Below the pieces are notes generated by a model. That model saw nothing but the letters and a program-made list of their open reading frames with translations. It ran no database searches and was not told the DNA's origin. Shown here one piece after another: positions 1 through 64,000 of a DNA stretch of 64,000 bases (position 1 is the stretch's first letter; every line of letters starts with the position of its first letter). The stretch is from positions 1 through 64,000 of the forward strand of contig JAJDDB010000009.1 in NCBI GenBank assembly GCA_029260575.1. The letters are read 5' to 3'. The translations under genes were made by a program, and so were the position numbers. Source of the stretch: Phycisphaerales bacterium. GTDB taxonomy: Bacteria > Planctomycetota > Phycisphaerae > Phycisphaerales > SM1A02.

Positions 1-499
1 GTGCTTCATTGCACGATTACGCACTTTCACGCCAAACCCCAGCGTCTGGCGCGCGCAACGTCCAAAACGGCCGTCCGGATTGTCGTTTTTCAACAGCAGA
101 TTGTTCTCGATTGTGGTTGTGCGCAGAACGTTTCCACAGCAGAAGTCTTCGGTTTGTCTCGGATTCTCACTGCAAGAGCGCAAAATATTGCATGTGGCGC
201 GCGCCGCGATGTTGCATGCGTCGATTGCAACGCGCCAGCGAGGTTGACCCTCTGAAAAAGCGCCTGCTGAGAGACGTGCGCGCGCCGCAGCGCTGTGTTT
301 TTTCGTTGCGTCAGGCGCGCACAAACATGTTGCGCAGCACACGCTTCACTCAACCATGTAGCGCTGCGATGTGTCGCACAAGTTGCGCAGAAGCCGCGTC
401 TGTGCACAGCGAGGGTGCGGGTATCGCTGCCAACGCGATTGCTGACCGAATACGCCATGTTCCACGCCCGCCCCTGCCCTGCTATCCTGCTCGCCCGTT
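1..499. other. Gene-free stretch left of the ABC transporter gene
   Basis: No convincing gene is visible. The open frames on both strands are short, rich in Cys, Arg and His, and show no family motif or ribosome-binding site. The DNA is dense in alternating purine-pyrimidine GC words such as TGCGCA and GCGCGC, unlike the flanking coding DNA. No tRNA-like fold or terminator was seen. It lies about 2 kb from a cluster of parS sites, so an origin-proximal or nucleoid-associated role is possible, but no cluster of DnaA boxes is evident. Confidence 0.5.
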
Positions 500-1564
500 A
501 TGACCTCGATCAAACTTCAGGGCATTCGCAAGCACTATGGCAAGACCGTGGCAGTCGATGGTATCGATCTCACGATCGACACCGGTGAGTTGTTCTTCCT
601 GCTGGGGCCGTCCGGCTGCGGGAAGACCACCCTGCTGCGGATGATTGCGGGTTTCATCGAGCCCACCGATGGGCGAATCCGTTTTGACGACCGCGATGTC
701 ACCACCCTGCCGCCTAATAAACGCAACACCGGGATGGTCTTCCAGAGCTATGCCCTGTGGCCGCATATGACTGTCGAGCAGAACGTCGCCTTCGGGCTGT
801 CTGTGCGGAAAGTGGCTGGCGAAGAGCGTAAACGCAGGGGTTTGGACGCTTTGCGGGCTGTGCAGATGGATCCCTATGCGTCCCGCAAGCCCAACGAACT
901 CTCCGGCGGCCAGCAGCAACGTGTCGCACTGGCCCGCGCTCTGGTCATTAAGCCGACGGTTTTGCTGCTCGATGAGCCGCTGAGCAATCTTGATGCAAAG
1001 CTCCGGCTGGAGATGCGCATCGAGATCAAACGCATCTGCAAACAGACCCGCATAACCAGCGTATACGTCACACACGACCAGAAAGAAGCGCTGTCAATGG
1101 CCGACCGTGTCGCGCTCTTGCGCAACGGCAAGGTGGTCCAGGTCGGTCCGCCACGTGAATTGTACGACCGCCCTGCATCACGTTTTGTAGCTGATTTCCT
1201 GGGCGAAACGAACTTTATCCATGCTGTGGTTGCTGGCGCGAACAATGGTTCGGTGCGTCTGGACACACCTGCCGGCCAGTTGGAAAGCGCAGCCGGTTTG
1301 AGTGAAAGTCCGACGGGCGGAAACGTGACATGTTCAGTCCGCCCCGAGTCGCTGCAGGTCGTGGACCGCACGAGCGGGCCCAACATCATGACCGGTACAC
1401 GGGTCGAGACAATCTACCTCGGCGAGATGGCCCAGCACATCGTCGAAGTCGCTGATGGCTCACGTCTCAAGGTTTTCGAATTGAACCCCAGCCACTTCGG
1501 CGATCCGGGCGACACGCTGCACCTTTCAGTTGAACCCGAAGATGTCGTCATCCTGGCAGACTAA
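500..1564 (+). CDS. ABC transporter ATP-binding protein (MalK/PotA/FbpC-type importer ATPase)
   Basis: This 354-residue protein is the nucleotide-binding subunit of an ABC importer and acts on the cytoplasmic face of the membrane. The order of motifs is complete: Walker A GPSGCGKTT at 36-44, Q-loop Gln82, signature LSGGQ at 134-138, Walker B with LLLDEP and catalytic Glu159, and switch His192 in THD. Residues from about 240 form a TOBE-type C-terminal domain, as in MalK, UgpC, PotA and FbpC. The substrate cannot be told, because no permease or binding-protein gene is next to it; these may lie left of the window. The ATG at 500 has no strong ribosome-binding site. The gene is convergent with the histidine kinase that follows. 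Confidence 0.93.
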   Translation: MTSIKLQGIRKHYGKTVAVDGIDLTIDTGELFFLLGPSGCGKTTLLRMIAGFIEPTDGRIRFDDRDVTTLPPNKRNTGMVFQSYALWPHMTVEQNVAFGLSVRKVAGEERKRRGLDALRAVQMDPYASRKPNELSGGQQQRVALARALVIKPTVLLLDEPLSNLDAKLRLEMRIEIKRICKQTRITSVYVTHDQKEALSMADRVALLRNGKVVQVGPPRELYDRPASRFVADFLGETNFIHAVVAGANNGSVRLDTPAGQLESAAGLSESPTGGNVTCSVRPESLQVVDRTSGPNIMTGTRVETIYLGEMAQHIVEVADGSRLKVFELNPSHFGDPGDTLHLSVEPEDVVILAD

Positions 1565-1636
1565 CAGCAAAACACATGCACAAAACTGAATAGATAAATT
1601 ACCCTAATGAGCATTACATGCCGTCAAATGCGGCGA

Positions 1637-2455
1637 TCATGCTGCGTTTTGATGCGATGTTGCGCTTTCGCTTGCGGGGAGCTTGATCTGAAACGTTGTG
1701 CCTTGCTCGTTTGTCGAGGTGACCTCAATCTGCCCGCTGGCGGTTTCGATCAGAAGTCTGCATACAGCAAGCCCGAGTCCGGTTCCGGTGGTATGTGCTG
1801 AATTCGGCGAGGCGGATTTCGTGACGAACGGCTTGAAGACGCAATCGCGAATCGATTCGGGAATGCCCGGCCCGGTGTCTTTAAAGGTGATGACAATCCA
1901 ACCGCCCTGCTGACTTGCATGCGCTTCGATGCGGCCTTGTGCGCCTTTCATTGCGTTACATGAATTGAGCAGCAGATTCATGAACACTTGCTGTAAAGCC
2001 ACCGGAGAGATTCTCGCACAGATATCTGCAGGCATCTCATTGACCAGATCGATGCCGTCGCGGCGAGGGTTCCTTCCGACGGCATCGACTGCACACTTGA
2101 ACGATGCTCGAACCTTCGCGTTGGAGCTGTTATCAGACATCGCAGCGGCGCCAAGCGTGCCGTTGATTATTGCTGCGACGTTCTCTGCCCCGTGCAGTGC
2201 TTTTCGCAATGCTTTCGATTTCAAGCGGCCATCAGAATCCGCAGCCAATGCAGCGTGGGCGTACGCAATGACCGGCGTGAGAATATTGTTGATCTCGTGC
2301 GCGACTCCGGCGGAGAGAATGCCAAGCAGCGCGAGGCGATGAAGCTGTTCCAATTCTCCAGCTACCTGATCGAGATGGCTGGTCGCATCAGACAGCGCAT
2401 CGAGCACCGGTGATGTAGCGGCCCCACCAATATTGCCTGCCAGCTTCTCTTTCAT
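1637..2455 (-). CDS. Cytosolic sensor histidine kinase (HisKA/HATPase)
   Basis: The 272-residue protein has a HisKA phosphoacceptor motif AHEINN with the predicted phosphorylated residue His53, followed by a GHKL ATPase domain with N-box NLLLNSCNAM, G1 box DTGPGIP and G2 box GTGLGL. There is no signal peptide, membrane segment or recognisable PAS/GAF sensor domain; the first 45 residues look like a short coiled coil. It would autophosphorylate and pass phosphate to a response regulator, but no regulator gene is adjacent. The ATG at 2455 follows a GGAG element with about 7 nt spacing. The small size and lack of an input domain suggest that sensing is done by a partner protein. Confidence 0.9.
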   Translation of the reverse strand: MKEKLAGNIGGAATSPVLDALSDATSHLDQVAGELEQLHRLALLGILSAGVAHEINNILTPVIAYAHAALAADSDGRLKSKALRKALHGAENVAAIINGTLGAAAMSDNSSNAKVRASFKCAVDAVGRNPRRDGIDLVNEMPADICARISPVALQQVFMNLLLNSCNAMKGAQGRIEAHASQQGGWIVITFKDTGPGIPESIRDCVFKPFVTKSASPNSAHTTGTGLGLAVCRLLIETASGQIEVTSTNEQGTTFQIKLPASESATSHQNAA

Positions 2456-2602
2456 TGCAGCACTCCGTGACTCGTATCGGGTCAGGAGGCGACGTTCTGG
2501 ACCCGCAAACGCAGATCCAGCATGAATCGACGGTCAGTCTGTGCCAGACGCGGAATCTGGGGCAACAATCGGGGCAAACCCTGTCATCTGCAGCAGGCGG
2601 GG

Positions 2603-2618
2603 TGTTTCACGTGAAACA
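2603..2618. promoter_or_regulatory. parS: parS centromere site 1 (perfect)
   Basis: The sequence TGTTTCACGTGAAACA is a perfect 16-bp palindrome identical to the canonical bacterial parS consensus. It lies in the gap upstream of parB and is expected to be the loading site for the ParB clamp. Confidence 0.95.
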
Positions 2619-2656
2619 TGTGATATCGTGGGGGCGGCAATCGGGTTGGCCATTCG

Positions 2657-2672
2657 TGTTTCACGTGAAACG
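2657..2672. promoter_or_regulatory. parS: parS centromere site 2
   Basis: The core GTTTCACGTGAAAC is perfect; only the last base of the 16-bp consensus differs (G instead of A). It lies 54 bp from site 1, still upstream of parB. Confidence 0.92.
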
Positions 2673-2735
2673 TCAGAGCTTGTCGATTGCTTCGGTATTC
2701 ACCTCATCGCACCAAATTGATCAATGGAGGCATCC

Positions 2736-3740
2736 GTGGCCAAGCAGAAAGCAGCAGCATCACGGTCCGGAAGACGGCGGCTCGGCAGGGGGCTCGGGAG
2801 CCTCATTACAGCGCCGGTGCAGGTTGAAATCCCCGCAGAGTCCACAGCTAAGCCCGTTTCACGTGAAACAAGTCGTCCCCCCGTCCAAGTGTCTTCTCAG
2901 GCAGCTGAAGGGGGTCTCACTGATGCTGGCGGCGTCAAGGTGCTTGCGCTTGTGAATATCCAGCCAAACCCCAGCCAACCACGGCAGCAATTTGATGAAA
3001 CGGCTCTTGCCTCCCTGGCAGAGTCGATTCGGTCTGCGGGGTTGATGCAGCCGATCGTCGTTCGGCCGAGAGGGGCTGACAACTACGAGATCATCGCAGG
3101 TGAGCGACGATGGCGGGCAGCACGGATGATAGGGCTGCAGCGTATTCCTGCAGTCGTCCGGGAAGTGGGCGATCACGAAGCAGCGGAATGGTCGTTGATA
3201 GAGAACATTCAGCGGGAAGATCTCAATCCGATCGAACGGGCACAAGCGTTTCGCCGGCTGATCGATGACTACAAAATGACGCAGCAGCAAGTCGCAGAAC
3301 GTGTCGGAATTGACAGGTCAAATGTAGCTAATCACCTGCGATTGCTAGACTTAGACGACGTTGTGCAGGGTATGGTACTCAACGGGCTTTTGAGTCTCGG
3401 CCAGAGCCGAGCCATGCTGGCGATTGCTGATGTCAAGAAGCGGCAGGCGTTTGCAGCCAAAGCGGTGCGCGATGGCTGGACGGTGCGCATCGTCGAGCAG
3501 AAGGTTCGTCAGCTCGTCGAGGGCGCTCAGCCGGTTGATTCGCAGAGCGGTTCCAAGCGGAGCGGGATTCGCGGGTCGGCGCATCTGCAGGATCTTGAAA
3601 AGCGTCTTGGCGAACATCTCGGCACAAAGGTTGAGATCAAGCAGGGGCGCGGCAAGGGGGCCGGCAGGCTGATGATCCAGTTCTATAACAACGATCAATT
3701 TGAAGGCGTTCTGGATCGGCTCGGTTTTAGCGTTGACTAG
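2736..3740 (+). CDS. parB: Chromosome-partitioning protein ParB
   Basis: ParB (334 residues) binds parS, slides as a CTP-dependent clamp and anchors chromosome segregation. The N-terminus carries the ParA-interacting motif RRLGRGLGSLI. The central domain has the nucleotide-binding boxes, including GERRWRA and ENIQREDLNPIE, and then a helix-turn-helix (QQQVAERVGIDRSNVANHL). The C-terminus forms the dimerisation domain. I choose the GTG at 2736 over the in-frame ATG at 2724, because GGAGG at 2726-2730 sits 5 nt before it and gives the usual MAKQK start. No parA lies upstream; the neighbour there is a histidine kinase gene on the opposite strand. One parS lies inside the gene. The TAG stop overlaps the end of the Nudix gene by 4 nt. 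Confidence 0.96.
   Translation: MAKQKAAASRSGRRRLGRGLGSLITAPVQVEIPAESTAKPVSRETSRPPVQVSSQAAEGGLTDAGGVKVLALVNIQPNPSQPRQQFDETALASLAESIRSAGLMQPIVVRPRGADNYEIIAGERRWRAARMIGLQRIPAVVREVGDHEAAEWSLIENIQREDLNPIERAQAFRRLIDDYKMTQQQVAERVGIDRSNVANHLRLLDLDDVVQGMVLNGLLSLGQSRAMLAIADVKKRQAFAAKAVRDGWTVRIVEQKVRQLVEGAQPVDSQSGSKRSGIRGSAHLQDLEKRLGEHLGTKVEIKQGRGKGAGRLMIQFYNNDQFEGVLDRLGFSVD
2855..2870. promoter_or_regulatory. parS: parS site 3, inside parB
   Basis: The core GTTTCACGTGAAAC is perfect; only the first base of the 16-bp consensus differs (C for T). The site is read in frame as VSRET, which is how intragenic parS sites usually appear in ParB proteins. Confidence 0.92.
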
Positions 3741-4195
3741 CGTTTTGGCCCAGATTCTTCGACTGCACGGTGGGGCGACGCGGGTGCAGCACACCAGGTT
3801 CCATCGCAAAGAAAAGTCGGGCGCACATCAATGTCGCTCTTGCACTGTTGCAACGTGAAATACTGTCGCAAGCGCACCGGGCCGATATCGTTCCAGTTCT
3901 TCGGCGGGTCCGGCGAGACAACAGTCGCACGGAAATAGCATTCGATCTTGTGACGTGCGGATTTCGTTTCCATAAATTCCGCAACGTGCAGCAATGTCGC
4001 GGTTGCCACTTTCAAGCCGGTTTCTTCGTGGACTTCACGTTTGATACAGGCAAGCAGATCTTCACCCGGCTCAACGCACCCGCCGGGTGTGTACTAGTAG
4101 CTGCCATCGTTGCTTACCAGAAGTAGCTGCTCGTTGTGCACAATGAGCGCACGTGCGGTGACAACAACACAGGTTGGCGGGCTCACAGTATTCAT
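3737..4195 (-). pseudogene. Nudix hydrolase interrupted by an in-frame amber codon
   Basis: Read from the ATG at 4195, the frame encodes a Nudix protein of about 152 residues but contains TAG at 4094-4096 (codon 34). Right after it comes a complete Nudix box: GGCVEPGE, seven residues, then REVHEETGL. The frame is open on both sides of the stop, so the damage is a single base change. The expected residue before YTPGG is aromatic, so TGG (Trp) to TAG is the simplest explanation. Downstream initiation at the TTG at 4015 would lose the catalytic box, so an active enzyme is unlikely without readthrough. It could be a true pseudogene or an assembly error. Its end overlaps parB tail to tail. Confidence 0.85.
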
Positions 4196-4439
4196 GAGTC
4201 ATCTCGGAATCGCGCTGAGGCCACTGCATTGTATGTGCAATGCAAACGCAGTTACCGGACGTTCGATGACATGCAATGGCAGGACTGCATGTTGCAATTC
4301 TTGCGCGACATTCTGCGCAAACCCGGCCAAAGGTAGGTCCGAAAAGCGCCGATGCGGGAGGTGAACCATTGTCGCACGACCGGCAGGGGCATTCGTACAG
4401 CCCGAACAACCGGCGTGCCGTTTGCACAGGAGGTTCACT

Positions 4440-4655
4440 GTGGCAGCATCCGCGCCCGTCGTTACGTCGTCCGAACTCGCACTTCCAAATACCAACGAAG
4501 TGCAGCAGTTGCTCACCAGTCGCCAGGAGCTGTTTCAACGACACCTGGCTGCGTGGGCATCGGATTGTCTGGCATTACGCCGACGGGGTATGGATGAGCC
4601 GGTGTGGAACCAGGCGTGTGAAGACGACTTCGCATACCTGGCTGACGCTGCATGA
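4440..4655 (+). CDS. Small protein of unknown function upstream of fliD
   Basis: The frame encodes 71 residues from a GTG at 4440, preceded by AGGAGG at 4428-4433 with 6 nt spacing, which is why I favour this start over the TTG at 4422. The product is mostly helical and acidic, with no signal peptide or membrane segment. I do not recognise the family. Its place directly before fliD, with about 45 nt between them, suggests a small flagellar accessory or chaperone-like protein in the same transcript; this is inference from position only. Confidence 0.7.
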   Translation: MAASAPVVTSSELALPNTNEVQQLLTSRQELFQRHLAAWASDCLALRRRGMDEPVWNQACEDDFAYLADAA

Positions 4656-4700
4656 TCGATGCGCATGACGACCAATCGTGCAGCATCGGGGAGCTTGACG

Positions 4701-7700
4701 ATGGGATCGATTACAACAGGCGTGGGTCTGATCAGCGGTATCAACACAGCGCAGCTCATCGAGCAATTGCTGGCGATCGAAGCCCGGCCGAAGCGGAATC
4801 TTGAATCACGCGTCAGCGTGCTTGAAGCGCAGCGTACCGCGCTGCTGGATATCAACGCGCGGCTGTTGAATCTGAAGAACGCATCGAGCTCGTTTCGACT
4901 GGATCGCATATTTCAGTCGGTGCAATCGCTTTCGAGCAATGAAGAAGTTCTGACTGCAAGTGTGGGCAAAGGCACGCAGCCGGGCAGTTATTCGTTCATC
5001 GTGAAACAGCTCGTGCAGAACAATCAGTTGTTGTCAGGCGGGTTTGCGGACCGTGAAACGACGCCGTTGGGTCTGGATGCACTGAGCTTTGAGTTCGGCA
5101 ACGGCCGCTTGTCAGTTGATCGCGCGCTGGAGGACCTCAACGGCGGCACGGGTGTGGATCGCGGCCGCATCACGATCACCGATCGCAGCGGCGCATCAGC
5201 GACGATCGATTTGACAGATGTCACAAGCGTCAATGAAGTGCTCGACCGCATCAATGATGCATCGGGTGTTGCGGTGACAGCTACTGTGACGGGCGATGGT
5301 TTTGTGATCACGGATACATCAGGCGGCGGCGGCTCGTTGACGATTGCCAACAAGGCAGGCGACACGACCGCGACGGACCTTGGTATTGCGGGAACTGATG
5401 CAGGCGGCGTGATTACGGGCAGCAGCATTTTCTTTATCAGTGGCAGTACGAGTCTGGCTTCGCTGAATGACGGTAACGGTGTGGCGATTCGTGAGGGTGT
5501 GCATGATTTGTTCATTCAAGCGCAGGGTCCGGACCCCGGTAATCCGCCGCCGGGGGGGCCTGCCAATCGTGCGTTCCTTATTGATCTTGGACCGCTGCGT
5601 TCGGACATCGATGATGCCACTGCGATTGATGACTTAAATAACGGCGATGGCATCACGATTGATGATGATGGCGATGAGCCGGATCTGAAGATTACTGATC
5701 GTGATGGAGTGGAACACGAAGTTGATCTGACCGGCGTGACCACGGTGGGGCAGCTGCGCACGCGCATCAGTACGGAAACCGGCGGCGCGGTGACGCTTGC
5801 GGTTGTGGATGGCGATCACTTTGAATTGTCGGACACGACCGGCGGCGGCGGTTTGTTTCGTGTGCAGGGGGCAGGGCCAAACGGCGACGATGCTGCTGAA
5901 GACCTGGGATTGCTCAACGATGCAGGCGTGTCAGCGAATACGATCGTTGGTAGCACGATTCTCAATACGATTAACACGCCCGCGACGCAGACGATTCAGG
6001 ATGTGATTGATCGCATTAACAACGCTGAAGATAATCTCGGCGCTGTGAACGGCGGTCACATCGTGGCGTCGATCGGTGCTGATGGGAAGTCGCTGGTGAT
6101 TACCGACACTGTGGATGGTCCGCAGAATCTATTGATCCGTGCAGGCGCGGGTTTAAACCCGTGGGAAGGTGGTAGCGGCGGAGCAGCAGCGGACCTCGGC
6201 ATCATTACCGCGCAAAGCGGCTCGAACCCGACGACGTTTCAAGGTTCGCAGATTGTCGGCAGTCTGAATTCGATTCTCGTGAACAACCTCAATGGCGGAG
6301 CGGGATTGAACGGCGCGACGACGATCACCGTGACTGATCGCAATGGCGCATCGTTCACATTGAACAATCTTGATACGCACGACACGCTGCAGGAAATCGT
6401 CGACGCAATCAATGCTGAGGCGGTGGCGCAGTCTGTTGATGTGAATGTCGCGCTCAACGCAAACGGAACGGGTCTGCAGGTTACGGATACATCCGGCGGA
6501 GTGGGGAATCTGATTCTTCAGGGTGATGCATCGACAGCGCTTGATATTGAGACTGACCCGGCAGGTGTCGCAGAAAATTCTGTGACAGGCAGCAATCTGC
6601 AACGTCGATACGTTGATGAAGCGACGCTGCTGAGTGATCTGAATTACGGCAGGGGAATTGGATTCGGTTCGTTCCGCATTACTGACGGCTTCGGTGATAC
6701 GGCGACGATCACGATCAACGACAACATCAAGACGGTTGACAAGCTGCTACAGACGATTAACGGACCAGGCCTGGCGATCAAAGCACGCATCAATGACAAT
6801 GGCGACGGCATCATCATCGAAGAGGACTTATCCGCAGCGACGAGTGATCCGTTTGTGAAGATCAAAGTCGCAACGATCAATGGTGGCTCGGCAGCGGCCC
6901 TGGGGATTCTCGGCGAAGCGACAACGGTTGATGGCGGTTTCATTGACGGGTCGTACGAAAAGGTTGTTGATCTTGATACCAATGATGACCTCAACGAGGT
7001 GGTGAGCAAGATCAATGATGCGGGGCTGCCGGTGAATGCGGCGATCATCAACACCGGAAGTGGGATCAATCCGTTTCGCATCAGTTTTTCCAGTGAGATC
7101 GGCGGCCTGGGTGGCGATTTGATTATCGATTCGGGGAGTCTCGATCTTGGGTTGACCACGCTGGTGAAGGCGCAGGATGCAAAGGTGTTCTTCGGTTCGC
7201 AGAACCCCGAAGACGCGTTCCTGATCACGCGCAATTCGAACACGATCGACGATGTCGTTGAAGGATTGACGCTGAACCTGCTGGAGGTCAGCGACACTGC
7301 GGTGACGGTCAAAGTGTCTCGCGATGATCAGGCAATTGTTGACAAGGTTCTTGAGTTCACTGCAGCGTTCAATGATGCGGTCGACCGAATCGATCAGTAC
7401 GACTTCTTCGATCTGGATTCCGAAGAGCGCGGTGTGCTGTTGAGCAATCCGACGACATCGCGCGTGCGTGCAGCGCTGTTCCGCACGCTTCGTGAGCCGG
7501 CGCAGGGTATTGATACGCAATTCACATTGCTGAGTCAGATCGGGTTCAGCGTTGGTTCGGAAGGCGAACTTCAATTCAACGAAGATACGTTTCGCGCAGC
7601 ACTGGAAGACGATCCAACTGCGGTTGAGAACCTGTTTGCTGCGTTCAAAGCAACGACCGAAACCGAAGAAGAAATCGCACCCGGTGTGACGGTGACCACC

Positions 7701-7991
7701 GACACGCAGACATTTTCGAAGCTCGGCATCGGGGATGTGTTTGATACGTTGCTTGACGATCTGACGAACACGATCGACGGCACTATGACGCTGGCAGATA
7801 ATGCTCTGGGTGATCAAATCAAACTGTTCAACGATCGCATCGAGAGGTTTGATGAACAGCTTGATGTGAAGCGTGCTCGCTTGCAGGCTGAGTTCTCTGC
7901 GATGGAGTTGGCGCTTGCGCGATTGCAGAATCAGGGCAATGCTCTTGCGTCGATCGCCAGCAACGTTTCGCTTGCGTCATCTGCGTTCTAG
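4701..7991 (+). CDS. fliD: Flagellar hook-associated protein 2 (filament cap), extended form
   Basis: FliD caps the growing flagellar filament and guides flagellin folding. The N-terminus (GSITTGVGLISGINTAQLIEQLL) and the C-terminal coiled-coil region are typical of the family. At 1096 residues it is about twice the common length of 450-500. The extra length comes from five or six successive hook-IN-like units between about residues 150 and 800, each with a DRxGxxxTI strand pair, a VxxVLDRIN helix and an ITDTSGG turn. I place the start at the ATG at 4701 because a GGGGAG element lies 7 nt upstream and the resulting N-terminus fits the family; ATGs at 4659 and 4665 are also in frame. fliS follows after 112 nt. 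Confidence 0.92.
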   Translation: MGSITTGVGLISGINTAQLIEQLLAIEARPKRNLESRVSVLEAQRTALLDINARLLNLKNASSSFRLDRIFQSVQSLSSNEEVLTASVGKGTQPGSYSFIVKQLVQNNQLLSGGFADRETTPLGLDALSFEFGNGRLSVDRALEDLNGGTGVDRGRITITDRSGASATIDLTDVTSVNEVLDRINDASGVAVTATVTGDGFVITDTSGGGGSLTIANKAGDTTATDLGIAGTDAGGVITGSSIFFISGSTSLASLNDGNGVAIREGVHDLFIQAQGPDPGNPPPGGPANRAFLIDLGPLRSDIDDATAIDDLNNGDGITIDDDGDEPDLKITDRDGVEHEVDLTGVTTVGQLRTRISTETGGAVTLAVVDGDHFELSDTTGGGGLFRVQGAGPNGDDAAEDLGLLNDAGVSANTIVGSTILNTINTPATQTIQDVIDRINNAEDNLGAVNGGHIVASIGADGKSLVITDTVDGPQNLLIRAGAGLNPWEGGSGGAAADLGIITAQSGSNPTTFQGSQIVGSLNSILVNNLNGGAGLNGATTITVTDRNGASFTLNNLDTHDTLQEIVDAINAEAVAQSVDVNVALNANGTGLQVTDTSGGVGNLILQGDASTALDIETDPAGVAENSVTGSNLQRRYVDEATLLSDLNYGRGIGFGSFRITDGFGDTATITINDNIKTVDKLLQTINGPGLAIKARINDNGDGIIIEEDLSAATSDPFVKIKVATINGGSAAALGILGEATTVDGGFIDGSYEKVVDLDTNDDLNEVVSKINDAGLPVNAAIINTGSGINPFRISFSSEIGGLGGDLIIDSGSLDLGLTTLVKAQDAKVFFGSQNPEDAFLITRNSNTIDDVVEGLTLNLLEVSDTAVTVKVSRDDQAIVDKVLEFTAAFNDAVDRIDQYDFFDLDSEERGVLLSNPTTSRVRAALFRTLREPAQGIDTQFTLLSQIGFSVGSEGELQFNEDTFRAALEDDPTAVENLFAAFKATTETEEEIAPGVTVTTDTQTFSKLGIGDVFDTLLDDLTNTIDGTMTLADNALGDQIKLFNDRIERFDEQLDVKRARLQAEFSAMELALARLQNQGNALASIASNVSLASSAF

Positions 7992-8103
7992 GCATCGCAT
8001 CGGCTGGTTTAAGCGCATCAGTGGCAGCGGTGCAGGTCCGGCGGTAGTTATTTGCAGTCCGATACGAATTCAGCAGCGGGAACAGTCGATACACATTCCC
8101 GAG

Positions 8104-8547
8104 ATGACACAGACCGGCACTACTCCCGTGAACCCATACCTCAAGACCAAGGTTATGACCGCCAGCCCGGCGGAGCTTCGGCTTATGCTGCTGGAGGGTG
8201 CGATCAAGTTCGCAGAGATCGGCCGTGATGGTTTGCTCGCCAAAGACTACGAAAAGTCATTCACGAACATCAGCCGTGCTGAAGACATCGTGATGGAACT
8301 GCTGGAGGCACTGCGGCCGGATGTCGATCCGGAGTTGTGTGAGAAGCTCAAGAGTTTGTATGTGTACCTGTATCTCGAACTGGTTCGGGCCAGCAGCGAG
8401 AAGGATGTGGCGCGGATTGAAGAGGTCATTCGCCTGCTGCGATACGAGCGCGAGACCTGGCAGTTGGCAATGCAGCAGATGGCGAGTGAAATTGGTGCTG
8501 CGGCTGAAGATGCCGGATCATCGCCTTCGATTAGTGTCAGCGGGTGA
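8104..8547 (+). CDS. fliS: Flagellar export chaperone FliS
   Basis: The 147-residue helical protein matches FliS: an N-terminal NPYLKTKVMTASPAELRLMLLEGA segment is followed by helices with LYVYLYLELVRAS. FliS binds the C-terminus of flagellin in the cytosol and prevents premature polymerisation before export. The ATG at 8104 is chosen because the family starts shortly before NPY; the upstream in-frame extension does not resemble FliS. It lies directly downstream of fliD, the usual order. No flagellin gene is in the window. Confidence 0.93.
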   Translation: MTQTGTTPVNPYLKTKVMTASPAELRLMLLEGAIKFAEIGRDGLLAKDYEKSFTNISRAEDIVMELLEALRPDVDPELCEKLKSLYVYLYLELVRASSEKDVARIEEVIRLLRYERETWQLAMQQMASEIGAAAEDAGSSPSISVSG

Positions 8548-8938
8548 AACCCGGAGCCCTCACGACCCTGATCCCTCAGAAACACAACACATCGACGAAG
8601 GACTGATCCTGCGGAGCAGGAGATTGTCCGAGAACTGATTGCGGTTGCCGTTGATTTGAAACCAACAGCGCTGCGGCCGGGCTGAACAGATATCCGCGAC
8701 TCCCGCCACTATTGCCATCTATCCCGCCTCACGGGCCTGGGCCAGTGTGCCGATTTACGTTGAACACCGACCGGCTGGTGGCCGTATGATGGGCACTTGG
8801 ATCCGGTGGGGGTCAATATTGCACGAGGAAGATGGGTTGCGTCCGCCAAGCGGGTCTGCCCGGCACACAGCTGGCGACCGGTGCTAGAGGGCCTACCCCA
8901 AACGAGAAACGGCGAACCGAGACGGAAGGACCGGCACA
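8548..8938. other. Gap between fliS and the epimerase gene
   Basis: About 390 bp without a supported gene. It contains a short perfect hairpin (TCCTGC/GCAGGA with a GGA loop, 8607-8621) that could end the flagellar transcript but lacks a T-run, and a possible promoter at 8760-8790. The gap closes with a GGAAGGA ribosome-binding site for the epimerase gene. Confidence 0.5.
8760..8790 (+). promoter_or_regulatory. Possible sigma-70-type promoter of the polysaccharide block
   Basis: TTGAAC at 8760-8765 and TATGAT at 8785-8790 are separated by 19 bp, slightly longer than ideal. It lies about 150 bp upstream of the epimerase gene on the same strand. Visual match only. Confidence 0.3.
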
Positions 8939-9940
8939 ATGTCCAAGAGTGATTTAGTTATCGTCGCAGGTGGCGGCGGATTCATCGGCGGCCATCTGGT
9001 GGGCGATCTGCTGCAGCAGGGCTACACGAAGGTCCGCTCGGTCGATATCAAGCCCTTCAATGAGTGGTACCAGGTCCACGACGCAGCGGAGAATCTGCAG
9101 CTCGACCTGAAGGACAAGGCCAACTGCTACACCGCATGCGATGGGGCCGGCGAGGTCTACCAGCTTGCAGCGGACATGGGCGGCATGGGCTTCATCGAAA
9201 ATAACAAGGCATTGTGCATGTTGTCAGTGTTGATCAACACGCACATGATTCAGGCAGCGCAGGACTGCGGCATCAAACGCTTCTTCTATTCCTCTTCTGC
9301 GTGTGTCTACAATGCAGACAAGCAGCGTGATGAAAACGTTACGCCGCTCAAAGAAGAGGATGCATACCCCGCGCTGGCAGAAGACGGCTACGGCTGGGAG
9401 AAACTCTTCAGCGAACGCATGTGTCGTCACTTTCGTGAAGACTTCGGCTTGGAAACGCGCGTCGCGCGATATCACAACGTCTACGGCCCGGAAGGTACAT
9501 GGGAAGGCGGGCGCGAGAAGGCGCCGGCTGCGATCTGCAGAAAAGTCATCATCGCCAAGACGACCGGCAAGCACGACATTGAAATCTGGGGTGATGGCAA
9601 ACAGACGCGCAGCTTCATGTACATCGACGACTGCCTTAAAGGCACGCAGATGATCGCGCATTCGGACAACGTTCTGGAGCCGATCAATCTCGGTTCTGAC
9701 GAACTGGTCACGATCAATCAGCTTGTCGACATTGTCGAAGACATTGCGGGTATCAAACTGAACCGCAAGTACAACCTTGATGCGCCCAAGGGCGTCAATG
9801 GCCGCAACTCCGACAACGACAAGATCAAGGAATACCTCAACTGGGCGCCATCCATTCGTCTGCGCGACGGCATGGAGAAGACCTACGAGTGGATTCTCGA
9901 AGAATACATGGCCAAGTACGGGGCTAAAGCTTCAGCGTGA
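8939..9940 (+). CDS. NAD-dependent epimerase, GDP-mannose 3,5-epimerase-like
   Basis: This 333-residue extended SDR has the NAD-binding glycine motif GGGGFIG at 11-17 and the catalytic Tyr151-x3-Lys155. It closely resembles plant GDP-mannose 3,5-epimerase (GME): the AADMGGMGFI segment, SSACVY with Cys122 and REKAPAA with Lys194 match the two GME acid-base residues, and GDGKQTRSF plus GRNSDN are also GME hallmarks. The expected reaction converts GDP-D-mannose to GDP-L-galactose or L-gulose for a surface polysaccharide. The ATG has a GGAAGGA ribosome-binding site. It heads the glycan block that runs to 14323. A related sugar-nucleotide epimerase with other specificity remains possible. Confidence 0.88.
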   Translation: MSKSDLVIVAGGGGFIGGHLVGDLLQQGYTKVRSVDIKPFNEWYQVHDAAENLQLDLKDKANCYTACDGAGEVYQLAADMGGMGFIENNKALCMLSVLINTHMIQAAQDCGIKRFFYSSSACVYNADKQRDENVTPLKEEDAYPALAEDGYGWEKLFSERMCRHFREDFGLETRVARYHNVYGPEGTWEGGREKAPAAICRKVIIAKTTGKHDIEIWGDGKQTRSFMYIDDCLKGTQMIAHSDNVLEPINLGSDELVTINQLVDIVEDIAGIKLNRKYNLDAPKGVNGRNSDNDKIKEYLNWAPSIRLRDGMEKTYEWILEEYMAKYGAKASA

Positions 9941-9977
9941 GTTTCGCTGTGGTGATGAATTGAATGAAACGTTGAGC

Positions 9978-10004
9978 ATCCGCGCTGCAGTTTGAAGCGC
10001 GGAT
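9978..10004 (+). terminator. Hairpin after the epimerase gene
   Basis: ATCCGCGC and GCGCGGAT form a perfect 8-bp stem around an 11-nt loop, followed by TGCTTGTT. The T-run is poor, so this may be a weak terminator or an intercistronic processing hairpin before the next gene at 10026. Confidence 0.45.
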
Positions 10005-10025
10005 TGCTTGTTCCAGGGACGGCTG

Positions 10026-11306
10026 ATGGCAGAGCGCAATCGCAAGACGTTGCTGGTATTGAGTCAGGTCTACGTGCCGGACCCGGCAAGTGTCGGCCAG
10101 CACATGGCTGACGCTGCTGCGGAATTGGTGCAGCGCGGCAATCATGTTGTGGTTTTGGCGGCCGGCAGGGGATATGACGACCCGTCGGTGAAGTACAAAT
10201 CGCGGCAGATCATCGACGGCGTTGATATTCGGCGGACGCCGCTGTCCTCTTTTGGAAAGGGCTCGATAGCGCTTCGTCTGCTCGGCGGCATAAGTTTCAT
10301 GCTGCAATGTATTGTGCGCGGTTTATTCGTGCGCAGACTCAGCGGCATCGTTGTGTCAACAAGCCCGCCAATGTGCTCGCTTGCTGCGATTGTCATTGCG
10401 ATGGTGCGCCGCGTGCCGATCACGTATTGGGTGATGGACCTCAACCCGGATCAGATGATTGAACTGGGAATGACGACTGAAAAGTCGCTGCCTGCGCGAA
10501 TATTCAATTGGATCAATCGGCGCATTTTGAACCGGGCGCATTCCGTGGTCGCGCTTGATAGATTCATGGCAGAGCGTTTGGAACGCAAGACAGCGGTCAG
10601 CACGCGGATGGCGATCATGCCACCGTGGCCGCACGATGATCATCTTGATGTTGTCGATCATGCTGACAATCCGTTTCGCGCTGCGCACAATCTTGAAGGC
10701 AAGTTTGTGATTATGTATTCAGGCAATCACTCGATTGCTTCGCCGTTGACAACGATTCTGGAAGCCGCGCTGCAGTTGCAGGATGTAACGCAGCTTGTGT
10801 TCATGTTCGTCGGCGGTGGGCTTGGCAAACAGGAAGTCGAAGATGTGATCGTTGCCCACAAGCCGAGCAACATCATCTCACTGCCGTACCAGCCGTTGGA
10901 TCAGATCAAGTATTCGCTGAGCGCTGCAGACATTCATCTGGTGGCGCTTGGTGATTCGATGATTGGGATCATTCATCCGTGTAAGGTGTACGGAGCGATG
11001 GCGGTGGCCCGGCCGGTGCTGCTTGTCGGTCCATCGCCGAGCCACATTTCCGACATCATTGACGAATTTGATATCGGGTGGCAGGTCGCACATGGTGATG
11101 TTGAAGGCGCGATACGTGCCATACGCAGCATTCTCGAAACGCCGGCGGAAGTTCTGGCCGAGCGCGGCACGAGGGCGCGAGCCGCAATTACAGAATCACT
11201 GAGCAAGGAAGTGCTTTGCGGCCGATTCTGTGATGTGATCGAAGGCAAATCATCGCCGAAGACGGTTGAGCGCTCTCGTGAAACGGCAAGCATCGGAAGC
11301 GTCTGA
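10026..11306 (+). CDS. Glycosyltransferase family 4 (WbuB-like)
   Basis: The 426-residue protein has the two-domain GT-B layout. The N-terminal half holds SQVYVPDPASVGQHM and HVVVLAAGRGYDDP, as in WbuB-type transferases of O-antigen or capsule pathways. The C-terminal half holds IMYSGNHSIASPLTTILEAA and the sugar-nucleotide-binding stretch with KVYGAMAVARPVLLVG. It probably transfers a sugar to a lipid-linked glycan at the cytoplasmic membrane. The ATG at 10026 follows GGGACGG; the TTG at 10008 is less likely. It is the second gene of the glycan block. Confidence 0.88.
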   Translation: MAERNRKTLLVLSQVYVPDPASVGQHMADAAAELVQRGNHVVVLAAGRGYDDPSVKYKSRQIIDGVDIRRTPLSSFGKGSIALRLLGGISFMLQCIVRGLFVRRLSGIVVSTSPPMCSLAAIVIAMVRRVPITYWVMDLNPDQMIELGMTTEKSLPARIFNWINRRILNRAHSVVALDRFMAERLERKTAVSTRMAIMPPWPHDDHLDVVDHADNPFRAAHNLEGKFVIMYSGNHSIASPLTTILEAALQLQDVTQLVFMFVGGGLGKQEVEDVIVAHKPSNIISLPYQPLDQIKYSLSAADIHLVALGDSMIGIIHPCKVYGAMAVARPVLLVGPSPSHISDIIDEFDIGWQVAHGDVEGAIRAIRSILETPAEVLAERGTRARAAITESLSKEVLCGRFCDVIEGKSSPKTVERSRETASIGSV

Positions 11307-11340
11307 TTCCTCAGTCGCAGTAAGAAAGTTGCACCACACG

Positions 11341-11967
11341 ATGCCACGACCTGCAGTTCATTCCAATGCCACGATCGAACGGCAGAGTCCGCATAGCGTT
11401 GGACATCGACTCGCGCGACTGGTGTGGGGCGTTGTACAGACGCTGTTGTTTCGACCGTCGCCGAGGAATTTTCACTGGTGGCGTAACGCGCTTCTGCGCA
11501 TGTTCGGCGCGCAGTTGCATTCAACCGCGCGGGTGTATCCACGGGCGCGCATCTGGGCGCCTTGGAATCTGGTGATGGAAGAGGGCGCGACGATCGGCGA
11601 CGATGTGGATGTGTATTGTGTCGCGACGATTCACCTTGAAGCGTGGGCGGGTGTGAGTCAATACAGTTATTTATGCGCTGCGACCCACGAGTTTGAGGAC
11701 GTTGCGTTTCCGCTGGTGCCCAAGCCGATTCGAATCGGCAGGCGAGCGTGGATTGCAGCGGATGTGTTTGTCGGCCCGGGTGTGACGATCGGCGCAGGGA
11801 CGGTTGTCGGAGCGCGGTCGTCAGTTTTCAAGGATCTGGAGCCGTGGGTTGTGGCGACGGGATCGCCAGCCAAACGGGTACGCGATCGATCGCTCGGCCC
11901 GGCTGCCTATGGCGATGCTCCGACAGATGACGCAAGACAAACGCACGACCGGGAATCGCATGGATAG
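11341..11967 (+). CDS. WcaF-like acyltransferase (left-handed beta helix)
   Basis: The protein (208 residues from the ATG at 11341) has hexapeptide repeats of the LbH/WcaF type, with the motif WAGVSQYSYLCAATHE carrying the likely catalytic His, then IGRRAWIAADVFVGPGVTIGAGTVVGARS. Such enzymes O-acetylate sugar residues of exopolysaccharides using acetyl-CoA. The N-terminal helical segment with FHWWRNALLRMFGA is typical of this subfamily. In-frame TTG 11266 and GTG 11278 would start inside the previous gene; the ATG is preferred, although its ribosome-binding site is weak. It is the first of three related acyltransferase domains in this block. Confidence 0.85.
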   Translation: MPRPAVHSNATIERQSPHSVGHRLARLVWGVVQTLLFRPSPRNFHWWRNALLRMFGAQLHSTARVYPRARIWAPWNLVMEEGATIGDDVDVYCVATIHLEAWAGVSQYSYLCAATHEFEDVAFPLVPKPIRIGRRAWIAADVFVGPGVTIGAGTVVGARSSVFKDLEPWVVATGSPAKRVRDRSLGPAAYGDAPTDDARQTHDRESHG

Positions 11968-12083
11968 GACGGACGTATGGATCGTATCCCTATACTTATG
12001 ATTGCAAGTGTTTGGGTCGATGGTCGGAAAAATAGTCAGACGATGAGCGAAATGTATTTCACAGCCGGGATTCGGAACCAGCG

Positions 12084-13679
12084 ATGACGCAGATTAAGAA
12101 GATTCACGACGCGCCGCATCGAGTTGAGTCGCCGCACCCAGCCGTGTCCGTGTTGATACTGACGCTGAACGAGCAGGTCAACATTGCAGACTGCTTGGCG
12201 TCGTGCGCGTGGTCGGATGATGTGCATGTACTTGATTCGCAATCAGAAGATCAGACTCGCGACATTGCCGAGTCGATGAACGCGCATGTGCATGTCAACG
12301 CTTTTGAGTCGTTCGGCAAGCAACGCAACTGGGCGATTGACAACATCGACATGAAACACGATTGGGTGTTTCACCTTGATGCGGATGAACGGTTTACTCC
12401 GGAGTTGGTTCGGGTGATGCGCGATCTGCTGGCTGACGATCCGCAGGAATCGGGTTTTCACATTCCGCAGAAGTTCATCTTCATGGGGAAATGGCTGAAG
12501 CGCTCAGCTGCGTATCCGACGTATCAGATGCGGCTGTTTCATAAAGGACGCATGCGGTTTCGTGATTACGGTCACGGACAGCGCGAAGCGACGGACGGCG
12601 TTGTTGGTGTGCTGGATGTGCCGTACCTGCACTATCCATTCAGCAAGGGTATTTACGACTGGCTTGATAAGCACAATCGCTACAGCTCTCTTGAAGCGCT
12701 GCAGGTTGTTGAAGGTTCGACGGAGGCGTTCAATGTCTTCGATTTGTTCCGTGGTGATCGTGTTCGAAGGCGTCGCGCATGGAAGGAATTCAGTTATCGC
12801 CTGCCGATGCGGCCGACGATTCGACTTGTGACGACGTTGTTCGTGTTGGGTGGCGTGCTTGAGGGTCGTCCGGGGTGGACGTATGCACGACTTATCTCAA
12901 TGTACGAGCGGATGATCACGCTCAAACTTCGCCTGCTGCGGCAGCGATCTGATGCGGATACGGAAGAGTTTGAACGTGACTCTCAGCCGGCTGCACGGAC
13001 GGAATTGTTTGATGCGCGCGACCAAATCATTGAGCCGGAGTTGCGTCCACTACAGAGTTCAGCCGCGCCAGTGCAGCGGACAGCTGCGCCGACGTCGGCC
13101 GCCCAGGCAAACGGCGAGTTGTTGGGCGCGGACGATGCGCCGCATCAAATGCAGCCGGAAGCAAGTCCGTGGTCGTTCAAGGAAAAAGTCGGGAGAGCGA
13201 TCTGGATGCTTGTGGGTCGACCGCTCTTCCGCGCGAGCTTTCACAACTGGCATCCGTATCGAGCATCCATCCTTCGTTTGTTCGGAGCAAGAATCGGCAA
13301 GGGTGTATCACTTCGGCCGACGGTGAATATTGAAGTTCCGTGGATGCTGCATCTTGATGACGATTGCACAGTCGGTGATTACGCAATCCTGTACAGCCTG
13401 GGCAAGATTTACATAGGTAAGCGCTCAATCATCAGTCAGTATGCGCACCTGTGCGCCGGAACGCATGATTATGCTGACCACACGTTCAAGCTGCTGCGCT
13501 GGCCGATTCACGTTGGCGACGATGTGTGGATCGGTGCTGATGCGTTCATCGGACCTGGCGTGCATGTTGGCGATCTCAGCGTCGTCGGCGCGCGATCAAG
13601 TACCTACAAGAACGTCGCGCAGCGCCAGGTGTACGTTGGCAACCCCGCCAAACCGTTGAAGGAACGTGTGCTGCGATGA
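12084..13679 (+). CDS. Bifunctional GT2 glycosyltransferase / WcaF-like acyltransferase
   Basis: This 531-residue protein joins two enzymes. Residues 20-270 are a GT-A family 2 transferase of the WaaE/KdtX type: VSVLILTLNEQVNI at the start, the metal-binding DADER and the acceptor region after it. A low-complexity Ala/Gln-rich linker of about 80 residues follows. Residues 365-531 are a WcaF-like beta helix with ISQYAHLCAGTHDY, DDVWIGADAFIGPGV and VVGARSS. The fusion suggests that the same lipid-linked sugar is added and then acylated. The last codon overlaps the next gene (ATGA at 13676), pointing to translational coupling. Confidence 0.88.
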   Translation: MTQIKKIHDAPHRVESPHPAVSVLILTLNEQVNIADCLASCAWSDDVHVLDSQSEDQTRDIAESMNAHVHVNAFESFGKQRNWAIDNIDMKHDWVFHLDADERFTPELVRVMRDLLADDPQESGFHIPQKFIFMGKWLKRSAAYPTYQMRLFHKGRMRFRDYGHGQREATDGVVGVLDVPYLHYPFSKGIYDWLDKHNRYSSLEALQVVEGSTEAFNVFDLFRGDRVRRRRAWKEFSYRLPMRPTIRLVTTLFVLGGVLEGRPGWTYARLISMYERMITLKLRLLRQRSDADTEEFERDSQPAARTELFDARDQIIEPELRPLQSSAAPVQRTAAPTSAAQANGELLGADDAPHQMQPEASPWSFKEKVGRAIWMLVGRPLFRASFHNWHPYRASILRLFGARIGKGVSLRPTVNIEVPWMLHLDDDCTVGDYAILYSLGKIYIGKRSIISQYAHLCAGTHDYADHTFKLLRWPIHVGDDVWIGADAFIGPGVHVGDLSVVGARSSTYKNVAQRQVYVGNPAKPLKERVLR

Positions 13680-14323
13680 TCGACCAACAGCACGATTCCA
13701 ATCCGCAGGCGCAGTCGCAAACAAACATCACGACAGAAGTTGCCCAGCGCAGGCAGCGAGTTTTTCTGCGACAAACGGTCGGCGAGCGTGTGCTGACAAT
13801 TCTCTGGGCGGTCGTGCGGTTCTCGTGTTTTCGCTTCAGCCCGCCGTTTGCCAATCGCTGGCGCGTGATGTTGCTGAATCTGTTCGGCGCCAGTGTGCAT
13901 GCATCAGCGCGCATTGCCCCGTCGGCGCAGGTCGATTTTCCATGGAATCTGATTGTCGAACCACACGTGACGATTTGCCACGAGGTCATTATCAATTGCA
14001 TGGGAACCGTGCGCATCGGTGAGTATTCGCGTATCAGTCAGTATTCGCACATCTGTGCGGGCACGCATGACTACCAACGGCGCGACATGTCGATCGTGCG
14101 CAGTCCGATCACGATCGGCAAGAGTGTGTGGATTGCGGCCGATGCTTTTGTTGGGCCGGATGTGACGATCGGAGATGGATGCATGCTTGCGGCACGGTCG
14201 AGCGCGTTCGGCGACTTGCCCGCGAATCAGATCTGCCTCGGTGAGCCGGCGGTTCCACATCGGCAGCGCTTCACTGGTGAGAGTGGCGCAGCGGTGACGC
14301 GCGCAGCGGCGCAAGCGAACTGA
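13676..14323 (+). CDS. WcaF-like acyltransferase (third copy)
   Basis: The 215-residue protein is another LbH/WcaF-type acyltransferase with ISQYSHICAGTHDY carrying the likely catalytic His and GKSVWIAADAFVGPDVTIGDG. Its ATG overlaps the stop of the fusion gene by 4 nt, so the two are probably translated together. It resembles the other two acyltransferase domains in the FGA...ARI entry segment, which suggests local duplication. It probably modifies a different position or sugar of the same surface glycan. Its end is 20 bp from the convergent gatB. Confidence 0.86.
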   Translation: MIDQQHDSNPQAQSQTNITTEVAQRRQRVFLRQTVGERVLTILWAVVRFSCFRFSPPFANRWRVMLLNLFGASVHASARIAPSAQVDFPWNLIVEPHVTICHEVIINCMGTVRIGEYSRISQYSHICAGTHDYQRRDMSIVRSPITIGKSVWIAADAFVGPDVTIGDGCMLAARSSAFGDLPANQICLGEPAVPHRQRFTGESGAAVTRAAAQAN

Positions 14324-14343
14324 CAGGTCGAATCCTCAGAGAG

Positions 14344-15900
14344 TCAGTTGTCACGCAATTGTCTGCGGATCTGATCGCTCGCCGACTTTGCGTCTGCTTT
14401 GCCATTGCTGAGTTTCATAATGGTTCCGATGATGCGGCCGAGGGCGTTGTCTTTACCACCTGCGTAGTTTGCTGCGGCTTCGGGTTCGGCTTCCAATGCC
14501 TGTGCGATCCAGGAATCAAGCTGCGCTGAGTCGGTGACTTGCAGCAGTCCGCAAGATTCTGCAAGTGTTGTGGCATCGGCATCATGCTCGCACAACAGGT
14601 CGAACAACTCATCTGCTGCGGATGAGCCAATCGTGTTTGCTTCTCGCATCTCGATGAGCTGTGCGATTTGCTCGGGCGTGACGCCGAGGTCGTGCAGTTC
14701 GCGATGGTGTTCATTGGCCCGACGAGCGCCGGCATTCAGCAACAGTTTCGCAACTGTTTTACCCATGTGTGCTGCTGTCATGTCGCTGGTTGTGCGTTGC
14801 TGCAACATGTCGATGCAGGATTCGAAGTAGTTCGACACATCAAAATCAGTGGTAAGCGTGAGCGCATCCGCATCAGTCAGGTTGTATTCATCAACGTATC
14901 GTCTACGACGCTGCTGCGGGAGTTCGGGAATACAAGTCGCAATACTTTGTTTCCACTCTTCAGTCACGACAACCGGCGGGAGGTCGGGATCGGGAAAATA
15001 TCGATAGTCGTGAGCGTCTTCTTTTTCGCGTTGCAGGACAGTGACGCCTCGATCCGCATCCCAGCCGCGTGTGCTTTTCATACCGGCGCCCATCTCCAGG
15101 CCGGTCTCCTGCCACTGTTTAATCTGCCGATTGAATTCGTGTTCGATCGCACCTTTGACTGCTTTGAATGAATTGAGATTTTTTACCTCGACGATCGGCG
15201 TGGCGATTTGTTTGCCCTCGTCGGTTGTGATGATGACGTTGACGTTGGGTTCGAAACGCATGTGGCCGCGCTGCATGATGCCGCCGGTGACGTTGAGGAA
15301 ACGACAGACGTTGCGCAATTCCTGGCAGAAGATGACCGCATCGTCAGCATACTTCAGATCGGGATGCGTGACGATTTCAAGTAGTGGCGTGCCTGCACGA
15401 TTAAGATCGATGAGTGACTGGTTCAACGCATTTACGTGCATTGAACCATGCCTACAGGATATATCATGGCTGAGTTTTCCGGTGTCTTCTTCGAGATGTG
15501 CGCGAATGATGCTGACGGTTTGGGGTTGGCCGTTTGCGCCGATGAATTCGAGTTCGCCATCGAAACAGAGCGGCAGGTCATACTGGCTGATTTGATAACC
15601 TTTGGGCAGGTCCGGATAGAAATAATTCTTGCGATCCCATCGGCTGAATTCCGCAATGGAGCAGTTCAGCGCGAGGCCGACCATAATTGAGGATTCGATC
15701 GCAGCGCGGTTCATCACGGGCAGTGCGCCGGGCAGACCCAGCACGACAGGATCGACGAGCGTGTTCGGAGTTGCATCGTAATGATCCGGATGCGCAACGT
15801 TGGCGGATCGGCTGAACATTTTGCTGCGCGTCGACAGCTCGACATGGATTTCCATGCCGACTTTGAGTTGCGCTGTCTTGATGGTTCGATTTTCGACCAT
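14344..15900 (-). CDS. gatB: Asp-tRNA(Asn)/Glu-tRNA(Gln) amidotransferase subunit B
   Basis: GatB (518 residues) activates the misacylated Glu-tRNA(Gln) or Asp-tRNA(Asn) by phosphorylation and amidates it with ammonia from GatA. The conserved start VGMEIHVELST, the NYFYPDLPKGYQISQYD motif and the C-terminal GatB/YqeY tail (LGRIIGTIMKLSNGKAD) are all present. It implies that the cell uses the indirect route to Gln-tRNA and/or Asn-tRNA. It lies 14 nt downstream of the FMN reductase gene on the same strand. gatA and gatC are not in the window. Confidence 0.96.
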   Translation of the reverse strand: MVENRTIKTAQLKVGMEIHVELSTRSKMFSRSANVAHPDHYDATPNTLVDPVVLGLPGALPVMNRAAIESSIMVGLALNCSIAEFSRWDRKNYFYPDLPKGYQISQYDLPLCFDGELEFIGANGQPQTVSIIRAHLEEDTGKLSHDISCRHGSMHVNALNQSLIDLNRAGTPLLEIVTHPDLKYADDAVIFCQELRNVCRFLNVTGGIMQRGHMRFEPNVNVIITTDEGKQIATPIVEVKNLNSFKAVKGAIEHEFNRQIKQWQETGLEMGAGMKSTRGWDADRGVTVLQREKEDAHDYRYFPDPDLPPVVVTEEWKQSIATCIPELPQQRRRRYVDEYNLTDADALTLTTDFDVSNYFESCIDMLQQRTTSDMTAAHMGKTVAKLLLNAGARRANEHHRELHDLGVTPEQIAQLIEMREANTIGSSAADELFDLLCEHDADATTLAESCGLLQVTDSAQLDSWIAQALEAEPEAAANYAGGKDNALGRIIGTIMKLSNGKADAKSASDQIRRQLRDN

Positions 15901-15914
15901 GTTATGCGGGGTGT

Positions 15915-16490
15915 TTATGAGTGCAGTTTGCGTGCGACTTCAACAACGCGCGAGGCAATACTGTTCACCTTGTCGCGATGGACCTCGTCAATGATATTTC
16001 CTGCATCGTCAAACGCATCGTGCGCTGATGACAAGGCGTAGTGACCGGGCAGCACGATTGAATTGATGTTCAGGAAGATGTCGCGGACATGAAACATGCC
16101 GCGCAACCCGCCGAGCCCGCCGGGGGATGCTGCCATAAGGCCGATGACTTTGCCGACAAAACATTCGAGAGGGGATTCGCCATCTGCTTTGCGACTGGCC
16201 CAGTCGATGGTGTTCTTCAACACCGCGCTGATCGAGCTGTTGTACTCCGGCGTGGCAATCAGAAAACCGTGATGCGACTTCATGAGCGTTTTAAGTTTCA
16301 TCGCATTGTCCGGGATGCCATCGCTGGCCTCGATATCGCCGTCATACATAGGCAGCGGATAGTCAGCGAGATCGATCAGCGTGACCTCAGCGCCAGCCTC
16401 GAGAGCGCCCTGGGCTGCTGCAGCGGCGAGCTTCTTATTGAGCGAATCTTTTCGCAGACTGCCTGCAAAGGTAAGAATTTTCGGTGTCAT
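15915..16490 (-). CDS. NADPH-dependent FMN reductase family protein
   Basis: The 191-residue flavodoxin-fold protein has the FMN phosphate-binding loop GSLRKDSLNKKL near the N-terminus, the PEYNSSISAVLKNTIDWAS motif and the ASPGGLGGLRG segment. These are typical of the ArsH/ChrR/YieF group of NAD(P)H:FMN or quinone reductases. I place the start at the ATG at 16490, preceded by AAGGGA; the upstream extension is low in similarity. The protein is cytosolic and probably reduces quinones or metals, but the substrate cannot be read from sequence. It shares a transcript with gatB. Confidence 0.9.
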   Translation of the reverse strand: MTPKILTFAGSLRKDSLNKKLAAAAAQGALEAGAEVTLIDLADYPLPMYDGDIEASDGIPDNAMKLKTLMKSHHGFLIATPEYNSSISAVLKNTIDWASRKADGESPLECFVGKVIGLMAASPGGLGGLRGMFHVRDIFLNINSIVLPGHYALSSAHDAFDDAGNIIDEVHRDKVNSIASRVVEVARKLHS

Positions 16491-16645
16491 GATTCGTGTT
16501 GTCCCTTCTTCGGTGGAGTGTGCGTGATGTTGTACACCAACCTCATCTGCAGGTCGAACATTGCCGGGCTTTGCCGGATCTTGCGTGAAGTGAATAGGAT
16601 AGTGGCGAGAACAGCACGCCAGCTGTGACCATGGAGATTCGTGAA

Positions 16646-17896
16646 ATGCGCACGTCAAGACAGTTGAATCGCTTTGTATGTGCCGCTGCGTTGGTGCTGC
16701 AGTGTTTCGCATTGCAGGCGATCGCGCAGTCGAATGCCGTGGATGAATCAGAGGCTGCATCTGTGTTCTCACTTCAGGCAGAGCATTTGTACAACGGCGT
16801 GAATCGGCCGTTGATGATTCGCGTTGGTGAGAGCAATTCGATTGGTGAATTCGCGTTGGTGTTGCTGGATGCGCAGCATCGGATTGTCTCCGGCCCGATT
16901 GCGGTGCGGGCCGGTCGCGTGGATGTGTCGGTGCTGATGCCGGAGATCTGGCAGTTGCGTGAAACGGTGTACCTGCAACTGTTGGAATACGATCGGCCGA
17001 CTGGTTCTGCGTTGGTGTTGCAGCCGATGCTGACGCGGATGGTTCCCCAAACGAAGCAGGCGATGCGGCCGGGCGGCGGGGCGAAGTACACGAAGATCAC
17101 CGGGTGGCGGAGTGAAATGGAACTTGCGCCGGTTGAAGAAGATGTTGCGAGTGATATTGCAACGGATGAAAGCGAAGACGGCCAGCGGGAAGGGGCTGTT
17201 GAGGCCGATGCATCGCAGATGAATACACCTGCGCCGATTCCGGTGCAGGACAATGCATCTGCGGTGTTCAGTGACAGCGAACAGATGTTGTCAGGGATTC
17301 GTGCGTACCCCGAGCGTGATGTTGAGATGATCACGACCGAAGGTCGGATTGTATTGATGATGCGGCCGGATGAGGCGCCCAACACTGCGTGGAATTTTCT
17401 GCAGTTGTGTGAAGGTGGATTTTATCGAGAGGTTGCGTTTCATCGTGTGGTGCCCTTGGATCGAGCGGGCCGGCCGTTTGTGATACAGGCAGGCGATCCA
17501 ACTGCGACGGGTGAAGGCGGTGCAGGGTATTGGCTGCCGATTGAGCCGAGTGATTTGGCGCATGATTTGGGTGTGATTTCGATGGCGCGTGCGGATGATC
17601 CGGATTCCGCGGGTAGTCAGTTCTTCATTTGTCTTTCGCGGGAGGGGACTGCACGTTTGGACGGTCAGTATTGTGCGTTCGGGATGACGCTTGAAGGTGC
17701 GGAGACGATTCGCAAGATTGCGGATACGGAGCTTGCGGATGTCGGCGCGGGGCAGCCGGTGCGGGCGCCGCTGATACTTGAGACGCGTCTTGTTGCAGCG
17801 CCGCCGCGTATGCCGGGGGTGCCGCGGTTGCCGGAGTGGATGCAGCCAGCCGACCCGATTGCGCAGCCGAACAAGCCGAAGCGCGTGCCGAGATAG
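16646..17896 (+). CDS. Secreted cyclophilin-type peptidyl-prolyl isomerase
   Basis: The protein (416 residues) starts with a signal peptide (MRTSRQLNR, a hydrophobic stretch, cleavage near LQAIAQS). A family-unknown region of about 200 residues and an acidic linker follow. Residues 220-380 form a cyclophilin domain: APNTAWNFLQLCEGGFY, FHRVVP with the catalytic Arg context, IQAGDPTATGEGG and MARADDPDSAGSQFFI. It would assist folding of exported proteins in the periplasm. The ATG at 16646 with a GGAG upstream gives the best signal peptide; GTG 16625 and ATG 16631 are alternatives. The octamer repeat begins 12 nt after the stop. Confidence 0.88.
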   Translation: MRTSRQLNRFVCAAALVLQCFALQAIAQSNAVDESEAASVFSLQAEHLYNGVNRPLMIRVGESNSIGEFALVLLDAQHRIVSGPIAVRAGRVDVSVLMPEIWQLRETVYLQLLEYDRPTGSALVLQPMLTRMVPQTKQAMRPGGGAKYTKITGWRSEMELAPVEEDVASDIATDESEDGQREGAVEADASQMNTPAPIPVQDNASAVFSDSEQMLSGIRAYPERDVEMITTEGRIVLMMRPDEAPNTAWNFLQLCEGGFYREVAFHRVVPLDRAGRPFVIQAGDPTATGEGGAGYWLPIEPSDLAHDLGVISMARADDPDSAGSQFFICLSREGTARLDGQYCAFGMTLEGAETIRKIADTELADVGAGQPVRAPLILETRLVAAPPRMPGVPRLPEWMQPADPIAQPNKPKRVPR

Positions 17897-18322
17897 GATA
17901 TGGCGAAAGCCAAACAGCCAAACAGCCAAACAGCCAAACAGCCAAACAGCCAAACAGCCAAACAGCCAAACAGCCAAACAGCCAAACAGCCAAACAGCCA
18001 AACAGCCAAACAGCCAAACATTTGTGCTGGGGGTTTGTGATGCGATGTAGGTTTGTGCTGTTGTTGGTGTGGATGTGAAACTGACAAACGATGAATCGCG
18101 CGGACAGCTTGCAGAGGCAACCGGTGTACTGTTCCGATTCGCAATTACGGAGAAGGAGATTGAGGAGACGGAGGAGAGTCTCGGAGGTCCGTTTGCGCAA
18201 CGATGGCCGGGTGTATACTTCCAGTTGCGCGAGGTTGATTCTGATAGGTCGGCAACTGCGCATGTAATCGAGCAATGAACAACACTTCGTTTGTTTTGCG
18301 AAGCGCCAGTTGTGTAACGGGG
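17897..18322. other. Gap with octamer repeat and no supported gene
   Basis: The first third is the tandem octamer array. After it, a 69-residue frame at 18069-18278 (EKEIEETEESLGG in the middle) and a 12-codon frame starting near 18040 (MRCRFVLLLVWM) are open, but neither has a convincing ribosome-binding site or family. The short hydrophobic start next to a longer frame in another phase could be the remains of a frameshifted secreted-protein gene. Confidence 0.4.
17908..18019. repeat. Tandem octamer array, 14 perfect AGCCAAAC copies
   Basis: The 8-bp unit AGCCAAAC is repeated exactly 14 times without a mismatch (112 bp). The unit length is not a multiple of three, so each strand reads through in every frame with a 24-bp period and yields long spurious frames. 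The perfect identity indicates recent or continuing slippage. It sits immediately downstream of the cyclophilin gene and upstream of the end of the HAF/dockerin gene. Confidence 0.97.
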
Positions 18323-19573
18323 TCACGGAATCGGACATGTGCCCCAGTTTTCGAGCAGCGCGAGCAGATCGAAGACATTCACTTGCCCATCGGGCGGGCC
18401 GGCTGCTGCGTCGGTGAAGTCTGCCGGGCAATTGACGCATGCGCCCCATGTCTGCAGAAGTTCAAGCAGGTCGAACACATTGACAACGTTGTTGTCATCG
18501 ACATCGCCTGCGGCGCAGAACGGTGGCAGTTGCAATATCCATGCTTCGAAATCACCGTTCGGATTGGTGCCGTTGCCTGCGATGACGCGGCCGTTGTCGG
18601 AAATTGCTTCAGCGCCGAGAAGCGTCCAACCGGTGAGATCGAGGCCGTAGATGTTTGTTGCAAGCTGTTGCACCGAGCGCATGCCGCGCGTTTCGTCCCA
18701 GATCATTGCGCCGTGGCGGTCTGACAGGCCGACGATGAACGCGCCATCGCCGGAAACATCGTGGGCGTGGCTATCAGTAACTGCGCCGCGCTCGGCGAGT
18801 TCAAGATTGACCAGTCCGGTGTTGGTTGTCCATAGAAATGCATCCTGGCCGACGTCGCCGATGGCATCGCCGACAATTGTGGAGCCATCTGCGGAGATCG
18901 CCAGAGCGAGTCCGTAATGCAGGCCGCCGGGAATATCACCGAGGGCAACCATGCCGTTGAGTTTGGTCCAGTGCGTTGGCTCGACATCGGGTGATTCCAT
19001 AAAGCTCTGGCCGCTGAAGGTTGAGCCATCGTGATCAGCATCGAAAAAGAACGCGTCGATGATTGTTGAGCCGAGCGCGCCGAAGGTGGTCCAATCGTCA
19101 AGTGCATTCCAGGTTGCTGCTTCGTTGCCGTTGGTTGTTGCGCAGAATCCGACGACTGTCGCGCCATTGCCGGAGATTCCGAGCGCTGCGCAGTCGCCGA
19201 TGGATTGCATTCCTGTTGCCTGTGTCCAACGAAATGCGTCGCCGCTTCGACCGACGATTACTGCTCCATCAAACGACACCGCGTTGGCAATACCGTTTTC
19301 TGTATCGGTGCCAATGTGCCCAAGCGCTGTTATGCCGATAGATTGGCGCCATCGGTATGCGCGCAGATCGCCTTGTGCGTTGTCGTTTGCGGCGCTCCAC
19401 CCGACGACGGTAGTTCCATCGCCGGAGATTGCGGAGACGCTGCTTTGGAATGCGCCGCCGTCAAGATCGCCAATTGGCAGAAACGTTGCTGATCCGCCTG
19501 CAACAGTGGCGCCGAAGTACAACGACACGCCAGCAATTGCACTTCGAATGTACGGATTCCGCAACGTGTTCAT
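18323..19573 (-). CDS. Secreted HAF-repeat protein with tandem GC-type dockerin
   Basis: The 416-residue protein has a signal peptide and a beta-propeller-like region of HAF-type repeats (ALGHIGTDTENGIANAVSFDG, then ISADGSTIVGDAIGD and further copies of the S-x-DG-x-x-IVG pattern). The C-terminus holds two dockerin-like EF-hand units, GDVDDNNVVNVFDLLELLQTWG and PDGQVNVFDLLALLENWG, each followed by Cys. This tail is common on exported proteins of Phycisphaerae and related planctomycetes. The ATG at 19573 follows GGAGGG, so I prefer it to the upstream frame. The cell-surface role and any binding partner are unknown. Confidence 0.85.
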   Translation of the reverse strand: MNTLRNPYIRSAIAGVSLYFGATVAGGSATFLPIGDLDGGAFQSSVSAISGDGTTVVGWSAANDNAQGDLRAYRWRQSIGITALGHIGTDTENGIANAVSFDGAVIVGRSGDAFRWTQATGMQSIGDCAALGISGNGATVVGFCATTNGNEAATWNALDDWTTFGALGSTIIDAFFFDADHDGSTFSGQSFMESPDVEPTHWTKLNGMVALGDIPGGLHYGLALAISADGSTIVGDAIGDVGQDAFLWTTNTGLVNLELAERGAVTDSHAHDVSGDGAFIVGLSDRHGAMIWDETRGMRSVQQLATNIYGLDLTGWTLLGAEAISDNGRVIAGNGTNPNGDFEAWILQLPPFCAAGDVDDNNVVNVFDLLELLQTWGACVNCPADFTDAAAGPPDGQVNVFDLLALLENWGTCPIP

Positions 19574-19719
19574 AGCAGGCCCTCCGCAGGTTGGCGACAC
19601 TGTGTACAGGTACATGTTGGCGGAGACAGCCCGGATTGCAACGATTGATTCTCAGACGTTGCTTGAACGCCCGGGAATGTTTCTCGAACTAGCCTGAATT
19701 CACAGTTCGAGAAGGATTT

Positions 19720-19740
19720 GCCGAGACCGGCAGTTTTTCT
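19720..19740 (+). terminator. Small terminator-like hairpin before the structured RNA region
   Basis: TGCCG and CGGCA form a 5-bp stem with an AGAC loop, followed by GTTTTTC. It faces right, although no plus-strand gene precedes it. It may end antisense transcription from the HAF gene region. Confidence 0.45.
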
Positions 19741-19999
19741 ATTGCGTTGGGGCCGGTCGAGGCGATAATTCCTGCATCGCGGAATGCGACCCCCAAACCA
19801 GGAGCGAACCTCCTGCCGGGCGGGGCAAGCTGCTCGCGACGACTGCTGCCTGCCGTGCCGATCTGATTACCTCGTGGCGCGGATGAAACGGGTTGCGGGC
19901 GATGAGCCCTCGGGGACGCTCGAGGGGTAAAGGAGCCCGGCGGCGAGTGCTGTCACGCTCGCGACGGCTGGGGAGACCCTTAGCGAAGGAGGTGATTCT

Positions 20000-20038
20000 G
20001 TGAACCATTGTGACTGTATAAGTGGGCTGCACTATTGA
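20000..20038 (+). CDS. Possible 12-residue peptide behind an extended Shine-Dalgarno
   Basis: GTG at 20000 starts a 12-codon frame (product MNHCDCISGLHY). The upstream AAGGAGGTGAT matches 11 bases of the complement of the 16S rRNA 3' end, with 7 nt between GGAGG and the start. The frame ends inside the 5' arm of the nested hairpin at 20024-20075, so ribosome passage would open that hairpin. Whether it is translated is unknown; the SD-like element may have another role within the RNA. Confidence 0.3.
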   Translation: MNHCDCISGLHY

Positions 20039-20097
20039 CCCGTGCTCCCGACGGGACTGCACGGTATTGCAGCCCTACCAAGTTCAAGAACGAACGG

Positions 20098-20133
20098 CCC
20101 GGCGATTCCCGAAAGGAGTCGCCGGGTTTTTTT
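20098..20133 (+). terminator. Intrinsic terminator of the candidate ncRNA
   Basis: CCCGGCGA pairs with TCGCCGGG, extended inward by TCC/GGA, and is followed by seven T residues (20127-20133). It is one of the two clearest rho-independent terminators in the window and faces right, against the convergent pilT. Confidence 0.9.
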
Positions 20134-20219
20134 CATTTGGTGAGTGCTAAGAAAGACATCGACTCCCGTTGGTCGTCGATAGGCCCACTGAAGTGGGCCC
20201 TGCCGTCGGGACGAGGATT

Positions 20220-21332
20220 TCAACCCTTGACGCGCTGGACGAGTGTGTCGGCCTTGACTTCGATACCGCGGACTTTGCTGCGCAGGGCATCGCGGTTGGG
20301 GGCGAAACGCTCAGCGACTTTCAGATCGACCCATTCTTCATTGACGAGGCGCGCGAGGCTTGATGTAAAGCTGTGCATGCCTTCATGTTCACTACCGCCG
20401 ATGACTGCGGGCAGGTCGTCGTCTTCGCCATCGCGGATTTTTTCAGCGACGGTGCTGTTGACGAGCAGCACTTCCGTTGCGGGGACACGCTTCACATCCT
20501 TGCGGACGGTCGGCAGAAGTTTCTGTGCCATGACCGCGCGCAAGCCGGAAGCCAGACCTGAGCGGATGAATGGATGATCCTTGGATTCAAAGAACTCAAG
20601 GATTCTGTTGAATGCCTGCATCGTGTCTGCAGTGTGCAGCGTGCAGAACACGAGGTGACCGGTTTCTGCTGCCTGGATGCCAGCAAGCATGGTGACGCGA
20701 TCGCGCAGCTCGCCGATCATGATGACATCAGGGTCCTGGCGCACCGCAGAGCGCAGCGCCGTCGGGAAATCGGGTACATCGATACCTATTTCGCGTTGAC
20801 TGAGATACGACTGCTTCGGTCGGAAGAGATACTCAACCGGGTCTTCGATGGTGATGATGTTTGTCGGTCGGGTCTCATTGATGTGATCGACCATCGCTGC
20901 AAGCGTTGAACTCTTGCCGCTGCCGGTTACACCGCAGACGATCACCATGCCTTCGTGCGTGCGTTCGGTCAATTCCTCATACACAGGCGGAAGGTTGAGC
21001 GAGGAGAAGTCGGGGATTTCAGGATTCACTCGTCGAATTGCTGCGTGCAGTGCATGGCCCGCGTGGAAGACGCTGCATCGAAAGCGCTCTTCGCCAATGT
21101 GGTGCGAAAAATCAACGCCGCCTTTTGCTTCGAGCTCATTACGAATGTGATCGGGAATGATCGGCGCGAGTAACTGCTTGGTATCGTCAGCGTTGAGTTC
21201 TGCGGAATCGATTCGGCACAGCCGCTCTGCCACGCGGAGCACCGGCGGCGAACCGGTCTTGATGTGCAGGTCAGATGCTTCGACCTCTTTCATCTTCAGT
21301 AACAGTCGTTGAATCGTAAGAGCACCGAGCAT
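20220..21332 (-). CDS. pilT: Type IV pilus retraction ATPase PilT
   Basis: This 370-residue secretion ATPase has the PilT N-terminal domain (SDLHIKTGSPPVLRV), Walker A GVTGSGKSS with Lys140, Asp box IITIEDPVEYLF, Walker B DPDVIMIGELRD and His box TGHLVFCTLHT. It would power pilus retraction and twitching or DNA uptake from the cytoplasmic side. The ATG at 21332 is preceded by GGGAGG. No other pilus genes are next to it; the PilZ protein near the right end is a possible functional partner. PilT-like PilU cannot be fully excluded. Confidence 0.92.
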   Translation of the reverse strand: MLGALTIQRLLLKMKEVEASDLHIKTGSPPVLRVAERLCRIDSAELNADDTKQLLAPIIPDHIRNELEAKGGVDFSHHIGEERFRCSVFHAGHALHAAIRRVNPEIPDFSSLNLPPVYEELTERTHEGMVIVCGVTGSGKSSTLAAMVDHINETRPTNIITIEDPVEYLFRPKQSYLSQREIGIDVPDFPTALRSAVRQDPDVIMIGELRDRVTMLAGIQAAETGHLVFCTLHTADTMQAFNRILEFFESKDHPFIRSGLASGLRAVMAQKLLPTVRKDVKRVPATEVLLVNSTVAEKIRDGEDDDLPAVIGGSEHEGMHSFTSSLARLVNEEWVDLKVAERFAPNRDALRSKVRGIEVKADTLVQRVKG

Positions 21333-21410
21333 GCGAACCTCCCTGCATGTGTGTGGACTGGTGTGAGCAGTATACGAGACGCCAACCGAACCTCCGTGAC
21401 TCGTTACAGT

Positions 21411-23093
21411 ATGACCGCTATGGGATCATCCGCACCAGACAATTCCGCAGCGTCCCCGTTGGGCAGCGACCTTCGCGCCGCGACCGAAGAGTTTATTGCT
21501 CAGGCAGCACAAATACGGGCCGGCGGCGGCGAACGAGGTATTGAACGCCAGCATCGGCACGGCAGACTGACCGCACGGGAGCGCTTGGATCAGCTGTTTG
21601 ACGGCGGCGCCCCGCAGTCCGAGTGCGGTCTGTTCGCAGCTTGGAATATGTACCAGGAGTATGGCGGAGCGCCCTCGGCGGGCGTGGTCACGACGATCGG
21701 TTCGGTTGGCGGCAAGCTGTGCATGGTTGTTGCCAACGATGCTACGGTGAAGGCCGGCGCGTTTTTTCCCATGACGTGCAAGAAGATCATCCGTGCGCAA
21801 ATGATTGCAGAACGTGCGTACTTGCCGCTGCTGTATCTGGTGGATTCCGCTGGTGTCTTCTTGCCGCTGCAGGAAGATGTCTTTCCAGATACAGATGACT
21901 TCGGGCGGATTTTCCGCAACAACGCGGTGATCAGCGCCAAGGGGATTCCCCAGATCGCTGCAATCATGGGCAATTGTGTGGCAGGCGGCGGCTACCTGCC
22001 TGTGCTGTGCGATACGTTGCTGATGACAGATGGCAGCGGGTTGTATCTTGCGGGTCCTGCGCTTGTGAAGGCAGCGATCGGCCAGGACGTCGACAACGAA
22101 GAACTCGGCGGCGCGACAATGCATGCAGAGATCAGCGGCACGATTGACTTTCGTGAACCGGATGATGAATCATGTCTGAATCGTTTGCAGTCGATCATGC
22201 ACGCAAATCAGGCGACGACGCCGATCGGCGACCCGCCGTTCCAGGCTGTTGCGCCGCAGCGCGATCCGAATGATGTGTATGACATCTTCAGCAGCAAGCC
22301 GACCGAGCAGTATGACACGATTGAGTTGCTGCGCTGTGTTGTTGATGAAGAGAGCTGGAATGAATACAAAGCTGAGTTCGGCAAGTCGCTTGTGTGTGCA
22401 TTTGCGCGCATCGGCGGTTGGCCGTGCGGAATTGTCGCCAATCAGCGTGCGATGACGCGCAAGAAGATGCCCGGTGGCAAGGCAGGGCCGAGCACTTCTG
22501 TGAACATGCCTGCGGTGATTTATGACGATTCTGCGGATAAGACTGCGCGATTCATTATGGATTGCAATCAAAAGCACCTGCCGATTGTGTTCATGCATGA
22601 CACGACCGGGTTCATGGTTGGGCGTGATAGTGAACAGGCGGGCATCATTCGCAGCGGCGCGAAGATGGTCAACGCAATGAGCAACTGCATCGTGCCGAAG
22701 ATCGCTTTGATCGTGGGCGGCAGTTACGGCGCGGGCAATTACGCAATGTGCGGCCGCGCGTTTGATCCGCTGTTGACGCTTGCCTGGCCGGGTGCGAAGT
22801 GTTCAGTCATGGGCGCAGCACAGGCAGCGAATACGCTACTCACGATTGATCTTGCAGCCCGCAAACGTGCCGGCGAGGAGCCGGATGAGCAGGAACGCAA
22901 AGAGTTGCTCGCAGCCATCACTGCCAGCTACAGCGAGCAGCAGGATATTCGGTATGGAGCAGCGCGCGGCTGGGTGGACCGCATCATTGAGCCGGGCAAG
23001 ACGCGCGACGAGTTGGTGATGAGCCTGCAGATTGCGAGCACATATCCGCTGCCGCCGCAGGGTGCATTCAAGACCGGCGTGTTGCAGGTGTGA
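21411..23093 (+). CDS. Acyl-CoA carboxylase beta (carboxyltransferase) subunit
   Basis: The 560-residue protein has both crotonase-like halves of the carboxyltransferase. The N-terminal half has GRLTARERLDQLFD and the acyl-CoA site around NCVAGGGYLPVLCD; the C-terminal half has MPGGKAGPSTS, DTTGFMVGRDSEQAG and GGSYGAGNYAMCGRAFDP. The pattern is closest to the methylcrotonyl-CoA/geranyl-CoA/propionyl-CoA carboxylase group. It needs a biotin carboxylase/carrier alpha subunit, which is not in the window. It is divergent from pilT. The ATGs at 21411 and 21420 are both possible. It may belong to the same branched-chain acyl-CoA metabolism as the mutase at 35831. The exact acyl-CoA cannot be assigned. 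Confidence 0.9.
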   Translation: MTAMGSSAPDNSAASPLGSDLRAATEEFIAQAAQIRAGGGERGIERQHRHGRLTARERLDQLFDGGAPQSECGLFAAWNMYQEYGGAPSAGVVTTIGSVGGKLCMVVANDATVKAGAFFPMTCKKIIRAQMIAERAYLPLLYLVDSAGVFLPLQEDVFPDTDDFGRIFRNNAVISAKGIPQIAAIMGNCVAGGGYLPVLCDTLLMTDGSGLYLAGPALVKAAIGQDVDNEELGGATMHAEISGTIDFREPDDESCLNRLQSIMHANQATTPIGDPPFQAVAPQRDPNDVYDIFSSKPTEQYDTIELLRCVVDEESWNEYKAEFGKSLVCAFARIGGWPCGIVANQRAMTRKKMPGGKAGPSTSVNMPAVIYDDSADKTARFIMDCNQKHLPIVFMHDTTGFMVGRDSEQAGIIRSGAKMVNAMSNCIVPKIALIVGGSYGAGNYAMCGRAFDPLLTLAWPGAKCSVMGAAQAANTLLTIDLAARKRAGEEPDEQERKELLAAITASYSEQQDIRYGAARGWVDRIIEPGKTRDELVMSLQIASTYPLPPQGAFKTGVLQV

Positions 23094-23135
23094 TTCGCTT
23101 TGCTGCGCACTCGTTGTTGTAATTTGATCACTGAT

Positions 23136-24860
23136 TCACAATTGCTCGGGAGTGCTGCGCCGAGCCGGCTGCATCAGGATTGTTACATCATGGCGTGCAT
23201 TGCGGTGCCAGGTTCCGACGATGTTCAATCGCGCGAGGCTTGATGTGAATTCCAAGTCAAAGGCAGATCGGTCGTCCTGATTGACGAGCACGACAATCGG
23301 GCGCAGCGCATCATCGAGTAGTGCTGCTGCATCGGTCCCTGGTCGCAGCCGATACACCTCGCGATCGTTGTAGAAGCTCAACGTAGGATCGGTGAACCCG
23401 TATGTCAGAATGATTGGATGCGGCGTACCGGTGACGTCGAACAGGCGCTGCATCAGGTTGACGGGATTATTGTCTTCCAACAATGCATCTTCGAGTTCGA
23501 ACATGCTCCACCAACTCAGGATGGACGCGCACCACACGACGGCGAGGCCGAGCGACCGGAGACCTGGCCGAGGCGTCCACAATCTCCACAGCCAGATGCA
23601 CGCAGCACAGGTCAGCGCCAATGGCAAGACATACACGAGCAGTTCAACCTTGAACCACGCGGTACCTGCGACTGCCACTACGAGAATGCCGATGATGCAG
23701 ATCGTCAGAGTGATGCGCACATCCGGCAGCCGTTTGAATCCATCTGGTGTACGGTTTCTGCAACGTATCCATTGCTCGAGCATCATGCCTGTCAGCAGGG
23801 CCAACGGCGCGCATATGGGAAGCAGGTAGCTCGGCAATTTCCCGGCCATGAGTGAAAAACCAATGAGAGGGACCACAATCGAAATCGCCAACAGCCCGAC
23901 AAGTGAACCACGACGTAGCTCAGACCAAGCTCGCGAAATTCGCACGTTCCAGCCGGGCACGACGAGCATAGCCGTGGCGGGGAACAGCCCCGCGAGAAAC
24001 AACGGAATGTAGAACCACCAGGGTTGTACGTGGTCGCCCGCGCCGGTCGCGCGATCAAGCATCTCGTGTTTCCAGATGTCTATCGCATCAGGATGCAGCG
24101 CAATCGTGAAACCGACCCAAACAGCAAGCGGAAGCAGCGCCGCCACTACGCCGCGAATGAGTCGGAGGTGTCTGAGTTCCCGCCATCGGCCGGCGAAGGC
24201 AAGCCAGAGCGCAATGAGCCCCAGCGGCACCAGAGCAAGCGGACCCTTGGTGATGAGTCCCGTGCCGATAGCAAGCCACATCAGCCACGCCCACTGTGCT
24301 TTTCGGGTGTCGATTGCGAGATAGCCGCATACCAGTGCGCCCAGCCAGGACGCATTGAGCAGTGCATCCGTAGTCGCCATGCGCGACGTCAGGATGAACA
24401 ACGGCATCAACGATAACGTTCCCACAGCCAGCGCTGTTGTTCGGGCGCCCACACGCCGGCGCGCGAACCCTGTCAGGATCAGAATGGATGCGGTTCCGGC
24501 AAGCAGTGACGGCAATCGCACCGCAAGTTCGGTTCGGCCGAGCACCTTAATGCTCAGCGCGATTGCCCAATACTCCAGCGGCGGTTTTGTCAGATGCACG
24601 TGTTCCTCAAACACGGGCGTCAGCCATGAACCGCCTTCCACCATATGCAGACCGACAACACCGTACCGCCCCTCGTCGGGCGAATACAACGGGTGATCTC
24701 CCGCACTGAGCCAGAGCACAATGATGCACACTGTCGTTACGAATCGCGAGATGCTGATCGCAGCGCTGGATGCATCACTGTGCGAAGACGCAGTGCCTAC
24801 AGCAGTAGATTCAAGTTCGCTACTTGCTGTCAGCTGGGTGTGAAGTGCAAGGCCAGTCAT
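23136..24860 (-). CDS. GT39-family (ArnT/PMT-like) membrane glycosyltransferase
   Basis: The 574-residue protein has about a dozen membrane segments and the family signature in the first periplasmic loop: YSPDEGRY with the catalytic Asp-Glu, then HLTKPPLEYWAIAL, followed by RLPSLLAGTASI. Such enzymes transfer a sugar from a polyprenyl phosphate to lipid A, protein or glycan on the outer face of the cytoplasmic membrane. The ATG at 24860 is preferred over the GTG at 24902. The C-terminal soluble domain of about 110 residues (FTDPTLSFYNDREVYRL) fits this group. Confidence 0.88.
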   Translation of the reverse strand: MTGLALHTQLTASSELESTAVGTASSHSDASSAAISISRFVTTVCIIVLWLSAGDHPLYSPDEGRYGVVGLHMVEGGSWLTPVFEEHVHLTKPPLEYWAIALSIKVLGRTELAVRLPSLLAGTASILILTGFARRRVGARTTALAVGTLSLMPLFILTSRMATTDALLNASWLGALVCGYLAIDTRKAQWAWLMWLAIGTGLITKGPLALVPLGLIALWLAFAGRWRELRHLRLIRGVVAALLPLAVWVGFTIALHPDAIDIWKHEMLDRATGAGDHVQPWWFYIPLFLAGLFPATAMLVVPGWNVRISRAWSELRRGSLVGLLAISIVVPLIGFSLMAGKLPSYLLPICAPLALLTGMMLEQWIRCRNRTPDGFKRLPDVRITLTICIIGILVVAVAGTAWFKVELLVYVLPLALTCAACIWLWRLWTPRPGLRSLGLAVVWCASILSWWSMFELEDALLEDNNPVNLMQRLFDVTGTPHPIILTYGFTDPTLSFYNDREVYRLRPGTDAAALLDDALRPIVVLVNQDDRSAFDLEFTSSLARLNIVGTWHRNARHDVTILMQPARRSTPEQL

Positions 24861-24953
24861 TGGAACGCAATTCCCGGTTGGGTGGTTCGCAATGGTAGCC
24901 ACTCGGGCGCGTGAAGTGAGAGTGCCAGATGAAATGAGAGACGTGCGGTCATG

Positions 24954-24994
24954 CTCCGGTCATGTGCAAATGACTACGTCTGAACTGACCGGAG
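24954..24994. repeat. Inverted repeat between the GT39 and PEP-CTERM genes
   Basis: CTCCGGTCA (24954-24962) and TGACCGGAG (24986-24994) are a perfect 9-bp inverted repeat with a 23-nt spacer. No T-run follows on either strand. It could be an operator, a Rho-type stop or a hairpin protecting the upstream mRNA end. Confidence 0.6.
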
Positions 24995-25028
24995 TGTCGA
25001 CGCTCATCTCTGGGCGGGATTATCTATA

Positions 25029-25778
25029 TCACAGTCGTCGCCGACGTGATCGAATCGCTCCCAGCGCCAAGAGCGCAAGTGCGCTCGGTGCGGGGATTGT
25101 CGTGTACTCGATCGTCAGTGATGGCCGGAATGTGGATTCGGAGTTTTCGCGGCTTGCGAATTGGATAGCGGTTGAGCCGAGGGTTTCATCACCGAGCAGC
25201 GCCCAGCCATAGTTCGAACCGGGATTGTCGAGCCAAAGCTGCGCATCGGCGAGCATACCTGGCGTTGAAGTCCACGTGGCAAAGCCGGGGCCGGTGATGA
25301 GTGCACTGCCGCTGGGGCCGGCGCTGAAGTCACCGCCGGGAGTCGTCCAGAGCGAACCGGGTGAAAATGTATGTATCCACGTCGCATCGCCAGCCAATGC
25401 ACCGTCGCCGCTGCCTTCCTCGCCGCCTGCATCGCTTGCGCCTTCGCCCCAGTCCGCAAGCAAGCGGTGTAGGTCCACGGTGTTTGCGTAATTGCCCTGC
25501 CCTGCGTGCAGAGTCAGATCGACGCTGGTGATTGTCGCGCCTGCGGGTACTGATGCAGCGACATCAAAGTAGATGAGTCCACGGCGAATGCTGCCCGGAG
25601 CATTCGTGCCGGCAAAGAAGAACTGCCCGGAACCGTTGCTCAGCGAACCGCCGAGGTCTTCATACAGAGTGTTGTCACGATCTGAACCGATCGTCGCCGA
25701 GCCGGCGTGTACCGCCTGCGTAGCAGTTCCAATGACAAGCAGAGCCATTGACAGCATTCCTGCACCGATCGACTTCAT
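25029..25778 (-). CDS. Secreted DNRLRE-type protein with PEP-CTERM sorting signal
   Basis: The 249-residue protein has a signal peptide ending near AVHAG and a DNRLRE-like beta domain (TIGSDRDNTLYEDLGG, RRGLIYFDV, SVDLTLHAGQ). The C-terminus ends with a PEP-CTERM-type tail: PAPSALALLALGA followed by RSRRRRL. Such tails are cut by exosortase and anchor proteins in the surface or extracellular matrix. The ATG at 25778 has a GGAGG ribosome-binding site. The function of the domain is unknown. The P-A-P start of the motif differs from the canonical PEP, as in other planctomycetes. Confidence 0.85.
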   Translation of the reverse strand: MKSIGAGMLSMALLVIGTATQAVHAGSATIGSDRDNTLYEDLGGSLSNGSGQFFFAGTNAPGSIRRGLIYFDVAASVPAGATITSVDLTLHAGQGNYANTVDLHRLLADWGEGASDAGGEEGSGDGALAGDATWIHTFSPGSLWTTPGGDFSAGPSGSALITGPGFATWTSTPGMLADAQLWLDNPGSNYGWALLGDETLGSTAIQFASRENSESTFRPSLTIEYTTIPAPSALALLALGAIRSRRRRL

Positions 25779-25974
25779 CCTTTCGCCTCCGTTTCGTTCG
25801 CTCCCACACGAGACAGGCAAGGGTACCGCAAGAATGGCATTGACTCACACGGAAAATGTGCGATTGCTGCACAGTTTGGTCGAATCAGCACATTTTTGGA
25901 CCGATAATCAGGCAGGTGCGGCGACGATTGGTCTCGGCTGGCCACTTGTAGGCAACACTGCTAGCTTCCAGTTT

Positions 25975-26808
25975 ATGGCACGAGAGCTGCGAGGCAGAAC
26001 CATCATCATTACCGGGGCCAGCAGCGGGATCGGCGCAGCAACGGCCGTTGCATGTGCTGATGCCGGGATGAATCTCGTCCTGAACGCCCGCCGGGCTGAC
26101 CGGCTCGAAGAGCTGGCGGAGCGGATTCGGAAGCTTGGCAATCGAGTAGAAATCGTCGCGGGCGATGTTACTGCCCCAGGTCTGAATCAACAGTTGATTG
26201 AAACCGCTGCGGCAACCTTCGACGGGTTTTACAGCGTGTTCGCCAATGCCGGCTACGGACTGGAGCGCCCGATGGCGGAATGCGCTTTGGAAGACCTTCG
26301 GCGCATCTTTGAAGTCAATTTCTTCGCATCGTTTGAACTGGTGCAGTTGGCAGCACAGCATTTGCGAGATCACAACCTGCCGGGGCATCTGCTGATGTGT
26401 TCGAGTTGTCTGGCGCGGTTCACGCTTCCGTACTACGCAGCCTATTCCGCAACGAAAGCCGCACAGGCGCATGTGTGTTCTGCGATGCGCGCGGAGTTAA
26501 AGCACGCAAACATTTATGTTTCGTCGGTATTGCCGATCTCGACGGAGACAGAATTTCATCAGTCGGTGATGCGACAGAATGACGTCCGAGTCGCCACCGA
26601 AAAGAAGGCGGATCACAGTGTGAAGATGTTTGTGCAGCCGCCGGAACGTGTCGCTCGGGCTGTGGTGAAGTGTTTGCGTCGGCCGAAGCCGGAGGTATGG
26701 ACGAGCTTCATAGTGCGTTTTGCTGCGGGACTGTTCACGATGTCGCCCCGCCTTGCAGCGTTCACATTGGATCGCCAAGTGAAGCACGCGCCGAAGGGCA
26801 GTCAGTGA
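25975..26808 (+). CDS. Short-chain dehydrogenase/reductase
   Basis: The 277-residue Rossmann protein has the cofactor motif TGASSGIG, a basic NARRADR segment that favours NADP(H), the structural NAG motif (FANAGYG), catalytic Ser in CSSCLARF and YSATK with Tyr and Lys. The substrate is unknown; classical SDRs of this type reduce keto groups of lipids or sugars. I choose the ATG at 25975, which gives a normal family start (MARELRGRTIIITGAS). The frame stays open upstream to 25573, opposite the PEP-CTERM gene, but that part looks like shadow. It is convergent with the following peptidase gene. Confidence 0.86.
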   Translation: MARELRGRTIIITGASSGIGAATAVACADAGMNLVLNARRADRLEELAERIRKLGNRVEIVAGDVTAPGLNQQLIETAAATFDGFYSVFANAGYGLERPMAECALEDLRRIFEVNFFASFELVQLAAQHLRDHNLPGHLLMCSSCLARFTLPYYAAYSATKAAQAHVCSAMRAELKHANIYVSSVLPISTETEFHQSVMRQNDVRVATEKKADHSVKMFVQPPERVARAVVKCLRRPKPEVWTSFIVRFAAGLFTMSPRLAAFTLDRQVKHAPKGSQ

Positions 26809-26858
26809 ATTTGAACAGGCCGATGACCGCATGCCGAAACCGCAGTCGCAATCGATTG

Positions 26859-29558
26859 TTAACGAGAATTGATCATTTGTTCAATGCGCTGCAGGCGCTT
26901 GTGGTGAAGGGCGCGGTCCGGTTCGATGAGCGTGAGTGCTTTGATGTGCAACAATGCCAGTTTGAAATTGCTCGCCTCGACGGCAATTGACGCTGCGAGT
27001 TCTCGCGTTGGTGCGTGATATGGATTGATTTCGAGCGCGCGGTTGATCTTGGTGATGGCTTTGTCCGCATCGCCTTCACGCCGATACAACTTGGCGAGTT
27101 CGATTGCGAAGACCGGCGATTTCTGTTCACGGACATCGAGATATTCCAGATGCGGGATGGCCCCGCCGGGCGTTTCGGAGTTGAGCCAGTACCGGGCAAG
27201 TTGTTTGTGCGGATAGGGGTCAACCGGCCGAAGAGCTGCGAGCTTCTCCAGCCAGGTGATCACCATGTCGTTGAGCGTGTCGTCTTCATTGAGTTGCCGG
27301 CGGATGCGCATCTCCCAGAGGTCCGGATGATCCGGGTATTCATCCAGCCAGGTGAGCAGTTGTGTTTGTGTGATTTCAACAGGCGGGCGGACAACAGCCG
27401 GCCAGATGTCGCCAGTAAGCGTGCGCGATTGCGGTGATGCGGGCCTGCCGATTTGTTGCGAGAGCGCCCTGGCAATGACATCAAGACGGGCCTTGCGCGA
27501 TGCAGCGAGTTCGATCATGCGGTCAGGGTCGTTCTCGATAAGTTGATCAGTCAACATAGTCAGCGAAGGTTGCGGCGCGAGACCCCACGCTTCGATCTCT
27601 TTGCCGGCCCAGACAAGAAAGTCCTCGTAAAACTGTTCTCGACTGATACCCAGCGCGTTGGGAATAGCCTGTTGCTCGCGTTCGCCCTGGAAGTAGCGTT
27701 CGAGCAGGCGGACCAGCGATGAATCACCGAAGCGCTGCGTCATGTACTGCACCATCCAGTGGCTTTGGGCGTACGCCTTGCCGCGATCTTCGGGGCGCTT
27801 GGGCCGTACGAATGCCCACTTGATTTCATCAAGGTTGAACAATGTTCCTTGTTCATAAGCCTGCGCGAGCAGCTGACACCGATCGAAATCACGAGGCGCG
27901 GGTTCCATGTCGACCGCTGCAGCTTCGGTGAGCCAGTGCGGAATGCGATTGGCAGTTTGGGCGAGCGTGATCGTGTGTGTGTATTCGTGTTGCAGTACGC
28001 GCGGCCAATCGAACAGGCCGAGGTGCTGGTTCGGTGGGCCCTCGCGTGGCACTTCCATTGCGATCACCGGTCCGGTGCTCGCTGCGACGGTGTGAATCCA
28101 GGGCATGCCAGTGATGCGCACCGCAAACCGTTTGTGATTGGGCATCACTTCGATGACGGTTTTGCGATCCGGTTCGAAGCCGAATCGCCGGCTTACGATG
28201 GCGTGAATGCGCTCCAGTCGATCAGGCATCATGTCCACCATGACCTGGTCGATACCCGGTTCATAACGAATGATGAAGTGTTCGGTCTCGACCGTTTCGT
28301 ATTCAGCCAGTGATTCCAGCAGGAACAGACTGTTGACTGCGCGCTTGTTGAACGGATCAAGCACGGTAACGGCACGCAGAGTTGCAAGTGCGACTGCATC
28401 GCGGCCGGACTGCAACTCCATCAGGCCCAGTTCAATCTGCGGGGCCGGCCAGGCGGGGCGTCTACGGATTGCTTCGGTGAGTATCTCGGCAGCAAGATCG
28501 TATTGGCGGTTGAGCGAGAGATGCCGGCCGACGATGAAATGCGCATCAGCACTGTCCGGTGACTGGCGGTCGTGTTCAGCAAGTGTCGCGCGCATGGCGT
28601 CGTTGTCGTAGAACAGCGCGTGCGTGGCTGCTTCAAAAGCAAGAGCTTCGCGCATCATCGGCCAGCGCTTGCGCAGCGGTTTCAGCAATTGCATTGCGCC
28701 TTCGGGATCATCCTGCACAAGGCGCAGCTCCGTCATGAGCAGGATCGCCAGCGGATGCTCAGGGTTGATCGTCCACAGATGATCTGCTGCAAGTGTTGCG
28801 CCGTCGAAGTCAAATCGGCGCAGCGCCAGCCGGCCGAGTTCATACCACGCTTCGCTGCTGCGTGGATTCAAGGCAAGTGTTTCGTGTAGTGTTCGAATGG
28901 CTTCGACAGCGCTGTCCTTGTCCGCAAGCAGGCGTGCTTCAGACAGTCGGGCCGGCCAGTACAGGCGATCGAGCGTCTGGTGCGCCTGTGCCAGCAACGT
29001 AATCATCGATTGATAATCGCGTGATGGTTGGCCTTCGAGTTTGGCTCGAAGAATCATGGCGCGGACTGCTTCAGTGAGTCTGGCTGCGTCGTCGATGCGC
29101 TCTTGCCCGAGAACTTCAACGGGTTCGTTTGCTGCGTCGATGGCCTCGTTAACCCTGCCGAGCATTTCAAGCGCTTCCGTGCGCAGACGTGAAGCTGCGA
29201 ATGATGTGTCGTCTTCGAGTACCAGTAGCGCCTCGGCGGCGAGTCCTGCGCGTAGCAGGGCTTCTGCACGCAGTGATGCGGGGACCTGCGGGTTTTCCAA
29301 CGCTGCATCGTGCAAGCGCCATTCCATGAGCGCCGCCTGTGCTTCAAGCTTCGGCGTGATGAGGTCGGATTCGTCCCAGACGCCGTGAAACACGCGCAGT
29401 TCAGCGCGCTCCGCATCGGTCAGCCAGACAGCATTGATAGCTTCGCGGGCAGCATCGCTGAGCAGAATCTGCTCCGGCACAAGAGCGACCTGCTGGGCGG
29501 TGGCTGTAGTTGTGATGCAAAGCACTATCAGAAACGCGGACACGGTCCGAATCAACAT
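26859..29558 (-). CDS. Secreted TPR protein with gluzincin-like metallopeptidase domain
   Basis: The 899-residue protein begins with a signal peptide (cleavage near TATAQQ). Several TPR units follow (ALNPRSSEAWYELGRLALRR and neighbours), then a peptidase MA-like domain with HEYTH, His524-Glu525-x2-His528, and a downstream HWLTEAAAVDMEP that can supply the third zinc ligand Glu. A second TPR block closes the protein (KAITKINRALEINPYHAPTREL). It is likely periplasmic or outer-membrane associated. The ATG at 29558 follows AGGAG. The substrate is unknown. It lies about 130 nt downstream of the lipoprotein gene and on the same strand. Confidence 0.82.
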   Translation of the reverse strand: MLIRTVSAFLIVLCITTTATAQQVALVPEQILLSDAAREAINAVWLTDAERAELRVFHGVWDESDLITPKLEAQAALMEWRLHDAALENPQVPASLRAEALLRAGLAAEALLVLEDDTSFAASRLRTEALEMLGRVNEAIDAANEPVEVLGQERIDDAARLTEAVRAMILRAKLEGQPSRDYQSMITLLAQAHQTLDRLYWPARLSEARLLADKDSAVEAIRTLHETLALNPRSSEAWYELGRLALRRFDFDGATLAADHLWTINPEHPLAILLMTELRLVQDDPEGAMQLLKPLRKRWPMMREALAFEAATHALFYDNDAMRATLAEHDRQSPDSADAHFIVGRHLSLNRQYDLAAEILTEAIRRRPAWPAPQIELGLMELQSGRDAVALATLRAVTVLDPFNKRAVNSLFLLESLAEYETVETEHFIIRYEPGIDQVMVDMMPDRLERIHAIVSRRFGFEPDRKTVIEVMPNHKRFAVRITGMPWIHTVAASTGPVIAMEVPREGPPNQHLGLFDWPRVLQHEYTHTITLAQTANRIPHWLTEAAAVDMEPAPRDFDRCQLLAQAYEQGTLFNLDEIKWAFVRPKRPEDRGKAYAQSHWMVQYMTQRFGDSSLVRLLERYFQGEREQQAIPNALGISREQFYEDFLVWAGKEIEAWGLAPQPSLTMLTDQLIENDPDRMIELAASRKARLDVIARALSQQIGRPASPQSRTLTGDIWPAVVRPPVEITQTQLLTWLDEYPDHPDLWEMRIRRQLNEDDTLNDMVITWLEKLAALRPVDPYPHKQLARYWLNSETPGGAIPHLEYLDVREQKSPVFAIELAKLYRREGDADKAITKINRALEINPYHAPTRELAASIAVEASNFKLALLHIKALTLIEPDRALHHKRLQRIEQMINSR

Positions 29559-29686
29559 GCGGATACTCCTGGAACAGAGACAGCGAAGTCTACGCGTGCC
29601 GCCTGATGCATTCATGGCCAGGCATCGGGCAGAAGGTATGCGTTTGGTATCGGCTGATTGAATCGGTGGCGCGCACTGCGGTGCTG

Positions 29687-30655
29687 TCAATTGCCTTGCC
29701 AGGGTTCGACGATAACGACCCATTCATCGTCCTGTGGCGGGGCGATATTGACTTTGGACAGTGTCTGGGCGTCGAGCTCGATGTTGTGGGCCATCTCCTT
29801 GAGGCGGACGGTCTTTCGATCGCCGTTGCGGTGCAGCGCATCCACGCCGACGGGAAGCATTGTCTTCTTGTCGTAATACACATCAACGCGATTGAATTCG
29901 CCGGCCTCGTCGGAGCCGGGACGGGGCACGAGCACGATTCCGATGACGTTTTCAAGTCCGGCCAACATCCCGCTGGGCGGGATATCAGCCCAGTCGACGA
30001 CGAATCGTTTGAGTACTTCGTTTTTCTTCTGACCCAGCGGCAAAGGAAACGGCCCCTCGCCGAGCTTGAGCGGATCAAGCACACGTCCGGGCGGAACTAT
30101 TTCACGCGCTTGAAATTGCTTATTGCGATCGTCGATTTCCGCCAGCCATCTGCCATCGAAGATGTAGTGTTTGTTGCGCTGGCGGCGCTGTTCGTTAACG
30201 ACAAGTATGTCAAAGATAATCGCAAACTTGCGGATCTGATTCCCGGGCAGTCCCTGAACGGGTTCGGAGATGTAGATGATGTTTCCCGTGCGCGTTTCCT
30301 TGCGGTTCAGCAGTCCATCTGTCTTGCGGTAGACAATGCGAGCAGTGAAGTTTCGCAGGTCATCAGCGGTGTGTTCAAGTTTGTCGAGCAGCGCGTCAAG
30401 TTCGGGATCGTCAACGGGAATGATGTCCGGATCGACGAACTCGAGCTGGTTGTCTTCCGCTTCAGCCGGCGCAATTTCTGCATCGGATTGTGATTGCGGC
30501 TTCGATTCGGGTTGCGTTTGCGGCTTTGCCTGAGCTGTCGGGTCGTCCCGAACAGAAGCAGCGGCGACTGTGACAGCAGCATTTTCTGTTGGTGTGGTGC
30601 ATGCACCGAAGAGACCTGCCACGAGAATGGAACAAAGGGCGACAAAGTTGATCAT
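29687..30655 (-). CDS. LolA-like outer-membrane lipoprotein
   Basis: The 322-residue protein has a lipoprotein signal peptide with lipobox LFGAC, then a Gln/Pro/Glu-rich linker of about 50 residues. The remaining part is a beta-rich LolA/LolB-like domain (FTARIVYRKTDGLLNRKETRTGNIIYIS, then HYIFDGRWLAEID and VDVYYDKKTMLPVGVD). Such domains carry lipids or lipoproteins between membranes. The ATG at 30655 follows GGAAG. The function is inferred from fold-like features only. It is followed on the same strand by the TPR-peptidase gene. Confidence 0.75.
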   Translation of the reverse strand: MINFVALCSILVAGLFGACTTPTENAAVTVAAASVRDDPTAQAKPQTQPESKPQSQSDAEIAPAEAEDNQLEFVDPDIIPVDDPELDALLDKLEHTADDLRNFTARIVYRKTDGLLNRKETRTGNIIYISEPVQGLPGNQIRKFAIIFDILVVNEQRRQRNKHYIFDGRWLAEIDDRNKQFQAREIVPPGRVLDPLKLGEGPFPLPLGQKKNEVLKRFVVDWADIPPSGMLAGLENVIGIVLVPRPGSDEAGEFNRVDVYYDKKTMLPVGVDALHRNGDRKTVRLKEMAHNIELDAQTLSKVNIAPPQDDEWVVIVEPWQGN

Positions 30656-30743
30656 TGGTGTGCTTCCGTTGGTGACCATCAGTAGGACACGGTACAGGCG
30701 GAAGTGTTCCTGGATGCACTGCGATCAGGCTGCGGCTGCGAAA

Positions 30744-31265
30744 TCAGGCTAAAGATGCTCGAACCGCGTCGGCACATTCCCGGACAACCCGACAGGCATC
30801 TCGACACTGCGGGTCATTTTCAGCCAGTTTCAAGGCGCGTTCGACCTTGTCAAGCTGCTTTCGGCGGGCGGCTGTGGTGGCGCATTCGCTGAGGTTGTCG
30901 TAGACATCTGCGAGTTTGATGAGGCGGGCCTGCCAGGGGCCGGCTGCGAGTTGGCGGTCGTAAGCGGGTTCGCGCTGAGCTTCGACCAGACGCGGGTCTT
31001 TGGATAACGCAGCAACGATGTCAGCGATCTCAGATGTGAATTCTTCTTCGATGTCGTCGTAATCGATTGTGGTGTCTTCGATGACATCGTGAAGCAACGA
31101 AGCAGCAAGGACGATTTCATCGGTGCAGTTGAAAAGGCAAACACAGGTGAACGCGACACGCACCGGGTGTGCTGCGTATGGCGTACTGCCATCACGGCGG
31201 AATTGGCCGTGATGTGCGCGGGCGTTGAGCGCAGCGGCGGCTTGCCAGAGATGGTGTTGGTTCAT
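30744..31265 (-). CDS. HD-domain hydrolase, MESH1/SpoT-like
   Basis: The 173-residue protein consists of a single HD domain. It has the AHHGQFRRDGSTPYAAHPVRVA segment and LLHDVIEDT with the His-Asp metal pair, plus KLADVYDNL. These features match small alarmone hydrolases (MESH1/SAH type) that remove the 3'-pyrophosphate of (p)ppGpp. No synthetase or regulatory domain is present. Other nucleotide substrates, such as NADPH for MESH1, are possible. It is encoded alone between the lipoprotein gene and the divergent zinc-ribbon gene. Confidence 0.85.
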   Translation of the reverse strand: MNQHHLWQAAAALNARAHHGQFRRDGSTPYAAHPVRVAFTCVCLFNCTDEIVLAASLLHDVIEDTTIDYDDIEEEFTSEIADIVAALSKDPRLVEAQREPAYDRQLAAGPWQARLIKLADVYDNLSECATTAARRKQLDKVERALKLAENDPQCRDACRVVRECADAVRASLA

Positions 31266-31310
31266 ATTTGCATGCTAGCAGTTCGTGAAGTGGTCAGGTG
31301 TACAATTGAT

Positions 31311-32012
31311 GCAATGGGGCGATACGTCCGAGTTGCGGTTGTGTTTCTCGTCACCGGGATCGTCGCCAATGTGTTGGTGACGTAGGGTATCGCGACGCAC
31401 GCTATCAATTCAGATGTTGCGGAGAAGGAGATTGCAAGAGTCGAATTCGAAGACGGCGATGTGGTCGAACAGCAGCAATTACAGCGTGGCCAAGCCACGG
31501 GTGTCACTACATATCGCCTGAAGACTTGGAGTCTTGATCGAGAGAATCGTGTTACACCACTGGCACCGTCACCTCATCCGTTGCATTTCGTTTCCGGCTG
31601 GATGCGTTTTGATGAACGAAGTCCGGCCTATAGCGCAGGCGATACCAGCATGGATGAACGAATTACTGTGCTCTGCGGCTGGCCCTGGCGTAGTTTGGGC
31701 ACATTGGTGATTGAAGAACCGGGGGTAGCAGAAGAAGATTCGTTGCGATTCGGGATTCTTTGGCTGAGCGATGATCGTGAAAATATGATTCTCTTTTTAC
31801 CATTGCGGCCGCTTTGGCCGGGATTCCTGTTCAACACCCTTGTATTCGGACTGATGCTCTGGTTGCTTTGGTCCACACCGTTTTCGATTCGTGGGTGGCT
31901 GCGCACTCGAAGGGGTGTGTGCAAACACTGTGCGTATCCGATTGGTGTTTCGAATATGTGTACTGAGTGTGGTCGAGCAGTGCGGAAGCGCAGCTCAGCT
32001 GTCCGGAGGTAA
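31311..32012 (+). pseudogene. Zinc-ribbon membrane protein interrupted by an in-frame amber codon
   Basis: From the ATG at 31311 the frame encodes a 233-residue membrane protein but has TAG at 31383-31385 (codon 25). It starts with a membrane segment (VAVVFLVTGIVANVLVT) that runs into the stop. After the stop the same frame continues to a second membrane segment (FLFNTLVFGLMLWLLWS) and a C-terminal zinc ribbon, CKHC...CTEC. This architecture is common in planctomycete membrane proteins. Trp is a plausible residue at the stop, so TGG to TAG would explain it. Restart at GTG 31461 would lose the first membrane segment. Confidence 0.75.
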
Positions 32013-32028
32013 TCCCCTTTCCCCGGCC

Positions 32029-32047
32029 CTCTCTCCGGAGGGGAGAG
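32029..32047. repeat. CCCTCTC-type palindromic repeat downstream of the zinc-ribbon gene
   Basis: CTCTCTCC (32029-32036) pairs with GGGGAGAG (32040-32047) apart from one G-T wobble. The flanks (CCCCTTTCCCCGG) resemble the dispersed CCCTCTCC palindromic elements of many genomes. A second copy of this type lies inside the CstA gene at 47491. Confidence 0.7.
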
Positions 32048-32108
32048 CTGCGAAGGTGGCTTTAGCGCAATGCAAGCTCCGCCGGGAAACGTAGCGAACA
32101 CGCAGGTC

Positions 32109-32495
32109 TTAAGATTGTGCATTGCCGATGCGCTGCGCAAGTTTGGCGATTTGCAGTTCGACGCGTTTGACTTCGCGGGTGACGCTGTTCTTCTGCATTT
32201 CCATCCACGTCCACATTTTGAGCATGCCGACAGCGTTCATGGTTAACAGCACGCCGGCACCCCACCAGAGTTGCTGTCGTATGTCGTCGACGGTGAAGAA
32301 CTGCACTGCGCAGTAGATCGAACCTGCGAAGATCACCGCCGTCCAGATATAGATGATGCACATGAGCCACCAGTTGCGACCACGGAAACTGTCCGCGATC
32401 ATCTGCGGCAGCGACTGCTCGCCGGTCAATTCATCAAACAGCTCGGCATCTTCCTTGCGCAGCGCTTCTCGGATTTGTTGATCAAGCTTATTCAT
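32109..32495 (-). CDS. Small membrane protein paired with the sigma factor (DUF6768-like)
   Basis: The 128-residue protein has a cytosolic N-terminus of about 40 residues (KLDQQIREALRKEDAELFDEL), two membrane segments (WLMCIIYIWTAVIFAGSIYC and LLTMNAVGMLKMW region) and a C-terminal coiled coil. It resembles planctomycete proteins that I recall as DUF6768, encoded after ECF sigma genes. Its ATG at 32495 overlaps the sigma gene by 8 nt, pointing to coupled translation. A role as anti-sigma factor or sensor partner is inference from this arrangement. Confidence 0.75.
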   Translation of the reverse strand: MNKLDQQIREALRKEDAELFDELTGEQSLPQMIADSFRGRNWWLMCIIYIWTAVIFAGSIYCAVQFFTVDDIRQQLWWGAGVLLTMNAVGMLKMWTWMEMQKNSVTREVKRVELQIAKLAQRIGNAQS

Positions 32496-33072
32496 GGCAG
32501 ACCTCGCTTCGTGTAGGTGTCGTTGATTGTTGCATGGCGGCTCGGAGTTTGTCCCGAGCATGAAACAGGCGGGATTTCACCGTGCCCCGCGGAATGTCGA
32601 ACACGCGAGACAGATCGCGCACGCTCAAAGCTTCCACGTAATGCAGGGCAAGGATCGCCTGGTCATCGAGCGGCAGCGTGTGCAGCGCTTTGCGAAGATC
32701 ATCATGTGCGCTGGCATTGGACATAGCAGGATCGATTCCGCGTGTTGCGGTTGCAGTGTGTTGTAAATTTCGCTGCGCTTCGCGATCGCGTGCACGTTTT
32801 CCTATCGCATCTGCGGCCCGGCGGCTGGTAATGCGAAACGCCCATGCGGGGAATGTCGCAGGATCTCGAAGCCGATTGATGGACTTGATAATGTTCATCC
32901 ATGCCTCCTGCGCAACATCGCATGCCAGATCAGTTTCACCGGTCATGCGGTATGCGTGACGCAACAATTTCGGGTGCCAACGTTGACACAACTCGGCAAA
33001 TGCTGCGGCATCGCGCTTCTGGCACCGGAGTACCAGCATCTGGTCGTAGATTTGCTCCGGGCCATGTGGCAT
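32488..33072 (-). CDS. ECF-type RNA polymerase sigma factor
   Basis: The 194-residue protein has region 2 (AAFAELCQRWHPKLLRHAYRMTG and DVAQEAWMNIIKSI) and region 4 with a helix-turn-helix (LSVRDLSRVFDIPRGTVKSRLFHARDKL), without regions 1 and 3. It would direct RNA polymerase to a dedicated promoter set, possibly controlled by the overlapping membrane protein. The upstream neighbour on the same strand is ispF. Confidence 0.93.
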   Translation of the reverse strand: MPHGPEQIYDQMLVLRCQKRDAAAFAELCQRWHPKLLRHAYRMTGETDLACDVAQEAWMNIIKSINRLRDPATFPAWAFRITSRRAADAIGKRARDREAQRNLQHTATATRGIDPAMSNASAHDDLRKALHTLPLDDQAILALHYVEALSVRDLSRVFDIPRGTVKSRLFHARDKLRAAMQQSTTPTRSEVCHE

Positions 33073-33178
33073 CTTGTCTTCCTCAAACCACGTTACAGGT
33101 CACTGCGCAGCGAAAGCGGTTCATTGAATTCAGGGTTTTTGTGCGTCGACAACCGATAACGTTGGGAGTGCTTTGCTG

Positions 33179-33679
33179 CTACACGTGGTGCAGTAGGACG
33201 ACACAGTGGACTTCGACAGCGCGGCCTTCGCCGACAGCATCGACCATTTCGTGGGTCTTGCCTTTGATGTTGATGTGCGACACATCGCAATCGAGAAGCG
33301 TCGCAATGTTGGCTCTGATGGCACCGCGGTTGTTTCCGAGCTTGGGGCGTTCGCATATGACGGTGATATCGATGTTGCCGACGGTGTAGCTGGCTCCGCG
33401 CACGCGCCGCATTGCTTCGGCGATGAATATCGATGAATCTGCGTTGTCATGTTGCGGATCATCATCTGGAAACAACCGGCCGATGTCCGGTTCACCCAGC
33501 GCGCCAAGCAGGGCATCTGTGACCGCGTGATACACCGCATCGCCGTCGCTGTGTCCAACCGGCCCGAGCGGATGGTCAAATGTGACGCCGCCGAGTCTGA
33601 ATGGCCGACCGGGTCCGTCCGGCGCGACGGGTTCCAGCCGATGCAGGTCGTAGCCATGTCCGATGCGCTGTCGCAGCAT
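33179..33679 (-). CDS. ispF: 2-C-methyl-D-erythritol 2,4-cyclodiphosphate synthase
   Basis: IspF (166 residues) makes the cyclodiphosphate of the MEP isoprenoid pathway. The conserved RIGHGYDLHRL start carries two metal ligands (Asp and His), HSDGDAVYHAVTDALLGA follows, and DIGRLFPD and KGKTHEMVDAVGEG close the active site. The ATG at 33679 gives the standard N-terminus. The gene for IspE, acting one step earlier, begins at the right end of the window, so the pathway genes are scattered. Confidence 0.96.
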   Translation of the reverse strand: MLRQRIGHGYDLHRLEPVAPDGPGRPFRLGGVTFDHPLGPVGHSDGDAVYHAVTDALLGALGEPDIGRLFPDDDPQHDNADSSIFIAEAMRRVRGASYTVGNIDITVICERPKLGNNRGAIRANIATLLDCDVSHINIKGKTHEMVDAVGEGRAVEVHCVVLLHHV

Positions 33680-33752
33680 GTGAATACTGTATCGCGCCTG
33701 CAGATGGCGCGCATTCTCACGTCCAGCGGAACGCACCGACGATGTGATATGC

Positions 33753-34952
33753 ATGACCGCAGTCGCAACACAATCAGGAACGCAGTTGTGGAACATTGAG
33801 CAAATCAGCGATGGCGTCGTGGCGGTACATCGCATCGGCAGTCAGCCGCAGCCGACGGATTGGGCGCAGCATCTGGCTGGGTATTTGACGTTGCTGGGAA
33901 ATGTACAGCTTGTCGGCGCGAAGCGCCTGGGGCGCGCAGGCGCGATCTTTTCGATGGGCGAATTCATCGTGCATCCGAAAGGATTTCATCATCTAGGAGC
34001 CGGTTCGCCGGCTGAAGCCTTTCGCTTTCCCGAAGAAGTCGATGCAGTCAATGGCGGCGCGTTTGTTGTTGCCAGTGATGCGTTTGAAGCAGCGGGCGGC
34101 ACAGACAGATTGTCAGGTGAGCTGGGCGGAATTGAATTGTCTCTGCGCATTCGCCAGATGGGAGGGAGGTGTATCGTTGTACCTGATGTGGTGGTTGTTG
34201 AGGACAGCACGCCGACGCCGAGCGCTTCAGACGTTGATGCGTTCCAGGCGCACTGGGGGTTTGACTGGAATGCAGCGGATCTTGATGTGGTGCAGCAGCG
34301 CTGGGCTGGTACTGCGTTGCTTTGGAATGTTCGACTGCATGGCAAAGCATTGCCGTTTGAAAAATACGGCGCCCGGCCGGGCATGCACTGGGAGAGCTAC
34401 GCCACTGTTGAAGTCTATCGCCAGCGTGCGGATCATCTGACAAAACTGGTGGCGCAAACCGCACAATCGGCTTGCGGTCCGGTGCTGGATCTCGGCTGCG
34501 GTGATGGATTGTTCAGCCATCTGCTCGTGAAAGCAGGATTCGAAGTCGTCGGGATTGATCCGGAAGCTGCTGCTATCGAGCAGGCAAAGCAACAGGTGAA
34601 TCGGCAGACATATCCGTGCACAATCCCACGGTTTGTTGAAGGCGATGGGGCGTCGCTGCCATTCAAGGACGGTTCGTTTCAGGCGGTCGTGCTTTTTGAT
34701 GTGATAGAGCACCTGCAGAATCCGATTCGGCTGCTCAGGGAGGTTCGCCGGGTCCTGGCTACGAATGGCCATCTGGTGGTGAGCACGCCAGCCTGGCAGC
34801 TTGGCGCCTGGTCGGACCCTGTCTACCACGTCACGGAATACACGATGGAGGAGCTGGCCCGGCAGATCGGCGCAGCCGGGCTGGAGATTGTCAACAGCGG
34901 CACGATCGGCGGTGTGTATCGCGATCTGGTCGTGATAGCCCGCAACGGGTAG
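33753..34952 (+). CDS. GT2-like half domain fused to SAM-dependent methyltransferase
   Basis: The 399-residue protein has two parts. Residues 90-160 resemble the acceptor half of a GT2 transferase (VDAVNGGAFVVASDAFEAAGG and LSLRIRQMGGRCIVVPDVVVVE), but the nucleotide-sugar half with DxD is missing or degenerate. Residues 240-399 are a class I methyltransferase: motif I VLDLGCGDGLFSHLL, VVGIDPEAAAI, and LFDVIEHLQNP. It may methylate a glycan or lipid-linked sugar recognised by the GT remnant. The ATG at 33753 is chosen; GTG 33744 is possible. It is divergent from ispF. Confidence 0.8.
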   Translation: MTAVATQSGTQLWNIEQISDGVVAVHRIGSQPQPTDWAQHLAGYLTLLGNVQLVGAKRLGRAGAIFSMGEFIVHPKGFHHLGAGSPAEAFRFPEEVDAVNGGAFVVASDAFEAAGGTDRLSGELGGIELSLRIRQMGGRCIVVPDVVVVEDSTPTPSASDVDAFQAHWGFDWNAADLDVVQQRWAGTALLWNVRLHGKALPFEKYGARPGMHWESYATVEVYRQRADHLTKLVAQTAQSACGPVLDLGCGDGLFSHLLVKAGFEVVGIDPEAAAIEQAKQQVNRQTYPCTIPRFVEGDGASLPFKDGSFQAVVLFDVIEHLQNPIRLLREVRRVLATNGHLVVSTPAWQLGAWSDPVYHVTEYTMEELARQIGAAGLEIVNSGTIGGVYRDLVVIARNG

Positions 34953-35071
34953 TGCAGCAGCTCTGAAATCCGCCTGGACGAGTCCCTGTAGCGCCACCAC
35001 AACGGTTTTGCCTGCGAAATCAGTCGGGGTCGGCTCATGGCCGGTCGCCGGTGAACCGATAACCCACTAAG

Positions 35072-35083
35072 GTGCGTACGCAC
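35072..35083. promoter_or_regulatory. 12-bp perfect palindrome upstream of the lipoprotein gene
   Basis: GTGCGTACGCAC is a perfect palindrome 68 bp before the ATG of the lipoprotein gene and could be an operator. There is no other support. Confidence 0.3.
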
Positions 35084-35151
35084 TGGGGTGACGAAGCGTT
35101 GTCGCCGAAGGATTGATGTTCTTAAGACCAGATTTATCAGGAGCCACGGCA

Positions 35152-35652
35152 ATGTTCCGATGTGCCGCTTCTTTGACGCTGACCGCTGTTGCAGTTCTTG
35201 CGCTGTCCGCCTGCCATTCACCAAAGGGCGGCATCATGCCGTACACCGGCGGCACGGATGTGTTCTATTCCGGCGAGTATCTTCCCGCCACGATCACATT
35301 GATGGACACTCGAACCGACGAAGTGATCTTTGCGATTGATGTTCCCACCGGCCAGCAGATAGTGTTGCAGTTCCTCGACGGTGAAGGCGATGATCCGGTC
35401 TACGCGCCTGACCTGATGATGTATGAGTTGATGGAACGCGGCACGTCCTTCGGCAAGCTGCGAAACGCCATCACTGTTCCCTCAGCGGACGTACGGCGAA
35501 TCGATGTCAACTATCGACCGGGGCCTGAGAATCGACCCGAGCAGGAAGACATGCAGTATGCGACCGAAGATTCCGAGGCTCCGGAATGGTGGAGCAATGA
35601 GGGCGGCAGACAGTCCAGCGAATCGCCCGCGGTCAATATCTACGACGATTGA
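35152..35652 (+). CDS. Lipoprotein of unknown function
   Basis: The 166-residue protein has a lipoprotein signal peptide with lipobox LSAC at about position 20. The mature part has a short beta-rich region (DVFYSGEYLPATITLMDTRTDEVIFAIDVPTGQQIV) and an acidic, disordered C-terminus. I do not recognise the family. The ATG at 35152 has a CAGGAG ribosome-binding site. It is a single-gene unit closed by the terminator at 35683. Confidence 0.8.
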   Translation: MFRCAASLTLTAVAVLALSACHSPKGGIMPYTGGTDVFYSGEYLPATITLMDTRTDEVIFAIDVPTGQQIVLQFLDGEGDDPVYAPDLMMYELMERGTSFGKLRNAITVPSADVRRIDVNYRPGPENRPEQEDMQYATEDSEAPEWWSNEGGRQSSESPAVNIYDD

Positions 35653-35682
35653 GCGTGACAGCGCAGTCAATGATTACCCAAG

Positions 35683-35706
35683 CCGGCGTCCAGAACGCCG
35701 GTTTTT
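35683..35706 (+). terminator. Intrinsic terminator after the lipoprotein gene
   Basis: CCGGCGT and ACGCCGG form a perfect 7-bp stem with a 5-nt loop, followed by five T residues. It separates the lipoprotein gene from the mutase operon. Confidence 0.88.
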
Positions 35707-35830
35707 CATGCGCAGGCGGATATCAGGAGGTCTTGGCAGCAGCGAACTGACGAATTCCAGTGATTGCCCGGACTTTCGCCCGCTACGATAGTGCAAGCGA
35801 ATCGCACTCCCTTTTTCTGGAATCTTTTTC

Positions 35831-37504
35831 ATGAGCACGATCGACAAGAACACCCATGCCGAGACCGCCCGCCAGCAGGGCATTGACCCGGAATCTGTCA
35901 CAATCTCCGGCTATGCAGTGGATGAGTGTTACGGCCCTGCGACGTCGCGGACGACGGACGCAGGAAACCCGACGCAGCCGCATGATCGCATCGGCCAGCC
36001 GGGCGAATTCCCATTTACGCGCGGCATCCACAAGAACATGTATCGCGGGCGGTTGTGGACGATGCGCCAGTTTGCCGGATTCGGCAGCGCTGCCAACACC
36101 AACGAGCGGTTCAAGTACCTGCTGCAGAATGCCAAGGGCACAAGTGCGAATACCGGTTTGTCGACCGCGTTCGATCTGCCGACGCTGATGGGTCGCGACA
36201 GCGATGATCCGCTGTCTGCTGGTGAAGTCGGCAGGTGTGGTGTGGCGATCGACACGATCGATGACATGCACCGGTTGTACGCAGATATTCCATTGGAAGA
36301 TGTGACTGTCAGCCAGACGATCAACGGACCGGCTGCGATTATCTGGGCGATGTATCTCGCAATGGCTCGCCAGCGCGGCTTCGACTGGAACAAGCTCGGC
36401 GGCACATTACAGAATGACATTCTCAAAGAATTCCATTCGCAAAACGAATTCATCTATCCGCCCGAGCCGTCGGTGAAACTGGTTGTGGACACGATCGAAT
36501 TCCAGACCAAGCACGTGCCGCGCTGGAACAGCGTGTCGATTTCGGGCTATCACATTCGCGAGGCCGGCTCGAACGCAGTGCAGGAACTCGCGTTTACGTT
36601 GCGCGACGGTATGGAATATGTCGAAGCAGCGATGCAGCGGGGCCTCGATGTCGATGAATTCGCGCCGCGGTTGTCGTTTTTCTTCAACGCACATAACGAG
36701 TTCTTCGAAGAGATCTGCAAGCTGCGGGCAGCACGACGCATCTGGTCTTCGATGATGCGTGATCGGTTCGGCGCAAAAAACTCCCGAAGCTGGTTGATGC
36801 GCACGCATGTGCAGACAGCCGGTTGTTCGCTCACAGAACAGCAGCCGCTGAATAACATTGTTCGCGTGGCCTACCAGGCGATGGCAGGCGTGCTGGGCGG
36901 GTGCCAGTCGCTGCATACGGATTCGATGGATGAGACGCTTGGTTTGCCGACGGATACTGCGGTGCGGGTGGCCCTTCGCACGCAGCAGATTCTTGCGCAC
37001 GAAACCGGCGTACACCGCACGGTCGATCCGCTGGGCGGGTCGTGGTTTATCGAATCGCTGACCGATCAGATGGAAAGCGATGCACTGGACATCATCCGCG
37101 CGATTGATGACATGGGCGGAGTTGTCGAGGGTATTCACAAGGGATATTTCCGCAGATCCATTGCCGAGGCAAGTTACCGCTTCGGCCAGGAAATGGAAGC
37201 GGGCGATCGCATCATCGTCGGCGTCAACGCGTATCCCGATGGCAACGATGCGCATGATGTCGAGATACTGCAGATTTCACACCAGGTGGAAACGGATCAG
37301 AACGCGCAGCTCGAGCAGTTCCGCACCGAGCGTGATGATGCGGGTGTAGCCAATGCACTGGAAGCAATTCGAATTGCAGCGCGCGAAGACAAGAACGTCA
37401 TGCCGGCGTTGGTGGACGGCGCGGAAGCGCGGTGCACGCTGGGCGAAATGGTGCAGGCGCTGGCGGATGTGTACGGCCGCTACACCGGCGGCCCGGAGTG
37501 GTGA
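35831..37504 (+). CDS. B12-dependent acyl-CoA mutase large subunit, isobutyryl-CoA mutase-like
   Basis: This 557-residue protein is the substrate-binding TIM-barrel subunit of a coenzyme B12-dependent acyl-CoA mutase. Conserved segments include [46 protein letters not shown] and [10 protein letters not shown]. The C-terminal B12-binding domain is absent, so a separate small subunit is needed; it is not in the window. The two residues that separate subfamilies are Phe81 (in RQFAGF) and Gln204 (in SQNEF), as in isobutyryl-CoA mutase, where methylmalonyl-CoA mutase has Tyr and Arg. Interconversion of isobutyryl- and butyryl-CoA is therefore more likely. It heads a four-gene operon. Confidence 0.88.
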
Positions 37505-37531
37505 AACGCCGGCACACTGTAAGATCTCTTC

Positions 37532-37849
37532 ATGCCCTACGTCATTGCATGCTTTCGTCCGAAGCCGGGCAAAGAGCAGGAACTGCTTGAGGTGGTGCGC
37601 GATCACATGCCGGTGCTGCGCACCCATGATCTGATTACTGATCGGCCGTGTTCTGTCATGCGCGCACCGGATGGGTGCATCATTGAAGTCTTTGAATGGA
37701 AATCGCAGGTTGCGATCGAAGCAGCGCACAACAATGATGATGTCCGCGCCCTGTGGAAGCGATACGAAGCGTGTTGCGAGTACATCCCGCTGAATCAGTT
37801 GCCCAATGCGGGCGACATGTTTGCGGGGTTTGAGCCGGTTGATCTCTGA
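37532..37849 (+). CDS. ABM-like ferredoxin-fold dimeric protein
   Basis: The 105-residue protein looks like an antibiotic-biosynthesis-monooxygenase (ABM) domain: YVIACFRPKPGKEQELLEVVRDHMPVLR, then IIEVFEWKSQVAIEAAH and a short WKRYEACCEYI helix. Such domains act as small oxygenases, heme-degrading enzymes or binding proteins; no specific activity can be assigned. It starts 27 nt after the mutase gene and is probably cotranscribed with it. Confidence 0.75.
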   Translation: MPYVIACFRPKPGKEQELLEVVRDHMPVLRTHDLITDRPCSVMRAPDGCIIEVFEWKSQVAIEAAHNNDDVRALWKRYEACCEYIPLNQLPNAGDMFAGFEPVDL

Positions 37850-37884
37850 CGCTGCCGCCTTGGTGATCGCGGTATGCTTTGGCT

Positions 37885-38706
37885 ATGAAGATTGCACTGA
37901 TTCAGCAGCACGCAACTGATGATCTTGAAGGCAACCGCGAGCGAGGGCTGGAAGCGGCGCATCGTGCTGCCGATGCAGGAGCACATGTCATCGGATTTGC
38001 GGAGTTGGCATTCAATCCGTTCTACCCGCAGCAGCATGCAACGCCGGAGCTGCTTGCGCTGGCGGAAACCATTCCCGGACCGACGACGGAGATGTTCATT
38101 GATTTTGCGCGGAAGCGCAACGTTGTTGTCGTGTTGAATGTCTTTGAGCGTTCGGGCGACAAAACGTTTGATACCTCGCCGGTGATTGATGCGGATGGTG
38201 CGCTGCTCGGCTGCACGCGAATGGTGCACATCACCGACTACGCGTGGTTTCATGAACAGGGGTACTACGCGCCTGGCGATCGTGGCGCGCCGGTGTATGA
38301 AACAGCGTTTGGGAAGATTGGTGTAGCAATCTGTTACGACCGTCACTTCCCGGAGTACATGCGAGCGCTGGCACTGAATGGCGCGGAGGTGGTGTTCATT
38401 CCGCAGGCGGGTGCGGTGGATGAGTGGCCGGCGGGTTTGTATGAAGCGGAACTGCGCGTAGCTGCGTTTCAGAACGGATATTTCACTGCGCTGTGCAACC
38501 GCGTGGGGGTAGAGGGAGAACTCGAATTTGCTGGCGAGTCGTTTGTCTGCGATCCGGCGGGGAGCGTCATCGGGCGAGCTGCGAGTCAACGCGATGATGT
38601 CTTGTTGTGTGATGTTGATCTTGAAGCTGTGCAGAAGTCGCATGCGCGGAAGTTATTTCTGCGCGATCGTCGGCCGGAGTTGTATGGCAAATGGCTGGAG
38701 TATTGA
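37885..38706 (+). CDS. Nitrilase-superfamily amidohydrolase with altered lysine position
   Basis: The 273-residue protein has the nitrilase/carbamoylputrescine amidase fold: GFAELAFNPFYP with catalytic Glu40, AICYDRHFPE with nucleophile Cys150 and a normal C-terminus. At the catalytic lysine site, where the family has RKxHIPD, this protein reads RMVHITD, so Met113 seems to replace Lys. Either a neighbouring residue serves instead or the reaction differs. The substrate is unknown; amides and N-carbamoyl compounds are typical. The ATG at 37885 is preferred over TTG 37879. Its stop overlaps the next start (TGATG). Confidence 0.83.
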   Translation: MKIALIQQHATDDLEGNRERGLEAAHRAADAGAHVIGFAELAFNPFYPQQHATPELLALAETIPGPTTEMFIDFARKRNVVVVLNVFERSGDKTFDTSPVIDADGALLGCTRMVHITDYAWFHEQGYYAPGDRGAPVYETAFGKIGVAICYDRHFPEYMRALALNGAEVVFIPQAGAVDEWPAGLYEAELRVAAFQNGYFTALCNRVGVEGELEFAGESFVCDPAGSVIGRAASQRDDVLLCDVDLEAVQKSHARKLFLRDRRPELYGKWLEY

Positions 38707-39707
38707 TGTCGGTGTACCAGAGCAATCCCGACAAATTGCCGGACAGTGTCTTTGAACCGGGCACTGTTGAGCATCTCGTTGAAGGCAACACGGGCAGGCT
38801 GCTCGACCCGCGGCGCACGCCTGTCACGCTTGTCGGCATTGATGTTTCCACCGGGATGTTCACTGTACGGCTGGAGGATTTTGAAGACGCTGGCGCGTTA
38901 TGGCACGTGCCTTTTGAGAAAATCAACGGTTATCAGTTCGCGCGTGGAAGCGCGCGAGCGCCGATGCAACGGGGGCAACACTTTCGGCAGGCAATTGAGC
39001 GATTTGATCTGCCGCTGCGCATTCATATTGATTCGGCAACGGCACGCGCGACGCAGTTGCGCATTGATGCAGCGCAGGCGTTGGCAACAACGTGGCTTGA
39101 GGCGCATTCACGATTTCTGAAACGCGACGCTACATTGCCCGACCCCCGGACTCGGCAGGGTGATTCACACTTGCAGCAGGATCTGCAGCAATACATGCAC
39201 GAGCGAGGCGTACTTGATATTGAGCAGGCGGTGTCGGAGGGTTGCGTGCGCAATCCGCATTCGGGTGAGATGATCAAAGCGCATCGAATTGTGTTGGCAG
39301 AACTCGGACTTGCGGCATTCGAAGGAACTGTAATTCGTGACGAAACTGTTCTGGCAAGAATGTGGAGCAGGCAGCGACGGACGGATCACATTGTGCAGCG
39401 ATTTGCATTCTTGCGTGCATTGTTTGGGTTGATGGATGTAGGAGAATTGCTGCTGTTTCGGGGATGTTATTCAGATGTTGGACAGCTGCTCCCGCCGATC
39501 AATCAATCGTTTGTCAGCACGACTACGAATATTGATGTTGCTCGTTCGCATTTTGATGCGGATACATTGATTAATGCTGCTCTGTACCGTCAACGCGTGC
39601 CGATTGAGCGTGTGTTCATGAGCTATTACGAAACTGCTGAGATGAACCAGCACTTCCTGGAAGCGGAAGTCGTTCTTCTGCACGATCCCGGCAATACAAT
39701 GTTCTGA
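38706..39707 (+). CDS. Unknown protein with ADP-ribosyltransferase-like C-terminus
   Basis: I do not recognise the full-length family (333 residues). The last 90 residues show the order of R-S-E-class ADP-ribosyltransferases: LLLFRG with Arg252, SFVSTTTNIDVARSHF with Ser268 and the STT turn, then LEAEVVLLHDPG with Glu319-x-Glu321. Residues 1-80 form a beta-rich unit (VTLVGIDVSTGMFTVRLEDFED) and residues 100-240 are helical. No signal peptide is present, so it should act in the cytosol. The start overlaps the nitrilase stop by one base, so it is translationally coupled in the mutase operon. No antitoxin- or macrodomain-like partner is adjacent. The ART call is a motif-level inference. Confidence 0.6.
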   Translation: MSVYQSNPDKLPDSVFEPGTVEHLVEGNTGRLLDPRRTPVTLVGIDVSTGMFTVRLEDFEDAGALWHVPFEKINGYQFARGSARAPMQRGQHFRQAIERFDLPLRIHIDSATARATQLRIDAAQALATTWLEAHSRFLKRDATLPDPRTRQGDSHLQQDLQQYMHERGVLDIEQAVSEGCVRNPHSGEMIKAHRIVLAELGLAAFEGTVIRDETVLARMWSRQRRTDHIVQRFAFLRALFGLMDVGELLLFRGCYSDVGQLLPPINQSFVSTTTNIDVARSHFDADTLINAALYRQRVPIERVFMSYYETAEMNQHFLEAEVVLLHDPGNTMF

Positions 39708-39721
39708 AGCGCTTTTCAATC

Positions 39722-40573
39722 TCATGCAATTGCTGCGTTGTCGATGAGTCGCACTTGGTCAACGTGTGCTGCTATGAGCGCCCGTGCGGGCTGTGCCATA
39801 TGTTCGATCGGCAGCAGTGTCTGTGCATCGCGCACGACCGCGTAGTCAATGTTCAAGTGATGTGCATGCAGAACATTGATCATTAGTTGTTCTACATCTT
39901 GTGCGTTGATGCTGCCGGCAGATTCATGAGCAAGCGTTTGGGCAGCGCGCAGCGCAACATTCAGGCCGAGTGCGCGTTCACGCTGCGATGTACTGAGGTA
40001 TGCGTTTCGGCTGCTGAGCGCAAGATCGTCCGAATCGCGGTGGGTTTGAGCCGCATCGATGCAAATATCGCCCCATCGATCAGGAATTGATTGCGCAGAC
40101 CGCTGCACCATCTGCTGAATGACGCGCAGCTGCTGGTAGTCTTTTTCGCCGAAGACAGCGACAGCGGGGCGCAATAGATCAAACAGCCGGGCGACAACCT
40201 GGCAGACACCTTCGAAATGTCCCGGCCGGTGTGCATCTTCCAGGCCGGGCAATGTTGCGGCAGGCGGCAACGGCGGTTTCGAAATTTCGACATCCGCCGG
40301 GTACATCACATCGACGTCCGGCGCGAAGACTGCTGTCGCGCCGGCTTGGGCAGCTTCTGCGACATCTGACTCCAGATCGCGCGGGTAGCGCTCAAAGTCT
40401 TCATCCGGGCCGAATTGGGTGGGATTGACGAAAATACTGACGACAACAGGGTATCCGAGTTGTGCTGCCCGGCGGATTAATGCCAAATGGCCTGCGTGCA
40501 GGGCTCCCATCGTGGGAACGAGGCTTCCGCCGGAAATCTCGTGCAGATCGTGATTCTCGTGAAAAACGCGCAT
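39722..40573 (-). CDS. panC: Pantothenate synthetase
   Basis: PanC (283 residues) joins pantoate and beta-alanine with ATP. It has the PTMGALHAGH motif with the HxGH nucleotide-binding histidines, SIFVNPTQFGPDEDF, FGEKDYQQL and the KMSKS-like LALSSRN. The length is normal for the family. It is convergent with the ART-like gene, with 14 nt between the stops. panB and panD are not in the window. Confidence 0.96.
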   Translation of the reverse strand: MRVFHENHDLHEISGGSLVPTMGALHAGHLALIRRAAQLGYPVVVSIFVNPTQFGPDEDFERYPRDLESDVAEAAQAGATAVFAPDVDVMYPADVEISKPPLPPAATLPGLEDAHRPGHFEGVCQVVARLFDLLRPAVAVFGEKDYQQLRVIQQMVQRSAQSIPDRWGDICIDAAQTHRDSDDLALSSRNAYLSTSQRERALGLNVALRAAQTLAHESAGSINAQDVEQLMINVLHAHHLNIDYAVVRDAQTLLPIEHMAQPARALIAAHVDQVRLIDNAAIA

Positions 40574-40700
40574 ATGCTCTCAGGTCTTGTGTCGATGGAT
40601 GCATGGGCAGCAGGCCCGACGCACCGCCGGCGAGATTCATGCGTAGAATACGTCGAGTGCAGATGAATGCACCAATTTTGAACGTCTGGGAGTTGAATCA

Positions 40701-41093
40701 ATGTCCGTGAACGTAACCGAGTCCGCAGCACGCGAAATAGCCAGCATCATCAAGCAGCAGGAACTTGATCCGGAGAAGGTATGCCTGCGCGTGGGCGTCA
40801 AGGGCGGGGGATGCTCCGGTTTCAATTACATTCTCGACCTGACCGAGAGCACGCGCGACAGCGATGAACTGTGGGAATTCACCTACGCGATCAGCGGATC
40901 GAACGGCACAGCAAACGGCAACGGTGATGCAGGACAGCCATTCTCAGTGCGCGTGATTTGCGATCCGAAAAGCCTGCTGTATCTCAATGGCACGGAAATT
41001 GACTTCAAAGACGAAGTCATGGGCCGCGGGTTCGTCTTCAACAATCCGAACGCGACAAGTACGTGCGGCTGCGGGTCCAGCTTCAGCGCCTGA
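40701..41093 (+). CDS. Iron-sulfur cluster assembly protein, IscA/ErpA type
   Basis: The 130-residue A-type carrier has the three conserved cysteines: GGGCSGF and the C-terminal CGCGSSF. It would receive and pass on Fe-S clusters to apoproteins such as NadA, which is encoded near the right end. A short Asn/Gly-rich insertion (SGSNGTANGNGDAG) in the middle is unusual. It is divergent from panC and convergent with adenylate kinase. Confidence 0.92.
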   Translation: MSVNVTESAAREIASIIKQQELDPEKVCLRVGVKGGGCSGFNYILDLTESTRDSDELWEFTYAISGSNGTANGNGDAGQPFSVRVICDPKSLLYLNGTEIDFKDEVMGRGFVFNNPNATSTCGCGSSFSA

Positions 41094-41111
41094 ACGGATA
41101 CACCGTCCGCA

Positions 41112-41729
41112 TCACTCCAGCGGATTCTTGAAGCTCTCTGTATACACTGGTGTCAGTGCATCAAGAATGTTGCGCAACACTTCGACCGGCGCTGCGGTTG
41201 CTTTGATTTCCACGACGATATTCGGCTCGAAAATCGCAAGCAGCGGCGCGGTTTCTTGTTTGTAGACCTCAAAGCGCTTGCGGATGACGCTTTCATCGGC
41301 ATCGTCATGTCGGTTTTCTTTCTCGGCCCGCCGTTTCATACGTTTGACCATCAGGTCTATATCCGGCGTCGCCAGATGCACTACCCGCAGCACGGATATG
41401 TAGTCGTCCATCAGCCTGATCTGTTGCACGCTTCGAGGAATACCATCGAGCAGGAGAATGTCGCGCTCGGAGTCGTAGTTTCCGGACGCGATCTGTTTGT
41501 CCATGTATTCGCGCCAGCATTCGACGGTCAGATCGTCGGGCACGAGCAGTCCCTTGGAGGAAAACTCCATGAACTTGCGGCCGAGTTCGGAGTCTGCATC
41601 GACAGCGCGGAACATGTCACCGCTGGCCATGTGAAAGAATCCGGGAACTCTGCCGAGGATCCTTCCCTGCGTGCCCTTTCCCACGCCTGGTGGGCCGAAC
41701 AGCAAGACACATCGAAAACGCTCGGGCAT
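41112..41729 (-). CDS. Adenylate kinase family protein
   Basis: The 205-residue P-loop kinase has GPPGVGKGTQG, ASGDMFRA, LLLDGIPRS and an Arg-rich catalytic segment (KRMKRRAEKEN). The LID is of the short type without zinc cysteines. It transfers phosphate between ATP and AMP or a related nucleoside monophosphate. The DGIPRS form in place of DGFPR is a small deviation, so another NMP specificity is possible. Confidence 0.9.
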   Translation of the reverse strand: MPERFRCVLLFGPPGVGKGTQGRILGRVPGFFHMASGDMFRAVDADSELGRKFMEFSSKGLLVPDDLTVECWREYMDKQIASGNYDSERDILLLDGIPRSVQQIRLMDDYISVLRVVHLATPDIDLMVKRMKRRAEKENRHDDADESVIRKRFEVYKQETAPLLAIFEPNIVVEIKATAAPVEVLRNILDALTPVYTESFKNPLE

Positions 41730-41972
41730 ATCAACTTCACTCCTCTTGGCGGCGGGTAATCGACGCTGTTGCGTGGGTCGCTTGCGTCACAAAAGACCAG
41801 TATGGCGGGAAAGGGCATCGGCGAAAAGCGCCCCGGCGGTTGGTGGCGAATCGCCCGATCCCGCACAATCATAGTTGTCCGATAATCCCGTCAATTGCAG
41901 CCTGTGTACGGCATGTTGGACTGTCCGCGGAGTCTAGCGACCGCATGTCGAAGGCGGTATGGTAGCTGTTCT

Positions 41973-43745
41973 ATGGCCGCAGATGCAGTGTTGAAAGGAC
42001 TCACGCGACGGTGGCGGTGGCGCGGCAGTGCTGGGCCGGCGGGCAGCGTCGGCGGGATTGCCGATCGTGTGCTGCACGTCCGAGGGTTGACTGATCGGGA
42101 CGCAATTGCCCGATTCTGTGAACCACGTCTGACTGACCTGCACAACCCCGCGCAACTGGCAGACATCGACCGCGCCGCCGAGCGCATTGTCCATGCAGTG
42201 CGCAGCGCACAGTCAATCGTGATCTATGGCGATTACGATGTCGATGGCATCACTGCGACTTCGGTGCTCTATCACACGATCAAGGCTCTTGATCCAGCGG
42301 CACGTGTGACGTCCTACATTCCGCATCGACTCGATGAAGGATACGGCCTCAATGCGGATGCACTTGTGAACCTGCGCCGCGAAGGCGCTGATCTTGTTAT
42401 TTCCGTAGATTGCGGCGCGACTGCGGTAGAACCGGCTTTGGTTGCGCGCGAAGCTGGTCTTGATCTCATTATTACGGATCATCACAACATTCCAGAAGAC
42501 GAATCGCAGCTTCCGGCATGCGTCGCGCTGATTCACCCGCGCAGACCCGGCGGCAGTTATCCCTTCGGCGAATTGTGCGGCGCGGGTGTTGCATTCAAAC
42601 TTGCCTGGCATCTTGCAACTGTGTGGTGCAACTCCGAGCGTGTCAGTGAGCAGTTGCAGCAGGTGCTGCTGCGCATGCTTCCGCTGGTCGCACTGGGGAC
42701 GATTGCCGATGTCGTGCCGCTCGTGGGCGAGAATCGTGTGTTGACGAGCTTCGGTTTGCGGCTGATTCGCGAATCGCCGATCGTCGGGTTGCGGGCATTG
42801 ATCGAAGCGTCGAACCTCATGAATGAGAATATCGATTCGCACAAGGTCGGGTTCCAACTTGCGCCGCGATTGAATGCCTGTGGGCGTATGGGACATGCGC
42901 GCGAAGCGGTGCACCTGCTGACTGATGCGGATGAGACTGAATCCCGCCGAATAGCCAAGCATCTCACCAAACAAAATCGTCAGCGGCAGAGCGTCGAGCG
43001 GCGGATTGTGCAGCAGGCGGCTGATCGTGCGGAAGCACTCTGGATGACGACGGACGAGTGCAAGATTATTGTGCTTGCGGATGAACAGTGGCATCCGGGC
43101 GTGGTGGGAATAGTTTGCTCGCGGCTGGTTGATCGATTCGGTCGGCCGACCATTCTTATGAACCGGACCAACGGACTCTGCAGAGGTTCAGCTCGCAGTA
43201 TTGACGGTTATTCGATTCACGATGCGCTGCAGCAACATGCAGCCATGCTTGAGACGTGGGGCGGCCATGATGTCGCAGCCGGGTTGAGTGTTACCGAAGA
43301 CAATTACGAGCCGTTGGTGCAGTCGCTGACAGAGCACGCCAATGCGAATATCAGTGTTGAGCAGCTCACGCCTGTGATTGAACTTGATTGCACGATGCGG
43401 TTTGATGAACTTGATGTACCTGAAGTGAAACGTTTGGCGGCGCTGGGGCCGTTTGGTCGTGAACATCCTCGACCGACGTTGCTTGCTGATAGTGTCCGAC
43501 TGACGGAGGTGCCGAAACAGATGGGCAGTCAGGGGCGTCACCTCGAGCTGCGCTGCGCTCAGGATACCGAATCCGGGCGGCGGATTTTGCGGTGTATCTG
43601 GTGGGGGCAGGGTTCGCGGGCGGCGGATTTTGCAACCGGAATGCGGCTGGATCTTGCGATTGAACCGAAGCTCAACGAGTGGAACGGCCGGAAGAGCGTT
43701 GAAGCAGAGATACGCGATGTCCGCATCGTACGGTCTGACGGCTGA
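41973..43745 (+). CDS. recJ: Single-stranded-DNA-specific exonuclease RecJ
   Basis: RecJ (590 residues) degrades single-stranded DNA 5'-3' in recombination and mismatch repair. The DHH-family motifs are complete: YGDYDVDG near residue 85, SVDCGA, TDHHNIP and a DHHA1 domain with RGSARS and GGHDVAAGLSV. The C-terminal OB-fold (EVPKQMGSQGRHLELRC) is also present. I choose the ATG at 41973; 41895 and 41913 are in frame. It is divergent from adenylate kinase. Confidence 0.93.
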   Translation: MAADAVLKGLTRRWRWRGSAGPAGSVGGIADRVLHVRGLTDRDAIARFCEPRLTDLHNPAQLADIDRAAERIVHAVRSAQSIVIYGDYDVDGITATSVLYHTIKALDPAARVTSYIPHRLDEGYGLNADALVNLRREGADLVISVDCGATAVEPALVAREAGLDLIITDHHNIPEDESQLPACVALIHPRRPGGSYPFGELCGAGVAFKLAWHLATVWCNSERVSEQLQQVLLRMLPLVALGTIADVVPLVGENRVLTSFGLRLIRESPIVGLRALIEASNLMNENIDSHKVGFQLAPRLNACGRMGHAREAVHLLTDADETESRRIAKHLTKQNRQRQSVERRIVQQAADRAEALWMTTDECKIIVLADEQWHPGVVGIVCSRLVDRFGRPTILMNRTNGLCRGSARSIDGYSIHDALQQHAAMLETWGGHDVAAGLSVTEDNYEPLVQSLTEHANANISVEQLTPVIELDCTMRFDELDVPEVKRLAALGPFGREHPRPTLLADSVRLTEVPKQMGSQGRHLELRCAQDTESGRRILRCIWWGQGSRAADFATGMRLDLAIEPKLNEWNGRKSVEAEIRDVRIVRSDG

Positions 43746-43754
43746 ACAATGCGG

Positions 43755-44567
43755 TCAATATGCAGAGGATTCTGCTGTAGCACCGCGGCCGACAGATGCA
43801 AGCTCACCATCATCAGCAGGTGATTGTGCATAGCCGAGTTGCTGCTGCTCGAGTGCGATTGCCTGGACGTTATGGCGGATTCGCATTACGAATGCCTGTG
43901 GCGTATCTGTAGCGGTAAAGCGCATGGGTGTGCCGAAGCGCACGTGAATGTCGCCCGCGCCGGGAAGAAATGCTTTGCAGGGCAGGACGCGATCGCCGCC
44001 ACAAACGTGAATCGGCACGATCGGCCGTTCACTAAATTTTGCAAGAACACCCACGCCGAGTTTGAACGGCTTGAGCTGCGCTGTTCTGCTTCGTGTGCCT
44101 TCCGGATACAACAGCAGATTCCAGCCATCGCGTACAAGGTGCAGCGCAGTGCGAATCGAGCGCAGCGGCGGGCCGTGACGATCGAATGCAAATGCGTGGA
44201 AACCTGAGGCAACGAGATACTGCAGACAAATATTCGGAACCTTGGCTAGAGCCTTGCTGTCTTTGGAGCCGAATACGTCCAGCGCCGCTGCGACAGCCGT
44301 GCGCGAGCGCAAACAACGTGGAAGCGACCCGAGAATCGCTGCGGTGTCGACATGACTCATGTGATTGGCTGCGAATATGATCGGCGGTTCGATGCCTTCG
44401 AGGTGATCCAGCCCGTGTGGAACCCATTGGAACCTGCGGACGTGCCGCAAGATCTCGACGCCGCCGTTGACCATCGGACGCAAACCGCGCACAACCGGAC
44501 TTGCGAACCGGCGTTCGATCTCAACTGCGGTCGGCGGAGCGACGCGATGGGCTCGCGAATTCGTCAT
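43755..44567 (-). CDS. 1-acylglycerol-3-phosphate O-acyltransferase (PlsC-like)
   Basis: The 270-residue protein has acyltransferase block I NHMSHVD (H-x4-D), the FAFDRHGPP region and block III YPEGTRSR, followed by VPIHVCG. It would acylate lysophosphatidate or a related glycerolipid at the cytoplasmic membrane. Its ATG overlaps the DegT stop by 4 nt, suggesting coupled translation with that gene. Acyl acceptor and donor cannot be told from sequence. Confidence 0.88.
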   Translation of the reverse strand: MTNSRAHRVAPPTAVEIERRFASPVVRGLRPMVNGGVEILRHVRRFQWVPHGLDHLEGIEPPIIFAANHMSHVDTAAILGSLPRCLRSRTAVAAALDVFGSKDSKALAKVPNICLQYLVASGFHAFAFDRHGPPLRSIRTALHLVRDGWNLLLYPEGTRSRTAQLKPFKLGVGVLAKFSERPIVPIHVCGGDRVLPCKAFLPGAGDIHVRFGTPMRFTATDTPQAFVMRIRHNVQAIALEQQQLGYAQSPADDGELASVGRGATAESSAY

Positions 44568-45877
44568 GCGGACTCCCGTGGCACAGCATCAGCCTGCGCC
44601 AGCACCTTTTCAAATGCCTTTGCGTATTGATCAAGCAATGCACGATCGGCGTTGGGGAAACTTGGCAGTTTGAGGAGCAGAGAATTGCCTAGAATCGTGC
44701 GTGGCAGATCGGTCGGGTCGTACCTTCGGTGCGCCGCATTGCCGGTGGGGCGGGCGATGATCTTCCACGTGTCGTCGGTGAACATCGGCTGTTGGTGCAG
44801 CAGCGGATACCGCGGCGCGCCGACGAGTGCTCCTTCGGCCTGCAGCGCTTTGGCAAGATCTTTGATCGGCAGACCTGTATTGGCGGGGTCGTATCGAATC
44901 AGGAATTCGAAATACACGCGATCGACGTTGTCAGGCGCCAGAAACGTATTGAAGCAGCCCAGAGCTTCAAGCCGTTCGGACAGGTAGATACAGTTCTCGT
45001 TGCGTTTCGCATTGCGCTGTGGCAAGTTTCGAAGCTGCGTTCGCGCGACCGCTGCGCTGAGCGGCGACATGCGGAATTTATGGCCGAAACCCGTCGCTGC
45101 ATACCGTCTGTTGGGTGAATCGACCATCGGCAACAGCCGTTCATAGTGGCCGTAGCGAATTGCTTTTTCGTAGATGTCTGCATCGTTGGTCAGCAACATG
45201 CCGCCTTCTGCGGAGGGACACAGTTTGTTGCCCTGCATGGAGAAGACTGCGACATCACCGAGCGTACCGATGGGCTTTTCATGATACTTCGCGCCGTGTG
45301 CGTGCGATGCATCTTCGAGTACTTTGAGATTGTGTTTCTTTGCGACTGCGAGCAGTTCCGTCATTTTCGACGGCATGCCGAAAAGATGCACAACGACGAT
45401 CGCTTTCGTGCGTGATGTGATGCGTTGTTCGACATCGACGGGGTCGAGGCCGATGCACTGCTGCTCAGTTTCTGCAAAGACTGGAATCGCGCCCTGGTGC
45501 AGCACCGGCATTATGCTCGCCCACCACGTTGCCGACGGCACGATCACTTCATCACCCGGTTGCAGGTCCAGTGCGTGCATGGCTGCGTGTAGCGCGCCAG
45601 TGCCGTTGTTGTGCGCGATTGCATAGGTGCAGCCGAGCCAGGATGTGTAATCCTGTTCCAAAGCAGTGACCACAGAGTTGATCGACAGCGCCCCGCTGCG
45701 CAGAACTTCGAGTACAGCGCGTTCGTCTTCTTCGGTGATGATCGGCCAGCGATGGGCTTCGGCCTGGTCGAGCGTCACCGCAGGCGTCCCGCCGAGCACG
45801 GCAAGCGGCTCGCGAGTTGATGTTGAAGCGGGCGAGGAATCAGGGTGGTGAAGTGGGTGAAGAGCACGTGCGCTCAT
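44564..45877 (-). CDS. DegT/DnrJ/EryC1/StrS-family PLP aminotransferase
   Basis: The 437-residue PLP enzyme has NNGTGALHAAMHAL for phosphate binding, EDASHAHGA with the pyridine-binding Asp, and SMQGNKL with the Schiff-base Lys218. The family aminates keto-sugars bound to nucleotides for surface glycans and antibiotics. The ATG at 45877 follows CAGGAG. A 7-bp hairpin lies in the 5' leader. It is coupled to the PlsC-like gene. It may serve the glycan block at 8939-14323, but this is inference. Confidence 0.9.
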   Translation of the reverse strand: MSARALHPLHHPDSSPASTSTREPLAVLGGTPAVTLDQAEAHRWPIITEEDERAVLEVLRSGALSINSVVTALEQDYTSWLGCTYAIAHNNGTGALHAAMHALDLQPGDEVIVPSATWWASIMPVLHQGAIPVFAETEQQCIGLDPVDVEQRITSRTKAIVVVHLFGMPSKMTELLAVAKKHNLKVLEDASHAHGAKYHEKPIGTLGDVAVFSMQGNKLCPSAEGGMLLTNDADIYEKAIRYGHYERLLPMVDSPNRRYAATGFGHKFRMSPLSAAVARTQLRNLPQRNAKRNENCIYLSERLEALGCFNTFLAPDNVDRVYFEFLIRYDPANTGLPIKDLAKALQAEGALVGAPRYPLLHQQPMFTDDTWKIIARPTGNAAHRRYDPTDLPRTILGNSLLLKLPSFPNADRALLDQYAKAFEKVLAQADAVPRESA

Positions 45878-45899
45878 GAATCGATACTCCTGAAGCGAA

Positions 45900-45927
45900 G
45901 GGGCCGTCGGTTGCACAACGCGGCCCC
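45900..45927 (-). promoter_or_regulatory. Leader hairpin upstream of the DegT gene
   Basis: GGGGCCG and CGGCCCC form a perfect 7-bp stem with a 14-nt loop, 22 nt before the start codon and just ahead of the ribosome-binding site. It could affect translation or mRNA stability. Confidence 0.4.
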
Positions 45928-46088
45928 TGCCACGCCTCTTGCTCGGATTGAGACATCTCGAATGTCATAATACTCGATGCGGGATCTTCTGAAGCAGCAC
46001 TCCGGATCATGTGAACCATGCGTCGTGATGCTTGACAGCAGCAATTGCACCGGTTTCACTCCTGTATCCACCTAGGAAAGGATTTTCG

Positions 46089-46415
46089 ATGACACAAGCT
46101 CCGATGTCAGCTCCTCCCGGCGGCGCGATGCGGCCACACCGCGGCGTCATGATTCTGGTCTTTGGCATTCTCAGTCTCGTTCTGCAATGCGTGATCTTCG
46201 GCATTGTCGCCTGGGTCATGGGCAACAGCGACCTGCGGGAAATGGATGCTGGGCGTATGGATCCAGAAGGCCGAGGTCTTACGCAGGCGGGGAAAGTCTG
46301 CGGAATTATCTCCGTGATCCTTACTCTACTCGGCATAGCGATCTGGGTTATTCTTGTCGTCATCCTCGGCATCGGCGTGGCTGCGGCCGGCGCTGCGGGT
46401 TCTGGCGGTCCGTAA
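46089..46415 (+). CDS. Small two-helix membrane protein (DUF4190-like)
   Basis: The 108-residue protein has a Pro/Ala-rich start, a first membrane segment (VMILVFGILSLVLQCVIFGIV), a DLREMDAGRMDPEGRG loop and a second segment (VILTLLGIAIWVILVVILGIG). The loop motif is typical of DUF4190-like proteins in planctomycetes. The role is unknown. The ATG at 46089 follows AGGAAAGG. It lies 8 nt from the next gene. Confidence 0.8.
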   Translation: MTQAPMSAPPGGAMRPHRGVMILVFGILSLVLQCVIFGIVAWVMGNSDLREMDAGRMDPEGRGLTQAGKVCGIISVILTLLGIAIWVILVVILGIGVAAAGAAGSGGP

Positions 46416-46422
46416 GAAAAGC

Positions 46423-46878
46423 ATGCTCGCGACGTCACAGAAATTACGCACCGACTCAGAAGCGTCATGTGGAGTCAGTCTTCCGCGCGTCGGCAGGCGA
46501 CTGCATGTCCCGCGCTGGGCGGTTGTTGTTGTACTGCTTTGGCTTTGCCTGGTCGGCCTCTGCGAATTGCTTGAACCGGCTGATACAGCAATGCCATCAT
46601 TGTGTCATTTGAAGGCAGTTACCGGCATACCATGTCCGACGTGCGGAACGACGCGCGCAGTCAAGGCGGCAGCAACCGGCAGGCTGGTTCAAGCGTGGCT
46701 CATGAATCCCTTTGTCGTAACAACACTTGCGATCGGCGGGTTGTGGCTCGCGTGGCGCATCACCACCGGCAGAGCAATCCTGCTGCGCCTGCAACCACGC
46801 ATGCGCACCACCATGTGGGCCGTCATTGGTGTGCTGTTCGTTGTGAACTGGGGCTTTCTTCTTTGGCGCGGTATATGA
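46423..46878 (+). CDS. DUF2752 membrane protein
   Basis: The 151-residue protein has the DUF2752 signature CPTCGTTRAV between two membrane segments and the NPFVVTTLAIGGLWLAWR segment after it. The Cys pair may bind metal or form a disulfide. The role of the family is unknown. It follows the DUF4190-like gene in one transcript. Confidence 0.85.
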   Translation: MLATSQKLRTDSEASCGVSLPRVGRRLHVPRWAVVVVLLWLCLVGLCELLEPADTAMPSLCHLKAVTGIPCPTCGTTRAVKAAATGRLVQAWLMNPFVVTTLAIGGLWLAWRITTGRAILLRLQPRMRTTMWAVIGVLFVVNWGFLLWRGI

Positions 46879-46910
46879 GCTGTGTGAAACAGATGTGAAT
46901 AGCGTCGCAC

Positions 46911-46992
46911 ATGACGACCAACAGCCTGGCACCTGTCGTGTACCCACCTCGCAAACCGGGCATGGTTACCGCGATGTCGATCGTGACGCTCA
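46911..46992 (+). pseudogene. 5' remnant of a small membrane-protein gene
   Basis: The ATG at 46911 begins a typical N-terminus (MTTNSLAPVVYPPRKPGMV followed by a hydrophobic start, TAMSIVTLIS) of planctomycete small membrane proteins. Similarity stops where the convergent CstA coding region begins at 46993; the open frame beyond is shadow. This looks like a truncated gene left by a deletion or rearrangement. Confidence 0.45.
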
Positions 46993-49242
46993 TCAGCAGG
47001 ACCGTGCATTGTCAGTTGTCGGGCCAAGTGTTGCGGGAATTGGAGGCAATGCAGCTTCGAGTTGGCCGCGCACCTTTGGCCACAGCAGTATCGCTTCGAC
47101 AATCATCCACGATTCCAGTGCCAGTGTGGCGCCAGCGACGAAGATCACGATCCAGTTCGGGCTGTCTGCACGTATCCAGCGGGGCAGTTCCATACTCATT
47201 GCGACAGCAGGCATGACCAGCATGAACAGCATAGGGAAGACGACGAACCAGATGGGCAGTTTGCGTCGCCACAGCCAGAATGTGATCACGAGAAACGCAA
47301 GTCCGCCGAGCAGTTGATTGGTTGCGCCGAACAGCGGCCAGAGAATCAGCCCGCCTGTGCCTGCGGTTTGCAGTGACCACACAGCACCCGGAGCCGGCAG
47401 GGCAGCGATTGCTGCTGCGAGCAGAATCGCAAAGATCGTCGCTCCGTGCATGTTCGTCAGCCAGACAAAGGGATTGAACGAGATCGTACTCCCTCTCCCC
47501 TTGGGAGAGGGCGGGTTGGAATTCGCAGATGCGCCACATTCCGGACATGCGCCGGATTCGTTGAAGGAAAGATCGTATCCGCACGCCACGCAGGCAGTCG
47601 CGCTGACGCGCGGAGCAAACGTCGAAGCGAGTTCCTGAATGACATAGCGCTGCAGTCTGCAGGCAGTGTCGAGTGTCGTGCCGGCAAATGACGCGACGAG
47701 CACACCCATCAGCGCGAGGGCAATTTCTTTCGGTATCGACATTGCCGCGAGGAAGTTCGCAGCCCCGTCGACGAACGCGCCGACTTTTGCTGCGAGTGAC
47801 CCGGCGCCTGTCCACGATTGATAACGTGTGTTGTACGCAGCAGTGCCGACGAGGGTCGCATCCAGAGTCTCGGCGTCCACATCCACGTGATTGACGATAA
47901 TCCCGTCTTCAGTCAGCGTTAGGGTTGCCGAACTATCGGGGCCAGTGTCGCTCGTGTTGGTGTCGCGCCCACGTGACATCCTCAAATGACCATCGTCGAA
48001 AATGAATAGTGCTCGAGATTCGCCATCCGGACCAACGAATTGAGTGCTTACTGACCGATACAGAATTGGTCTCGGATCAACCGAATCGTGCACACCTACG
48101 TGACGTTCGGTATAGACAGTATTCGCACTTGGCGAGGCAATCCCTAGCCCCAACCCCGCGACACATGCCAGAATCACCAGTGTCGCGAGAAAGCCCTCCG
48201 TCAGCATCGACCCGTAGCCGACAAATTGTGCATCGGTCTCGCAGGCAAGCTGTTTGCTGGTTGTGCCGCTTGAGACGAGACAATGAAATCCGCTGATCGC
48301 GCCGCAGGCAATCGTGATGAACAGGAACGGAATGAGTAGCGGCGCGCCCTCAGGCTGCCAGCGAATCAGCGGCGCTGCAATCTCCAATGATTGTCGTTCA
48401 GCGCCCTCGACCGGCGGCGCGCCGCCAACGAATGCCGCAACGCATAAACCGATGACAATCAATCCAAGCGCGGTGAGCAGTTGCAGGCTGTTGATGTAAT
48501 CGCGCGGTTGCAGCAGCATCCACACCGGCAAAACGCTTGCGACATACGAATACAGCAGCAGCAATCCGACCCACGCAATGATCGGCCAGCCGGCAAGCGT
48601 CGTGTTGAACGTGTGCAAAAATCCGCGATCGCCGAAGATGACCGACAGGTACATGATCGCAAGCGCAGCGAGCGATGGCAGCAGCAGATTGACACCGCGC
48701 TGGTGCAGCCACACGCCGATAACGACCGCAATGGGAATCTGCACCACGCACGGGAAAATCGCAGCGGGATATTGTCGGAAGACTGCTGCGATGACAAGGC
48801 CGAAGATCGCCATCACGATTGTCAATGCCATAAACAGTACGAACAGAAACAGCAGGCGAACGCGCTTGTTCAGCACTCGCCCTGCGACATCGCCGACGGT
48901 TTGCCCGCGGCTGCGCAGCGACACAACTAGTGCGCCGAAGTCATGGACGGCACCAATGAGAATTGAGCCGAAGAAGACCCAGAGCAGTGCAGGAAGCCAG
49001 CCCCACATGACAGCAATGGCGGGGCCGACGATCGGCCCGGTGCCGGCAATGCTCGTAAAGTGATGACCGAAGACGATGGCTTTTCTCGTCGGCACGTAAT
49101 CGCAGTTGTCGTTGAGTTCGACGCTTGGGACAATCGCGTCGGGGCGGAGTTTGAAGATCCGCTGCGCCAGCCACCTGCCATAGGTGTGGTAGGCGATGAG
49201 GTAGCCGACAAACGCGCCGAGTGCGATGAGCAGTGTCGTCAT
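46993..49242 (-). CDS. cstA: Carbon starvation protein CstA with zinc-ribbon insertion
   Basis: The 749-residue membrane protein matches CstA peptide/pyruvate transporters: AYHTYGRWLAQRIF at the start, GHHFTSIAGTGPIVGPAIAVMWGWLP, and GFHCLVSSGTTSKQL. Two regions differ from standard CstA. A polar insert of about 100 residues lies near position 400-500. A zinc ribbon, CVACGYDL...CPECGA, lies near 551-572 and is followed by a segment encoded by a palindromic repeat. The frame is open throughout, so the protein is probably made. It starts 7 nt after the asparaginase gene on the same strand. Confidence 0.88.
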   Translation of the reverse strand: MTTLLIALGAFVGYLIAYHTYGRWLAQRIFKLRPDAIVPSVELNDNCDYVPTRKAIVFGHHFTSIAGTGPIVGPAIAVMWGWLPALLWVFFGSILIGAVHDFGALVVSLRSRGQTVGDVAGRVLNKRVRLLFLFVLFMALTIVMAIFGLVIAAVFRQYPAAIFPCVVQIPIAVVIGVWLHQRGVNLLLPSLAALAIMYLSVIFGDRGFLHTFNTTLAGWPIIAWVGLLLLYSYVASVLPVWMLLQPRDYINSLQLLTALGLIVIGLCVAAFVGGAPPVEGAERQSLEIAAPLIRWQPEGAPLLIPFLFITIACGAISGFHCLVSSGTTSKQLACETDAQFVGYGSMLTEGFLATLVILACVAGLGLGIASPSANTVYTERHVGVHDSVDPRPILYRSVSTQFVGPDGESRALFIFDDGHLRMSRGRDTNTSDTGPDSSATLTLTEDGIIVNHVDVDAETLDATLVGTAAYNTRYQSWTGAGSLAAKVGAFVDGAANFLAAMSIPKEIALALMGVLVASFAGTTLDTACRLQRYVIQELASTFAPRVSATACVACGYDLSFNESGACPECGASANSNPPSPKGRGSTISFNPFVWLTNMHGATIFAILLAAAIAALPAPGAVWSLQTAGTGGLILWPLFGATNQLLGGLAFLVITFWLWRRKLPIWFVVFPMLFMLVMPAVAMSMELPRWIRADSPNWIVIFVAGATLALESWMIVEAILLWPKVRGQLEAALPPIPATLGPTTDNARSC
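47491..47511. repeat. CCCTCTCCC palindromic repeat inside cstA
   Basis: CCCTCTCCC (47491-47499) and GGGAGAGGG (47503-47511) form a perfect 9-bp stem with a CTT loop. It is in frame in the CstA gene and encodes the segment NPPSPKGRGS. It is of the same type as the element at 32029. Confidence 0.85.
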
Positions 49243-49248
49243 GACGTA

Positions 49249-50337
49249 TCAATTCATTGTTTCGAACAGGCGTGCACACTCCAGCAAGCGCGGTTCATTG
49301 CCATCATGGACAGCGAATTTCCGCGGGCCGTGCATCGTCGCGCTGCCGTATGCGCCATCCTTGCGGAGGGCATACATCGTCACTTCAAAGTTCGGCTGGC
49401 CGTTGGCATTGAGCAGGTCTTGGCGTTTCGTGTGGTCTGCAATCCACGTGAGCACCTTGAGACAAGCAGTTTCAGGATCGTCACCGTTGGCCATGTTCTG
49501 GGCAACCTGGAACGCGCCGCAGGACTGAATGACAGATTCACCCCGTCCGGTCGCGCCCGCTGCACCGACATCGTTGAGCACGTACATTCCCGCACCGACG
49601 ATGGGCGAATCTCCGACCCGGCCGGGCAGTTTGTAGCTCAGTCCACTGGTGGTTGTCACCGCGCTGAGATCACCGTTGGTATCGACCGCAGCGCAGTGGA
49701 TCGTTCCCCATGTAAACGGGATGTCGTTTGCTGAGTTGGACTGCGCTTTGGCGGGGATGAGGCGCTGAGCATCATCTAGCCAGTCATCGTTTGGATTCAG
49801 ATTACGTTTCCATTTCAGCCAGGCTTTGCGGGCCTTGGGTGTCAGGAGGTTCTCTTCCTGGAATCCGTGTGCGCGTGCGAATTGCAATGCACCTTCGCCG
49901 ACGATCATGACATGATCGGTGTCGCGCAGCACGCGCAGCGCCACCCGGGATGGATTCTTGATGTTCTGCAGAGCTGCAACAGCACCGGCTTTATGCATCG
50001 GGCCGTCCATGACGGAGCTGTCGAGTTCGACGACGCCGTGCTCGTTGGGCAGGCCGCCGTAGCCGACGGACATGTCATCGGGGTCGTTTTCGACGAGGAC
50101 GACGCCTTTGACAACAGCATCGGTAGGCGATTCGCCGCCGTTGAGCACTTCCATCGCGCGGGTGACAGCAGGCATTCCGTTGCCGGAGCTGATGACGCAC
50201 GGTCGGGTGGCGGCATCGGCATCAGTGCGCGTTGTTTGTCGCCCGGCTGCAGGTGTGGCGCGCAGCGGTGTACAGGATGCAGCGGCTGCAGCAGCTGCGC
50301 CGGCAGCAAGAAACGATCGGCGGTCGATGTGGTTCAT
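49249..50337 (-). CDS. Tat-exported N4-glycosylasparaginase / isoaspartyl peptidase
   Basis: The 362-residue Ntn hydrolase has a Tat signal (DRRSFLAAGA followed by an Ala-rich segment). The mature chain carries DDMSVGYGGLPNEHG and, at the autocleavage site, WGTIHCAAVD with the nucleophile Thr212, then GRVGDSPIVGAGMY. This pattern is that of N4-(beta-N-acetylglucosaminyl)-L-asparaginase, which removes Asn from N-glycans or degrades isoaspartyl peptides. It would act in the periplasm. The released amino acids or peptides may be taken up by the CstA protein encoded just downstream; this is inference. Confidence 0.9.
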   Translation of the reverse strand: MNHIDRRSFLAAGAAAAAAASCTPLRATPAAGRQTTRTDADAATRPCVISSGNGMPAVTRAMEVLNGGESPTDAVVKGVVLVENDPDDMSVGYGGLPNEHGVVELDSSVMDGPMHKAGAVAALQNIKNPSRVALRVLRDTDHVMIVGEGALQFARAHGFQEENLLTPKARKAWLKWKRNLNPNDDWLDDAQRLIPAKAQSNSANDIPFTWGTIHCAAVDTNGDLSAVTTTSGLSYKLPGRVGDSPIVGAGMYVLNDVGAAGATGRGESVIQSCGAFQVAQNMANGDDPETACLKVLTWIADHTKRQDLLNANGQPNFEVTMYALRKDGAYGSATMHGPRKFAVHDGNEPRLLECARLFETMN

Positions 50338-50460
50338 ACGGGGATTGTACCGAGAGCGACCCTTCAGGATCGCGAGTGGTGCTGAGGGGGCACCAGCAGG
50401 AGATCCCTTACAACTTGTTGAAGATTGACGATTGAAACGAGCGGTGCGTACCGAACAACG

Positions 50461-51780
50461 TCACTCCGCGTAACGGCGGATGATGAGTGTGTCGTTCTGC
50501 CCGCCGAAGCCGAAGGAGTTGGACAGGCAGGTTTCGACCTGTGCTTTGCGAGCTTTGTTCGGCACGTAATCCAGATCGAGATCGGGATCGGGCTCGTTGA
50601 GGTTGATCGTCGGCGGAATCATGCCGTGGCGGATCGCCATCGTGCAGGTGATGAATTCCACTGCACCCGCTGCTGCGATGAGGTGTCCCATCATGCTCTT
50701 GATGGAACTGACGGGAATTTTCGGCGCGTTGTCGCCGAAGGCGGCTTTGATCGCGCGGGTTTCGATGGAGTCGTTCTCCGATGTGCCGGTGCCGTGGGCG
50801 GAGATGTAATGCACGAACGGCCGTCCGTGGGCATCGGTTGCGTGCGGATCAATACCCGCCTGCTTGAGCGCTTTTTGAATTGCCCGTGCGGGTCCACGGC
50901 CTTCCGGGTGCATGTCGGTAATACGAAAGGCATCCGCGCTGGAACCGTAGCCTGCGATTTCTGCAAGCGGCTGCGCCCCGCGCTGCTGTGCGTGTTCAAG
51001 CGATTCCAGAATGACGATTCCCGAACCTTCACCCATGACAAAGCCGTCACGTGTTCGGTCAAACGGCCGCGATGCGCGTTGGATATCATCATTGCGATTT
51101 GAAAGTGCGGTGAGACGGTTGAAACCGGTGACGCCGAGCACGTGCAGCATGGTGTGCGTGCCGCCGGAGATCATGACATCGGCATCACCGCGTTGCAGGA
51201 TGTCGTATGCTTCGCCGATGGCCTGCGTTGATGCAGCGCATGCGGTGAGGCAGTTACACACGGGCCCGCGCACATCAAATTCTCGTGCAATGTGCGCAGC
51301 AGGCATGCTCGGTTCCTGCTCGATTTCGCGCCAACTGTCGAGATATTCCAGCGCGAATTTGTTCCACTGTTCATCTTCAATTTTGTTTGCTTCGGCACTC
51401 CAGGCTGCGAGATCAACCTTGGCGTAGTTGTCAAAATCGAGCGCACCTTCGCCAGCCCCGAGGTACATGCCGATGCGAGCGTGGTCGAGTTTGTCATACG
51501 AGCCGAGGCAGGCTTGATCCCATGCCTGGCGAGCTGCGCCGAGCGCGAACTGTGTGTGCTGGCCGGCTGTTTCGTGGACCGCTGTGTCGTTAAGGTACTT
51601 GTTGTAGTCGTAATTCCTCACCTGTGCGGCAAACGTGGTCGGGAAGGACCTTGCGTCAAAGCGCTCAATCGGCGCGACACCTGAAACGCCGTTGGTGAGA
51701 TTCGACCACACGGTGTCCAGATCGTGGCCGAGCGGTGTAACCCACCCCATTCCGGTAACGACGACGCGCTGACGATTCAT
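50461..51780 (-). CDS. Beta-ketoacyl-ACP synthase, active KS (FabF-like)
   Basis: The 439-residue condensing enzyme has the full catalytic set: Cys181 (TACAAS), His329 (HGTGT), Lys361 and His366 (GHLIAAAG). It joins malonyl-ACP to an acyl chain. It lies 40 nt downstream of a second KS gene that lacks these histidines, so the two look like a KS-alpha/KS-beta pair as in type II polyketide or specialised fatty-acid synthases. No ACP, KR or ACP-transacylase gene is adjacent. The ATG at 51780 gives the normal start MNRQRVVVTGMG. Confidence 0.92.
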   Translation of the reverse strand: MNRQRVVVTGMGWVTPLGHDLDTVWSNLTNGVSGVAPIERFDARSFPTTFAAQVRNYDYNKYLNDTAVHETAGQHTQFALGAARQAWDQACLGSYDKLDHARIGMYLGAGEGALDFDNYAKVDLAAWSAEANKIEDEQWNKFALEYLDSWREIEQEPSMPAAHIAREFDVRGPVCNCLTACAASTQAIGEAYDILQRGDADVMISGGTHTMLHVLGVTGFNRLTALSNRNDDIQRASRPFDRTRDGFVMGEGSGIVILESLEHAQQRGAQPLAEIAGYGSSADAFRITDMHPEGRGPARAIQKALKQAGIDPHATDAHGRPFVHYISAHGTGTSENDSIETRAIKAAFGDNAPKIPVSSIKSMMGHLIAAAGAVEFITCTMAIRHGMIPPTINLNEPDPDLDLDYVPNKARKAQVETCLSNSFGFGGQNDTLIIRRYAE

Positions 51781-51820
51781 AATGATGATGACTCCATATG
51801 CATCAATGCGCACACTCCGT

Positions 51821-53149
51821 TCAGGCTGCGGGGGCGCGAAGCACGACGACAGCATTCTGGCCGCCCTGGCTTGTTGTGGAAACCATGACTGATCGAAGCG
51901 CCATGTCCGAAGCAGGACCGGCTGTAGCATTCAGCCCGTCGGCTGCTGTTGTATTGAGCCGTGCAGGAATTTTCTGCTGTTTCAGGCACATTGCCCCGAC
52001 TGCGAGCGCGACTGCGCCGTTGCCTGCGGCGCAGTTGCCTGCAAAGGGGATCGTTGTCACGAGTGGGATTTCAATAGCGCGATTGCCGAAGACCGTGCGC
52101 AGAGCGCGGGCTTCAGCCGCATCGTTATTGGGTACGCCGCTTCCAAACGGAATGACAGCGTCAATGTCCTGTGGCGCGATGCCGGCCCTGTCGATTGCCT
52201 GCTTCATTGCCGTGGCCAATGATTCGTCATCAGGAGTAATGTTCAGGCCGGTGGCATCAGCGCATCGCGACTGACTGGCAGCGAATGACGCGACTTCACA
52301 GTAGACATTCGCACTGCGGTCGGCTGCATTCCTTCCCGACTCCAACACGAGTATGCCGCCGCCTTCACCGAGCACCGTTCCGGTTGAATCCGGATCGAAC
52401 GGCCGCATGATTGTCGTCGGATCAGCGCCGTTGGCTGCTGTTGCCAGACGTCCTGCGAAGATCTGCCGAAGGAACGTCAGCGGATTCAATTTGTATTCCG
52501 CGCCGCCGGTCAGACACGCATCAGCATCGCCGCGCTCAATAACGCGCAGTGATTCGCCGATCGACAGCCCGCTGCTTGCTTCGCAACATGTGATCGTGTT
52601 GCTCGGTCCCCGGCAGTCATGCACGATCGTCACATGGCAGGCAAGCATGTTCGGCAGGTATTTCAGAAGCCACAGCGGCGTCAGGTTCTGCATGCCCTGT
52701 TCGCCCCAGTGGCCGATGTCGAGACCGCCGCTGTCAGTTCGGCTGGTGATCAGAGCCTGAGCAAGCTCATTAACATCTGCGGAAATCAGTCCTGCGCCGA
52801 TATGGCATCCGAATCGATCCGGGTCAATCGTTGGCTCAGCATCCGGGTCGACAGCTTTCGTGACGACGCCGGCATCATCAACCGCCGCCGCTGCTGCTGC
52901 GACCGCAAGTTCGACGTCGCGGCACATGACTTTGGTCGCCTTGCGGTAACTCTTGGGGACAATCTTGCGGATTTCGAGCACATCGTCCGGCATGGTGGCA
53001 GCAATTCGGCAGGGAAGGCCGGTCGGATCAAATACGGTGATTGGACCGATCGCAGAGCGCCCTTCGAGCATTGCATTCCACAGCGGGGCAATGCCGATGC
53101 CGTAGGCTGTGACGGGTCCGAGGCCGGTGATGACAACCGAATCTGACAT
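51821..53149 (-). CDS. Degenerate ketosynthase, KS-beta / chain-length-factor-like
   Basis: The 442-residue protein has the thiolase fold of ketosynthases (VVITGLGPVTAYG at the start, FDPDSTGTVLGEGGGILVLE in the middle). By alignment with the neighbouring KS, His of HGTG is Phe335 (PFGSG), His of GHL is Asn372 (GNCAAG), and the catalytic Lys is Pro. A Cys is kept at position 189 (TCCEAS) but with a one-residue insertion after it. Condensation is therefore unlikely. A role as chain-length factor in a heterodimer with the downstream KS fits. Confidence 0.85.
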   Translation of the reverse strand: MSDSVVITGLGPVTAYGIGIAPLWNAMLEGRSAIGPITVFDPTGLPCRIAATMPDDVLEIRKIVPKSYRKATKVMCRDVELAVAAAAAAVDDAGVVTKAVDPDAEPTIDPDRFGCHIGAGLISADVNELAQALITSRTDSGGLDIGHWGEQGMQNLTPLWLLKYLPNMLACHVTIVHDCRGPSNTITCCEASSGLSIGESLRVIERGDADACLTGGAEYKLNPLTFLRQIFAGRLATAANGADPTTIMRPFDPDSTGTVLGEGGGILVLESGRNAADRSANVYCEVASFAASQSRCADATGLNITPDDESLATAMKQAIDRAGIAPQDIDAVIPFGSGVPNNDAAEARALRTVFGNRAIEIPLVTTIPFAGNCAAGNGAVALAVGAMCLKQQKIPARLNTTAADGLNATAGPASDMALRSVMVSTTSQGGQNAVVVLRAPAA

Positions 53150-53300
53150 GGCCGGTAGTGTAGCCCGGGCCAGACGGAAGGTCGCTGCGCGTGATTGATA
53201 TGCCGAGACAAACGGTCGGGACGGATTGTTTGTGGCCCTGCGCGGCCACGTGTCTAGAGTCCCGGGTTCGTTCTATGGGCTGCAAGGAGCTGTTTGCTGC

Positions 53301-54392
53301 ATGGATGTCATCACCCAAACCGTTCTCGGAGCTGCTGCTTCGGGCGCAATCCTCAACAGCAAGCTGCGGCGCGTAGCGCTGCTGGTGGGTGGACTCGGCG
53401 GCATGGTCCCGGATTGGGATGCCGTGCTCAAATATGTTTCCGATCCCGCGCTGCCGTGGCAGTATCACCGGCACTTCACACATGCTCTGGTGTTCATCCC
53501 TGTAGGCGGTTTGATCGCAGCAGCGCCGTTTCTGATCGTGCCGAAACTCCGTGCAAGGGCCAGGTGGGTCATAGCAGCAGGAATGATCGGTTGCGCGACG
53601 CACGGTTTGCTTGATGCATGCACGAGTTTCGGAACGCACTTGCTTTGGCCGTTCACGAATGACCGAGCCGCGTGGGACATCGTCAGCATTGTCGATCCCA
53701 TCATGGAATTGCCGTTCTGGCTATTGGTGTTGATCGCATTGATCATCGGCAAAGCATGGTCGAGCCGAGCAGCGATGCTGTGGTTCATTGCATATCTTGG
53801 TTTCGGGTTCGTGCAGCATGAACGCGCAGCCAACGTACAGGAAGAAATCGCCGCAATGCGCGGTCATGAAATATCGCGTAGCCGTGTTATGCCGACGTTC
53901 GGCAACGAGATCATCTGGCGGTCGTTGTACGAACATGACGGTCGGTTATATGCCGACGACATTCGACTGCCTGTTCTGGGTGCGCCGGAGATACGAACAG
54001 GTGATCGGTCTGTCGCCGTAGTGGATGTGCAGCAGTGGAGGGCGGACGGCGAGATGACAATCCGCGAGCAATTTATCGTGCGAAATTTTGAGCATTTTGC
54101 GGATGGATACATTGCGTGGGATCCGGAGTACCCGGAATTGTTGGGCGATATGCGGTATTCGCGTGTCACCAATGACTTTCAACCAATCTGGGGATTGCGT
54201 TTTGTGCAGGCGGTGCCGCCGGATGTGCAGTGGGTCTTCCGGCGCAGCAGCGATGGCGAAGATGAACGTGGAATGCTGCAGCGGATGTTTACTGATATAC
54301 GCATCGGCGGGCCGGGGTATGTTGCGCTCGATGTGATATTGCGCAGTGGCGAGAAAACAGAATCGACCGGTTCTTCGATGCTGCACGAATGA
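53301..54392 (+). CDS. Membrane-bound metal-dependent hydrolase (YdjM/DUF457-like)
   Basis: The 363-residue protein has the YdjM/DUF457 core: MDVITQTVLGAAASGAIL, GMVPDWDAV, HRHFTHAL and ATHGLLDACTSFG, with four or five membrane segments and conserved His and Asp residues for metal. A soluble C-terminal domain of about 170 residues follows. The family's substrate is unknown; one branch is LexA-regulated. The ATG at 53301 follows AGGAG. Its stop overlaps the next start (ATGA). Confidence 0.85.
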   Translation: MDVITQTVLGAAASGAILNSKLRRVALLVGGLGGMVPDWDAVLKYVSDPALPWQYHRHFTHALVFIPVGGLIAAAPFLIVPKLRARARWVIAAGMIGCATHGLLDACTSFGTHLLWPFTNDRAAWDIVSIVDPIMELPFWLLVLIALIIGKAWSSRAAMLWFIAYLGFGFVQHERAANVQEEIAAMRGHEISRSRVMPTFGNEIIWRSLYEHDGRLYADDIRLPVLGAPEIRTGDRSVAVVDVQQWRADGEMTIREQFIVRNFEHFADGYIAWDPEYPELLGDMRYSRVTNDFQPIWGLRFVQAVPPDVQWVFRRSSDGEDERGMLQRMFTDIRIGGPGYVALDVILRSGEKTESTGSSMLHE

Positions 54393-55909
54393 ACCGGACG
54401 TACGATTGTTTGGGGAATATGCGCCGATACCCGCTGATAGTTGCTGCGTCGATCCTCCTGTTGGCCGGGTTTGCATGGTCGATGGCAGTGATGCACATTG
54501 ATCGCGCGCCGACCGATGCTGCGGGAGCTGCCAATATGCAGGCGCTGCTGCCGTTGTGGGGTGTCTTTGCTGGTTTGTGGGCCGTGTTGACACTGCTGTG
54601 GTTCAAGGTTCGAAACGCATCGCCGGAGTCGCGGTGGAATCGCGCCGACGTGCTGTTGATCGTGAGCGTGGCAATAGGTATTCGATTGGTAGTGGTGCTC
54701 GCGCATAACCCGGCGCTGAGTGATGATGTGCATCGGTACACGTTTGACGGCAGGAACCTTGCTGCGGGAGTGAATCCGTACCTAGTGTTGCCGGAGCATC
54801 GAATAGATGCGGCGCAGCCGCAGTGGGCTGGTGAGCGTGAGGTTGCGGCACTGATCAACAACCCGCAGTTGCATACGGTGTATCTGCCGGTCAGTCAGTA
54901 TGTGTTTGGTGCGGCTGCGACATTGATTGCTGACGCATGGTCTACGCCGATGGATGCAGCGCGAGTGTTTCGCGGTGTTTTCAGTGTGATAGACATCGCA
55001 GTTGTTGTCATGCTGTTGTTGGCTTTGCGGCGGGCGGGGCGGTCGCCGTGGTGGGTGGTGCTGTATGCGTGGCATCCGCTGGTGGTTTCGGAAATTGCCG
55101 GCTCTGGTCATCAGGATGTAATCGGCATTGCGTTGATGGTGGCGGCACTGCTTGTCGCGCAACGTGGTGCTTCGGTGCGCCTTCGGGTCGGTTGGTGGGC
55201 AGCACCACTGACACTGGCGATACTCGTTAAACCCATCGCAGCATTTGTCGGTTTGTTCGTCGCCCGGCGATGCAGCTTCAAAGCTCTACTTGCTGCGGGA
55301 CTGCTCGGGGTCATTGTTATAGGTGTGATCGGCACGCCGTTGCTGTTGAGCCATGATGCGCAGCCGCTGCAGAACATGCGGGAGACGGCCGAGCAGTTCA
55401 CCACGAAGTGGTCGCACTTCAGTTCGGTGTATGAACCGATACTGACAGTTCTGGAAGCAATTGATCCGATAGAGGATCGCGATGTGCAGTGGGAGAAGAA
55501 GGAGCGACACGAATCAATCGCGCGCTGGCTAGCTTTGACGATTCTCCTTTTGGTCGTCGTTGTGGTTGTAGTCCGCGACATGGAACTGTGGACAGCCGCG
55601 CGGATTGTGCTGCTGGTCATGGTGCTGTTGTCACCAACAGCGCATCCGTGGTACCTGCTGTGGGCATTGGCGCTGATGCCGATGTCGCCGAGCCCAGCGC
55701 TGTGGATACTGTCGCTGACATTGCCGTGGGGGTATGCGGTTCTGGGTGATACGATCGACTGGAGTGTCCCCGGTTGGGTGTATGTAGCAGCATACGTGCC
55801 TGTGTATGCAGCACTGAGTGTTGAGTTGTGGTGTGCAGTACGGTGCCGTAGCCGGGCTGAGCACAGCGCGATGCAATCCAGCGAAACAAAGGGTACGATC
55901 GCACAATGA
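54389..55909 (+). CDS. Multi-pass polyprenyl-phosphate-type glycosyltransferase (GT87-like)
   Basis: The 506-residue protein has about twelve membrane segments and a first-loop acidic motif (NPALSDDVHRYTFDGR) followed by GVNPY, typical of GT-C mannosyltransferases of the GT87/MptA-B group. It would transfer a sugar from a polyprenyl phosphate carrier outside the membrane. It overlaps both neighbours by 4 nt (ATGA), so the three genes are translated as a coupled unit. The acceptor is unknown. Confidence 0.83.
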   Translation: MNRTYDCLGNMRRYPLIVAASILLLAGFAWSMAVMHIDRAPTDAAGAANMQALLPLWGVFAGLWAVLTLLWFKVRNASPESRWNRADVLLIVSVAIGIRLVVVLAHNPALSDDVHRYTFDGRNLAAGVNPYLVLPEHRIDAAQPQWAGEREVAALINNPQLHTVYLPVSQYVFGAAATLIADAWSTPMDAARVFRGVFSVIDIAVVVMLLLALRRAGRSPWWVVLYAWHPLVVSEIAGSGHQDVIGIALMVAALLVAQRGASVRLRVGWWAAPLTLAILVKPIAAFVGLFVARRCSFKALLAAGLLGVIVIGVIGTPLLLSHDAQPLQNMRETAEQFTTKWSHFSSVYEPILTVLEAIDPIEDRDVQWEKKERHESIARWLALTILLLVVVVVVVRDMELWTAARIVLLVMVLLSPTAHPWYLLWALALMPMSPSPALWILSLTLPWGYAVLGDTIDWSVPGWVYVAAYVPVYAALSVELWCAVRCRSRAEHSAMQSSETKGTIAQ

Positions 55910-57018
55910 ACTGCGGCAATCTTATTGAAGTACTTGAACACCTTGCCCCGCCTGAGTATGCGGAGTCGTGGGACAACACCGGCTTGTTGATCGGCAGTGC
56001 CGGTTGGCCGCTTGGCAAAGCGCTGCTGACAATCGATCTGACTGCTGCGGTGCTGCGCGAAGCGATTGATGCGGGCGCATCCATGATCGTGGCCTACCAC
56101 CCGCCGATTTTTGAATCGCTTAAGGCAATTACTGATCATGATCCGAAACAGCGCGTTTTGCTGGATGCAATTCGTCATGGGATTGCAGTCTATAGTCCGC
56201 ACACTGCGCTTGATGCCAGCCCGGGCGGCGTGAATGACTGGCTTGCAGCTGGGCTTGGCGATGCTGATGTTCGCGCGCTACAGAATCACGAATCGCTGCC
56301 GGCCGACGAGCAGCTCAAACTCGTGACTTTTTGTCCAGTTGATGCGGCCGACACGATTCGCAACGCGCTTGCGTCAATTGGAGCAGGACGGATCGGCGAC
56401 TATTCATTGTGTTCGTTTGAGCTTAAAGGACAGGGGACATTCCTTGGCGGCGGCGGGACGAACCCAGCGATTGGCAAGGCTGGCAACCTGCAGCGCGTTG
56501 ATGAAGTTCGTTTGGAGATGGTGTTGTCACGCGCATCGCTCGCACTTGCGATTACGATGCTGCAACAGTCGCATCCGTACGAAGAGCCACCGATTGAGAT
56601 CTATGCCCTGCAGCCGCGCCCAATGCGTGACACCGGTGCCGGCCGGCAGGTCACGTTTGATCAGCCGCTTCCACTTGAAGAACTCGTGTCGCGAGTGAAA
56701 CAAAGGCTAGGAGTCGATCAGGTCTTTGCCTCAGATGCGCAACATGATGCGTATGGACGGATTGGACTGTGCGCAGGTGCGGGCGGATCACTGCTTAACA
56801 GCGCGATTGGTCAGGGGTGTCAGGCATTTCTCACGGGCGAGATGCGGCATCACTCAGTTCTTGATGCGGTTTCTCGCGGGTGTACGGTCATTCTGGCGGG
56901 GCACACGAATACGGAGCGCGGGTATCTGCCTGTACTTCGTGAGAAGTTACTCGAGGCATTGTCGAATCTCAGTGTCGTTGTTTCAAGAAGTGATTGTGAT
57001 CCTCTTCAGATGATGTAG
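55906..57018 (+). CDS. Nif3-like dinuclear metal-centre protein
   Basis: The 370-residue protein has the Nif3/YqfO pattern: ESWDNTGLLIG, AYHPPIFESL and HTALDAS for one side of the metal site, a PII-like middle domain (EMVLSRASLALAITMLQQSHPYEEP) and GHTNTERGYLPVL at the C-terminus. The family forms hexameric toroids with two metal ions and has been linked to GTP cyclohydrolase-like or folate functions without proof. It is the last gene of the overlapping operon and converges on the AsmA-like gene. Confidence 0.92.
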   Translation: MNCGNLIEVLEHLAPPEYAESWDNTGLLIGSAGWPLGKALLTIDLTAAVLREAIDAGASMIVAYHPPIFESLKAITDHDPKQRVLLDAIRHGIAVYSPHTALDASPGGVNDWLAAGLGDADVRALQNHESLPADEQLKLVTFCPVDAADTIRNALASIGAGRIGDYSLCSFELKGQGTFLGGGGTNPAIGKAGNLQRVDEVRLEMVLSRASLALAITMLQQSHPYEEPPIEIYALQPRPMRDTGAGRQVTFDQPLPLEELVSRVKQRLGVDQVFASDAQHDAYGRIGLCAGAGGSLLNSAIGQGCQAFLTGEMRHHSVLDAVSRGCTVILAGHTNTERGYLPVLREKLLEALSNLSVVVSRSDCDPLQMM

Positions 57019-57027
57019 CGCAAGCGG

Positions 57028-60000
57028 TCACTTTTTGTTGCTTTTGTCTTCTGAAGTGTTCGGGTCAGTCTTCTGTTTCTTTTTCGGATTGAGCAGGTCA
57101 CCGAGCAAATCGTCAATTTTGCCGCCGAGTTCTTTTTCAATCGCGCCCTTGAAGCCAGCCTCAGCAGCTTTCTCAATGAGGTTGTATTCCGGATCAATTT
57201 CGGTCTTCACATTGCCGATGACGCCGCGCGTTCGAAACGGGATGACGAGACCATCGACGTATCCTTCGAGCTCCGTGAACGTTTGCGCAACAGCTTTGCC
57301 GGGCAATTCAAAGCGCAGATCGACTTTCTTCGTGTTCAGATCGATCTGGCCGAGGAAATTGAGCGTGTACTTGCCGATGACTGCGGAAAATCGTTCGTAG
57401 GTTACGACGCCGTTGCGAATCTTCGCTTTGATGGGGTCGATTCGACCGGGCACATTTGCGGTGGACTCGCGGAAGAGATCGAGAATTGCGAGCATTGCCG
57501 ATCCACTGGTGAACTCAACTGCACCGACGGTCATGTCGATATCCGCATCAAGCTGGCTGACATCGCCGTTGATCGGAATCTTCGCACTGGTGATCGTCAC
57601 TCGTATTGGTTGTTCAGTGCTGCGGATATCCGCAAACAGCGGATGAATCGGCTGCAGCACGCGATCACGAAAGGCCGGCGTCAATTCGAGCTGCGCCTGC
57701 ATCGGCACCTGATCACGAATGCGCAGAAAGCCATTGCGCCCAAGCAGTCGCACGTTCATTGTTCCGTTGTCGGTCGTCAACGTGCCGAACAGGACACCGC
57801 TGTTTGTGGAGAATTGTTCAGCCTTCAAGTCGGCTTTGGCGGTCTCGCCCAATGCTGCGACGAGCAGTCCGTCATACGTCCCCAGCGCATCTGCAACCGC
57901 GATCGGCAATAAACCGCCTTCGAGCGTCATGTCGAGTGTTGCGTTTTCGGTATTCACGCGATGCTGGTCATCAATCAGATTCGTCAACCGGCCACTGCCG
58001 GCAATCGCGCCGGAGGTTTCTGCGGACGCGCCGGTGACATTGCCCGCAAGCGCGAAGCCCAGCGGCTCCTGCAAGCCGTCAGAGCCAAGTGTGAAACTCA
58101 GATCCGAAAGCATCGTGGCGACGCCTTGTGGATCCATCAGTTCAAGTGATTGCGCGGTTACGGCAACATCAGCGATGAACAGAGCGGGGTCAAACGGTTC
58201 ACTATTCAGCATGGCAAGGGGAATCTGAAGCGTTGTGACGTCGACATTGCCGATTACATCACTGCGCACCGTCGCAGCGGGTATTGCTGCGTCGCTTACG
58301 TCGCTGTTCGCGTTCATGTGCAGCCATTCGTTGATCGCGCCCGCAGCAATGGTGAGTTCGGAGGTGCGTCCAGTCAGTGACAGGACTTGTGATTCGGTCA
58401 CGTCAAACTCGAACGTACCGGCAAGCTGCGTGAATTCCGCATCGAATGAACCTGCAATTGCACGGGTGGCAATATTCGCCTGTGCAGTCAGATACAGATT
58501 GCCGCGTGATCCGAGCCACTTCGCAAGGGAGTCAACATCCCGGCCGAGCGCGCGCTCCATGCGGCGCACAGCCAGCCGTTCCAGCGCGACTTTGACATTT
58601 GAAACGCTCTGTTCTGCTGTCTTATCCAGCGGAATGGAGGCTTCGAACATCAGATCGCCAACAGTCCGATTGGTGGACTGCGTATGCCACAGCGCAGCGG
58701 CTGCGACATCGACACTCCTGAGCGTGCCTGCGTCAAATGATGTAATCAAATTGATTGCTGGCTCTCGCAATTCCAGCGGCTCTACGAGCGAGGGAACGTT
58801 CAGCAGTCGGATCGCCTGATCCGTGCTGATGGATACAAACATCGGGCCGGTTGGGACGGTGTACGTACCTGATTCGTCCAGCGGAATCGTCACAGCATCA
58901 GCGAGCGCGACAGTCACCGGCAACGGCGAATCAATTGCGATTGGGCGTTCGCTTTGTGATTGCGCTGATCGCAGGAGCTCGGGTTCGATTGTGAGCGCAA
59001 GCGATGCTGATTCAACAGTCACGCCGGTGTCGTGCTGTCTGGCCTGTGCGTGCGCGTTAAATGTGTTTGCCTGGACATCGGCGATGATTTGAAGTTCATC
59101 GGCCTCGGTTGTGGAGGTCTCGAATGCAACGTCAATGGCGCCATCCAAGTATGCCAGAAGTTGCTCGGGCGGATCGTCAAGCGCGTTGGTAATCATTGAA
59201 GCGGGCAAGTGCTGCACGCGAATAGTTCCGGTCGGTTGATACTGCTGCCACTTGCGGTTGAGGGTTCCATCATTGGTGACGAGATTGTGCAGTCGCTCGT
59301 CGATGAGCACGCTGCCTCCATCAGCAAGAATCTGCCCGAAGAGCAATGTTTCCTGTCCCAGCGCCTTCGTTGCTGCGGTCAGTTGAATGCCTGCGATGTG
59401 TACGGGCGCTTCATCTTCTGCCCGTTTGATCGCAAAGGACTGTTCAACGAGCAAGGTAATGTTGCCAGCGAGTCTGTTGAAATCGCGGCGTCCATTTTCA
59501 TCAGCAGCCGGCACGAAGATATCGCCGGCAGAAATGTTGATCGGCGTCGCACGATCGATCACAAGCTGAGACTGCGAGGCAGCATCGACCAAGTCAGGGT
59601 GAGCGATCACATCCGCAGTCAGCTTCGAAATAGTGATCGGGCCAGTAGCAATCCTGTCAACGGACTCTGAATCCTCAACAACGGCTGCGATTTTGACGGT
59701 GGCTTGATCTGCGGTGAAGTCCAGGCGTAAATGACGGCGCTGTCCCGGTTCTGCAATAACTCGCAGGTTTATGGACGGACCAATATCTCGCGTGACATCG
59801 ATTGGCAGGTCTGGGGTGATGCTGGCAAGAAGCAGTGAAACCAGATCGGCAGGGATCTGCTGTGCATCGATTGAACCAGTGATGGATTGCGGGCCAAGAT
59901 CTGTCTGCAGATTCTCATCGAGCGGGGCAAGAAGCAGCGCATTGATTGCCAGCCTGCTTTTGGCCGTCGGTGACGCATTGCCGGCCACGCCGCCAGGGAT

Positions 60001-60855
60001 ATCGGCTGCGAGCGAGAGATCTGCATCAGCGGTGATTTCGAGTTGTTGTGCAAGGTCATTGGTCAGCGCGACGAAACTGGCGCTTTCAACCTGATCGACC
60101 TGTGTGACGCCCGGCAGCGGCAAGTTGCTTGCGGACAGTTTCATTTGTACCGCAGCGCCTTGAGGCGAGATTGACCCATCGGCCAGTAACAGATTGGTAA
60201 TAGATGAGCCAAACGTGAAGTTGCCGGTTGCGTCGCCGCGCGTGACCGTTCCTGTCACCGAGGCGGAAATCGGTTGGCCGAGCGCTGCGGTCAATTCACC
60301 AGTGGGGATTCGGACGGTCATCTGCTCGCTGCGAACCTGATCATCAATATGCACTTCAAGATCAATGATCGTGACATGCACGGGTACAAAGCCGTCAAGC
60401 GATGGCGCGGTCGGTGTGTTCTTTGACGACCCCGCGTCGTCTTTCCTGCGACGGTCCTTGTCAGATTTCAGCAGCTCTTTCAAGCTTGTTGTGTGATCTT
60501 CATACAACGTGCTGTGCAATACGCCGCTGATCGTCACGGTGTAGGAACTTATGTTGCTCAGCGCGAGGCTGAGAAAATTCGTCTTGAGGTGTATGTCAAG
60601 GTCAGCAACCTGACTGCCGGTCTCGTCACGGAGCACAAGACCTTCAATAGACTGCGGACCGGACCAGCGCAGCGTGACATTCTCGACGTCGGCTGTTGCG
60701 TTGACCTGTTTCTCAACAAGATTCTTGACGATGCCGGGGGCCGCGGTAGCGCTGGCAAGCATTGGCAGCAGCGCGATCAGTATCGCGATGACCACGACCA
60801 ACACGCCAAGGCCGATCAGTATCGATCGAGTGCGCGTGCTTCGTTTCTTTGACAT
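57028..60855 (-). CDS. AsmA-like / DUF748-type envelope protein
   Basis: This 1275-residue protein has one N-terminal membrane anchor (LIGLGVLVVVIAILIALLP) and a very long beta-rich periplasmic region. The AsmA-like C-terminus has the typical VRFELPGKAV-like stretch (KVDLRFELPGKAVAQ) and ends in a Lys-rich tail after LGDLLNPKKK. AsmA-family proteins bridge the periplasm and move phospholipids to the outer membrane. That role would fit a diderm planctomycete, but is inferred. It lies 73 nt downstream of nadA. Confidence 0.8.
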   Translation of the reverse strand: MSKKRSTRTRSILIGLGVLVVVIAILIALLPMLASATAAPGIVKNLVEKQVNATADVENVTLRWSGPQSIEGLVLRDETGSQVADLDIHLKTNFLSLALSNISSYTVTISGVLHSTLYEDHTTSLKELLKSDKDRRRKDDAGSSKNTPTAPSLDGFVPVHVTIIDLEVHIDDQVRSEQMTVRIPTGELTAALGQPISASVTGTVTRGDATGNFTFGSSITNLLLADGSISPQGAAVQMKLSASNLPLPGVTQVDQVESASFVALTNDLAQQLEITADADLSLAADIPGGVAGNASPTAKSRLAINALLLAPLDENLQTDLGPQSITGSIDAQQIPADLVSLLLASITPDLPIDVTRDIGPSINLRVIAEPGQRRHLRLDFTADQATVKIAAVVEDSESVDRIATGPITISKLTADVIAHPDLVDAASQSQLVIDRATPINISAGDIFVPAADENGRRDFNRLAGNITLLVEQSFAIKRAEDEAPVHIAGIQLTAATKALGQETLLFGQILADGGSVLIDERLHNLVTNDGTLNRKWQQYQPTGTIRVQHLPASMITNALDDPPEQLLAYLDGAIDVAFETSTTEADELQIIADVQANTFNAHAQARQHDTGVTVESASLALTIEPELLRSAQSQSERPIAIDSPLPVTVALADAVTIPLDESGTYTVPTGPMFVSISTDQAIRLLNVPSLVEPLELREPAINLITSFDAGTLRSVDVAAAALWHTQSTNRTVGDLMFEASIPLDKTAEQSVSNVKVALERLAVRRMERALGRDVDSLAKWLGSRGNLYLTAQANIATRAIAGSFDAEFTQLAGTFEFDVTESQVLSLTGRTSELTIAAGAINEWLHMNANSDVSDAAIPAATVRSDVIGNVDVTTLQIPLAMLNSEPFDPALFIADVAVTAQSLELMDPQGVATMLSDLSFTLGSDGLQEPLGFALAGNVTGASAETSGAIAGSGRLTNLIDDQHRVNTENATLDMTLEGGLLPIAVADALGTYDGLLVAALGETAKADLKAEQFSTNSGVLFGTLTTDNGTMNVRLLGRNGFLRIRDQVPMQAQLELTPAFRDRVLQPIHPLFADIRSTEQPIRVTITSAKIPINGDVSQLDADIDMTVGAVEFTSGSAMLAILDLFRESTANVPGRIDPIKAKIRNGVVTYERFSAVIGKYTLNFLGQIDLNTKKVDLRFELPGKAVAQTFTELEGYVDGLVIPFRTRGVIGNVKTEIDPEYNLIEKAAEAGFKGAIEKELGGKIDDLLGDLLNPKKKQKTDPNTSEDKSNKK

Positions 60856-60928
60856 AGCATTCCCTCAGAGCATGCAGTAGAAGAGTTGCGCACAGCAGTG
60901 GATTCAACCTTCAGCAGCGCAAGTGTAT

Positions 60929-62152
60929 TCAATCTACGAGTTGGGGGGCAGCAGGCGGGGCAGCAGCGATGTTGTCGAGCATGCGCTGCAGCGCCAACCG
61001 GGCTGGCTCTGATACATCGTCAGAAACGCTGATCTGGTTGGCGACCCGGCCGGCGGCCAGTTCGTCCAGCGCCCACAACAGATGCTGTTGATTGATTCGG
61101 AACATCGTCGTGCACATGCAGTGGCAATCGCTGAGGATGCGAACATTGACGCCGCGTTCGGCTGCCTGTTTCGCCAACCGGGCGACAAGGTGCATCTCCG
61201 TCCCAACTGCCCAGTGACTGCCGGGTGAAGCATCATTGATTGTTCGGAGGATGAATTCGGTTGAGCCGACGAAGTCGGCTTTGTCGACGACTTCCTGACT
61301 GCATTCGGGATGCACGAGAATCCTGATTCCGCCGGCATCTGCGAATTGCTGGCGCGCTTCATCAATGTGTTCCGGCCGAAACAACTTATGGACCGAACAG
61401 TGTCCCGCCCAGAGATACACAGTTGTCTTCTGAATCTGTTGATCTGTCAGCCCGCCGAAGTCATGTTTCGGATCCCACACTGCAGTTTCAGCGAGCTTGC
61501 CATTGCTTGCGAGCTGCGCATCAACATCTGTGTGGAAGCCGAACGCTTTGGCAGTGTTTCGGCCGAGGTGTTGATCAGGCAAGAACAGCAGTTTGATTGC
61601 TTCGCCATTGCGTCGCGGCTCGGTACCGCCGTTGAGCGCCCATTGGAATATCTGCGCTGCGTTGCTGGATGTGCAGCATGCGCCGCCGTGTGCGCCAACG
61701 AATGCCTTGACTGCTGCGGTGGAGTTTACGTACGTGATCGGTATCACTCGTCCAGGAAAGTCGGGCCCGAGCGCTTCGTGCAGTTCTTCCCAGGCGGTGA
61801 CGACATCGTCGTAGTCTGCCATGTCCGCCATAGAGCAACCGGCAGACAGATCAGGAAGAATGACTGCAACATCACTCGGCGTGAGCATGTCAGCTGTCTC
61901 AGCCATGAAATGCACACCGCAGAAGACGATGTACTTCGTTGCGCGTTTGATGGATTCCTCAGCAGCGAGTTGGCTGAGTTTGAGACTGTCGCCGGTCAAA
62001 TCCGCATGCGCGATGACATCGTCCTGTTGATAGTGGTGGCCGAGTATCAGCAGATCATTGCCGAGTTGGGCGCGCCGCTGGGCGATGGCGCGTGCCAGGT
62101 CATGATCGGACATGGCCTGATATTTAGCGGACAGTGATGGTTGCCAGAGCAT
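60929..62152 (-). CDS. nadA: Quinolinate synthase A
   Basis: NadA (407 residues) condenses iminoaspartate and dihydroxyacetone phosphate in NAD synthesis and needs a 4Fe-4S cluster. It has LGHHYQQDDVIAHAD, YIVFCGVHFMAETA, LPDLSAGCSMAD, WAGHCSVHKLF and the C-terminal DCHCMC region, which provide the cluster cysteines. The ATG at 62152 gives a usual start; the upstream frame to 62185 is less likely. nadB and nadC are not in the window. The FHA gene lies just upstream. Confidence 0.95.
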   Translation of the reverse strand: MLWQPSLSAKYQAMSDHDLARAIAQRRAQLGNDLLILGHHYQQDDVIAHADLTGDSLKLSQLAAEESIKRATKYIVFCGVHFMAETADMLTPSDVAVILPDLSAGCSMADMADYDDVVTAWEELHEALGPDFPGRVIPITYVNSTAAVKAFVGAHGGACCTSSNAAQIFQWALNGGTEPRRNGEAIKLLFLPDQHLGRNTAKAFGFHTDVDAQLASNGKLAETAVWDPKHDFGGLTDQQIQKTTVYLWAGHCSVHKLFRPEHIDEARQQFADAGGIRILVHPECSQEVVDKADFVGSTEFILRTINDASPGSHWAVGTEMHLVARLAKQAAERGVNVRILSDCHCMCTTMFRINQQHLLWALDELAAGRVANQISVSDDVSEPARLALQRMLDNIAAAPPAAPQLVD

Positions 62153-62215
62153 GGCCAATGATAGAAGGCAAATCTTGAAAGCCAAACGGCTGGAGAGCCA
62201 AACATGCAGGCAAAT

Positions 62216-62593
62216 TTACGATTCAGCGATTGTGCCGCGCATATGTTCGCCGCGTTTGCGGAGTATTGCGGAAACAGTCTTTGCGTCCGGTGAATCAACA
62301 AGTGAATAGACGATTTCGGTGTCGCCGATGTGAATTGCATCGCCATTCGCAAGCGGGTGGTCCGCTTCGATTTTCTCGCCGTTGACCAGCACGCCGTTGG
62401 AACTGCGGAAGTCAATTGCGGTGTGTCCGTTGCCATCAGGGTTGAGGCGAACTTGCATATGGTTGCGCGAGACTCTCGGGTCAAGAATCTGAAAGGTGCA
62501 TTTGTCTTCGCGGCCGATGAGCACCAGTCGGTGGTTTTCCAGTGCGAATTGTTGCCCGGCTGCGGGGCCGTCGGTGATGATGAGCGTGGCCAT
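62216..62593 (-). CDS. FHA-domain protein
   Basis: The 125-residue protein is a single forkhead-associated domain that binds phosphothreonine: LIGREDKCTFQI, DPRVSRNHMQV with the conserved Ser and His, and FRSSNGVLVNGEKI. It should act in Ser/Thr kinase signalling, which is common in planctomycetes; no kinase is adjacent. The ATG at 62593 has a GGGAGGAA ribosome-binding site. Confidence 0.93.
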   Translation of the reverse strand: MATLIITDGPAAGQQFALENHRLVLIGREDKCTFQILDPRVSRNHMQVRLNPDGNGHTAIDFRSSNGVLVNGEKIEADHPLANGDAIHIGDTEIVYSLVDSPDAKTVSAILRKRGEHMRGTIAES

Positions 62594-63177
62594 GTGCGAT
62601 TCCTCCCTGTGGTGCGGTGCGGGTGCCATGATATCGAACCAATGGGTGCAGCACATGGTGAATCACCGAAAGCGATACGGCCAGACATGCGAATGATTTT
62701 TGTGTAGCGGTCGGTGTCAGGGCGACTCGACCAACGATATGTGCGGCGCATCGCAGCAACGCGCGTCCAGGAGTGCAGGAAGTCTGCTCGTTAAGGGTGT
62801 GCCAATCGTGAGCGTATGCGTACGAAGCAGCTGACGATTTTTCCGGTGAGACCTGCGTTCCAAACAGCAAGGCATGATTATGCCAGTAGAACATTGCAAA
62901 GACCATCGGAATCGCAAGCTGCAATCGCACGGAACGTTGCTCAAGAATTTCGTCTACGACTCCAATCTTACGCAATGCCAACTGCATATTCTGTACCGCA
63001 CACATCAGACAGCGCGTGTTGCGAGATATCGTGCGTTACATAGGTGAACAGATTCGTGCCAACGCTCAGCAACAAAAAAACAACAACCTTTCGCTGTATG
63101 CGTGACATTCACAGCCATACGCGCAGGCGAGTATGATCGCGATCAAGTACTCCGAGACTTCGGTGTACGGGTGTCGC
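62594..63177. other. Gap between FHA and PilZ genes
   Basis: About 580 bp without a supported gene. Short frames on both strands are Cys/His/Arg-rich and lack ribosome-binding sites. The right part holds the putative terminator of the PilZ gene. No tRNA or ncRNA was recognised. Confidence 0.5.
63072..63123 (-). terminator. Probable terminator of the PilZ gene
   Basis: On the minus strand, CGCGTATG and CATACAGCG form an 8-bp stem with one bulged A, followed after 6 nt by a T-rich tract containing seven consecutive T residues. It lies 55 nt downstream of the PilZ stop. Confidence 0.5.
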
Positions 63178-63540
63178 CTACGCCGCTTCACGAACCGACT
63201 GTTGTTGATTCTGCTGCTCAATCGCGGCAATGAATTGCACTGCGAGTATTGATTGCCCATCTTCGGAATCCAGACGGCGCACCACGCGCGATTCGATCAT
63301 TTCCTTGGCCTGAATCATGCCCTGGTGTTCGTGCATCGCGACGCCTATCAGGACATCATCGCCCGGTTTCAGATTGCTCGGCTGCAAGAGGCGAACCATG
63401 ATCCCGTGTTGGGACAAGTCGATTGTGGTGGCGGCGACATACCGGCCGGTGGTGCAATTCTTGATCTTGCATGGCCGCTGGACATTCACTCGCCGGCAGG
63501 CCCGGCGGTTCTGATCGTTGCTCGCAATGGTCGTATTCAT
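63178..63540 (-). CDS. PilZ-domain c-di-GMP-binding protein
   Basis: The 120-residue protein has the PilZ c-di-GMP signature: an Arg-rich box (RRACRRV) near the N-terminus and DLSQHG in place of [D/N]xSxxG. No output domain is attached, so it probably acts as an adaptor. In combination with PilT and the flagellar and glycan genes of this window, it may couple c-di-GMP to motility or matrix production. Confidence 0.9.
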   Translation of the reverse strand: MNTTIASNDQNRRACRRVNVQRPCKIKNCTTGRYVAATTIDLSQHGIMVRLLQPSNLKPGDDVLIGVAMHEHQGMIQAKEMIESRVVRRLDSEDGQSILAVQFIAAIEQQNQQQSVREAA

Positions 63541-63696
63541 AGCTTGTCCGTGTCTTCAGTTGGCGGGAGCTACGGCTGATCGCCGTGATGGTGTTCTTAT
63601 CGAACGGAATCACGCGTGACTTGCCCGCCCAAGGTCCGAAAATCGCAATTGGGTGCTTCTGACGTCGTCAACCGGGTCGTCTATGCTTACCGGCCC

Positions 63697-64000
63697 ATGA
63701 ATCAGGTAATCCACGAAACTGCACCAGCCAAACTGAACCTGGCTCTGTCGGTCGGACCGCCACGTTCTGACGGCTTGCACCCCATCTGCTCCTGGATGGT
63801 GACGGTAAGTCTGCTGGATGAACTTGAGGTTCGCCCGCTGTTGGATGGCAGTCTGTCGCGGTATGCGATCTTCTGGCATGAAGACGCTCGAAAGCGGACG
63901 AATATCGACTGGCCGATCCGTAGTGATCTGGCGGTGCGGGCGCATCTAGCGTTGCAGAAACACGTGGGCAGAGAACTTCCGGTCCAGATGAAAATCGCCA
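63697..64000 (+). CDS. ispE: 4-diphosphocytidyl-2-C-methyl-D-erythritol kinase, 5' part
   Basis: The gene runs off the window after about 101 codons. The visible N-terminus (APAKLNLALSVGPPRSDGLHPICS) matches the substrate-binding start of the GHMP kinase IspE. The enzyme phosphorylates the CDP-methylerythritol intermediate of the MEP pathway, one step before IspF. The ATG at 63697 gives the expected short leader before APAKLNL; the GHMP glycine motif would lie beyond the end. Confidence 0.88.
   Translation, partial: MNQVIHETAPAKLNLALSVGPPRSDGLHPICSWMVTVSLLDELEVRPLLDGSLSRYAIFWHEDARKRTNIDWPIRSDLAVRAHLALQKHVGRELPVQMKIA

Follow-up and report, generated by a model that had tools for sequence, protein, structure and literature searches.

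The locus and its limits

In the window (by which we mean the whole stretch of 64,000 nucleotides that was analysed), a plus-strand unit sits in the gap between two minus-strand genes: a HAF-repeat protein gene at 18323-19615, on which a GC-type dockerin model scores just below its cut-off (28.2 vs 29 bits), and a PilT/PilU-family ATPase gene at 20220-21332 (TIGR01420, 358.5 bits), which is a convergent neighbour and lies outside the RNA. The unit begins with a promoter-like element at 19742-19769 (a -35 box TTGCGT at 19742-19747, a 16-nt spacer and a -10 box GATAAT at 19764-19769) and ends with a predicted intrinsic terminator at 20096-20133, both on the plus strand. With these two elements as its limits, the putative transcript would run from 19776 to 20133 and be about 358 nt long. 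An earlier reading of this DNA, made from the letters only (hereafter the sequence-only reading), had proposed a large structured RNA with its own plus-strand terminator at 19745-20133; the terminator and the 3' end are retained here, whereas the proposed start falls inside the promoter-like element and gives way to a predicted one at 19776. Further to the left, a perfect tandem repeat of the 8-base unit AGCCAAAC (14.1 copies, 17908-18020) directly follows an ORF that ends at 17896, and several frames are open through it.

Relatives align with an equivalent promoter-like element, and, ahead of the core, the top-scoring sigma-70-like site reaches p<=0.05 against shuffles in 51 of 82 homologue loci; the site of the window, scored alone, gives p=0.23, and a consensus promoter scan of the window reported no promoter. 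Of 81 homologue loci, 72 have a predicted terminator at most 130 nt from the core, compared with 51 of 405 shuffles. The folding z-score is -2.57 for 19735-20133 and becomes -3.56 when the RNA is taken from the putative start at 19776. An RNA on the reverse strand was considered and rejected, given the weaker folding of that strand (z = -1.45) and the fact that the ORF described below, the promoter-like element and the terminator are all on the plus strand.

The sequence-only reading had also described the RNA as standing alone, with the gene to its right on the opposite strand, and the survey of other loci agrees with this. Among 83 homologue loci, examined with flanks of roughly 1.5 or 3.5 kb, or less where a contig ended, no common neighbour family was found; the largest families have 10 and 9 members, and the PilT/PilU type occurs in 9 of the 83. 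Where a frame of at least 120 codons is present in the flank (79 loci, the frames being called crudely, from stop to stop), the nearest downstream ORF is on the same strand in 50 loci and on the opposite strand in 29, the window being one of the latter. Judged by these flanks, the RNA family is a free-standing one without a conserved neighbouring gene.

Distribution of the family and known RNA classes

The homologues were sought with several tools. A blastn search in 60 relatives detected the RNA in 19 of them at E<=2e-9, and two covariance models, R1 (alignment A1, 21 sequences) and R3 (broader, 63 sequences), were then applied to larger genome sets. R1 found one copy each in 111 of 397 genomes of the class at E<=0.001, and R3 found the RNA in 157 of the same 397 at E<=0.01 (a single match in 155, two in G326 and three in G181) and in 128 of the 284 high-quality ones. 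Within the phylum, R3 detected one copy each in 80 of 392 genomes at E<=0.001, 60 of which are outside the class. The R1 and R3 counts, which rest on rough E-values, are probably lower limits, because stricter search filters were used and R3 missed two copies that R1 had seen. A further model, R2, made from 13 sequences of other orders, gave matches in 42 of the 392 phylum genomes at E<=0.001; since its hits in the genome of the window included the antisense of the 16S 3' end (a match that R3 did not make there), its matches L227-L251 were judged by eye.

A pattern scan of one genome per named species (84,980 species) returned 103 stretches, 102 of which are confirmed by R1, and the record titles of 98 of the 103 are those of planctomycetes. 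The titles of the others (L127, Deltaproteobacteria; L142, Cyanobacteria; L155, Thermoleophilia; L204, Leptolyngbya; and L192) carry no planctomycete name, and these stretches are perhaps mislabelled or mixed MAGs; L155 is the one stretch that R1 does not confirm.

The RNA is not found in every genome close to that of the window. Twenty genomes that belong to the same family or order and gave no R3 match were checked, and two of these (G032 and G284) do have a copy, diverged and with an ORF of 14 codons; in the remaining 18, the motif AAGGAGGTGAT, discussed below, is absent, or is the 16S antisense, or lies in other sequence, and never occurs with an ORF of 6-18 codons, in an exact-motif search which would miss more diverged copies. 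Neither a model match nor the exact motif with a short ORF was found in G133, G025, G028, G005, G013, G234 and further genomes of this family. The RNA thus seems to have been lost, or to have diverged strongly, in some sublineages of its own family, and its absence from the matches in several of these genomes implies that it would not be indispensable there.

The sequence-only reading had recognized by eye no core of RNase P RNA, tmRNA, SRP RNA, 6S RNA or B12 riboswitches and had proposed a comparison with Rfam, whose outcome points the same way. In Rfam release 15, there is no match above the gathering score in the whole window, nor above the gathering cut-off in 18 homologue loci, and a search of 19600-20230 at E up to 10 returns only weak matches, far under the cut-offs (best E 0.93), so that no known class is indicated. 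Two candidates were rejected individually: tmRNA (RF00023), with no Rfam match in the window, a negative ARAGORN result and the tmRNA of this genome located elsewhere (144 bits); and RNase P RNA (RF00010), with no match here and the copy of this genome on another contig (255 bits).

We regard the existence of the family and of its ORF as near certain, and the best reading is that the family is a new one, without a match in Rfam; the comparison with the Rhodopirellula-1 motif is one by table description. That motif (Weinberg 2010, PMC2864571) is listed as a candidate RNA of Planctomycetes and Proteobacteria, in a table row that has no Rfam number and apparently classes it as 'likely cis-regulatory'; it resembles the present family in being a candidate RNA in Planctomycetes and, as far as the table describes it, could be identical with it. 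No description of the family was found in the open-licence literature searched, in the parts of it that were accessible. The Planctomycetota would in this way gain a new and widespread RNA family which is missing from Rfam.

Fold, mini-ORF and pseudoknot

The sequence-only reading had proposed a search for homologues and covariation in relatives, and the structured RNA that it described is borne out by both, with strong conservation and compensatory changes. In alignment A1, 34 pairs in six helices are standard in 95.5% of cells, compared with 84.8% in shuffles, and compensatory changes affect 24 of the 34 pairs (10.9 in shuffles) and 71 cells (20.1 in shuffles). Not one of 500 shuffles reaches the observed value for pairing, compensated pairs or compensated cells, and slid controls are less than 50% paired.

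All helices are on the plus strand. The 5' domain (19777-19839) is predicted to be closed by helix P0, which pairs 19777-19782 with 19834-19839; the partner segment lies about 57 nt on from the 5' end, consistent with the start expected from the promoter, and in a permutation test over the loci of alignments A2 and A3 with both elements found (54 distinct pairs), the mean helix score is 13.7, compared with 12.2 in permutations, none of which (0/500) is as high. Hairpin P1 (19907-19927, with a GACG tetraloop at 19915-19918) has all eight of its pairs compensated and 98.8% of its cells paired over the 21 sequences of A1. It is followed by P2 (19936-19941 with 19967-19972; 95.2% of A1 cells paired, 2/6 pairs compensated), enclosing P3 (19943-19948 with 19957-19962; 93.5%, 5/6), the two together spanning 19936-19972. 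The nested hairpin at 20024-20075, another element of the sequence-only reading, consists of H1 (20024-20031 with 20068-20075; 97.0% of A1 cells paired, 4/8 pairs compensated) and, within it, H2 (20040-20045 with 20059-20064; 88.0% and 3/4, four pairs being counted), whose loop at 20047-20055 contains GACG, a motif that is therefore displayed in the loops of both P1 and the H2 hairpin.

The hairpin segments were also examined for pairing in an alternative order, in sets thinned by divergence to 18, 26 and 47 sequences. For the first half, the observed value is reached by 74, 17 and 10 of 5000 permutations, respectively, which is suggestive; for the second half, by 208, 738 and 3 of 5000, a mixed result, one of the thinned sets being no better than chance. 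As a separate observation, the 5' strand of P2 (19936-19941) and the terminator stem, near its start, both contain CCCGGCG, and the 3' strand of P2 could pair either with the 5' strand of the terminator or with that of P2; the same is seen by eye in the terminators of several relatives. Such pairing would suggest antitermination, which we do not claim.

Downstream of P2 lies an extended Shine-Dalgarno (SD) element, GAAGGAGGTGATTC at 19985-19998 on the plus strand, which is the complement of the 16S tail. The 16S 3' end, read directly in this genome, is GGCTGGATCACCTCCTTT, and the match of 11 bases that the sequence-only reading had given is real and longer than stated, with 14 contiguous pairs when G-U is included. 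The motif AAGGAGGTGAT (19986-19996, followed by TC) occurs at only two sites in the 4.1-Mb assembly, here and in the antisense of the 16S tail, and its reversed control pattern at none. The predicted duplex with the 16S tail of the same genome has an energy of -22.0 kcal/mol (median of the 83 homologues, -24.4), compared with -17.8 for the best and -11.3 for the median of 76 window frames of at least 200 codons, which are not all genes and were each allowed their best start. A complement of the 16S tail (10 or more of the 14 letters of AAAGGAGGTGATCC) starts 14-15 nt before the start codon in all 83 aligned homologues. The 7-mer GGAGGTG is present in 79 of them, AAGGAGGTGAT in 58 and the full 15-mer AAGGAGGTGATCCAG in 35, and the start codons are GTG in 75, TTG in five and ATG in three.

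The element leads, as the sequence-only reading had noted, into a frame of 12 codons, MNHCDCISGLHY (20000-20038, plus strand), with a GTG start and a TGA stop, hereafter the mini-ORF. Its final codons make up the 5' strand of H1, and its stop codon (20036-20038) is placed between H1 and H2, a position inside the hairpin that is also seen in aligned homologues. The ORF has 9-14 codons in 77 of the 83 homologues, 6-18 in 82 and 33 in one. The first stop is found at 9-14 codons in 126 of 134 sequences in frame and in 0/134 in either other frame (134 of 145 distinct sequences were parsed under a stricter rule, 11 being dropped); outside the class, it is found at 7-15 codons in 43/45, compared with 1/45 and 5/45 in the other frames (45 of the 60 homologues, some nearly identical to one another). 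The SD element and the start codon are partly selected for by the search, because the models were built on that region; the position of the stop codon is hardly selected for. We consider it probable that translation is the conserved property of the family.

What is conserved does not extend in the same manner to the peptide. In 20 close pairs there are 13 synonymous and 34 nonsynonymous codon changes, that is, a synonymous fraction of 0.277 over a small sample of 47 changes, compared with 0.251 expected at random. It appears, on this evidence, that the frame, its length and its stop are kept and that the peptide apparently is not. Outside the class, peptides share little except length and, often, an R-R, R-W or K-G step, the codons of which resemble an internal SD; and no conserved run of codons for a single amino acid was found in the 83 aligned ORFs.

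The mini-ORF is also predicted to take part in a pseudoknot (19952-20014, plus strand), in which the P3 loop GTCACG (19952-19957, the last base of which also takes part in the weakest P3 pair) pairs with TGTGAC in the ORF (20009-20014). Because the ORF segment hardly varies within a family and the register shifts between families, this pairing was assessed by a permutation test and not by pair counts in fixed columns. The mean score is 13.1, compared with 11.1 when partners are permuted, and 0/200 permutations are as high (115 usable of 145 distinct homologues); in the thinned sets of 18, 26 and 47 sequences, 0/5000 permutations reach the observed value, where known helices, used as positive controls in the same sets, give 2, 0, 0 and 1, 0, 0 of 5000. 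The partners change together (loop/ORF) from CATACT/AGTATG in L062 to GTACATG/CATGTAC in L071, ACCACC/GGTGGT in L116 and TTCGCCG/TGGCGAA in L094, although the register differs between families and there is little or no pairing in L066, L073 and L085. The promoter-like element, the spread over the phylum, the maintenance of the mini-ORF as an ORF and this predicted pseudoknot of the P3 loop with the ORF all go beyond the sequence-only reading.

Ribosome passage as a possible function

The core of the structure is a putative translation unit, which would be kept for its frame, length and stop and apparently not for its peptide. Since the frame is conserved and the peptide is unselected, the simplest reading is that ribosome passage itself is the function, and since no neighbouring gene is conserved, the action would be in trans. 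We infer both the translation of the mini-ORF and the output of the RNA from sequence comparison. On this basis, we regard the chances as evenly poised that this is a stand-alone RNA in which the loading and transit of ribosomes gate the structure, and which acts as a switch in trans. We advance more tentatively, as a possibility somewhat short of even, that the act of translation is the signal, the RNA being a ribosome sensor which holds the 16S tail, is opened by one short round of translation and reports initiating capacity in trans.

In such a mechanism, 30S subunits would dock by way of their 16S tail, whose pairing with the RNA is predicted to be very strong, even with the pseudoknot closed. 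The SD element, the pseudoknot, the ORF and H1 being interlocked, an initiating or translating ribosome would have to open both the pseudoknot and H1, so that initiation and the short transit would disrupt them, and once at the stop codon, a ribosome would in addition mask the 5' strand of H2, so that the 3' strands could refold. In this way the RNA would read out the availability of initiating ribosomes. The conformational change (an exposed P3 loop, a freed 3' strand of H1 and GACG loops opened or closed) might then alter, in trans, how the RNA binds a partner (protein or RNA) or how stable it is.

Free-standing bacterial RNAs are normally classed either as non-coding or as mRNA, and we know of no described RNA class in which being translated is the signal. 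If the RNA is indeed ribosome-gated, it would be a translation sensor in a phylum whose RNA biology is little known, as well as a natural case of very long pairing between an mRNA and the 16S tail, the effect of which on initiation can be measured. Several known systems share part of the layout. The tmRNA (ssrA) is also structured and about 350 nt long, with pseudoknots and a short ORF ending in a hairpin, but to our knowledge it has no SD and no start codon, both of which are present here; moreover, no tRNA or tmRNA was found at this locus. Dual-function sRNAs (RNAIII, SgrS and others) are likewise free-standing and carry a small ORF, but the examples known to us have peptides of conserved sequence, whereas the present family keeps frame and length only and has an unusually long 16S complement. 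The large orphan bacterial RNAs (OLE, GOLLD, ROOL, raiA) have an elaborate conserved fold; they are similar to the window RNA in that fold and differ from it in the SD and mini-ORF at its core and in its lack of an Rfam match, and we know of none among them with such a conserved core. In leader-peptide attenuators, finally, a short leader ORF is translated and hairpin pairing depends on the position of the ribosome. The short ORF is shared with these attenuators, among them rnTrpL/peTrpL of Sinorhizobium, described as an attenuator RNA that acts in trans (PMC7298713), and hairpin pairing that depends on the ribosome may be; the conserved downstream gene, the run of codons for a single amino acid and the conserved peptide are not.

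Among the alternatives, the one that survives best, which we nevertheless consider unlikely, is that of a decoy or holding RNA for 30S subunits, whose tail complement and mini-ORF would bind or slow ribosomes and so tune the free 30S pool or the access of other mRNAs, any conformational change being secondary. It would account for a tail complement that exceeds in length the SD pairing of all 76 long window frames, and for the internal SD-like stretch in the ORFs outside the class (-9.4, compared with -5.8 in shuffled ORFs; 39 ORFs, 0/100 shuffles reaching the observed value). However, this stretch is weak in the class of the window (-6.2 vs -5.6, 108 ORFs), though there too it is reached by 0/100 shuffles, and a complete in-frame stop would free ribosomes quickly. 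A pseudoknot with codons is not needed for a decoy, a single gene copy would have to be very highly expressed to reach the abundance required, and members of the hibernation factor family HPF were found in 39/39 genomes, of which 22 have a detected copy of the RNA and 17 do not, with no link seen between the two. As an observation on the out-of-class ORFs, several of them (L227, L237, L234, L241 and others) have AGGAGG or AGGTGG before the stop codon.

That the RNA is an mRNA for a functional micropeptide of 9-14 residues is improbable. The start, frame and stop are conserved and peptides are similar within the order (e.g. xCDCxxGLHx), but the codons conserved there are the ones involved in the pseudoknot and H1, the synonymous fraction matches the neutral expectation and, across the phylum, the peptides have little in common beyond their length. 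We give a comparably low probability to a helper of 16S 3'-end maturation or quality control, which would bind the finished or unfinished tail while the ORF tests new 30S subunits: the long tail complement, complete as a 15-mer in 35 of the 83 aligned homologues, would suit such a role, but in every one of the 83 the site stands at an ordinary initiation distance from the start codon. Least probable of all is a cis attenuator or leader, in which translation of the leader ORF would decide on terminator readthrough into the next gene. In its favour are the leader-peptide-like layout, hairpin segments with two potential pairings and a next ORF on the same strand in most of the loci counted; against it are the 29 of 79 loci (the window included) with that ORF on the opposite strand and the lack of any conserved neighbour. 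As to mutually exclusive hairpins, the mini-ORF runs through H1 and the pseudoknot, and the alternative pairs have partial support.

Returning to gating by the ribosome, a further layer might exist at the 5' end of the RNA. The predicted 5' end (19777-19785) is complementary to the end of the SD element and the start codon (19995-20003), and in the minimum-energy fold of the window RNA these segments pair with each other, over the start codon, instead of forming P0. Because this fold covers the start codon, the 5' end might act as a further gate on initiation, at least in this species.
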